A stretch of DNA of 36,429 bases, taken from assembly GCA_029781465.1 (NCBI GenBank), contig JAKOWQ010000183.1, forward strand, positions 1 through 36,429, written 5' to 3'. The notes under the pieces were generated by a model. The model had not been told where the DNA came from. It made no database searches and was given only the letters and a program-made list of their open reading frames with translations. The position numbers and the translations under genes are program-made. Position 1 is the first letter of the stretch. Each line of letters starts with the position of its first letter. Source of the stretch: Pseudomonadota bacterium. GTDB taxonomy: Bacteria > Pseudomonadota > Alphaproteobacteria > Sphingomonadales > Sphingomonadaceae. Shown here in pieces: positions 1-36,429 of the stretch.

Positions 1-240
1 GGCCACGCCAGTCGCTTCGTGCGCGCCGGTGCGCGCAGGATCGCGAGCCACGAGGTATCCAGGCTTGCCAATGTCGCGTTCGTCAACCCCGCTGGCTCCA
101 GGGTGCTGATCGCCCACAACCGCGCCGCCACGCCCGCCAGCGTGGTGGTGCGCGACGGCGACCGGATCTTCCGTGCGACTCTTCCCGCGGGTGAGGTCGC
201 CACCTTCGTCTGGCCGGGCAGCGCGGTGGGCCCGGGATGA
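1..240 (+). CDS. Glycoside hydrolase family 30 protein, C-terminal end (partial)
   Basis: This is the 3' end of a gene that begins before the window. The reading frame is open from base 1 and stops at 238-240. The 79 visible residues begin GHASRFVRAGARRI and continue into a beta-rich tail with NVAFVNPAGSRVLIAHN and an end resembling LPAGEVATFVW. These are the hallmarks of the C-terminal beta-sandwich of GH30 enzymes (glucosylceramidase / beta-1,6-glucanase type). The catalytic (beta/alpha)8 barrel is outside the window, so substrate and activity cannot be judged. The stop overlaps the ATG of the downstream sugar transporter by 4 bases (ATGA), so the two are probably translationally coupled and the enzyme likely releases the sugar that the transporter imports. 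Confidence 0.8.
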   Translation, partial: GHASRFVRAGARRIASHEVSRLANVAFVNPAGSRVLIAHNRAATPASVVVRDGDRIFRATLPAGEVATFVWPGSAVGPG

Positions 241-1502
241 ACCGGATCAGGCAACTCGGCATCACGGGCGCCTTCGTTTCCGTGACCACGCTGTTTTTTG
301 CCTGGGGGTTTATCGCCTCGAACAACGACCCGCTGATCGTGGCGCTGCGCGCTGTGTTCCAGCTCAACTACACCGAGGCGCTGCTGACCCAGCTGGTGTT
401 TTTCCTGGCCTACGGCCTGGTTTCGCTGCCTGCGGCCTCGCTCGGCAACCGGCTTGGCCCGGTCAACACCATCATCGTTGCGCTGGCGGTGATGGTTGGC
501 GGCTGCTTGCTGGTCCAGGTCAGCGTCAGGCTCGATTCCTATCCGCCGATCCTTGCCGCGCTGTTCGTTCTGGCGAGTGGAATCACGATTCTGCAGGTGG
601 CCTCCAATCCGCTTGCGGCGGCGCTCGGGCCACAGGAAAGCAGCCACTTCCGGCTCAACTTCGCGCAGACCTTCAACTCGCTCGGGGTGGTTCTGGGGGT
701 TCACTACGGGTCTTGGATCATGCTGGGCGACGCGGTGATCGCGGGCGATCACGGGCAGATCACCGATCCGGCGCAGCGCGCCGAAGCGCTGGGCGCGGTC
801 ACCCAGGCATTCCTGATCATGGCTTCGCTGCTGGCCCTGGTCACGCTGTTCGTCTGGTCGCAGCGCCGCCGCATCAGCGCCGCGGCAAGCGGGGCTGGCC
901 CACTGCCCGAAGCCTCGGTGCTCGATGCAATCCGCTCGCGCTGGGCCATCTTCGGGTCGGTGGCGATCGGTCTCTATGTCGGGGCGGAGGTTTCGGTCGG
1001 CTCGATCATGATCAATTTCCTGCACCAGCCGCATATCCTGGGGCTGCCCTACGAAGTGGGCGGGCGCTATCTCGCCAACCTCTACTGGGGAGGGGCGCTG
1101 GCAGGGCGGCTGATCGGGAGCATGCTGCTGACACGCATGGCGGCACCCCGCCTGCTTGGTGCCTGCGCGCTGGCCGCGGGCACCTTGTGCCTGACGGTGG
1201 TATCGGCCGAGGGCGCCGTGGCCGGCTTTGCCGCCTTGTCGGTCGGCCTGTTCAACTCGATCATGTTCCCGACCATCTTCACCATCACGCTCGAACGGTC
1301 GGGGGCAAGCCAGTCCTCGACCTCGGGACTGCTTTGTCTGGCGATCGTGGGCGGCGCGTTGTTGCCGTTGCTGGTCGGGCTGTCGGCGGATCGGCTCAGC
1401 CTGGAGACTGCCTTCGCGGTGCCGATGCTGGCCTATCTGGTGATTGCCGCCTTCGCGCTGCGAGCCGGGGCGGTAGGCGCCCAGGGCCGGGCCCCGGGAT
1501 AG
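237..1502 (+). CDS. FucP/GluP-type sugar MFS transporter
   Basis: The 421-residue protein is a 12-helix major facilitator superfamily member of the fucose/glucose/galactose:H+ symporter (FHS) type. Family features are the N-terminal TTLFFAWGFIASNNDPL segment, the NTIIV helix, the ITILQVASNPLAAALGP stretch of helix 4 and the LNFAQTFNSLGVVLG stretch of helix 5. A second set of hydrophobic helices runs from about residue 230 to the end. It acts in the inner membrane. The ATG overlaps the stop of the GH30 gene by 4 bases, which indicates an operon that hydrolyses a glycoside and imports the released hexose. Family assignment is firm; the exact sugar is not. It converges with the monooxygenase gene that ends at 1518. 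Confidence 0.88.
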   Translation: MNRIRQLGITGAFVSVTTLFFAWGFIASNNDPLIVALRAVFQLNYTEALLTQLVFFLAYGLVSLPAASLGNRLGPVNTIIVALAVMVGGCLLVQVSVRLDSYPPILAALFVLASGITILQVASNPLAAALGPQESSHFRLNFAQTFNSLGVVLGVHYGSWIMLGDAVIAGDHGQITDPAQRAEALGAVTQAFLIMASLLALVTLFVWSQRRRISAAASGAGPLPEASVLDAIRSRWAIFGSVAIGLYVGAEVSVGSIMINFLHQPHILGLPYEVGGRYLANLYWGGALAGRLIGSMLLTRMAAPRLLGACALAAGTLCLTVVSAEGAVAGFAALSVGLFNSIMFPTIFTITLERSGASQSSTSGLLCLAIVGGALLPLLVGLSADRLSLETAFAVPMLAYLVIAAFALRAGAVGAQGRAPG

Positions 1503-1517
1503 GCAGGGCGCGATCGT

Positions 1518-2987
1518 TCAGCCGCACTGGCCGGTCTTTCGAGCGCCGCCTGACCAGGCTTGCCAGGCAGCTTGCAGGCTGTCTGCGGTTCCCGTCCCGA
1601 ACACATAGCGATCCGGGCGAACCAGCACCGCGCCGGCATCGCGTTGGTCGAGCCAGGCACCGAGCTGTGCGGCAAACGGCAACAGCGCCGCCGCCGTCAG
1701 ATCGGCACGGGCGATCAGCCAGTGGCCGGGGCCCAGCACTTCATCGAGGCGCTGTCCGTCTTTGCCGATCGGTTGCGGGAAATAGGCGCCCGCTGCCGTG
1801 CTGCCTGCAAGGATCGCACCGGTCGTGATCGGCGGATATTCCATGCTTCCATCTGGGCTGTGCCCGGCGGCGCGCGCGGCAAGCATCTGCGCATCGCGCG
1901 CTGCGGCGGCTTGCGGATCGGTGATGCAGACCGTGCGCCCCATCATGATCGCCATCTCGATCGTCGCGCGCAGGTTGGGTTCGCGCTCGGGCTGATAGGT
2001 ATCGAGCAAACTGCCGGGCGCCCCATCCTGGATTACCGCCGCAAGCTTCCAGGCGAGATTGGCCACATCGCGCAGACCCGAACACATTCCCTGCCCGGCG
2101 AAGGGCGGGGTCTGGTGCGCCGCATCGCCCACCAGCAGCACCTGCCCCTTGCGCCACTCGGCCGCGATCCGGGCGCGGAAGGTGTAGACCGCCTTGCGCT
2201 CCAGCCGCACCGCGCCCCTGACGTTCCAGGGATCGAGCAGCTTTTCGACGAAGGCGTCAGCGCTGACCTGCTCCGGCGTTTCACCTGGCAGAATCATGAA
2301 TTCCCAGCGATGGCGCCCTTCGCCCATCAGCACGCAGGTGGTCGGGCGGGCGGGATCGCAGATCTGGAGGTTTTCGGTCGGCAGCCTGGAGTAGTCGTCA
2401 ACCAGCACATCGACCACCAGCCAGGGTTCCTCGAAATTGAGATCGTCGAAGGCGATCCTTGAGGCCTCGCGCACCGGGCTGCGGGCGCCGTCAGCCCCAA
2501 TCAGATAGCGCGCCCGCACAGACCGTTCGCCCTCGGGAGTGGAAATGCGCGCCGTGACGCCCTCGCCGTCATCGGCAAAAGACATCAGCTCCCAGCGGCT
2601 GTGCAGCCTGGCATTGGGGTAACGGGATAGCGCCTGGCGAAGCGCGGCCTCGACGCTGGGCTGGTGGATCATGTTGGCCGCCGGCCAGCCGCCCGGGCCA
2701 AGCCGGTCCGATCCTTCGAAGCGCAGCAGGACTTCGCCCTTGGCGTTGAGGAAATCATAGCGGCTGGCGCGGCGGCTGGTTGCCATCACCGCATCGGCGA
2801 CCCCGGCCTCCTGCAACACCCGCATTCCTTCGTGATCGATATGCGCGGCGCGCGGCAGCGGGTAGATATCCGCTTCCTTCTCGGCGACCACCACTGTCAC
2901 CCCGCGCCGTGCCAACAACACCGCAAGGGTGACACCGGCGGGCCCGCCGCCCGCGATCAGCACATCGCAATCGTACAGCTCGGGCAT
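1518..2987 (-). CDS. FAD-dependent aromatic monooxygenase, MhpA-like
   Basis: A 489-residue class A flavoprotein hydroxylase. The FAD ADP-binding GGGPAG lies at residues 13-18, the DG motif (LIGADGARSPVR) near 162-173, and the second FAD-ribose motif GDAAHQTPPFAGQG at 287-300. The overall sequence resembles 3-(3-hydroxyphenyl)propionate hydroxylase and related phenol hydroxylases, with a thioredoxin-like C-terminal tail in which the usual binding sites are not obvious. It would use NAD(P)H and O2 to add a hydroxyl to a phenolic ring, making a catechol. It is the last gene of a tight operon: the ATG lies 3 bases after the FAH-family gene stop, with GGAGG about 9 bases upstream. It therefore likely supplies the ring-cleavage dioxygenase encoded upstream. 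The native substrate is unknown. Confidence 0.88.
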   Translation of the reverse strand: MPELYDCDVLIAGGGPAGVTLAVLLARRGVTVVVAEKEADIYPLPRAAHIDHEGMRVLQEAGVADAVMATSRRASRYDFLNAKGEVLLRFEGSDRLGPGGWPAANMIHQPSVEAALRQALSRYPNARLHSRWELMSFADDGEGVTARISTPEGERSVRARYLIGADGARSPVREASRIAFDDLNFEEPWLVVDVLVDDYSRLPTENLQICDPARPTTCVLMGEGRHRWEFMILPGETPEQVSADAFVEKLLDPWNVRGAVRLERKAVYTFRARIAAEWRKGQVLLVGDAAHQTPPFAGQGMCSGLRDVANLAWKLAAVIQDGAPGSLLDTYQPEREPNLRATIEMAIMMGRTVCITDPQAAAARDAQMLAARAAGHSPDGSMEYPPITTGAILAGSTAAGAYFPQPIGKDGQRLDEVLGPGHWLIARADLTAAALLPFAAQLGAWLDQRDAGAVLVRPDRYVFGTGTADSLQAAWQAWSGGARKTGQCG

Positions 2988-2990
2988 GAT

Positions 2991-3830
2991 TCAGGCCTCC
3001 GCCGTCATCGTGCCCTCAATGTGGCCCAGCCCATCGATCTCGGTGCGCACCACATCGCCCGGCTTGAGGAACTGGCGCGGGTCCATCGCCGCCCCGACCC
3101 CGCCCGGGGTGCCGGTGAACAGGCAATCGCCGGGCTCCAGCGTCATCCCCATCGCAAGATGCTCGATCTGTTGCCAGACATTGAAGACCAGGTGCCGGGT
3201 GTTCGAATCCTGCCGCTTCTCGCCATTGACGAAGCAGCGGATGCCAAGTGCGTGCGGATCGCCCAATTCGTCGGCGGTGACGATCCACGGACCCATCGGG
3301 GCGTGAGTGTCGAAGCTCTTGCCGAACGACCACTGCGGCGTGGCGTGCTGGGCCAGGCGTTCGGTGACGTCGTTACCCACGCAGTATCCGAATATTGCAG
3401 CAGGGGCATCGGCAGCGGCGATGTGCTTGCCGCCCCTGCCGATCACCGCAACCAGCTCGGCCTCGTAATCGTTGGTGAAGGCGCCGCGCGCGATCAGGAT
3501 CGGATCGTAGGGGCCGTTGACGCTGGTCTGGGCCTTGGTGAACCAGACCTGCTTGTCGGGCGTGCCCATCTTCGATTCCGCGATGTGATCGGCATAGTTG
3601 AGCCCGATCGCGAAAATCTTGCCCGGGCGCTGGACCGGGGCTTCGAGCCTGACCGAGGCAAGCGGCACCCCGCCGCCAGCGATGGCCCGAGCCTCGAGCT
3701 GCGGCTTCACCGCGTCCCACTGGCGGATCAGGTCGATCATCGTGCCGGGCACACCGGTATCGATTACGCTGTCGCCGACAACGATGCCGGTGCGGGTCTT
3801 GCCATCGGCGGTATAGGTGCAGAGCTTCAT
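2991..3830 (-). CDS. Fumarylacetoacetate hydrolase (FAH) family protein
   Basis: The start used here is the ATG at 3828-3830 (MKLCTYTADGKTRTG), giving 280 residues, the usual size of bacterial FAH-family enzymes. The open frame runs further upstream but those residues look unrelated. Family motifs are GLNYADHIAE, DYEAELVAVIGRGG (two acidic metal ligands), GYCVGNDVTER and a C-terminal LFTGTPGGVG. These enzymes hydrolyse or hydrate acyl-pyruvate-type C-C bonds (fumarylpyruvate hydrolase, 2-hydroxypentadienoate hydratase and relatives) with Mg2+ or Mn2+. The start codon overlaps the dioxygenase stop by 4 bases (ATGA), so translation is coupled. Position in the operon implies action on a ring-cleavage product. 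The precise reaction cannot be told from sequence. Confidence 0.9.
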   Translation of the reverse strand: MKLCTYTADGKTRTGIVVGDSVIDTGVPGTMIDLIRQWDAVKPQLEARAIAGGGVPLASVRLEAPVQRPGKIFAIGLNYADHIAESKMGTPDKQVWFTKAQTSVNGPYDPILIARGAFTNDYEAELVAVIGRGGKHIAAADAPAAIFGYCVGNDVTERLAQHATPQWSFGKSFDTHAPMGPWIVTADELGDPHALGIRCFVNGEKRQDSNTRHLVFNVWQQIEHLAMGMTLEPGDCLFTGTPGGVGAAMDPRQFLKPGDVVRTEIDGLGHIEGTMTAEA

Positions 3831-4846
3831 GCGGGATTTCCTTGAGGTTGGCGGCGAAACAGCCGCTTGAGACGCAGCATCAGCGCGGCAAAAAACGCGA
3901 TCAGCCCGGGCGGCGGAGCCAGCTTGCCGGCAAACATCGGATGGGGCGAACCCCATTGCACGGCAAGAAGCGCGCTTATCGGCATCTTCTGCGGCGGGTC
4001 CTTGGCGGTAAACAGATCGCCGTCGGTCCAGTGCTCAAGCTCGTTGCCGAACGGATCCTTCCAGTAATCGAACACCTGGCTGCCCATGATGTGACGGCCA
4101 ATGCCCCAGGCGGCATTGCGCTTGCGCCCCTTGAGGTGCTGGTGGCCCAGCATCAGGTCGTCGATATTGGAGACTTCGAACGCGGCATGCAGGATGCCAA
4201 GTTCTCCCGGCAACTGGGCGAGAAACAGGGTGTGGTGGTCGGCCGGCTTGTCACCGCGGTCGCAGCGCATGAAAGCGCCGACAGGAATGTCCCTGGCCGC
4301 TTCGACTTCGTCCGAAGTAAGGAATCCGAAGCGCTCCTTGTACCATTTCTCCGAGGCCCTGAAGTCCCGCACCTTGAGCACCGCATGACCGATCCGGCGG
4401 ACATGGCTGGGGCCTGGGTCAAGCCGCACCGCAGTTCGCTGACGCTGCCGGGCGGCGGCGGTGTTGCGGGGCAGATCGGCAAAGGGCAGGCTGCCCTCGG
4501 TCCGCGCCTGGCCCGCAACCACTTCGACCCGGTAGCCATCGGGATCGGTCAGCCGCACGATCCTGCCGCCGCCGGGTTCGTTCAATTCTTCCACCGGCGC
4601 GCCGACATGCGCGGCGAGCGTTTCGAGATCGGCGAGTGTTTCGGCGCGAAAGCCGATCGCGAGGAACCGCGCTTCGCCCGGCTCGGTGACGTGAAGGAAG
4701 GGGCGGCCGTCGCTGCCTTTTGCGTAAAGGCGCCCGTCCTGTTCGAAACAGGCCATGCCGAAGTCTTCGAGAAACGCGCGCATCGCCGCCAGATCGGGCG
4801 CGCCATAGCGCACATGGGCGATGTCTTCGATGCAAATGACGCTCAT
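3827..4846 (-). CDS. Extradiol ring-cleavage dioxygenase, two-domain VOC family
   Basis: The start is the ATG at 4844-4846 (MSVICIED), preceded at a good distance by GGGAGA. It gives 339 residues made of two vicinal-oxygen-chelate modules (about 5-115 and 150-285), as in catechol 2,3-dioxygenase and 2,3-dihydroxybiphenyl dioxygenase. The likely Fe(II) ligands of the second module are H154 (GHAVLKV), H220 (LHAAFEV) and E271 (DPFGNELEHW); the last part closely matches the extradiol signature. It would open a catechol meta to the hydroxyls. It is the first gene of the operon and divergent from a TetR gene, with two palindromic operators between them. The residues after the second domain are basic and of unknown role. 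Confidence 0.88.
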   Translation of the reverse strand: MSVICIEDIAHVRYGAPDLAAMRAFLEDFGMACFEQDGRLYAKGSDGRPFLHVTEPGEARFLAIGFRAETLADLETLAAHVGAPVEELNEPGGGRIVRLTDPDGYRVEVVAGQARTEGSLPFADLPRNTAAARQRQRTAVRLDPGPSHVRRIGHAVLKVRDFRASEKWYKERFGFLTSDEVEAARDIPVGAFMRCDRGDKPADHHTLFLAQLPGELGILHAAFEVSNIDDLMLGHQHLKGRKRNAAWGIGRHIMGSQVFDYWKDPFGNELEHWTDGDLFTAKDPPQKMPISALLAVQWGSPHPMFAGKLAPPPGLIAFFAALMLRLKRLFRRQPQGNPA

Positions 4847-4883
4847 CGCGGTGTCTCCCGGCTTGCGAATCCTGGCGATTCGC

Positions 4884-4903
4884 ACTTGACTATCTGGTCA
4901 ACT
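4884..4903. promoter_or_regulatory. Putative TetR operator, copy 1
   Basis: An imperfect 20-bp palindrome, ACTTGACTA..GGTCAACT in outline, whose inner arms TTGAC/GTCAA are exact. It lies in the 99-bp gap between the divergent dioxygenase operon and the TetR gene, 26 bp centre to centre from a stronger copy. Inferred to be a binding site for the adjacent regulator. Confidence 0.6.
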
Positions 4904-4909
4904 AACGGT

Positions 4910-4929
4910 ACTTGACTAGATAGTCAAGT
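4910..4929. promoter_or_regulatory. Putative TetR operator, copy 2 (near-perfect palindrome)
   Basis: Two exact 9-bp arms, ACTTGACTA and TAGTCAAGT, around a 2-bp centre. The half-site TTGACTA is shared with copy 1. The site ends 16 bases before the TetR start codon, so binding would be expected to repress tetR itself and the divergent dioxygenase operon. Symmetry is seen directly; regulator binding is inferred. Confidence 0.7.
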
Positions 4930-4945
4930 AAGGTAATCCCGCCCC

Positions 4946-5575
4946 ATGGCCAGCCTGCCGCTTCAGTCCAACCCGCGCGCCGCGCGCACCCGCGCGGCCA
5001 TGCTGGCCGCCGGGTTCGAGCTGCTCGCCGAACGCCCGATCGACGCCATCGCAATCGATGAAGTGGTGGCCCGGGCCGGGGTGGCCAAGGGCAGCTTCTT
5101 CAACCACTTCTCGGACAAGCCCGGCTTCGCCCATGCAATCGGAGCGACGGTCAGGGCGGAACTCGAAACACTGGTCGGCCTTGCCAACGCGGGCGTCGAC
5201 GATCCCGCTATCCGGCTCGCGGGGGGCATGCGCGTGGCGGTCGGTTTCGCGCTCGATCACCGCGATCGGGCAATCGTCATGTTGCGCGGGCTTGAGCTGT
5301 CGACCGGGCTGCACCACGAACTCAACCGCGGAATCCGGGCCGACATCGAAGGTCTGGTCGCCGCCGGACTGGCGCGCGAAGAGGCCCGGACCAGCGGCGT
5401 GCGTTATTGGCTGGGGCTGTGCAACATGGCCATGCTCAATGCCATCGAGCGGCGGCCGTCGCGGCCCGAAGCGGCCGAGCGGCTGCGCGAAATGCTGGTG
5501 CTTGGCCTGGCCGGACTTGGCGTTCCCGGCGAGAGGGCGGGTATGGTCGCGCGGCTGGTTTCCGCTCAGCTCTGA
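4946..5575 (+). CDS. TetR/AcrR family transcriptional regulator
   Basis: The 209-residue protein has a TetR-type N-terminal helix-turn-helix: RAAMLAAGFELLAERP, then IDEVVARAGVAKGSFFNHFSDK. The rest is an alpha-helical ligand-binding domain that differs between family members and gives no ligand clue. It is transcribed away from the dioxygenase-FAH-monooxygenase operon, with two palindromic sites in the shared intergenic region. The simplest reading is a repressor of that operon which releases DNA in the presence of an aromatic substrate or intermediate. Its 3' end overlaps the end of the convergent MFS gene by 10 bases. Confidence 0.9.
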   Translation: MASLPLQSNPRAARTRAAMLAAGFELLAERPIDAIAIDEVVARAGVAKGSFFNHFSDKPGFAHAIGATVRAELETLVGLANAGVDDPAIRLAGGMRVAVGFALDHRDRAIVMLRGLELSTGLHHELNRGIRADIEGLVAAGLAREEARTSGVRYWLGLCNMAMLNAIERRPSRPEAAERLREMLVLGLAGLGVPGERAGMVARLVSAQL

Positions 5576-6774
5576 GCTTCGCCAAGCCGGATCGGAAGAA
5601 ACAGCAAGGCTCCCAGCGCCAGCAGTCCGATCGAGGCCAGCTGGGCAAGGGCATAACTGCCAAAATGGTCGAAGACCAAGCCAAAGCCCAGAATCCCGAT
5701 CGCGCTTCCCAGCCAGCCGAAGCCATGCAACGCGCCGAACACCGTCCCGTAATTCTCCACCCCGAACCGGCGGGCGACGAAGTAGGCAAAGATCCCGATA
5801 TCGGCGCCCTGCATCACGCCCAGCAGCATCCCCGCAGCCAGAATCGGGATCGCCGCGCCTTGATCGAGCAGGAACACGCCGAAGCCCAGACCCGGCACCG
5901 CGGTCAGAACCAGGGCGACAAGTCGCGGCTCAAGCTTGTCGAGCAGAAAGCCGCCGCCCAGCTTGCCGGCAAACTGGCCCAGCGCAAAAGCCGTTACGCC
6001 CCAGGCCGCGGTTTGCGAGGAAAGCCCTTCGTCCTGGATCATCGGCGAAAGCTGGCTGATCGCGCCCGAGGTGGTGATGGCCACCAGGATGTTGGCACCC
6101 ACCAGGAGCCAGAAATCGCGAGCCGCAAGGAACGAGCGAGCGGCTGGCGTCGGCATCGGAACGAGCGGCGCAAGCCGGGCCACGCTGGCACTGCGCGGCA
6201 TCAGCGCAAGAACGAGCGGCAGGCCGACGGCGAAGCCAATGAACGCCAGCGCGGCAAAGCCATAGCGCCAGCCCTCGATCGCGATAACCCGTTCGAGAAT
6301 CGGTGGCACCAGCGCGGCTGAGATCGAGGCACCGGTGCCGACCAGCCCCAGCGCCAGCCCGCGATTGCGGCGGAAATGCGCGTTGACCGGACGGGTGAGC
6401 AGGACCGTGCTCGCACCGCCGCCAACAATGCCGGCCAGCGCCACGGTCAGGCCAAGGCCATAGAGATCGTCCACCAGCCAGGCCTGGCTCAGCTCGATCG
6501 CTGCCATGATTGTGGTCGCGACGATGAACACCGGACGAAAGCCGAACATGTCGGCCAGCTTGCCCACCAGCGGTGCGCCAAGCGCGGCGGTGATGATCAG
6601 CGCCTGAACCATCCCGGTTTCGCCGCGGGTCAGGTGGAGTTCCTTGGCCAGTGGGATCAGGAACATCGAAAAGGTATAGAACATCAGCGAAACGCCGGTG
6701 GCGTTCGCCGTGGCCGAGGCCGCGACGATCCGCCAGCCGACCTGCCATTCGTTTTGTTCCGGAGCGGATGTCAC
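5566..6774 (-). CDS. MFS transporter
   Basis: A 402-residue, 12-helix major facilitator protein. Visible elements include the first helix with SLMFYTFSMFLIPLAKEL, the cytoplasmic loop GKLADMFGFRPV (a variant of the MFS motif A) and helix 5 with GLVGTGASISAALVPP. The pattern resembles monocarboxylate and oxalate/formate-type MFS members, which commonly carry small organic acids. It is the last gene of a three-gene minus-strand operon: the gap to the upstream limonene-epoxide-hydrolase-like gene is only 9 bases. It could import the substrate, or export a product, of the neighbouring catabolic genes. The substrate is not determinable here. Confidence 0.87.
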   Translation of the reverse strand: MTSAPEQNEWQVGWRIVAASATANATGVSLMFYTFSMFLIPLAKELHLTRGETGMVQALIITAALGAPLVGKLADMFGFRPVFIVATTIMAAIELSQAWLVDDLYGLGLTVALAGIVGGGASTVLLTRPVNAHFRRNRGLALGLVGTGASISAALVPPILERVIAIEGWRYGFAALAFIGFAVGLPLVLALMPRSASVARLAPLVPMPTPAARSFLAARDFWLLVGANILVAITTSGAISQLSPMIQDEGLSSQTAAWGVTAFALGQFAGKLGGGFLLDKLEPRLVALVLTAVPGLGFGVFLLDQGAAIPILAAGMLLGVMQGADIGIFAYFVARRFGVENYGTVFGALHGFGWLGSAIGILGFGLVFDHFGSYALAQLASIGLLALGALLFLPIRLGEAQS

Positions 6775-6783
6775 CTTGGGTAT

Positions 6784-7158
6784 CTAGCCTGCCATGGCCT
6801 TCATGTAGGTGCCCATGTCGAAGTAGTCGCGCCAGACCTTGATCTTGCCGTCTTCCATCTCGAACACCCCGCAGCAGGGCAGGTCGACCTGCTTGCCGTC
6901 CCGGGTTACCGTGTGATCGATCCGTTCGGCGATCACCAGATTGCCCGCTTCCGCGATATTGAGCACTTCCCAGTCGGTGCTGGCCCAGCCCCCGGCGAAA
7001 CCGGCGATGAAGGGGCGCAGCGCGGCATGGCCCTGCACCGGGGCGATCGGCATGTTGTAATAGACCCCGTCCTCGGCGAAATAGCCGGTCAGCTCATCGG
7101 GATCGAGCCGTGACCAGGCGGCGATGAAGTCGCGCACGATCCGCAAATTGCCCCCCAT
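6784..7158 (-). CDS. Limonene-1,2-epoxide hydrolase-like (SnoaL/NTF2 fold) protein
   Basis: A 124-residue single-domain protein of the NTF2-like fold. It carries the spacing of the limonene-1,2-epoxide hydrolase catalytic residues: an Arg-x-Asp pair in IAERIDHTV and an Asp in VWRDYFDMGTY near the C-terminus. In the characterised enzyme an Asp-Arg-Asp triad activates water for epoxide opening. The N-terminal part NLRIVRDFIAAWSRLDPDEL and YFAEDGVYYNMP is typical of this family. It sits 3 bases after the stop of the reductase gene and 9 bases before the MFS gene, so it is the middle gene of an operon. Epoxide hydrolysis is likely but the substrate is unknown. Confidence 0.82.
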   Translation of the reverse strand: MGGNLRIVRDFIAAWSRLDPDELTGYFAEDGVYYNMPIAPVQGHAALRPFIAGFAGGWASTDWEVLNIAEAGNLVIAERIDHTVTRDGKQVDLPCCGVFEMEDGKIKVWRDYFDMGTYMKAMAG

Positions 7159-7161
7159 CGC

Positions 7162-8340
7162 TCAATCCTCCGCCGCGAAACTGATTTCGGCGTGGTCGCG
7201 CAGGCGCTGCACCAGCGCTTCGCCCAGCAGCGCGCCGGGGGTGGAGATGCCGCCACCGGCGGTGCAGGAAAGCAGCGCGATCCCGGTTTCGGCGATCATC
7301 CGGCTGGTCGATCCATAGCCCGGATCGTAGCGCCCCTTGACACCGTAGTGCAGCGAGCGGCCATCGGGCCATTCGCCCACGAACAGCACGTCGTAATAGC
7401 CATTTTCGCGTTCTTCCTTGCTCGGGCCTTCGCCCGGCTTAGGCGGTTTGGCGCCGAACGGGTTCTTGAGCATCTCGCCAATCGCGTGGGCGGCCTTCTC
7501 GCCCAGCTCGCCGGGGCTGGTCAGCATCATCTCGTCATAGCGGAAATCGCTGCCATAGGGATGGCCGAGCAGGAAATTGGTGCGGTGGACGTTCTTGACG
7601 TTGATCGTCGCCATGATGAACGGCGCGGCCCACTTGCCCAGCGCCTCGTCGTATTCGGGCACCAGGCCGAGCGGCTGGGACGGTCCCTCGAAGCCGGGGG
7701 TCAGCCCGAAGGGGCTTTGCAGCACCTTGATCAGCGACGGGTCGCGCGCCACGGCCTTCATCGTTTCGGTCAGGCTGGCGGCGGTTCCGCCCGAAAAGGT
7801 GCCCTGCATCGCCCGCACCCGGCCCTTCACACGCGGGGCGGGCCCGCCAAAACGCCGGATCGCTTCCTGCTGGAGCATGAACACGCCCAGATCGAAGGGG
7901 ATCGAATCGAAGCCCGAGGAAAAGCTGATCCGCGCGCCCGATGCCTTGGCCGCTTCGTGATACTTGTCGGCCATCTGCCGCATCCAGGCCGGCTCGCCGC
8001 ACAGGTCGGCATAGTCGGTCCCCGCCGCGACGCAGGCCGCCAGCAAGGGCTCGCCATAGAGCTGGTAGGGGCCGACCGTGGTGATGACCACCCGGGCGCT
8101 TTCGGCCAGCGCCTTCATGCTCGCCGGATCGTCGGAATCGGCGACCACCAGCGGGGTGTCCGCCGGTGCCCCGATCAGGTCGCGCACTTCGGCCAGCTTG
8201 TCCGCGCTGCGCCCGGCCATGGCCCATTTGGGGCCCTTGCCCTGGTAGTGGTGGGCAAGATATTCGGCGACCAGGCGCCCGGTATAGCCGGTGGCGCCAT
8301 AGACAACGATATCGAAGGGGCGATCGGCCTTGGCGGTCAT
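7162..8340 (-). CDS. Saccharopine dehydrogenase NADP-binding domain protein (enoyl reductase-like)
   Basis: The start chosen is the ATG at 8338-8340 (MTAKADRPFDIVVYG), which has GAGGAGA about 8 bases upstream; 392 residues result. The N-terminus is a Rossmann fold with VVYGATGYTGRLVAEYL (residues 12-28). The segment VITTVGPYQLYGEPLLAAC is characteristic of the saccharopine-dehydrogenase-like group that includes the mycobacterial trans-acting enoyl reductase, rather than of true lysine-pathway enzymes. It is predicted to be an NAD(P)H-dependent oxidoreductase on a hydrophobic or acyl substrate. It heads a three-gene operon with the epoxide-hydrolase-like and MFS genes. Specific function is unknown. 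Confidence 0.85.
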   Translation of the reverse strand: MTAKADRPFDIVVYGATGYTGRLVAEYLAHHYQGKGPKWAMAGRSADKLAEVRDLIGAPADTPLVVADSDDPASMKALAESARVVITTVGPYQLYGEPLLAACVAAGTDYADLCGEPAWMRQMADKYHEAAKASGARISFSSGFDSIPFDLGVFMLQQEAIRRFGGPAPRVKGRVRAMQGTFSGGTAASLTETMKAVARDPSLIKVLQSPFGLTPGFEGPSQPLGLVPEYDEALGKWAAPFIMATINVKNVHRTNFLLGHPYGSDFRYDEMMLTSPGELGEKAAHAIGEMLKNPFGAKPPKPGEGPSKEERENGYYDVLFVGEWPDGRSLHYGVKGRYDPGYGSTSRMIAETGIALLSCTAGGGISTPGALLGEALVQRLRDHAEISFAAED

Positions 8341-8438
8341 GCAGTCTCTCCTCGCGTCCGATTCACCGGATCGCGGCACAGACTGCACATATCAGTAGCG
8401 ATGTCGAACCCAATTTGCCTGACGTTACGGCATGGGCA

Positions 8439-8993
8439 TCACAGCCGGGGCAGAGTCACCCCGCGCTGGCCCATGTATTTGCCGCTGCGGTCGCCATAGC
8501 TGGTTTCGCACGGTTCGTTGCCTTGCAGGAACAGGAACTGGCAGGCCCCCTCGTTGGCATAGATCTTCGCCGGGAGCGGGGTGGTGTTGGAAAATTCCAG
8601 CGTCACGTGGCCCTCCCATTCGGGTTCCAGCGGCGTCACGTTGACGATGATCCCGCAGCGGGCATAGGTGCTCTTGCCCAGGCAGATCACCAGCACATCG
8701 CGCGGGATGCGGAAATATTCCACCGTGCGGGCCAGGGCAAAGCTGTTGGGCGGGATCACGCAGACGTCGGTCTTGACGTCGACGAAGCTGTCGGCGGTGA
8801 AGTTCTTGGGATCGACCACCGCCGAATGGACGTTGGTGAAGATCTTGAACTCGTCCGCCACCCGCGCGTCATAGCCGTAGGACGAAAGCCCATAGGAAAT
8901 GCACCCGTCGCGCTGCTGGCGCTCCACAAAGGGTTCGATCATGCCCGTGTGGCGGGCCTCGTTACGGATCCACTTGTCGGAAAGAATCGGCAT
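8439..8993 (-). CDS. dcd: dCTP deaminase
   Basis: The 184-residue protein is a full-length dCTP deaminase of the dUTPase-fold superfamily. It starts [13 protein letters not shown] and has [14 protein letters not shown] (32-45), [16 protein letters not shown] (79-94), [12 protein letters not shown] (104-115) and [16 protein letters not shown] (121-136). The likely catalytic residues are S108, R112 and E133, equivalent to the Ser-Arg-Glu set of the E. coli enzyme. It converts dCTP to dUTP, feeding dTTP synthesis. It is monocistronic or loosely grouped with neighbours. Its presence in the same window as nrdAB is notable but they are about 7 kb apart and not co-transcribed. Confidence 0.95.
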
Positions 8994-9031
8994 GGGGATG
9001 TGATTGCCGATGCGCCGGGGCGGAGCAAGGG

Positions 9032-10030
9032 TCAGACCCCGTGATAGTCCCGGTACCAGCGCACAAAGCTGGGGACACCTTCCTCGATGGAGGTGGTGGG
9101 GGAATAGCCCAGGTCGCGCCGGATCGCCTCGATATCGGCATAGGTCTTGTGGACGTCGCCGGGCTGCATCGGCAGCATCTCCATCGCGGCCTTGCGCCCG
9201 CAGGCTTCCTCCAGCAGGCCGATCACCTTCATCAGCGGCTCGCTGCGGTTGTTGCCGATGTTGTAGAGCGCGTGGGGTTTCACGCTGCCGCCCGCCTTCT
9301 CCGCGCCGTCATCGGCGGGTGCATGGTCGAGGCAGGCCACCACCCCGGCGATGATATCGTCGATGTGGGTGAAGTCGCGGTACATGTCGCCGTGATTGAA
9401 CACCGGGATCGGCTCGCCCGCGAGGATCCGGCGGGTGAAGTTCCACATCATCATGTCGGGCCGCCCCCAGGGGCCATAGACCGTGAAGAAGCGCAGCCCT
9501 GTCAGCGGGGTGCGGAACAGGTGGGCGTAGGTTTCGCTCATCAGCTCGTCGGCGCGCTTGGTCGCGGCGTAGAGCGAAACCGGGTGATCGACCCGATCCT
9601 CGACCGCGAAGGGCAGCTTGGCGTTGCCGCCATAGACCGAGGAGGAGCTGGCATAGACCATGTGCTCGACCTGGCGGTGGCGCGCCAGCTCAAGCAAGTT
9701 GACATGTCCCGCCAGGTTGGAGCTGACGTAAGCTTGCGGATTTTCAAGCGAATAGCGCACCCCTGCCTGGGCGCCGAGGTGGACGATGCGGTCGATCCCG
9801 GTGGCTTCCAGCGCGGTGTTCAGCGCCGCCATGTCGGAGAAATCGAGGTGGTGGAAGGCGAAGCGGTTGCCCCCCGCCGCGCTCAGCGTCGCCAGCCGGT
9901 CGCGCTTGAGCTGGACGGGGTAGTAATCGTTGAGGCTGTCGATCCCGGTAACCACATCGCCGCGCGCCAGCAGGCACTGGCACAGGGCATGTCCGATGAA
10001 TCCGGCCGCACCGGTAACGAGAACGCGCAT
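9032..10030 (-). CDS. NAD-dependent epimerase, UDP-glucuronate 4-epimerase type
   Basis: A 332-residue extended short-chain dehydrogenase. It has the NAD-binding TGAAGFIG (6-13), the segment [17 protein letters not shown] typical of UDP-glucuronate 4-epimerases, the ASSSSVYGG active-site serines (about 127-135) and the catalytic YAATK (Y154, K158). [15 protein letters not shown] in the middle is also characteristic of this group. It would interconvert UDP-GlcA and UDP-GalA in the cytoplasm. It is transcribed divergently from wecB across a 65-bp gap, and the two units together look like a nucleotide-sugar supply block for exopolysaccharide or capsule. No glycosyltransferase is present in the window. 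Confidence 0.9.
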
Positions 10031-10095
10031 GAAAGTGTCCCTAATCTCCGGTGCCTTATTTCATGGTTAACACTCGCGCGTTAGAGGAAATGCGC

Positions 10096-11212
<1,117 letters not shown>

Positions 11213-11235
<23 letters not shown>

Positions 11236-12511
11236 AGTCTGCGTTGTAGGACTGGGTTATATCGGCCTGCCCACCGCCGCGATCGTCGCGCGCGCCGGGT
11301 GCCGGGTGCGCGGGGTGGACGTGTCGCAGCGGGTGGTGGAAACCATCAACCGCGGCGAAATCCATATCGAGGAAGTCGATCTCGATGGCCTGGTCCAGGG
11401 CGTGGTCGCGCGCGGTCTGCTTTCCGCTTCGATCGAAATGGCCCCGGCGGACGTTTTCGTGATCGCGGTGCCTACTCCCTTTGACAAGGACCACGCGCCC
11501 GACATTTCCTATGTCCTCGCCGCGGGCGAGGCGGTGGCCAGGGTGCTCAAGGCGGGCGACACGGTGATCCTCGAATCGACCTCGCCGGTCGGCACCACCG
11601 AGGCGCTGCGCGATCTGATTGCCGCGCGCCGTCCCGATCTCAAATGCCCGGGCCTCGCCGCCGAAACGCCCGACGTTTCGATCGCCTACTGCCCCGAGCG
11701 GGTGCTGCCCGGCAAGATCCTCGAGGAGCTGACCAACAACGATCGCTCGATCGGCGGGATCACCCCGCGCTGCGCGCGCAAGGCGCTGGCCTTCTACAAG
11801 CTGTTCGTGCGCGGCACCTGCGTGGTGACCGACAGCCGCAGCGCCGAGATGACCAAGCTGGTCGAGAACGCCTACCGCGACGTCAACATCGCCTTCGCCA
11901 ACGAGCTGAGCATCGTTGCCGACAAGATGGGGCTCGACGTGTGGGAGGTGATCCGCCTCGCCAACCGCCATCCGCGCGTCAACATCCTCCAGCCCGGTCC
12001 GGGCGTGGGCGGGCACTGCATCGCGGTCGATCCCTGGTTCATCGTCCACGGCGCGCCCGAGGAAACCCCGCTGATCCGCACCGCGCGCGGGGTCAACGAT
12101 GGCAAGATCCACCACGTGATCGCCCGCGCCGAGGCGCTGATCGAGGCCCATCCGGGCATTCCGGTCGCCTGCCTCGGCCTCGCCTTCAAGGCCAATATCG
12201 ACGATTTCCGCGAAAGCCCGGCGCGCCTCGTCGCGGTTACCCTGGCGCGCAAATACGGCAACCGGATTGCGCTGGTCGAACCCTATGCCAGCGAGCTCCC
12301 GCGCGAGTTCGAGGGCACCGGGGCGCGGCTGGTCGATATCGATACCGCGCTGGAAAGCTGCGGTATCCTGATCGTGCTGGTCGATCACGATCAGTTCAAG
12401 GCCGTGCCGCTGGCCGAACGCGCCCGCCACCTGGTCTATGACACGCGCGGCATCTGGCTCGATCAGCCCCAGGCCGAGGCCGGGCCGGAAGCGCTGCGGC
12501 TGGCCAGCTGA
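11213..12511 (+). CDS. wecC: UDP-N-acetyl-D-mannosamine dehydrogenase
   Basis: The start is the ATG at 11213 (MKSDAKPEVCVVGLGYIG), 23 bases inside the end of wecB; the longer open frame upstream only reads through wecB out of frame. The 432 residues contain the NAD-binding VVGLGYIGLPTAAIVARAG, the AVPTPFDKDHAPDISYV segment, YCPERVLPGKI, KLVENAYRDVNIAFANEL and the GPGVGGHCIAVDPWFIV segment with the catalytic cysteine. It oxidises UDP-ManNAc twice to UDP-ManNAcA. The overlap with wecB indicates coupled translation of a two-step route to a capsule or common-antigen sugar. Confidence 0.94.
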
Positions 12512-12572
12512 ACGGCGCCGACGCGGCGCCCTTGCCCGCGCTGCACCCTTGCCCGCGCCGCGCGATACGGCG

Positions 12573-12986
12573 ATGATGGCTCCCATGGTGCGCGTCGTTC
12601 CCAATGCCCTGCTCTACTGGGCCGCGATCCTTGCGCTGGGCTTCGTGCTCGGCGCGGTGCGGCTGCTGGTGCTGGTGCCGCGGCTGGGCGTGGCCGGGGC
12701 GGTTGCAGCGGAGCTGCCGGTGATGCTGGGGGCAAGCTGGCTGGCGGCGGGCGCGCTGCTGCGCCGCCGTCCGCTGCCCAGCCACAACGCGGCGCTGGCG
12801 ATGGGCGCGCTGGCCTTCGCGCTGCTGATCGCCAGCGAGATCTGCCTTGCCACGCAACTGTTCGGGGCGAGCCTAGCGGGCTGGGCCCGGGGCGTCGCCA
12901 GCCCGGCGGGGCTGCTCGGGCTGGGCGGACAGGTGCTGTTCGGCGCCATGCCCGGCTGGCGTTGGCGCGGGGGACAACAGCCTTAA
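12573..12986 (+). CDS. Small four-helix membrane protein of unknown function
   Basis: From the ATG at 12573 the protein has 137 residues; ATGs at 12576 and 12585 are also possible, and none has a strong ribosome site. It shows four hydrophobic segments: NALLYWAAILALGFVLGAV, VAAELPVMLGASWLAAGALL, AALAMGALAFALLIASEICLA and ASPAGLLGLGGQVLFGAMPG. It is probably an inner-membrane protein. It follows wecC in the same direction after 61 bases, a gap filled by a GC-rich near-palindrome and a repeated CCCTTGCCCGCGC. I do not recognise the family. Co-transcription with wecBC is possible but not shown. Confidence 0.6.
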   Translation: MMAPMVRVVPNALLYWAAILALGFVLGAVRLLVLVPRLGVAGAVAAELPVMLGASWLAAGALLRRRPLPSHNAALAMGALAFALLIASEICLATQLFGASLAGWARGVASPAGLLGLGGQVLFGAMPGWRWRGGQQP

Positions 12987-13078
12987 CGCCCCGGCAACCC
13001 TTTGCTGCGACAATTGCGCCTCAAAGTCCGTTCCGGCGCAACCCCGCGCGGGGGCGGCCCAGCGAAAGGTCCTGCCCG

Positions 13079-13225
13079 ATGCAGACCGACGAACAAGGCC
13101 AGCGCGCCGCCGACCGCCGCGGCGAAGACCGCCGCAAGGCGCAGGTCAGCCCGCTCCCTTTCCCCGACCGCCGCAAGGCCGCCCGCCGCTCCGGCACCGA
13201 TCGCCGCACCGCCGCGCGCGGCTGA
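13079..13225 (+). CDS. Small basic DRR-repeat protein, unknown function
   Basis: An ATG at 13079 opens a 48-residue frame, with GAAAGG about 10 bases upstream. The translation is extremely basic and repetitive: ADRRGEDRRK, PFPDRRKAARR and SGTDRRTAARG. The spaced DRR units suggest a nucleic-acid or acidic-surface binding peptide, but no function can be claimed. Small Arg-rich frames occur by chance in GC-rich DNA, so the low-complexity bias lowers confidence. The regular DRR(K/G) repeat and the separate start site argue that it is translated. Confidence 0.5.
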   Translation: MQTDEQGQRAADRRGEDRRKAQVSPLPFPDRRKAARRSGTDRRTAARG

Positions 13226-13323
13226 ATTCCCGGGATAGTGCCACGCGCGAAGGCGCGAGGAGGGTGCGTCGGGGGCGCGGTTGTCCGCAACAGGTTAGAC
13301 GGCCGCTCCCGGCAAATGTCCGA

Positions 13324-13551
13324 TCACAGGCTGATCCGCTCACCGTCGTGCAGAAACGAACGCCCGATCCCGGGGTTGCTATCCTGATAGGTGGTGATGT
13401 TCCCATAGCCGGCATCGTTCTTCCGGATCGAAATGCTGACTTCGCCATGGGCCTGGATATAGCCATTGAAAACCACCGTGCCGCCGGCATTGTTGTCGGT
13501 AACGCGGAAATTGTTGCCAAAGGGATCATCGTTGGCAAGGGTCACATTCAT
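13324..13551 (-). CDS. Small hypothetical protein, beta-rich
   Basis: A 75-residue frame starting at the ATG at 13549-13551, with a good purine-rich ribosome site (GGGGAGAGG) just upstream. The translation is balanced and not GC-biased: MNVTLANDDPFGNNFRV followed by NNAGGTVVFNGYI, EVSISIRKNDAGYGN and a SFLHDGERISL end. The pattern of short beta strands and Gly/Asn turns suggests a small beta-sandwich. No signal peptide or membrane segment is visible and I do not recognise the family. It stands alone, upstream of about 400 bases without a convincing gene. Confidence 0.6.
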   Translation of the reverse strand: MNVTLANDDPFGNNFRVTDNNAGGTVVFNGYIQAHGEVSISIRKNDAGYGNITTYQDSNPGIGRSFLHDGERISL

Positions 13552-13949
13552 CGGGCCTCTCCCCGTTTGCGCGCCACAAGCGGTCGCGAATCCGGTTTGT
13601 CACTTCAGGGGCCGGCACGCCGTGATTCCGGTCACGCGGCGGCACCGGGGGCGAGGGCAACCGGGTTCACGCGAGGGTGCGGAGGCGCGAAGGGGACGCG
13701 CCCGGGGCGCGGTTGCATGGCAAGTGGAAGTGAAGTGCGAAAGGCGCCGGCGGGCAAGGGTCGCCACGCCGCAGGCTTTCAGGCCGCAATTGCGATTTTG
13801 GTTGAGGGTCGACCCGGCGGCAACTCGCGATCCAGCCCCACTGTGCCCCTTCTCGCCCTTTGAGCCCTTGCGCGAACTCTATCAGGCGTACGGCTGAGCC
13901 GGGGGGTGGGGGGCTAGGTTAGCTGTCACCGTAATTCCACCGTAATTCC
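13552..13949. other. Intergenic region without a convincing gene
   Basis: About 400 bases between the small orphan gene and the restriction endonuclease. Open frames cross it on the plus strand, but their translations are Arg/Pro/Gly-rich and look random. The right end (13927-13948) holds a tandem 11-bp duplication, CACCGTAATTC twice, immediately beside the endonuclease stop codon. GC content falls sharply at this point, so it may mark the left edge of an inserted segment. No integrase, terminal inverted repeat or tRNA is visible. Confidence 0.5.
13927..13948 (+). repeat. 11-bp tandem direct repeat at the edge of the R-M island
   Basis: CACCGTAATTC occurs at 13927-13937 and again at 13938-13948. 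It lies 1 base from the end of the endonuclease gene, at the visible transition from high to lower GC. Confidence 0.7.
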
Positions 13950-14843
13950 CTAATCAATCTTCCCTGCATTCCTGAGCAACAGAGCTTCGCAAGGCGTTTT
14001 GGGTCGGTAAGATTGAAACTCCCTATGCCCAACCTTCAGGCCTAGCTCCTGCATAAGCTCGCGATCATAGCCGGAATAGAGCACTGCAATTCCGGCGCGC
14101 GCCAATTTGTCTCTTGCTCCACCATTCTTGCGGAGGCGCTTCATGAAGTCGTCCTGCTTTGCGACTCCTGAAATCAGTACGCGAGAAACGGGAGTTTCGA
14201 GGCAGTTTTCGAAGAGCTTTACAAGTCTTTCTGTGCCGCCTTTCGGCTTCATGATCTCATCACGCAGATCGTCACTAATCGAATTCCAGAAGTTCGGTGT
14301 GTATGCGAAGTCACGCACCATCCACCAGATGTTGCCGGTTCCCTCGGCAGAAAAACTGGTCTTTTTATCCTGATTCTCTCCCGACCGCAGATAAGCCTTT
14401 CGTGCTCGCGCCAGACCGACTGCACATGTGGACGCAGATTCGTTTACTCTGAGTAGGACGCAAAGCTGTTCAAGCGCTTCGTGGGGTATCATCCAGCCGG
14501 ATCGACCTCCCGTCGTAGATTTGACGTCGACCTCCCTGCCACCGATCTTTAGGTCAAGGATAATGCCACGGGGCACCTGCAACCAGTCGCGAAGCAAATT
14601 CTCGAACTTAGTTCCGAGATAGGTTTTCTCAGTTTTTTCAAGTTGCGAGAGGAAGAATCGATTGGTCCGTGCCGTGTCGATTACCTCATCAATGGCTGAA
14701 CGAAAAAACGATCTCAATCTCTCTTCGAAAATCTCTTTCCCGCCGACGGCTGCCAGGAGATCGGACTCGAGTGCATGGAGGTCGTCATAGTCAATGTGGC
14801 CCGATGGCAGTGGCTGATGGCCGCTATCGCTAAGAATGTTCAC
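13950..14843 (-). CDS. NaeI-family (type IIE) restriction endonuclease
   Basis: A 297-residue protein starting with GTG at 14841-14843, overlapping the methyltransferase stop by 4 bases. The N-terminal half contains E81, D97, D106 and K108 (in NLLRDW / ILDLKIGGREVDVKST). The spacings 16, 9 and 2 are the same as those of the NaeI catalytic residues E70, D86, D95 and K97, a PD-(D/E)XK-type centre. The position equivalent to NaeI Leu43, where Lys converts NaeI to a topoisomerase, is Val54 in VIDTAR. The C-terminal half would be the second DNA-binding (Topo-like) domain that needs an effector site. Length is close to NaeI (317). If specificity is conserved it would cut GCCGGC, but that is inference. 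Base composition is lower in GC than the neighbours. Confidence 0.87.
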   Translation of the reverse strand: MNILSDSGHQPLPSGHIDYDDLHALESDLLAAVGGKEIFEERLRSFFRSAIDEVIDTARTNRFFLSQLEKTEKTYLGTKFENLLRDWLQVPRGIILDLKIGGREVDVKSTTGGRSGWMIPHEALEQLCVLLRVNESASTCAVGLARARKAYLRSGENQDKKTSFSAEGTGNIWWMVRDFAYTPNFWNSISDDLRDEIMKPKGGTERLVKLFENCLETPVSRVLISGVAKQDDFMKRLRKNGGARDKLARAGIAVLYSGYDRELMQELGLKVGHREFQSYRPKTPCEALLLRNAGKID

Positions 14844-15796
14844 GCCACAGCTCGAACCGAAAAGACCTTTTGAACCGCGAGTGCAATCTTAAGATTGTTA
14901 GCAACCGCCTTCGCCACTGGCGGCGGAAATGCATTCCCAACTTGGCGATAAGCCGTCGTCTTGCGGCCATAGAACTGCCAGTTGTCAGGGAAGCCTTGGA
15001 TGCGGGCAACCATTCGAACGGTTAGGCGCGGCATACCACAAAAATCCGCTTCGGGCGCTTCTTCGGCAATCGACCTGCCTTCAACGCCCAATGCCGCCCA
15101 AGCCTTCCTCGCACGGGTTGGTCCCAAGTCTGGTCCGCCATGCTTCTTGGATCCACCAACAATGGTCGGCGCAATGTCGTTCGCCAATTCAGCCCAACGT
15201 TTTACGCCGAGCCAACCATTTGCACCCATCAGATCGCGAAGGGTTTCACCGACCGTCGGTGGATTATGCGGCAATACATCAGGCCAGTCGAATGCTTCGA
15301 CTAGGTCGTTGCGCAGGGCGACAATGACAACACGCGGCCGCAGCTGGGGAACGCCAAAATCCGATGAGTTCATCAGGCGCCAGTCGATTGTGTAGCCAAG
15401 TTTCTTGAACTCGGCCTTCAGAAATAGGCGATAATTTTCAAAAACTGGCGAGAGGAAGCCTCTGACGTTCTCGATCATCACGGCTTTGGGACGAATTTCA
15501 TCGATCAGGCGAATGGCCGCAGGGAAGAGATTGCGTTCATCCTTTTCACCCAACTGCCGACCGGCAACAGAGAACGGGGGGCAGGGCAGGCCGCCAGTGA
15601 GTATATCGACACCTTTGAATGGCCGACCATCGAACTGGTTCATGTCAGCCGTTCGCACATCCCATTGGGGCCGGTTGAGTCGAAGTGTCTTGGCGAAGTC
15701 AGGTTCGATTTCAACCAACGCAGTGTGGTGAAACCCGGCCTGCTCAAGCCCTAAAGCTTGGCCTCCAGCACCTGCGCAAAATTCAATCGAATGCAT
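14840..15796 (-). CDS. DNA (cytosine-5) methyltransferase of the NaeI-like R-M system
   Basis: Two adjacent ATGs exist (15797-15799 and 15794-15796). The second is chosen because AAGGAG at 15808-15803 is 6 bases from it; the first would add one Met. The 318 residues hold the C5-methyltransferase motifs in order: I (FCAGAGGQALG), IV (GGLPCPPFS, catalytic C72), VI (ENVRGF, E109), VIII (QLRPRVVIVA, 151-160), a target-recognition region around 180-256 with GGSKKHGGPDLGPTRARKA, IX (RMVARIQGFP) and X (QVGNAFPPPVA, 285-295). It protects host DNA by methylating cytosine in the endonuclease site. It is first in a two-gene operon so protection precedes cutting. GC is lower than in flanking genes. Confidence 0.93.
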   Translation of the reverse strand: MHSIEFCAGAGGQALGLEQAGFHHTALVEIEPDFAKTLRLNRPQWDVRTADMNQFDGRPFKGVDILTGGLPCPPFSVAGRQLGEKDERNLFPAAIRLIDEIRPKAVMIENVRGFLSPVFENYRLFLKAEFKKLGYTIDWRLMNSSDFGVPQLRPRVVIVALRNDLVEAFDWPDVLPHNPPTVGETLRDLMGANGWLGVKRWAELANDIAPTIVGGSKKHGGPDLGPTRARKAWAALGVEGRSIAEEAPEADFCGMPRLTVRMVARIQGFPDNWQFYGRKTTAYRQVGNAFPPPVAKAVANNLKIALAVQKVFSVRAVA

Positions 15797-15817
15797 CATT
15801 CGCTCCTTTGAGCGACA

Positions 15818-15846
15818 AGAGTATGTTCTTTATCCGTTCTCGTCAA
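15818..15846 (-). promoter_or_regulatory. Possible promoter of the R-M operon
   Basis: On the minus strand TTGACG (15846-15841) directly follows the nrdB stop codon. Candidate -10 elements are CATACT (spacer 15) or TACTCT (spacer 17). The 50-base gap to the methyltransferase start is AT-rich relative to its surroundings. Suggests the pair has its own promoter rather than depending on nrdB read-through. Confidence 0.35.
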
Positions 15847-16914
15847 TCACTCCGCCGCGTTCACCCCGCCTGCCGCAAACATATCCGGCTCGCTCCCCTC
15901 GTCCGCGGCGTCATTCGCCCCGGCAACCTCGCCCTTGGCCTTGCGCCTTGCGTCGAAGCTTGACCAGACGTCGTTCCAGTTGCCCTTGGTCGCGGCCTTG
16001 GAATATTCGGTCGCGCGGGTTTCGAAGAAGTTGGCGTGTTCCACCCCGTTGAGCAGCGGGGCGAGCCAGGGGAGGGGGTGGTCCTCGATCATGTAGATCG
16101 CGGGCAGGCCCAGCTGGCTCAGGCGCCAGTCGGCGATGTAGCGGATGTAGCGCTTGATTTCCTTGGGGCTCATCCCCGGGACCGGGCCCAGCTCGAACGC
16201 CAGGTCGATGAAGGCATCTTCCAGCCGCACGGTCTTCTGGCAGCAATCGATGATGTCTTCCTTGACGCTCTTGGTCAGGCACTGGCGCTCGGCGCAGAAG
16301 GCGTGGAACAGGCGGGTAATGCCCTCGCAGTGCAGGCTCTCGTCGCGCACCGACCAGGAGACGATCTGGCCCATGCCCTTCATCTTGTTGAAGCGCGGGA
16401 AGTTCATCAGCATGGCGAAGCTGGCGAAGAGCTGCATCCCCTCGGTAAAGCCGCCGAACATCGCGAGGGTGCGGGCAATATCCTCGTCGCTGTCGACCCC
16501 GAAGGTGTGCATGTAGTTCGCCTTGTCGGCCATCTCGGTATATTCGAGGAAGGCCGAATACTCGGTCTCGGGCATGCCGATGGTATCGAGCAGGTGGCTG
16601 TAGGCGGCGATGTGGATCGTCTCCATGTTGGAGAAGGCGGCCAGCATCATCTTGACCTCGGTCGGCTTGAACACCCGCCCGTATTTCTCGTGATAGCAAT
16701 CCTGCACCTCGACATCGGCCTGGGTGAAGAAGCGGAAGATCTGGGTGAGCAGGTTGCGCTCATGCTCGGAAATCTTCTGCGCCCAGTCGCGGCAGTCCTC
16801 GCCCAAGGGAACTTCCTCGGGCATCCAGTGCACCTGCTGCTGGCGCTTCCAGAAATCGTAGGCCCAGGGATATTCGAAGGGCTTGTAGGTCTTGCGGGCT
16901 TCGAGAAGGGGCAT
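15847..16914 (-). CDS. nrdB: Ribonucleoside-diphosphate reductase, beta subunit (class Ia)
   Basis: The start is the ATG at 16912-16914 (MPLLEARKTYKPFEYPWAYDFW), with CGGAG about 9 bases upstream; 355 residues. The diiron ligands can be placed by spacing to E. coli NrdB: D67 (TQADVEV), E98 and H101 (METIHIAAY), E158 (TEGMQLF), E192 and H195 (RDESLH). The radical Tyr is present as Y105, four residues after H101, so this is a Tyr-radical class I subunit rather than the Phe-containing class Ic form. It assembles with NrdA to reduce ribonucleotides. It is separated from nrdA by three genes but lies on the same strand; the R-M pair follows. Confidence 0.95.
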   Translation of the reverse strand: MPLLEARKTYKPFEYPWAYDFWKRQQQVHWMPEEVPLGEDCRDWAQKISEHERNLLTQIFRFFTQADVEVQDCYHEKYGRVFKPTEVKMMLAAFSNMETIHIAAYSHLLDTIGMPETEYSAFLEYTEMADKANYMHTFGVDSDEDIARTLAMFGGFTEGMQLFASFAMLMNFPRFNKMKGMGQIVSWSVRDESLHCEGITRLFHAFCAERQCLTKSVKEDIIDCCQKTVRLEDAFIDLAFELGPVPGMSPKEIKRYIRYIADWRLSQLGLPAIYMIEDHPLPWLAPLLNGVEHANFFETRATEYSKAATKGNWNDVWSSFDARRKAKGEVAGANDAADEGSEPDMFAAGGVNAAE

Positions 16915-17016
16915 CTTACGACTCCGGAATGAGATCAGCGAACGAGGATAGCGCAAAGCCCCCTGCGGCCGAAGCCGAGGGGGTGTGCGAAGCTGGGGAT
17001 AGGATGGGGTGGAGGG

Positions 17017-17397
17017 CTAGTTCCAGAACCAGCCGGGCTTCTGCGCGCGGGCCTTGCGGTTCTTCCACATCGCGACATAGAGCCACAGCCCGGAAAAGCT
17101 GAAGAACACCATCGCTAGCCCGGCGAGCGAGGCGATCACCGTGCCCAGCGGGCCGAAGCTTTCGCCCGAATGCAGGTGATGGATCAGCCCGACGTTGAAG
17201 GCGGACTGCGGCGGCCTGGGCCGGCAGATCATCGTTTCGGGGCACTGGAAGCCATCGGGCACGATCGCCGCGGGGCGTTCCTGCTCGCCGCCCAGCACCT
17301 CGCCCCAGATCGGCACCTGGCTGAGCACCCCGGTCACCGCGATCCACAGCAGGACCACGCCGAACAGAACCGAAAGCCAGCGATGCCACTTGCGCAT
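17017..17397 (-). CDS. PepSY-associated membrane protein
   Basis: The start used is the ATG at 17395-17397 (MRKWHRWLSVLFGVVLLWIAVTG), with AAGGAG 8 bases upstream; 126 residues. An upstream in-frame extension lacks a comparable signal. Two membrane helices are clear, one at residues 5-25 and one near 83-108 (ASLAGLAMVFFSFSGLWLYVAMW), flanking a periplasmic loop with CPETMIC and an IHHLHSGE motif. The RKWHRWLS... and HxxHSG features are typical of PepSY-associated transmembrane proteins, often linked to iron uptake or ferric reduction. It lies between nrdA and nrdB. A link to iron supply for NrdB would be attractive but is speculation. Confidence 0.75.
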   Translation of the reverse strand: MRKWHRWLSVLFGVVLLWIAVTGVLSQVPIWGEVLGGEQERPAAIVPDGFQCPETMICRPRPPQSAFNVGLIHHLHSGESFGPLGTVIASLAGLAMVFFSFSGLWLYVAMWKNRKARAQKPGWFWN

Positions 17398-17499
17398 GGG
17401 GGAAAGCTCCTTGGAAACGAATTGCCTTTGTTCCAAAGCCTTCCGCACCGCGCCGGGCAAGCGCCAAATGGTCGCCAATTGTAATCGCGTGCGCTTTCA

Positions 17500-18189
17500 T
17501 CATGCCGCCCCGGGCTTGCGCGCGACGAGCAGCATCGATTTCCACAACCAGGGCAGCCGCCCGACCCCGGCGAATTCGCCGACCGTGAAGCCCGCGTCTT
17601 CGAGCAGCCGACCCAGCGTGGCGCGGCTCCAGAACTTGATGTGTCCGCCGTGCCACAGCGGGTTGTGATGGTGGTCCCACTTGCCCGCCAGCGACAGCGC
17701 CAGGTTCTTGAGGTAGCCGTGATAGGGCGTGGTGACGATCAGCGCGCCGCCCGGGCGCAGCGCTTCAAAGCAGAAGCGCGCCAGGCACCGCGGATCGTAG
17801 AGATGCTCGACCACCTCGGTGCTTACCACCAGGTCGAAACTGCCAGGATCGCCAATCCCCTGGCCTTCCAGCGGGCGGGCGAAATCGCACACGGCAAAGG
17901 CCGCGCCGCTGCCCCGGGCCTGGGCAAGCGCGATCCCCTCCGCGTCGCCGTCAACCCCGGTGACCGCAAAGCCGCGCGCCGCCAGGGCAGCGGCAAGCGA
18001 GCCATTGCCGCATCCGGCATCGAGCACGCTGCGGGGGGCCAATGCCTCGACCCGGGCGATCACCGCCGGATTGAGATAGCCCGAGGATTCGGGGTCCTGC
18101 GCGGTCCAGCCATAGGAATCGGTCTTGTCCGAGGCGGGAGTGGCGCAAGCCGCCGCCATATCGCCGGACGTGTCGGCCGCCGGCGTCAC
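17500..18189 (-). CDS. Class I SAM-dependent methyltransferase
   Basis: The frame opens at a GTG at 18187-18189 with AAGAGG about 8 bases upstream (229 residues); an ATG at 18157-18159 would give 219. The core is a Rossmann methyltransferase: motif I VLDAGCGNGSLAAALAARGF, the acidic VDGD, then VVSTEVVEHLYDPR (motif for UbiG/class I enzymes) and LRPGGALIVTTPYHGYLKNL. The C-terminal HGGHIKFWSRATLGRLLEDAGF is typical of glycan- or lipid-modifying methyltransferases with an LMG-like tail. Substrate is unknown. It sits within the nrdA-nrdB interval on the same strand, 102 bases upstream of the PepSY-type gene. Confidence 0.83.
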   Translation of the reverse strand: MTPAADTSGDMAAACATPASDKTDSYGWTAQDPESSGYLNPAVIARVEALAPRSVLDAGCGNGSLAAALAARGFAVTGVDGDAEGIALAQARGSGAAFAVCDFARPLEGQGIGDPGSFDLVVSTEVVEHLYDPRCLARFCFEALRPGGALIVTTPYHGYLKNLALSLAGKWDHHHNPLWHGGHIKFWSRATLGRLLEDAGFTVGEFAGVGRLPWLWKSMLLVARKPGAA

Positions 18190-18235
18190 TGCCCCAGCCT
18201 CTTGGCTTCGGTAACCGGCAGGGCGGCAGCAAGGA

Positions 18236-18382
18236 TCACAACCAGTCAGCTCCCTTTGCCAGGAACAGCGCTCCGACCGCCGCCAGGGTCAACGAAGCGG
18301 GCCAGCCCAGCCTGCGCACCTGCGGGCTGAGCACGGCTCCCAGGATCATCGCTGCTCCGGCCCCGATCGCAAACCAGTTCAT
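18236..18382 (-). CDS. Small two-helix membrane protein, hypothetical
   Basis: A 48-residue frame from the ATG at 18380-18382, starting 19 bases after the nrdA stop. It has two hydrophobic segments, NWFAIGAGAAMILGAVLS and ASLTLAAVGALFLAKGADWL, joined by PQVRRLGWP. The ribosome site is weak. Position in the gap between nrdA and the methyltransferase gene, on the same strand, supports it as a small operon member. I do not recognise it. Confidence 0.5.
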   Translation of the reverse strand: MNWFAIGAGAAMILGAVLSPQVRRLGWPASLTLAAVGALFLAKGADWL

Positions 18383-18401
18383 GATGGCCCGCCTACCCGC
18401 C

Positions 18402-20426
18402 TTACTGACAGGCCAGGCATTCCTCGTAGTCGGTCTGGCCACCGGCGCTGAGCTCGAACTTGGCTGCCTCGGCGGTGTTGTCGGCCTCGACCCCGCCGGC
18501 GAAACCGGCGCGCTGCACCGACTTGCTGCGCAGATAGTAAAGGCTCTTGATGCCCTTCTCCCAGGCCTGGAAGTGCAGCATCATCAGGTCCCACTTGTCG
18601 ACATCGGCGGGGATGTAGAGGTTCAGCGACTGCGCCTGATCGATATAGGGGGTGCGATCGGCCGCGAATTCGAGCAGCCAGCGCTGGTCGATCTCGAAGC
18701 TGGTCTTGTAGACCGCCTTTTCCTCTGGCGACAGGAAATCGAGGTGCTGGACCGAGCCGCCGCGCTCGAGGATCGAGTTCCAGACGTTGTTGGTGTCCTT
18801 GGCCTTGGTCTGGAGCAGCTTCTCCAGATAGGGGTTCTTGACCACGAAGCTGCCCGAGAGGGTCTTGTGGGTGTAGATATTGGCCGGGATCGGCTCGATG
18901 CAGGCGCTGGTGCCGCCGCAGATGATGCTGATCGAGGCCGTGGGCGCGATCGCCATCTTGCACGAAAAGCGCTGCATCACCCCCATGTCGGCGGCATCGG
19001 GGCAGGCGCCGCGTTCCTGCGCCAGCAGCAGGCTGGCCTCATCAGCCTTGGCGGCGATGTGCTTGAACATCTTGAGGTTCATCGCCTTGGCCATCGCAGA
19101 TTCAAAGCCGATGCCCTTCATCTGCAGGAACGAGTGGAAACCCATTACCCCCATGCCGACCGAGCGTTCGCGCGCGGCGGAATACTTGGCGCGGGCCATC
19201 TCGTCGGGCGCGCGGTCGATATAGTCCTGCAGCACGTTGTCGAGGAAGCGCAGCACGTCCTCGATGAAGCGCTCGTCCTTGTTCCACTCGTCCCAGGTTT
19301 CCAGGTTGAGGCTGGAGAGGCAGCACACCGCAGTGCGATCGTTGCCAAGGTGGTCCTTGCCGGTGGGCAGGGTGATCTCGCTGCACAGGTTCGAGGTCGA
19401 AACCTTGAGCCCCAGGTCGCGGTGATGCTTGGGCATCATCCGGTTCACCGTGTCGGAGAAGACGATATAGGGCTCGCCGGTGGCCAGCCGGTTCTCGACC
19501 AGTTTCTGGAACAGGCTGCGGGCATCGACCGTGCCGCGCACCGAACCGTCCTTGGGGCTCCTCAGCTGGAATTCGGCGCCGTCGCGCACGGCTTCCATGA
19601 ATTCGTCGGTCAGCAGCACGCCGTGGTGCAGGTTGAGCGCCTTGCGGTTGAAATCGCCCGAGGGCTTGCGGATCTCGAGGAATTCCTCGATCTCGGGGTG
19701 CGAGACGTCGAGATAGCACGCGGCCGAACCGCGCCGCAGCGAGCCTTGCGAAATCGCCAGGGTCAGGCTGTCCATCACCCGCACGAAGGGGATGATCCCG
19801 CTGGTCTTGCCGTTGAGCCCGACCGGCTCGCCGATCCCGCGCACGTTGCCCCAATAGGTGCCGATCCCGCCGCCGCGGCTCGCCAGCCAGACGTTCTCGT
19901 TCCAGGTGCCGACAATCCCCTCGAGGCTGTCCGACACCGAGTTGAGATAGCAGCTGATCGGCAGACCCCGGTTGGTGCCGCCGTTGGAGAGCACCGGGGT
20001 GGCGGGCATGAACCACAGCTTCGAGACATAGTCGTAGAGCCGCTGGGCGTGATCGGCATCGTCGGCATAGGCGGCGGCGACGCGGGCGAAGAGATCCTGA
20101 TAGCTTTCGCCGGGCAGCAGATAGCGGTCGTCGAGCGTTTCCTTGCCGAATTCGGTCAGCAGCGCATCGCGCGCGCTGTCGGTCACCACGGCGAAACGGC
20201 GGTCGTGGATCGCCTTGCTGTCATCCCGGGGGGCGGCGGCCACGGCCACGGCGCTGGCCAGCGCCTCGGCGCCCAGCTTTTCGACCAGACCGGCCGAGCC
20301 GGCATCGTTCTTGTCCGTCATCGGCAGCGCCGGGCCCTCGCCCGCCTCCTTGCTCGCCTTGCGGGGAGCCCTGGCCGCGGTCTCCGCCTCGGCGCTGTCC
20401 GCCAGGCTTGCTTCGACCTCTGCCAT
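18402..20426 (-). CDS. nrdA: Ribonucleoside-diphosphate reductase, alpha subunit (class Ia)
   Basis: The start chosen is the ATG at 20424-20426 (MAEVEASLAD), giving 674 residues; a GTG ten codons upstream is possible but its ribosome site is no better. Catalytic features are C159 (LPISCYLNS), N346/C348/E350 (NLCSEITLPT), the second-shell cysteine in AVCCLSSLNL, the radical-path tyrosines in SLYYLRSKS and the C-terminal redox pair in ECLACQ at the very end. The first 80 residues are Ala/Glu-rich low complexity, and I see no ATP-cone (no VIKRDG-like motif). The enzyme makes dNDPs with NrdB. A likely NrdR-controlled promoter lies about 270 bases upstream. Confidence 0.95.
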   Translation of the reverse strand: MAEVEASLADSAEAETAARAPRKASKEAGEGPALPMTDKNDAGSAGLVEKLGAEALASAVAVAAAPRDDSKAIHDRRFAVVTDSARDALLTEFGKETLDDRYLLPGESYQDLFARVAAAYADDADHAQRLYDYVSKLWFMPATPVLSNGGTNRGLPISCYLNSVSDSLEGIVGTWNENVWLASRGGGIGTYWGNVRGIGEPVGLNGKTSGIIPFVRVMDSLTLAISQGSLRRGSAACYLDVSHPEIEEFLEIRKPSGDFNRKALNLHHGVLLTDEFMEAVRDGAEFQLRSPKDGSVRGTVDARSLFQKLVENRLATGEPYIVFSDTVNRMMPKHHRDLGLKVSTSNLCSEITLPTGKDHLGNDRTAVCCLSSLNLETWDEWNKDERFIEDVLRFLDNVLQDYIDRAPDEMARAKYSAARERSVGMGVMGFHSFLQMKGIGFESAMAKAMNLKMFKHIAAKADEASLLLAQERGACPDAADMGVMQRFSCKMAIAPTASISIICGGTSACIEPIPANIYTHKTLSGSFVVKNPYLEKLLQTKAKDTNNVWNSILERGGSVQHLDFLSPEEKAVYKTSFEIDQRWLLEFAADRTPYIDQAQSLNLYIPADVDKWDLMMLHFQAWEKGIKSLYYLRSKSVQRAGFAGGVEADNTAEAAKFELSAGGQTDYEECLACQ

Positions 20427-20656
20427 CGTCGGCTCTTCCCCGTTCCTGAAATCCACCTTGCTGCCCCCGTACTATCCCGATGCTCAACCAACCCGGCCCG
20501 TTTCCCCGGCTGCGAATCGGCAAGCAGGCCAATCTAGCAGACGGGGAGAACAAAAAGGGAAAAACTTATCCCCATGCCATCCCCAGACCGATGCACCAGG
20601 GGGCTTGATCGAGGCCCGAATCCGCCACCCCGGCGCCCGACGCGCGGCTGCGGCTG

Positions 20657-20672
20657 AATCTAGGTCTAGAGG
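20657..20672. promoter_or_regulatory. Putative NrdR box, distal from the -10 (weaker copy)
   Basis: Contains the perfect palindrome TCTAG-GT-CTAGA and shares CTA..T.TAG with the stronger box. Its centre is 33 bp from that box, close to the 31-32 bp spacing of paired NrdR sites. Assignment rests on pairing and location upstream of nrdA. Confidence 0.5.
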
Positions 20673-20689
20673 TCCCCCCGTGTGCCGGA

Positions 20690-20705
20690 CCACTACCTAT
20701 AGTGC
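20690..20705. promoter_or_regulatory. Putative NrdR box overlapping the nrdA promoter
   Basis: The 16-mer contains CACTA-CCTA-TAGTG and agrees with about 12 of 16 positions of the usual NrdR consensus acaCwAtATaTwGtgt. On the minus strand it includes TATAGG, a possible -10 for nrdA, with TTGCAC (20726-20721) as a possible -35 at a long spacing of 19. NrdR, an ATP-cone repressor, would block transcription when dATP is high. Binding is inferred. Confidence 0.6.
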
Positions 20706-21048
20706 CCGAACCGGAATCGGGTGCAAGAGGGTAAATCGGCTGGCAACCATGATCGCGCGCTGTCCACAGCCCCGTGAATCATGTCGCGGTGCAGCGACGC
20801 GCGGAAATCCGGGGGCCGGGCCGCGGCGCAAGAGTCAAAATCAAAATTGAAAAAAATTTTGCACCGGAATCGCCGCTCCGGGGCGTTGACAAGGATGGAA
20901 TCGGAACCGGAAATTTTGTTGCCGATTTGGCTCACGCAAAGGGCCGTTGCGGGCGTGCTTTACTGCTTGATACCGGCAACACACCTGCTAGGGTCAGGAC
21001 CCATTACCCCAGCCTCGGCGGCAAGATCGCAACGGAGAATCGCCTGCC

Positions 21049-21291
21049 ATGATCAACCTGATCGGTGCCCTCATCAGCGGCCTGCTCGTCGGCTGGGCCG
21101 CGCGCTTCTTTTACCCCGGCTGGGTGCCGATGGGCCTGGGGATGACGATCCTGCTGGGGATCGGCGGATCGCTGCTCGCCAGCTTCGTCGCCGGGGGCGG
21201 GCGTTATGGCGCCCAGGTCAACCGCGCCGGCTGCCTCGCCTCGGTGCTGGGGGCAATGGCGCTGATCTTCATTGGCCGGCATATGTTCTAG
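21049..21291 (+). CDS. GlsB/YeaQ/YmgE family membrane protein
   Basis: An 80-residue, strongly hydrophobic protein with three membrane helices: LIGALISGLLVGWAARFFYPG, MGLGMTILLGIGGSLLASFVA and CLASVLGAMALIFIGRHMF. The GxGxxxTxxLGIxGS pattern is the signature of the transglycosylase-associated (GlsB/YeaQ) family of small envelope-stress proteins. ACGGAGA lies about 11 bases before the ATG. Its biochemical role is not established in the family. It is transcribed away from nrdA and no operon partner is evident. Confidence 0.83.
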   Translation: MINLIGALISGLLVGWAARFFYPGWVPMGLGMTILLGIGGSLLASFVAGGGRYGAQVNRAGCLASVLGAMALIFIGRHMF

Positions 21292-21400
21292 GCGGCGCGG
21301 ACAAGTCCAGACGGGGCGTCTCGCAGAATAGCCCGCCGGAAAGCGGACCTTCTGGATACGACAACGTAGCAGTCATTGCGAGATGTGGTTATGCTGGGGC

Positions 21401-21919
21401 ATGGTCTCACTAGATGACCCCTTCTGGTCCAGCCTGTCCCATGCTTATGGGAGCGCCCAAGATATTCCGGGGTTGATCCATGCCCTCGCTCAAGGCCCTG
21501 GACCAAAATCGTCCTACGAAAGCGAGCCTTGGTTCAGCATTTGGTCTAGCCTCTGCCATCAGGGTGACGTGTTCGATGCCTCATACGCTGCCGTCCCCCA
21601 TATTGTTGAAATTGGCTGTAACGCGGCTGGCCCGGTTGATTTCAGCTTCTTTCAGTTCCCTGCGGCGGTAGAAGTCGCCCGAAAGAAGGGGCGGGGCCCC
21701 ACTGTGCCGGTTGATCTGTCTGAATCTTATTTCTCTGCGATCAAGCGGATTGAGGACTGCATAACCCGACACCGAGATGAAGTTTGGGACGAGACAACTC
21801 TACTATCGGTGTTGGCTGCGCAGGCGGTGGCCAAGGGGAATCAAAGGGTAGCAGAAGCTGTCATGAATTTGGACGACACTCTGATCCAGCGCTTGATCGA
21901 TCTCGACTTCGATGACTGA
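21401..21919 (+). CDS. Hypothetical protein, lower GC than neighbours
   Basis: The ATG at 21401 (MVSLDDPFWSSLSHAYG) is preferred to one at 21383, giving 172 residues, though neither has a strong ribosome site. The protein is soluble and alpha-helical in character, with SIWSSLCHQGDVFDASYAAVPHIVEIG and a C-terminal DETTLLSVLAAQAVAKGN. The 'HQG-DASYAAVPHIV' segment resembles proteins with HEAT-like helical repeats that I associate with immunity or orphan accessory genes, but I cannot name a family with confidence. Codon usage is less GC-biased than in surrounding genes, which suggests horizontal acquisition. No partner gene or toxin is adjacent. Confidence 0.65.
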   Translation: MVSLDDPFWSSLSHAYGSAQDIPGLIHALAQGPGPKSSYESEPWFSIWSSLCHQGDVFDASYAAVPHIVEIGCNAAGPVDFSFFQFPAAVEVARKKGRGPTVPVDLSESYFSAIKRIEDCITRHRDEVWDETTLLSVLAAQAVAKGNQRVAEAVMNLDDTLIQRLIDLDFDD

Positions 21920-22020
21920 CCAATGTCAGCTCCCCCCGACACCCCCGCCATTGGGCTTATCTGCGTCACCCGCCTAAAGTTGGCGCCCATCTACGCCAGC
22001 GATTGCCCCAGCCGCCGCGC

Positions 22021-22899
22021 CTAGCGCGCGTGGGCGGCGATCGCGTCGGCGATTTCCTCGACCAGCTCGACCGGCAGGTCGTGGCCCATGCCGGGGATTT
22101 CGTGGAGCCTGGCCCCCGCGATATGAGCGGCGGTGTCGCGCCCGCCCGCGACGGGAACCAGCGGATCGTCCTGTCCGTGGATCACCAGGGTCGGCGCGGT
22201 GATTGCTTTCAGCCGCTTGCGGCGATCGCCATCGGCGATGATCGCGGCCATCTGCCGGGCGATCCCGGGGGGATAGTAGCCGCGCCGGTAATCGCGCTCG
22301 ATCCGCTCGCGCAGCCGGGTTTCCTCGGCCGGGTAGCCCGGGCTGCCGATGGTCCGCGCCACCTTCACCCCGTAGTCGACCGCGTCGGGCAGGCTCGATG
22401 ACATCGGCCGCCCGGTCAGCACCTTCATCGCCTCTGGCCGGGCGCGGGGCAGGCGGCGGTTGCCGGTGGTCGACATGATCGAGGTCAGGGTGCGGACCCG
22501 CCCGGGATGGTGCACCGCGAGCAGCTGCGCGATCATGCCCCCCATCGAGGCGCCCACCACATGCGCGCTTGCGATCCCCAGCGCATCGAGCAGCCCGACG
22601 GCATCGCCGGCCATGTCGCCAAGGCTGTAGGCGGTACGCGGCCTGAGGCCGATCATCGCCTTGAGTACGGTGCGGGGGATATTGGGCACCCCGGCGGCAT
22701 CGAAGCGCTGCGAAAGGCCGACATCGCGGTTGTCATAGCGGATCACGTGATAGCCGCGCGCCACCAGCGCATCGACCAGCTCGGTCGGCCACAGGGTAAG
22801 CTGCCCGCCCAGCCCCATCACCAGCAGCAGCGGCTCGGCGGCGGGATCGCCGTGGCTTTCGTATTCGATCGCGATCCCGTTGGCACTGACTTGCGGCAT
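22021..22899 (-). CDS. Alpha/beta hydrolase
   Basis: The start is the ATG at 22897-22899 (MPQVSANGIAIEYESHG), with GGGGAG 5 bases upstream; 292 residues. Translation further upstream runs through a repeat element and is not coding. The fold shows the oxyanion region LLLVMGLGGQLTLWP, the NRDVGLSQRFD segment, the nucleophile elbow GASMGGMIAQ, a late acid in HGQDDPLVPV and the final His in GMGHDLP. It is a serine hydrolase of the epoxide-hydrolase/esterase-like branch. The substrate is unknown. It is monocistronic, downstream of a paired inverted repeat. Confidence 0.88.
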   Translation of the reverse strand: MPQVSANGIAIEYESHGDPAAEPLLLVMGLGGQLTLWPTELVDALVARGYHVIRYDNRDVGLSQRFDAAGVPNIPRTVLKAMIGLRPRTAYSLGDMAGDAVGLLDALGIASAHVVGASMGGMIAQLLAVHHPGRVRTLTSIMSTTGNRRLPRARPEAMKVLTGRPMSSSLPDAVDYGVKVARTIGSPGYPAEETRLRERIERDYRRGYYPPGIARQMAAIIADGDRRKRLKAITAPTLVIHGQDDPLVPVAGGRDTAAHIAGARLHEIPGMGHDLPVELVEEIADAIAAHAR

Positions 22900-22977
22900 G
22901 GTGGCTCCCCGGTTTGCTTTGGCGGGGAGGAATAGCGCGAAGGGTGCAATGCGCAACCTGTCCGCAACACCGCCCCC

Positions 22978-23114
22978 GTCACCCTGAACTTGTTTCAGGG
23001 TCCATCGTGCCGAACAAGCGAAGAGCCGATTCGAAAGCCAACCGTGCGGGCAGCTCAAACCTGCCAATCACTGGGCGAAACGGGAAATGGACCCTGAAAC
23101 AAGTTCAGGGTGAC
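22978..23114. repeat. 137-bp element bounded by perfect 28-bp inverted arms (REP-like)
   Basis: The arm at 22978-23005 and the arm at 23087-23114 are exact reverse complements over 28 bases (from GTCACCC to GGGTCCAT on the left). Each arm also contains its own hairpin: ACCCTGAA, loop CTTGT, TTCAGGGT. The 81-base interior is not repeated. No target-site duplication is seen. When translated, the arms give the peptides WTLKQVQGD and HPELVSGS, which I associate with widely dispersed repeats in sphingomonads. It lies between the alpha/beta hydrolase and PPK2 genes and may act as a terminator or RNA-stability element. Confidence 0.85.
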
Positions 23115-23142
23115 GACCAGGTAGGGTTGGGATTGACCCGCT

Positions 23143-24246
23143 TCAATCGTCCTTGCCGCTGCGCCAGCCGTGCTCGCCGCGTTCGTGGATGATGTTGGCG
23201 CGGCCCACGATCAGATCGTCGACCATGCCGATCCGCTTCACGTCCTTGTCCTTGTAGGGCAGCGAGTGGAGCACATAGCGCATGGCGTTGAGCCGCGCGC
23301 GCTTCTTGTCGTCGCTCTTGACCACGGTCCAGGGGCTGTCGGCGGTGTCGGTGGCGAAGAACATCGCCTCCTTGGCGCGGGTATAGTCGTCCCACTTGTC
23401 GAGGCTGGCGAGATCGACCGGGGAAAGCTTCCACTGCTTGAGCGGGTGGACCTTGCGTTCCTTGAAGCGGCGGCGCTGCTCGGCCTGGCTGACCGAGAAC
23501 CAGAACTTGATCAGGTGGATGCCGCTGCGCACCAGATTGCGTTCGAACTCGGGCGCCTGACGCAGGAATTCCTTGTATTCCTCGTCGTTGCAGAAGCCCA
23601 TCACCCGTTCCACCCCGGCGCGGTTGTACCACGAACGGTCGAACAGCACGATCTCGCCCTTGGTCGGCAGGTGCTCGACATAGCGCTGGAAATACCATTG
23701 CCCGCGCTCGACCTCGCTGGGCTTTTCCAGCGCGACCACGCGCGCGCCGCGCGGGTTGAGGTGCTCCATCATCCGCTTGATCGTGCCGCCCTTGCCGGCC
23801 GCATCGCGCCCCTCGAACAGGATCACCACCCGCTGGCCGTTTTCCTTGGCCCATTGCTGAAGCTTGAGCAGCTCGGTCTGGAGGATGAATTTCTCGCGCT
23901 CGTAATCCTTGCGCAGCATCTTGTACTTGTAGGGATAGCCGCCCTTGCGCCAGTCCTCGGCCAGCTCGTCGCTGGTCCGGCGCGGCTTGCCGCCGGGCTT
24001 GGGCAGGCCAAGGTGATCGCGCATCCGCGCCGCATCGTCGGGCGAGGCGCCCTCGATGATCGCGGCTACCCCGTCGCTGGACGGACCACCGGTAGCATCG
24101 GCCACCGCGTCGAGCGCGGCTTCTTCGGCTTCCACGGCTGCTTCGGTGCGTTCCTCGGCCAGCGTCTCCTCAACGATCGGCGCCACGGCGGCGTCGTTGG
24201 CGGGGCGCGTGCTTGCGGCCCGCTTGCTGGGAGTACGATTGGTCAT
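23143..24246 (-). CDS. Polyphosphate kinase 2 family protein, copy A
   Basis: A 367-residue PPK2. The P-loop kinase core has Walker A FEGRDAAGKGGTIKR (G146-T155), Walker B LFDRSWYNR (around 201-209) and a basic lid EQRRRFKERKVHPLKQWK. The YPYKYKMLRKDYEREKF segment before the core is typical of PPK2. The first 70 residues are an acidic Ala/Glu extension not conserved in the family. It transfers phosphate between polyphosphate and nucleoside di- or monophosphates; class (ADP- or AMP-acting) cannot be fixed by eye. A second, very similar gene lies 208 bases upstream. Confidence 0.92.
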   Translation of the reverse strand: MTNRTPSKRAASTRPANDAAVAPIVEETLAEERTEAAVEAEEAALDAVADATGGPSSDGVAAIIEGASPDDAARMRDHLGLPKPGGKPRRTSDELAEDWRKGGYPYKYKMLRKDYEREKFILQTELLKLQQWAKENGQRVVILFEGRDAAGKGGTIKRMMEHLNPRGARVVALEKPSEVERGQWYFQRYVEHLPTKGEIVLFDRSWYNRAGVERVMGFCNDEEYKEFLRQAPEFERNLVRSGIHLIKFWFSVSQAEQRRRFKERKVHPLKQWKLSPVDLASLDKWDDYTRAKEAMFFATDTADSPWTVVKSDDKKRARLNAMRYVLHSLPYKDKDVKRIGMVDDLIVGRANIIHERGEHGWRSGKDD

Positions 24247-24454
24247 GACCGCTGCCTTTCATCCATTGTCGCGGGAACACGCGCTGCGGCCTTGCCTATG
24301 GCACGCAAAGGTTCCCTTCCGGTTATCATCGTGACCGCGAAATGCCGGAATTTCCGACTCTTCGCGCTTGACAGGATGATCGCGCCGGGCAGGCGGTGGA
24401 GTCAAACGGATTGCTTGCAACGGCTGTTGCGCAGCGGGCAACCCGGCAGTGCGA

Positions 24455-25525
24455 TCAAGGCCGCGGGCGGGAACGGGGAATGCGCTCGCCGCGTTCGCGG
24501 ATCACATTGGCCCGGCCGACCAGCAGCCGGTCTACCGTGCCGACGATGGCTGCGTCCTTGCCGGCATAGTCGAAGGCGCTCAGCACAAAGCGCATCGCAT
24601 TGAGCCGGGCGCGCTTCTTGTCGTCGCTCTTGATCACGATCCAGGGGCAGTTCTCGGTATCGGTGGCGGAGAACATCGTTTCCTTGGCGCGGGTATAGTC
24701 ATCCCACTTGTCGAGGCTGGCGAGGTCGATCGGGGAGAGCTTCCACTGCTTGAGCGGATGGACCCGGCGCTCGGTGAAGCGGCGCAGCTGTTCCTCGCGG
24801 CTGACCGAGAACCAGAACTTGATCAGGTGGATGCCGCCGCGTGTCAGGTTGCTCTCGAATTCCGGGGCTTCGCGCAGGAAATCGCGGTATTCCTCCGGGC
24901 TGCAAAAGCCCATCACCTGTTCCACCCCGGCGCGGTTGTACCACGAACGGTCGAACAGCACGATCTCGCCGCGGGTTGGCAGATGCGCGGCATAGCGCTG
25001 GAAATACCACTGTCCGCGCTCGGTCTCGCTGGGCTTTTCCAGCGCCACCACCCGCGCGCCGCGCGGATTGAGGTGCTCCATGAAACGCTTGATCGTCCCG
25101 CCCTTGCCGGCCGCGTCGCGCCCTTCGAACAGGATCACCACCCGGTTGCCGGTTTCCTTGATCCAGGTCTGGAATTTGAGCAGCTCGGCCTGGAGCAGGA
25201 ACTTCTCGCGCTCGTAATCGTGGCGCAGCATCTTGTATTTGTAGGGATAGCCGCCGCGCTTCCAGCCCGGAGCCAGTTCGTCGCTGGTCTGGCGCAGCGG
25301 GATCGAGACGGGGGGCAGGCCGAGCGCTTCGCGCAGGCGGGCGGCGTCATCGGGGGCGGCACCTTCGATCAGCGCCTCGATTTCGGCCAGCGAGCCGCGG
25401 GCGATCAGCAATTCCACCGCCGCGCGCGCGGCTTGCTGCGCCGCGACCACGCGCTCCTCGGCGATGCTCCGGCTTATCGGGGCGAGGGGGCTGGCGCCCT
25501 CCGGATCGGATGACTCGTCGTTCAT
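24455..25525 (-). CDS. Polyphosphate kinase 2 family protein, copy B
   Basis: The start is the ATG at 25523-25525 (MNDESSDPEG); an upstream TTG is unlikely. The 356 residues have Walker A FEGRDAAGKGGTIKR (G135-T144), LFDRSWYNR, the lid EEQLRRFTERRVHPLKQWK and LASLDKWDDYTRAKE, all nearly identical to copy A. The two copies diverge mainly in the N-terminal extension and the C-terminal tail. Same orientation and proximity indicate tandem duplication within the lineage. The two may have different nucleotide preference or expression. Three tandem palindromes lie about 65 bases upstream of the start codon. Confidence 0.92.
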   Translation of the reverse strand: MNDESSDPEGASPLAPISRSIAEERVVAAQQAARAAVELLIARGSLAEIEALIEGAAPDDAARLREALGLPPVSIPLRQTSDELAPGWKRGGYPYKYKMLRHDYEREKFLLQAELLKFQTWIKETGNRVVILFEGRDAAGKGGTIKRFMEHLNPRGARVVALEKPSETERGQWYFQRYAAHLPTRGEIVLFDRSWYNRAGVEQVMGFCSPEEYRDFLREAPEFESNLTRGGIHLIKFWFSVSREEQLRRFTERRVHPLKQWKLSPIDLASLDKWDDYTRAKETMFSATDTENCPWIVIKSDDKKRARLNAMRFVLSAFDYAGKDAAIVGTVDRLLVGRANVIRERGERIPRSRPRP

Positions 25526-25591
25526 GGTCGCCGTGCGATCGCTGCGGGGCAATTGTTGCAGTTTGATGGCAGCCGGCGATCCGATTTCTTG

Positions 25592-25642
25592 CCCGATCGG
25601 GGCAGACTCCCGATCGGGACAGACTCCCGATCGGGCCAGACT
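25592..25642. repeat. Three tandem 17-bp units, each with the palindrome CCCGATCGGG
   Basis: Units at 25592-25608, 25609-25625 and 25626-25642 differ only at the eleventh base (G, A, C) and otherwise read CCCGATCGGG then CAGACT. The last unit overlaps the nadB stop codon. The array lies upstream of PPK2 copy B and at the 3' end of nadB. It could be an operator array or a termination/stability structure; no T-run follows. Confidence 0.85.
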
Positions 25643-27215
25643 AGGGCACCAGCACCGTATCGCGCGGCTGGTCGAGCATGCCGGGATAATCGAGGATGCA
25701 ATGCAGCCCTCGGCTCTCGTGCCGCTCGAGCGCGGAGCGGACGATCAGTTCGGCGCATTGCAGCAGGTTTCTGAGCTCGATCAGGTCGGTCGAGACGCGG
25801 AAGTGGCCGTAATAGTCCTCAACCTCGTCGGTCAGGAGCTTGATCCGGTGGGCCGCGCGTTCGAGCCGCTTGGTGGTGCGCACGATGCCGACATAGTTCC
25901 ACATGAAGCGGCGGATTTCGGTCCAGTTCTGCTTGATGACCACTTCCTCATCGCTGTCGGTCACGCGGCTTTCGTCCCAGGCGCGGACCGGGGGCGGGGC
26001 ATCGAAGCTGTCCCAACGGGCAAGGATGTCGGCCGCTGCCGCCTCGCCGAAAACGAAGCATTCGAGCAGGCTGTTGGAGGCAAGCCGGTTGGCGCCGTGC
26101 AGCCCGCTTTCGGTGCATTCACCCGCGGCATAGAGCCCAGGCAGGTCGGTGCGGCCCGCCAGGTCGATCACGATCCCGCCGCAGGTGTAGTGCTGGGCGG
26201 GAACCACCGGGATCGGCTCCCTGGTCATGTCGATGCCCAGCGAGATCAGCTTGTCGTAAATGTTGGGGAAGTGTTCGCGCACGAATTCCGGCGGCTGGTG
26301 GCTGATGTCGAGGTGGACGAAATCGAGCCCGTCGCGCTTGATCTCGCTGTCATTGGCCCGCGCGACGATATCGCGCGGGGCCAGCTCGGCGCGCTCGTCG
26401 TAGTCGGGCATATAGCGGTGCCCGGTTTTCGGGTTGATAAGGTGTCCGCCCTCGCCGCGCACCGCCTCGGTGATGAGGAAGTTCTTGACCTCGAGGTTGT
26501 AGAGGCAGGTCGGGTGGAACTGCATCATTTCCATGTTGCCCACCCGGCAGCCCGCGCGCCAGGCCATCGCGATCCCGTCGCCGGTGGCCCCGCGCGGCGC
26601 GGTGGAGAACTGATAGACTCGCCCCGCGCCGCCCGTTGCCAGCACCGTGGCCCGCGCGGTGTGCGCCTCGACCTTGCCGGTCGCTTCGTCGAGGGCATAG
26701 ACTCCCCAGACCCGGCCCGATCCCGAATAGCGCTCCTCGTGGCGGCCGGTAATCAGATCGATGCAGGCTCGCCCCGGCAGCAGGGTAATGTTGGGGTTGG
26801 CCTGGGCGGCTTTGAGCAGGGCTTCCTGCACCGCCCAGCCGGTGGCGTCGGCAACGTGGACGATCCGGCGGTGGCTGTGCCCGCCTTCGCGGGTGAGATG
26901 GAGATGCTCGCCTTCGGTATTGAAGGGGACACCGAGTTCGATCAGCCGGTCGATCGCATGGGGCGCACGCTCGATCACGAATTCGACCGTCTCGAGCCGG
27001 TTCAGTCCCGCCCCGGCGACCATCGTATCGCGGATATGATCCTCAAAGGTATCCCCGGCGTCGAGCACCGCGGCGATCCCGCCCTGGGCCCAGGCGGTCG
27101 ACCCGCCGGTCAGATCGCCCTTTGCAAGAACGAGGACCTTGAGCCGCTCGGCCAGCGCCAGCGCCGCGGTCAGCCCGGCCGCGCCGGAACCCACGACGAT
27201 GACGTCGTGGGTCAC
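25641..27215 (-). CDS. nadB: L-aspartate oxidase
   Basis: A 524-residue flavoprotein, started by GTG at 27213-27215, overlapping the ABC ATPase stop by 4 bases (GTGA). It has VVGSGAAGLTAALALAE for FAD binding, GGSTAWAQGGIAAVL, the REGGHSHRRIVH active-site region, LATGGAGRVYQFSTAP, MEMMQFHPTCLY and ECTESGLHGANRLASNSLLE, all characteristic of NadB as opposed to succinate dehydrogenase. It oxidises aspartate to iminoaspartate for quinolinate and NAD synthesis. nadA and nadC are not in the window, unlike many bacteria where they cluster. Confidence 0.94.
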   Translation of the reverse strand: MTHDVIVVGSGAAGLTAALALAERLKVLVLAKGDLTGGSTAWAQGGIAAVLDAGDTFEDHIRDTMVAGAGLNRLETVEFVIERAPHAIDRLIELGVPFNTEGEHLHLTREGGHSHRRIVHVADATGWAVQEALLKAAQANPNITLLPGRACIDLITGRHEERYSGSGRVWGVYALDEATGKVEAHTARATVLATGGAGRVYQFSTAPRGATGDGIAMAWRAGCRVGNMEMMQFHPTCLYNLEVKNFLITEAVRGEGGHLINPKTGHRYMPDYDERAELAPRDIVARANDSEIKRDGLDFVHLDISHQPPEFVREHFPNIYDKLISLGIDMTREPIPVVPAQHYTCGGIVIDLAGRTDLPGLYAAGECTESGLHGANRLASNSLLECFVFGEAAAADILARWDSFDAPPPVRAWDESRVTDSDEEVVIKQNWTEIRRFMWNYVGIVRTTKRLERAAHRIKLLTDEVEDYYGHFRVSTDLIELRNLLQCAELIVRSALERHESRGLHCILDYPGMLDQPRDTVLVP

Positions 27216-28147
27216 GCCGCCGCCCGGCTGGTCAGGGCGACGAACACATCCTCCAGATCGGCCTCGCGGGTGGTAACGTCGACGATGGCGAAGCCCATGC
27301 CCTGGATCAGCGAAAGCACTTCGCCGGCATTGCTGCGGTCCTTGTCATAGGTGATCTCGATCACCTGATCGCCGGTCTTCTCGCACTTGTGGAAGGCCGG
27401 GTGCGAGGGGCATTCGCCAATCGGCTTGTCGAGCGTTACCACGACAACCTTTTCGCGCGCCATTTCAACCAGTTCGCGGGTTGGCTTGTTGGCGATCAGC
27501 TGGCCGTGGTTGATGATCGCGATACGGTCGCACAGCTGTTCGGCTTCTTCGAGGTAATGGGTGGTGAGCACCACGGTGACCCCGCCCGCGTTGAGCTCGC
27601 CCACCAGTTCCCACAGCTGGCGGCGCAGTTCGACATCGACCCCGGCGGTCGGTTCGTCGAGTACGATAACCGGGGGCATGTGGACCAGCGCCTTGGCGAT
27701 CAGCAGGCGGCGCTTCATCCCCCCCGAAAGGGTGCGGGCATAGGCATTGGCCTTGTCGGCCAGATGAACCTGGCCAAGCAGCTCGAGGCTGCGCCGCGCG
27801 GCCTTGGGCACGCCGTAGAGCCCGGCCTGGTTTTCCAGCACCTCGAAAGGGGTGAAGAAGGGATCGAATACCACTTCCTGCGGCACGATCCCGATCGCGC
27901 GCTTGGCGTTGCGGCTGTCGGCATCGATATCGAAGCCCCAGATTTCCGCGCTGCCGCTGGTTTTCATCACCAGCCCGGCAAGGATGTTGATCAGCGTGGA
28001 TTTGCCCGCGCCGTTGGGGCCGAGCAGCCCGAAGATCTGCCCTTGCGGCACGTCGAAACTCACTCCATCGAGCGCCAGCTTGGCCGGGGCGTTGCCGGCC
28101 GGGGCATAGCGCTTGACGAGATCCTTGATGCTGATTGCGGGAGGCAT
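27212..28147 (-). CDS. ABC transporter ATP-binding protein (ABC-2 type, YadG-like)
   Basis: The start used is the ATG at 28145-28147 (MPPAISIKDLVKRY), with AGGG 7 bases upstream; in-frame ATGs 6 and 15 bases further upstream are possible. The 311 residues show Walker A LLGPNGAGKST (41-51), Q-loop GIVPQE, signature TLSGGMKRRLLIAKAL, Walker B VIVLDEPTAGVD and the switch TTHYLEEAEQ. The C-terminal extension after about 220 is the kind found in drug/antibiotic-type ABC-2 ATPases. No permease gene is next to it, upstream or downstream. It overlaps nadB by 4 bases, so the two are coupled for no obvious functional reason. Confidence 0.9.
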   Translation of the reverse strand: MPPAISIKDLVKRYAPAGNAPAKLALDGVSFDVPQGQIFGLLGPNGAGKSTLINILAGLVMKTSGSAEIWGFDIDADSRNAKRAIGIVPQEVVFDPFFTPFEVLENQAGLYGVPKAARRSLELLGQVHLADKANAYARTLSGGMKRRLLIAKALVHMPPVIVLDEPTAGVDVELRRQLWELVGELNAGGVTVVLTTHYLEEAEQLCDRIAIINHGQLIANKPTRELVEMAREKVVVVTLDKPIGECPSHPAFHKCEKTGDQVIEITYDKDRSNAGEVLSLIQGMGFAIVDVTTREADLEDVFVALTSRAAA

Positions 28148-28294
28148 GTCCATGCCCTGCATTTGGGACAGGAAAGTGCCCGCGTAAAGCCCCAAGCAAG
28201 GGCGGAAAACGGGGATGGCGAACGATGATCCCTACCGCGCCGTTAACCATACCCCTGCAAGGTGCCTTCACCGCGCCGCGCTAGACCGGCCGGC

Positions 28295-28918
28295 ATGACC
28301 TGGGGGGTCTTCTGGCGCAGCACCGTGCTGCAACCGCTGAAACGCGCAGTTTGCGCGGGGGCGGCTTGCGCTCTGGTCACCGGATTCGCCACCCCCGCCA
28401 ACGCCGGTGAAGTCACCACCGCGACCGGATCGAGCCGGGCGACAATCGTGGCGCCGCTGACGCTGGTGAAGATCCAGGATCTCGATTTCGGGCGGATCGT
28501 CGCACGGCCCACCGCCGGAACGGTCACGGTCGATCAGATCACCGGGGCCTGTACGGTAACCGGCGCGATTCTCGAGGTCGGCACCTGCCACTATGCCAGC
28601 TTTGCCGGGATGGCCGGAGGGCGCAACATGAACGCCCGCATCTCGCTTGACAGCGTGGTCAACCTGACCGGTCCGGGCCAGACCATGGTACTCGACAACG
28701 TCAAGCTGGGGACCAATTCGACGATCAGCTTCGCCGGTAACACCAATGCCAATGGCCAGGGCGTGGGACTGACCCAGGGCAACGGCAACCAGCGCTACAC
28801 CATCGCCACATCGAGCGGCATCTTTGTGCTCAATGTTGGCGGCAGACTCAATGTCAACGCCAATCAGGCGGGGGGCACCTACACGGGATCGCTGACCGTT
28901 ACCGTGCAGTACCAGTAG
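28295..28918 (+). CDS. DUF4402 domain secreted protein
   Basis: The ATG at 28295 (MTWGVFWRSTVLQPLKRAV) yields 207 residues; a longer frame from 28262 adds a low-complexity start. An N-terminal signal peptide with AVCAGAACALVTGFATPANA ends near ANA-GE. The mature part has KIQDLDFGRIVARPTAGTVTV and many short beta strands with GN/TN turns, as in DUF4402 proteins. Those are small beta-sandwich exported or surface-associated proteins common in alphaproteobacteria, of unknown function. It is divergent from the ABC ATPase gene across about 150 bases. Confidence 0.82.
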   Translation: MTWGVFWRSTVLQPLKRAVCAGAACALVTGFATPANAGEVTTATGSSRATIVAPLTLVKIQDLDFGRIVARPTAGTVTVDQITGACTVTGAILEVGTCHYASFAGMAGGRNMNARISLDSVVNLTGPGQTMVLDNVKLGTNSTISFAGNTNANGQGVGLTQGNGNQRYTIATSSGIFVLNVGGRLNVNANQAGGTYTGSLTVTVQYQ

Positions 28919-28957
28919 ATATGGAAATCGCGCCGCCGCCCTGCTAAGGCCCGCGCC

Positions 28958-29155
28958 ATGAGCACCCCGCACGAAACCGCAATCGTCACCACCACCCGCG
29001 TTTGCTGCGATGGCGCCACCGGCATCCCCGGCGGCGCCGCGCTCGGTCATCCGCGCGTGTGGCTGGAAATCGACGAAAGCGGCGAGGCCGAATGCGGCTA
29101 TTGCGGCAAGCGCTTCGTGCTCAAGGGCGGCTCGGCGGACAAGGCCGCGGCCTGA
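28958..29155 (+). CDS. Small zinc-finger domain protein (CHCC type)
   Basis: A 65-residue protein with RVCCDGATG, GHPRVWLEIDESGEAECGYCGKRFVL. The spacing of Cys, His and the CGYC pair matches the zf-CHCC domain related to the NDUFS6 subunit of complex I. It would bind one zinc. It lies 39 bases after the DUF4402 gene and 37 bases before tldD. The link with neighbours is unclear. Confidence 0.82.
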   Translation: MSTPHETAIVTTTRVCCDGATGIPGGAALGHPRVWLEIDESGEAECGYCGKRFVLKGGSADKAAA

Positions 29156-29192
29156 CACTGGCGCTCCGGCGCCAAGGCCCTATATCGGGGCG

Positions 29193-30626
29193 ATGACCAG
29201 TCCCGATCCGCGTTCGCTGCTCTATCGTCAGCTCGATCCCGCCCGTGCCCAGGCGCTGACCGCCGAGGCGCTGGCGCGGTGCGACGATGGCGAGCTGTTC
29301 CTCCAGTTCATCGCCTCGGAAACCTTCGTCTTCGATGACGGGCGGCTCAAGACCGCGGACTATTCGCGCGATTCCGGCTTCGGCTTGCGCGGGCTTTCGG
29401 GCGAGATGACCGGCTTTGCCCATGCCAACGAGATCAGTGAGAGCGCGATCCGCCGTGCGGGCGAAACGCTGCAACTGCTCGATCCGGCCAGGGGCCAGCC
29501 CGCGCCTCCCCCGCGCCAGAGCAACCGCCATCTCTATACCGATCTGTCGCCGCTCGATGCGCTGCCCTTTGCGGACAAGGTCCGCCTGCTCGAAACCATC
29601 GACGCAGCGGCGCGGGCGCGCGATCCGCGCGTGGCGCAAGTCAGCGCCAGTCTGGCGGCGAGCTGGTCGGTGGTGGAGATCGTGCGCGCCGACGGGTTCG
29701 TCGCCCACGATGTGCGCCCGCAGGTGCGGCTCAACGTCAGCATCGTGGCCGAGGCCAACGGCCGGCGCGAAACCGGCAGTTTCGGGATCGGCGGTCGGCG
29801 GCTCTACGACGATCTGTTCGCGCCGGAAACCTGGAACCGCGCGATCGACCAGGCGCTGGCCCAGGCATTGACCAATCTCGAAAGCGTCGCCGCTCCTGCC
29901 GGTGAGATGACCGTGCTGCTTGGCCCCGGCTGGCCCGGGGTGCTGCTGCACGAGGCGGTCGGTCACGGGCTTGAGGGCGATTTCAACCGCAAGGGGACCT
30001 CGGCTTTTTCGGGCCGGATCGGCGAGCGCGTCGGCGCACCGGGCGTGACGGTGATCGACGATGGCTCGCTTGTCTCGCCGCTGGGCGGGGGGCGGCGCGG
30101 CTCGCTTTCGATCGACGATGAAGGCACACCCACAGGGGAAACCGTGCTGATCGAGGACGGGATCCTGAAAGGCTACATGCAGGACCGGCTCAACGCCCGG
30201 CTGATGGGAGTAGCCCCCACCGGTAACGGGCGGCGCGAGAGCTATGCCCATGCGCCGCTGCCACGGATGACCAACACCTTCATGCGCGGCGGCAACGACG
30301 ATCCGGCGGAGCTGCTGGGACGCGTGAAGAACGGGATCTTCGCCAAGAGCTTTGGCGGCGGGCAGGTCGATATCGTTTCGGGCAAGTTCGTCTTTTCCTG
30401 TACCGAGGCCTACCGGATCGAAAACGGAAAGCTGGGCGCGCCGATCAAGGGAGCGACGCTGATCGGCGACGGCCCCAGCGTGCTGACCCGGGTAACCGGG
30501 ATCGGCAACGACATGGCGCTCGACGAAGGGATTGGCGTTTGCGGCAAGGGCGGGCAGAGCGTTCCCGCCGGGGTCGGCCAGCCCACCCTGCTGGTCGAGG
30601 GGCTGACCGTGGGCGGAACGGGCTGA
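29193..30626 (+). CDS. tldD: Metalloprotease TldD
   Basis: The start is the ATG at 29193 (MTSPDPRSLLYRQLD); a longer open frame upstream overlaps the zinc-finger gene and is not coding. The 477 residues include the HExxxH zinc motif as H253-E254...H258 in LLHEAVGHGLEGD, LSIDDEGTPTGETVLIEDGIL, the RRESYAHAPLPRMTNTFM segment and KSFGGGQVDIVSGKFVFSCTEAY, all TldD hallmarks. With TldE/PmbA it forms a heterodimeric protease that processes small modified peptides and degrades CcdA in E. coli. tldE is not in the window. Confidence 0.94.
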   Translation: MTSPDPRSLLYRQLDPARAQALTAEALARCDDGELFLQFIASETFVFDDGRLKTADYSRDSGFGLRGLSGEMTGFAHANEISESAIRRAGETLQLLDPARGQPAPPPRQSNRHLYTDLSPLDALPFADKVRLLETIDAAARARDPRVAQVSASLAASWSVVEIVRADGFVAHDVRPQVRLNVSIVAEANGRRETGSFGIGGRRLYDDLFAPETWNRAIDQALAQALTNLESVAAPAGEMTVLLGPGWPGVLLHEAVGHGLEGDFNRKGTSAFSGRIGERVGAPGVTVIDDGSLVSPLGGGRRGSLSIDDEGTPTGETVLIEDGILKGYMQDRLNARLMGVAPTGNGRRESYAHAPLPRMTNTFMRGGNDDPAELLGRVKNGIFAKSFGGGQVDIVSGKFVFSCTEAYRIENGKLGAPIKGATLIGDGPSVLTRVTGIGNDMALDEGIGVCGKGGQSVPAGVGQPTLLVEGLTVGGTG

Positions 30627-30685
30627 TCCGTCAGCCGCCGTTCAGGTAGGTGTGATAGCATCTCATCCATCCAAGGAGATCCGAC

Positions 30686-31087
30686 ATGCGCAAGCTTGCA
30701 ACCGCCCTCACCGCCGCCGCGATGCTGCTGGGTGGCACCGCGCTGGAAGCCAAACCCAAGCTCACTCCCGAACAGCGACTGGAGAAATTGCTTGAGGGGC
30801 GCGAGGCCGGCAAGCCGGTGCACTGCCTGCCGATGTGGCAGACCAGCGAGATGGAGATCATCGATCACGTCGCGATTGTCTATGGCCGCGGCGAAACGAT
30901 CTGGGTCAACCGTCCCAAGGATCCCAAATACCTCGATTCCGACGATATCCTGGTGACCCGCACCTATGGCACCGAGCTGTGCGATCTCGATATCGTGCAC
31001 ACGATCGATCGCTCCTCGCACTTCACCACCGGCTTCATCAGCCTGGGCGAATTTGTCCCCTACAAGCGGGTCAAGCCCGCCGAATAG
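30686..31087 (+). CDS. Small secreted protein of unknown function
   Basis: A 133-residue protein with a clear signal peptide, MRKLATALTAAAMLLGGTALEA, and a strong ribosome site AAGGAG 8 bases before the ATG. The mature part includes LTPEQRLEKLLEGREAGKPV, CLPMWQTSEMEIIDH, GRGETIWVNRP and a C-terminal TTGFISLGEFVPYKRV. Two Cys (HCLP and TELCDLD) could form a disulfide in the periplasm. I have no confident function. It is closed by a strong terminator at 31114. Confidence 0.78.
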   Translation: MRKLATALTAAAMLLGGTALEAKPKLTPEQRLEKLLEGREAGKPVHCLPMWQTSEMEIIDHVAIVYGRGETIWVNRPKDPKYLDSDDILVTRTYGTELCDLDIVHTIDRSSHFTTGFISLGEFVPYKRVKPAE

Positions 31088-31113
31088 GGCACTCCATACC
31101 GATTGACAGCGAG

Positions 31114-31146
31114 CGCCGCCCGGAGCGATCCGGGCGGTGTTTTTTT
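31114..31146 (+). terminator. Rho-independent terminator
   Basis: A perfect 9-bp GC stem, CCGCCCGGA (31116-31124) and TCCGGGCGG (31129-31137), with a GCGA loop, followed by TGTTTTTTT. It lies 27 bases after the small secreted protein gene and separates it from the P450 unit. Confidence 0.9.
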
Positions 31147-31152
31147 GGTGGC

Positions 31153-31190
31153 TTGACTCCGTCCGGCAAACAATTAGGGTCCGTACCCTA
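31153..31190 (+). promoter_or_regulatory. Putative P450 promoter with overlapping palindromic operator
   Basis: TTGACT (31153-31158) and TAGGGT (31175-31180) form a -35/-10 pair with 16-base spacing. The -10 is the left arm of the palindrome TAGGGT-CCGT-ACCCTA (31175-31190). It lies 31 bases upstream of the P450 start and is a natural site for the TetR repressor encoded downstream. Promoter and binding are inferred. Confidence 0.6.
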
Positions 31191-31221
31191 GAACGGCCAT
31201 GCAAGGCCGGGGGAGAGGACC

Positions 31222-32472
31222 ATGGCAACCGCAGCACCGCTGGAACGCACCCAATCGCCGATCGCGCCGATCGATGTTTCGCGCAAGGAGCTCTACGAAG
31301 GTGAGGGCTGGCAGGAACCGTTCCGCACCCTGCGTGCCGAGGCGCCGATCCAGTACGTTCCCGACAGCGAATTCGGCCCCTACTGGTCGGTCAGCACCTA
31401 CAAGCCGATCGTCCACGTCGAGGCGCTGCCCAAGATCTTTTCCTCAAGCTGGGAATACGGCGGGATCGCGATCCCCGGCAAGGTCGACGAGCTGATCGAG
31501 GGCGAGATCCGCATGCCGATGTTCATCGCCATGGACCCGCCGCACCATACCGCGCAGCGCCGCACCGTGGCCCCCAGCTTCGGCCCTTCCGAGGTCGCGG
31601 CGATGAAGGCCGAAGTCCAGCAGCGCACCGCCGAGGTGCTTGACAGTCTGCCGATCGGCGAGGCGTTCAACTGGGTTGACCGGGTTTCGATCGAGCTGAC
31701 CACCGGAATGCTCGCCCGGCTGTTCGACTTCCCCTGGGAAGAACGCCACAAACTGACATACTGGTCGGACATGGGCGGCAACGTCGAGGCGATGAAACGC
31801 CCAGAGGATATCGCCAAGCGCAACGCCGCCCTGTTCGAGATGGGCGCTGCCTTTGCCGAACTGTGGCAGCAGAAGATCGCCAATCCGGGCAAGGACCTGA
31901 TCTCGGTCATGCTGCGCAGCGATGCGATGAGCACGATGAGCCAGGAAGAATTCATCGGCAACCTGATCCTGCTGATCGTCGGCGGCAACGACACCACCCG
32001 CAATTCGATGTCGGCCTTTGCCTGGGGGCTCGAACAGTTTCCCGATCAGCGCGCCAAGCTTGAGGCCGATCCCTCGCTGATTCCCAACGCGGTGCAGGAA
32101 CTGGTGCGCTGGCAGACCCCGCTGGCGCACATGCGCCGCACAGTCCAGGAAGATACCGAGCTGGAAGGGGTGACCATGAAAAAGGGCGACAAGGTCGTGC
32201 TGTGGTACATCTCGGCCAACCGCGACGAGTCCGTGTTTGCCGATGCCGACAAGGTGATCGTCGATCGCGAGAACGCCCGCCGCCATCTGTCCTTCGGCTA
32301 TGGCATCCACCGCTGCGTCGGCGCGCGGGTGGCCGAATTGCAGCTCACCACCCTGCTCGAGGAAATGGCCAAGCGGCGCCTGCGCGCCAATGTGGTGCGC
32401 GAGCCGGTGCGGGTGGCAACCTGCTTCGTTCACGGCTACAAGGAAGTCATGGTCGAGCTGTCGCACTACTGA
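31222..32472 (+). CDS. Cytochrome P450, CYP153-like alkane hydroxylase
   Basis: The 416-residue soluble P450 has the I-helix GGNDTT (254-259), the ExxR pair E293-R296 in ELVRWQTPLAHMRRT and the heme signature FGYGIHRCVG with C365. Segments such as MPMFIAMDPPHHTAQRRTVAP and FNWVDRVSIELTTGMLARLFDFPWEER are distinctive of CYP153A terminal alkane hydroxylases, though substrate is not proved. It needs a ferredoxin and reductase, neither of which is nearby. GGGGGAGAGG lies before the ATG. A TetR gene begins at its stop codon (TGATG), so they are co-transcribed. Confidence 0.9.
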   Translation: MATAAPLERTQSPIAPIDVSRKELYEGEGWQEPFRTLRAEAPIQYVPDSEFGPYWSVSTYKPIVHVEALPKIFSSSWEYGGIAIPGKVDELIEGEIRMPMFIAMDPPHHTAQRRTVAPSFGPSEVAAMKAEVQQRTAEVLDSLPIGEAFNWVDRVSIELTTGMLARLFDFPWEERHKLTYWSDMGGNVEAMKRPEDIAKRNAALFEMGAAFAELWQQKIANPGKDLISVMLRSDAMSTMSQEEFIGNLILLIVGGNDTTRNSMSAFAWGLEQFPDQRAKLEADPSLIPNAVQELVRWQTPLAHMRRTVQEDTELEGVTMKKGDKVVLWYISANRDESVFADADKVIVDRENARRHLSFGYGIHRCVGARVAELQLTTLLEEMAKRRLRANVVREPVRVATCFVHGYKEVMVELSHY

Positions 32473-33113
32473 TGAAGACCCGCGACCGGATCGTTCTGGA
32501 GGCCCGCGCGCTGTTCAACGAGCAGGGCTATGGCAATGTCACCACGGCGATGCTGGCGGCGCATCTCGGCATCGCCGAGGGCAATCTGTGGTACCATTTC
32601 AAGACCCGCCAGGCCCTGCTTGAGGCGATTGCCGAGCAATTCGCCTCGCGGATCGATGCACGGCTCGACATGGTGCCCGATGCGCTCGATCCGATCGGCA
32701 GCTATGCCCGCATGCTGGGGCGGCTGATGGCGGAGCTGAGCGATTTCCGCTTCATCTACCGCGATCAGGCGAGCTACGGCGAGCATGTCGAACCGGTCGC
32801 GGGCAAAGCTCCGGGCTGGCTGGGGCGGACCTTTGACCAGCTTGAGCGCTATTTCGATACGCTGGCCGATGCCGGGCTGCTTGACTGGCCGCGCGAACGG
32901 CTGCGCGATCTGGCGATCAACACCACGATCATCCTGCGCTACGGGCTGGAACACTATCGCGAAATGGGCGAGCCGACCGGGGCCGGATCGGGGGCCGTGC
33001 GCCGCACTCTGCACCGCCACCTGACCCTGTTCGAACACCGCCTCGCCCCCGAAGCCGCGATCCGGCTGCACGAGGCGATCGAGGCGATCGGCGCGCGCGC
33101 GCTGGCGGCCTGA
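32472..33113 (+). CDS. TetR/AcrR family transcriptional regulator
   Basis: The ATG at 32472 overlaps the P450 stop by one base, giving 213 residues. The N-terminal helix-turn-helix is DRIVLEARALFNEQGYGNVT followed by AAHLGIAEGNLWYHFKTRQAL. A ligand domain follows, with FRFIYRDQASYGEHVEP near its middle, as in a TetR group with a C-terminal acyl/fatty-acid-type domain. Co-transcription with the P450 and a palindrome over the likely -10 suggest autoregulation of the unit, possibly responding to an alkane, alcohol or fatty-acid product. The ligand is inferred only. Confidence 0.9.
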   Translation: MKTRDRIVLEARALFNEQGYGNVTTAMLAAHLGIAEGNLWYHFKTRQALLEAIAEQFASRIDARLDMVPDALDPIGSYARMLGRLMAELSDFRFIYRDQASYGEHVEPVAGKAPGWLGRTFDQLERYFDTLADAGLLDWPRERLRDLAINTTIILRYGLEHYREMGEPTGAGSGAVRRTLHRHLTLFEHRLAPEAAIRLHEAIEAIGARALAA

Positions 33114-33137
33114 ACCGCTTGGCGCTATGGCGCCGCC

Positions 33138-33632
33138 ATGACCAGCCAAGCGATCCTCGTTCTCACCACCGGCGGAACCATCGACAAGGCCTATTTCGAT
33201 GCGCTGTCGGAATATCAGATCGTCGAAAGCGGGATCCCCGCCTTGCTGAACGAAGCCCGCGTTGCCCTGCCATTCCGGGTGATCGAGCTGATGCGCAAGG
33301 ACAGCCTTGAGCTGACCGAGGCCGACCGGGCGCTGATTGCCAGCGCCGCGCGCGAGGCGCCCGAAAGCCGCATCGTCGTGACCCACGGCACCGACACCAT
33401 GACCGACACCGCCCGCGTCCTCGCCGCCGATGTACCGGGCAAGACCATTGTCCTCACCGGCGCGCTGACCCCGGCGCGCTTTGCCGAAACCGACGCGCCC
33501 TTCAACCTCGGCATGGCCTTCGCGGCGGCCCAGACCTGCCCGGCGGGGGTGTGGATCGCGATGAGCGGCGAGGTGTTCGACGGCCTGAGGGTGCGCAAGG
33601 ATCGGGCGGCGGGCAAGTTCGTGGCGGCCTGA
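33138..33632 (+). CDS. Single-domain asparaginase-like protein
   Basis: The 164-residue protein matches the N-terminal domain of L-asparaginases: LTTGGTIDKAYFD near the start with the first catalytic Thr, and VVTHGTDTMTDTARVL with the second Thr-Asp pair. TIVLTGALTPARFAETDAP also fits the family. The usual C-terminal domain is missing, and there is no sign of it in the next frame, so this is a short family member rather than a frameshift. Such proteins may lack or change amidohydrolase activity. It lies 24 bases after the TetR gene on the same strand. Confidence 0.82.
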   Translation: MTSQAILVLTTGGTIDKAYFDALSEYQIVESGIPALLNEARVALPFRVIELMRKDSLELTEADRALIASAAREAPESRIVVTHGTDTMTDTARVLAADVPGKTIVLTGALTPARFAETDAPFNLGMAFAAAQTCPAGVWIAMSGEVFDGLRVRKDRAAGKFVAA

Positions 33633-33650
33633 TCGCCGGATCGCGGCTTG

Positions 33651-34337
33651 TTATCGCAGCCGCGCGGCCGCCTCCTGGGCCTGGGCTTGGCACTTCGAAG
33701 CAAGCGGGGCCAGCCGCTCGAGATAGGATTCGAGCAGCGCAGGCGGGGCCAGTTCGGGCCGGCCACTGTCAAACGGCGGAGCGGGGGCATATTCCAGGCC
33801 GAGCTGGATCGTCCGCGCCAGATCCTCGCCGCCGATTTCGGCCAGCACGGTCAGGGCAAAGTCGATCCCCGCGGTCACCCCGCCCCCGGTGATCAGCTTG
33901 CCGTCGCGCACGACCCGGGCTGGATCGGGAACGGCGCCGAATGCGGCAAGCAGATCCCGCCAGGCCCAGTGACAGGCGGCACGCTTGCCGCCAAGCAGAC
34001 CCGCGGCGCCGAGGATCAGCGATCCCGTGCAGACCGACGTGACATAGCGCGCGGTATCGGCAAGGCGGCGAATCTGGCCGACGAAAGCCCGATCGAGCGC
34101 CCAGTCGAGCGCGTTGCCGCCGCCGGGCACGCACAGCAGGTCGCAGCGTTCGATCCCGGCGATCGGCACGGTTCCGGCAAAGGAGAGGCCATCGGCCGGA
34201 ACCTCGCCGCCAGCCGGGCTGGCGATGATCGTCACGCTGTCTGGCAGCCGCGAGATGAACTGGTGCGGCCCGGTAAAATCGAGATGGGTCATGCCGGGAT
34301 ATATCGCGAAAACGACGGTGAAAGGCTGGTCGGGCAT
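33651..34337 (-). CDS. DJ-1/PfpI family protein, isonitrile hydratase-like
   Basis: The start used is the ATG at 34335-34337 (MPDQPFTVVFAIYPG), with TGGAG upstream; 228 residues. The fold has VVFAIYPGMTHLDFTGPHQ, LLCVPGGGNALDWAL and the nucleophile elbow SVCTGSLILGAAGLLGGKRA, then HWAWRDLLAAFGA and TGGGVTAGIDFALTV. This pattern is shared by isonitrile hydratase (InhA) and related hydratases, with the elbow Cys as nucleophile. It would hydrate isonitriles or similar groups to N-formamides, but substrate is uncertain. It is divergent from a GlxA-type regulator across 80 bases. Confidence 0.85.
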   Translation of the reverse strand: MPDQPFTVVFAIYPGMTHLDFTGPHQFISRLPDSVTIIASPAGGEVPADGLSFAGTVPIAGIERCDLLCVPGGGNALDWALDRAFVGQIRRLADTARYVTSVCTGSLILGAAGLLGGKRAACHWAWRDLLAAFGAVPDPARVVRDGKLITGGGVTAGIDFALTVLAEIGGEDLARTIQLGLEYAPAPPFDSGRPELAPPALLESYLERLAPLASKCQAQAQEAAARLR

Positions 34338-34417
34338 CGGCTCACTCCAGGGATTACGGCTCTTCACTGCCATTGCGGCGATCTTGACGAAATGACATTG
34401 ATCCCTCAATTCGGGCC

Positions 34418-35380
34418 ATGCCCCGTTCTATCGCCATGATCCTGTTTCCCGGCTTCCAGATCCTCGACGTGACCGGGCCGGTGGCGGCATTCGAGATCGC
34501 CGGGCGTTTCACTCCCGATGCCTATCACCTGACGCTCCTTGCGGCAGAGGGCGGGCCGGTCGTGGCTTCGGCAGGGATCGCGCTGCAAGCCTGGCCCCTT
34601 AGCGGAGCGGGAAGCTTCGATACCGTTCTGGTCGCTGGCGGAGATGGCAGCCGCAAGGCGATGCACGATCCGTTGCTGTGCGAATTCCTGCGGCGCAGCG
34701 CCGGACAGGCGCGGCGCTTGGGCAGCATCTGCTCGGGCGCCTATCTGCTTGCCGCCGCAGGGCTGCTGGATGGGCGCCGGGCCACCACCCACTGGCGCCG
34801 CGCGCCCGATCTGGCTGCGCGCTTTCCGCGCGTTGACGTCACCGTCGATGCCATCTTCGTCGTCGATGGTCCGGTCTGGACCTCGGCCGGGATCACCGCC
34901 GGGATCGATCTCGCCCTGGCAATGATTGCCGAAGATCTGGGCGAGGAAACCGCGCGTGCCGTGGCCCGGGAAATGGTGGTCTATTACCGGCGTCCGGGCG
35001 GGCAATCGCAGTTTTCGGCCCTGCTCGAACTGGATTGCGGCGACGATCGCTATTCCGAACTGCTCGGCTGGATCCGCGAAAACCTGGCGGCACGGCTAAC
35101 GGTGGAAGACCTGGCCGATCGTGCGGGGATGAGTCCGCGCAACTTCTCCCGTGCCTTCGCACGCGCGCTTGGGCAAAGCCCGGCCAAGGTGGTCGAGCGG
35201 CTGCGGATCGAAGCGGCGAGGGATCTGGTGGAAAGCGGCGCTCTGCCGATCGAGCGGATCGCGGTGCAGGTCGGGTTCCATGATCCCGAACGGATGCGCC
35301 GGGCTTTTCTGCGCGCTTTCGGCCACCCCCCGCAGGCGATGCGGCGCCTGGCCCAGGGGCAGGCGGCAGGCCGTCGCTAG
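34418..35380 (+). CDS. GlxA-type AraC family regulator with DJ-1/PfpI domain
   Basis: A 320-residue protein with an N-terminal DJ-1/PfpI-like domain (ILFPGFQILDVTGPVAAFEIA, ICSGAYLLAAAGLLDGRRATTHW, TSAGITAGIDLAL) and a C-terminal AraC DNA-binding domain (LTVEDLADRAGMSPRNFSRAFAR, then IERIAVQVGFHDPERMRRAFLRAFG). Such GlxA-type proteins activate genes next to them in response to small ligands bound by the DJ-1 domain. It is divergent from an isonitrile-hydratase-like gene whose protein has the same fold, so the pair is likely regulator and target. It converges on the GNAT gene with a 4-base overlap. Confidence 0.9.
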   Translation: MPRSIAMILFPGFQILDVTGPVAAFEIAGRFTPDAYHLTLLAAEGGPVVASAGIALQAWPLSGAGSFDTVLVAGGDGSRKAMHDPLLCEFLRRSAGQARRLGSICSGAYLLAAAGLLDGRRATTHWRRAPDLAARFPRVDVTVDAIFVVDGPVWTSAGITAGIDLALAMIAEDLGEETARAVAREMVVYYRRPGGQSQFSALLELDCGDDRYSELLGWIRENLAARLTVEDLADRAGMSPRNFSRAFARALGQSPAKVVERLRIEAARDLVESGALPIERIAVQVGFHDPERMRRAFLRAFGHPPQAMRRLAQGQAAGRR

Positions 35381-35790
35381 AGCGTTCGCCCCAGGGTCAC
35401 CACGTCCTGATCGTCATAGCCAATTGCCCGGTAAAAGCCCCGCGCGGCCAGATTGTCGCCCCGGACCATCAGGCGAATGCGCGGACAGCCGAGTTGGCGC
35501 AGCCAGTCTTCGGCGGCGGCCATCAGCGCGCGCCCGATCCCCCGTTTCAGATGATCCGGATCCGTAGCGAGATAATAGACCCAGCCGCGATGCCCGTCGA
35601 ACCCGGCCATGATGCTGCCGACAAGGGCTTCGCCCTTGCGCGCGATCAGCACTGCCGATGTCGGATTGCCCAGGGCAAGGTCGAAATCGGCCCCGGGATC
35701 GTTCCACGGGCGGGTCAGCCCGGCGGCCTGCCACAGCGCGATCACCGCCGCGCGGTCGGCACCGGTCGCGGGCCCGACCCTTATTCCCAC
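35377..35790 (-). CDS. GNAT family N-acetyltransferase
   Basis: A 137-residue GCN5-type acetyltransferase started by GTG at 35788-35790, overlapping the guaA stop by 10 bases. The acetyl-CoA loop is in [21 protein letters not shown], preceded by [13 protein letters not shown], and [19 protein letters not shown] closes the fold. The start and end resemble the YpeA-like subgroup. Acceptor unknown. It ends 4 bases into the convergent GlxA-type regulator gene and is probably co-transcribed with guaA. Confidence 0.87.
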
Positions 35791-36429
35791 TCGATCGTTC
35801 CGGGGGGCTTGCTGGTATAGTCGTAGACCACCCGGTTGATCCCCTTGACCTCGTTGATGATCCGGGTCGCCACGCGGCTGAGAAAAGCGGCGTCGAAGGG
35901 ATAGATATCGGCGGTCATGCCGTCGGTGCTGGTCACCGCGCGCAGCGCGCAGACCGAATCGTATGTGCGATAGTCTCCCATCACCCCCACGGTCTTGACC
36001 GGAAGCAGCACGGCGAAGGCCTGCCAGATCGCATCGTAAAGCCCGGCGCTGCGGATTTCCTCGAGGTAGATCGCATCGGCCTTGCGCAGGATGTCGCAGC
36101 GTTCGCGATCCACCTCGCCCGGAATGCGGATCGCCAGGCCCGGCCCCGGGAAGGGGTGGCGGCCGACGAACACCTCGGGCAGGCCGAGTTCGCGGCCGAG
36201 CTCGCGCACCTCGTCCTTGAACAGCTCGCGCAGCGGCTCGACCAGGCTCATGTTCATGCGCTCGGGCAGGCCGCCGACATTGTGGTGGCTCTTGATCGTC
36301 ACGCTCGGCCCGCCGGTGAACGAAACGCTTTCGATCACATCGGGATAGAGCGTGCCCTGGGCGAGAAACTCGGCCCCGCCGATCTGCTTCGCCTCGGCCT
36401 CGAACACGTCGATGAAGGTCTTGCCGATG
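35781..36429 (-). CDS. guaA: GMP synthase (glutamine-hydrolysing), C-terminal part (partial)
   Basis: The gene runs off the right edge of the window; 215 codons are seen, beginning in [18 protein letters not shown]. Motifs include [70 protein letters not shown] and the C-terminal [16 protein letters not shown] that ends most GuaA proteins. This covers the end of the ATP pyrophosphatase and the dimerisation domain. The glutaminase domain is outside. It aminates XMP to GMP. A GTG-started GNAT gene overlaps its stop. Confidence 0.95.

Follow-up and report, generated by a model that had tools for sequence, protein, structure and literature searches.

A conserved pair of putative TetR operators at a sphingomonad ring-cleavage operon, with an adjacent GANTC site hinting at a tie to DNA methylation

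The window analyzed here (a whole stretch of 36,429 nucleotides from a member of the Sphingomonadaceae) contains a short intergenic gap bounded by the start codons of two divergent genes, a ring-cleavage dioxygenase (ATG at 4846, minus strand) and a TetR-family regulator (ATG at 4946, plus strand). It raises the question of whether two palindromes within this gap are the operators of the adjacent regulator and which other signals may be built into so compact a control region. The dioxygenase, a protein of 339 amino acids (3827 to 4846, minus strand), is assigned to the type I extradiol (VOC) enzymes by family profile matches and by its metal ligands: H154, H220, and E271 align with the metal ligands of BphC, which leaves the 2-His-1-carboxylate set complete, and H205, H252, and Y261 are retained in the same alignment as well. 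Two further genes follow on the minus strand, that is, an FAA-hydrolase family enzyme (2991 to 3836, 281 amino acids; Pfam PF01557, E 1.9e-68), whose gene overlaps the end of the dioxygenase gene, and an FAD-dependent aromatic hydroxylase of the MhpA-like subfamily (1518 to 2987, 489 amino acids; NCBIfam NF004829, 536.5 bits with a cut-off of 390). On the plus strand, the TetR-family regulator (4946 to 5575, 209 amino acids; Pfam TetR_N PF00440, 41.1 bits with a cut-off of 24) is all-helical in its AlphaFold model (mean pLDDT of 91.6). Among named genomes, the locus has its closest relatives in Novosphingobium and other sphingomonads.

Two palindromes and their conservation

Site 1, proximal to the dioxygenase gene, has the core TTGACTATCTGGTCAA (4886 to 4901; 20-bp form ACTTGACTATCTGGTCAACT, 4884 to 4903), and site 2, proximal to the TetR gene, the core TTGACTAGATAGTCAA (4912 to 4927; 20-bp form ACTTGACTAGATAGTCAAGT, 4910 to 4929). 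Their centers (4893.5 and 4919.5) lie 26 bp apart, and both left halves read TTGACTA, the reverse complement of which forms the right half of site 2. An earlier note on this DNA had described two 20-bp sites at this spacing with a common half-site and exact 9-bp arms in site 2. This description is confirmed, with the qualification that site 1 is imperfect because its right half reads TGGTCAA (TTGACCA). The arms of site 2 are perfect over 9 bp, or over 10 bp if T4909 and A4930 are included, which gives a 22-bp extended palindrome (TACTTGACTAGATAGTCAAGTA, 4909 to 4930). Comparable palindrome pairs 20–35 bp apart were found in 1 of 100 Markov-resampled windows. In the genome (2.59 Mb scanned, about 90% complete), these two sites are the only exact matches to the operator motif, and matches with up to two mismatches are not in excess of a reversed control pattern (25 vs. 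30). The sole match with one mismatch was considered as a further TetR target and dismissed, as it falls within the coding region of a response regulator.

A single search of named genomes yielded 79 loci, among which 43 (the window and 42 relatives) form a near branch that consists mostly of sphingomonads and includes a few loci labeled Caulobacterales or Hyphomonadaceae. Both sites are present in all 43, and TGAC...GTCA, that is, eight core bases per site, is invariant at either of them. Since the loci are related and their counts thus not independent, changes on the dioxygenase tree are the safer measure, and these amount to 9–22 for most neighboring columns and to none for the eight core bases of each site. 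The divergent TetR and dioxygenase genes are retained along with the sites in nearly all relatives, and a separate family-wide search gave the same twin-site result for the closest TetR orthologs. The earlier note had named conservation of the sites alongside the gene pair as a check on its claim of twin operators belonging to the adjacent TetR gene; the 43/43 near-branch loci pass this check, and conservation of the sites in every place where the two genes stay paired lends this prediction strong support. At greater distance, a TetR ortholog with 42% identity (L015) is accompanied by sites 98 bp apart, and Caulobacteraceae relatives (L077–L084; dioxygenases 60–64% identical) mostly carry one site only, close to the dioxygenase gene, so two sites are not essential to the system. 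This pattern suggests that the second site either arose in the sphingomonad branch or was lost from Caulobacteraceae.

Co-conservation and locus specificity together point to binding of both sites by the TetR protein. Judged from the sequence, the twin operators are real and represent a conserved local TetR operator pair of well-known design. In Tn10 tetR/tetA, two operators (tetO1 and tetO2) likewise separate a TetR-family gene from the target that diverges from it, the promoters overlap these operators, and the system is self-regulated (PMC3037858). The two systems differ in operator sequence, spacing, and ligand; furthermore, the target is catabolic here but an efflux pump in Tn10, and only the present locus has a GANTC site alongside.

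Putative facing promoters

The outer half-sites of both operators resemble −35 elements. A putative promoter of the dioxygenase operon (4899 to 4927, minus strand) would use TTGACT in the outer half of site 2 (4927 to 4922) and, after 17 bp, a weak −10 element (TAGTTG, 4904 to 4899), while a putative TetR promoter (4886 to 4914, plus strand), which is the less supported of the two calls, would combine TTGACT in the outer half of site 1 (4886 to 4891) with a weak −10 element (TACTTG, 4909 to 4914), again after 17 bp. In every locus, the distance from TTGAC to a facing A+T-rich element, which borders the opposite site, is 16–19 bp. Because the outer half-sites would double as −35 elements, the operator spacing would set a promoter spacer of 16–19 bp. 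The outermost T is found in 43/43 loci at the putative −35 element of the operon, as compared to 36/43 at the opposite outer end and 28/43 at both inner ends; the difference between 43/43 and 28/43 corresponds to p = 1.4e-5 with relatedness ignored, a value that is descriptive since the choice of offsets, motif windows, and definitions of the promoters followed inspection of the alignment. This T is not needed by the operator core alone, and the pattern supports overlapping promoters that face each other. Poor −10 elements (TANTTG/CANTTG) argue against this, and the A:T pair at flank position 2 that is read as part of them is shared by the flanks of all four half-sites and could instead be operator sequence. 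A strict sigma-70 consensus scan of the gap returned no promoter, and a terminator scan of the gap found none either.

Altogether, it is quite likely that the TetR-family repressor encoded next to the palindromes uses them as its operators and would govern the divergent ring-cleavage operon as well as its own gene from facing promoters in response to an aromatic ligand, with a GANTC mark at the edge of the switch. One TetR dimer would occupy each operator. As the outer half of either operator would serve as the −35 element of a promoter firing across the other, the two promoters would face each other over a shared stretch of about 50 bp, and occupancy of either operator would hinder both until an aromatic ligand from the pathway frees the repressor. 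Such a repressor–operator pair would provide a compact and well-defined promoter for a phenol-to-ring-cleavage pathway common to many sphingomonads.

The GANTC site beside site 1

The interesting part of this control region is not the ordinary operator pair but a position-locked GANTC, the CcrM-type methylation site, which the earlier note does not mention. It reads GATTC (as CGATTCG; 4877 to 4881, not assigned to a strand) and lies 4 bp outside site 1. In the near branch, this distance is 4 bp in 26 loci and 5 bp in 6, which amounts to 32/43, as compared to 18 loci for the next commonest pattern of GANTC-like form. A GANTC occurs within 14 bp outside site 1 in 34/43 loci and within 20 bp in 36/43. 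On the tree, the loci that have it show at least 9 changes of the center base with GA.TC kept; its presence changed 6 times. In Novosphingobium sp. MD-1, for instance, the site reads GACTC, and in Sphingorhabdus rigui DSM 29050 it reads GATTC. A second site (GAATC, 4867 to 4871, likewise without strand) forms an inverted repeat with the first, TGCGAATC-CTGGC-GATTCGCA (4864 to 4884), which comprises both GANTC sites and lies in the predicted dioxygenase leader. This second GANTC is seen in few relatives (e.g., L039, L052, and L057), and the inverted repeat was dropped as a candidate RNA hairpin because so few keep it.

This arrangement is hinting at a switch tied to DNA methylation, in which the GANTC 4–5 bp outside site 1 would place a CcrM mark at the edge of the switch. 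A tentative reading, somewhat short of an even chance, is that the operator pair acts together with a methylation-sensitive GANTC, so that CcrM couples the operon to replication or sustains a heritable state; sensitivity could arise via GcrA, via altered binding of TetR or polymerase, or via shielding of the GANTC from CcrM by TetR. Besides the locked position and the retention of GA.TC despite the changing center base, this reading is favored by the density of GANTC, which reaches 10 per kb over the 100 bp that precede the dioxygenase gene, as compared to 0.74 per kb within the coding region of that gene and 2.9 per kb in non-ORF stretches elsewhere. In addition, 32/33 sites fit YGAKTCK on one strand, the reported context of GcrA in Caulobacter (PMC7987155), vs. 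24% of background sites. Both partners appear to be encoded in the genome: GcrA is recognized with E 7e-41, and a CcrM-like methylase matches the Caulobacter CcrM model over its full length with 600 bits, which is under the strict cut-off of 830; the methylase gene adjoins one that reads as rnhB by eye. GANTC is also the main methylated motif of Sphingomonas sp. AAP5 (PMC8067484), and DNA-bound regulators can block CcrM, as exemplified by MucR or CtrA, which leave DNA locally hypomethylated in alphaproteobacteria (PMC5172544). Here, too, a regulator site beside a GANTC could shield it from CcrM, although it would be a locus-specific TetR protein rather than MucR or CtrA, and such shielding is hypothetical at this locus.

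Against the coupling stand the 9/43 loci that have no GANTC within 14 bp and the placement relative to the promoters. One class of regulated promoters in Caulobacter has GANTC between −10 and −35 (PMC4287350), whereas the site discussed here would fall outside that interval, that is, at about −44 to −40 with respect to the putative TetR promoter and at +11 to +15 with respect to that of the operon. Moreover, only two among about 100 genome matches listed have the gap of GANTC-N4-TTGAC, so this arrangement is locus-specific rather than a general genomic signature, and its rarity also weighs against the idea. Known CcrM/GcrA promoters of Caulobacterales share with this locus a GANTC in the regulatory region, the YGAKTCK context, and the presence of both proteins; however, they serve cell-cycle genes and not a catabolic, TetR-controlled operon with GANTC outside the putative −35/−10 interval. 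It is conceivable but rather doubtful that a sphingomonad ring-cleavage operon is under both a ligand-sensing TetR and CcrM methylation, with induction tied to the replication state or to a heritable pattern. If the GANTC is functional, an everyday catabolic switch would be wired to the alphaproteobacterial cell-cycle DNA-methylation system, and dozens of natural GANTC/operator variants are ready for comparison.

Spacing, ligand, and gene neighborhood

The earlier note had read the spacing as about 2.5 helical turns and concluded that two dimers sit on different faces of the DNA. An extended form of this idea, in which the spacing is a helical-phase device for cooperative binding of two dimers to opposite faces, as in QacR-type pairs, is unlikely. 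Spacings of 25, 26, 27, and 28 bp occur in 2, 14, 25, and 2 near-branch loci, respectively, and 26–27 bp, close to 2.5 turns, thus accounts for 39/43; however, a spacing that covers 25–28 bp and shifted at least 7 times across the tree does not indicate a fixed phase, and Tn10 tet operators function without cooperativity (PMC3037858). The 16–19 bp promoter spacer accounts for the same range at least equally well, which makes helical phasing the weaker account. Placement on different faces therefore fits loosely, but a defined phase is not borne out.

It is very improbable that the sites serve a regulator encoded elsewhere and that the TetR neighbor is incidental: the motif class TGACYR..YRGTCA does resemble the recognition sites of RutR, among other TetR-family members, but the only two exact genomic sites lie at this locus, and sites and TetR gene are kept together in nearly all relatives.

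The top fold hit of the TetR protein is RolR, the resorcinol-responsive repressor of Corynebacterium glutamicum (PDB 3aqs/3aqt, TM 0.63–0.69). RolR is also the nearest solved relative by profile match (positions 6–202, full length, E 7e-15), with an identity of about 20% to the TetR protein. Its operon encodes enzymes that differ from those found here. RolR represses an aromatic catabolic operon and binds its ligand through a network of Asp94, Arg145, Arg148, and Asp149 (PMC3086911). By our own reading of the alignment, with a chain-to-paper numbering offset of 16 that we infer, one of these four residues is kept (Asp149, corresponding to the invariant D133), and Asp94, Arg145, and Arg148 align with other residues. 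The sensor for an aromatic compound proposed in the earlier note is thus plausible in view of the extradiol dioxygenase with all its metal ligands, the hydroxylase, the FAA hydrolase, and the RolR relationship, but most of the ligand residues of RolR are not conserved. A phenolic inducer is plausible. With regard to the substrate, the naringenin genes FdeC/FdeE were considered as a literature link (PMC11069340), and plasmid-borne relatives of the dioxygenase were rejected as a guide (<60% identity and unlike neighbors).

The wider neighborhood varies among relatives and may include a metallo-beta-lactamase-fold protein, a sulfatase, or an aldehyde dehydrogenase. An MFS transporter of the GluP/FucP type (237 to 1502) converges on the hydroxylase gene and is retained in the closest relative (L039). 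Downstream of the TetR gene (5566 to 8388) lie an MFS transporter, a SnoaL/limonene-epoxide-hydrolase-like protein, and a saccharopine-dehydrogenase-like protein (named by eye). Many Novosphingobium relatives retain these genes at the locus, and in some of them two MFS copies are present. Some relatives carry insertions, either a sulfatase after the hydroxylase (L044, 9042 to 10394) or a metallo-beta-lactamase-fold protein between the FAA hydrolase and the hydroxylase (L040, L043, and L067, around 6862 to 7896), and these inserted genes are a possible clue to the substrate of the pathway.
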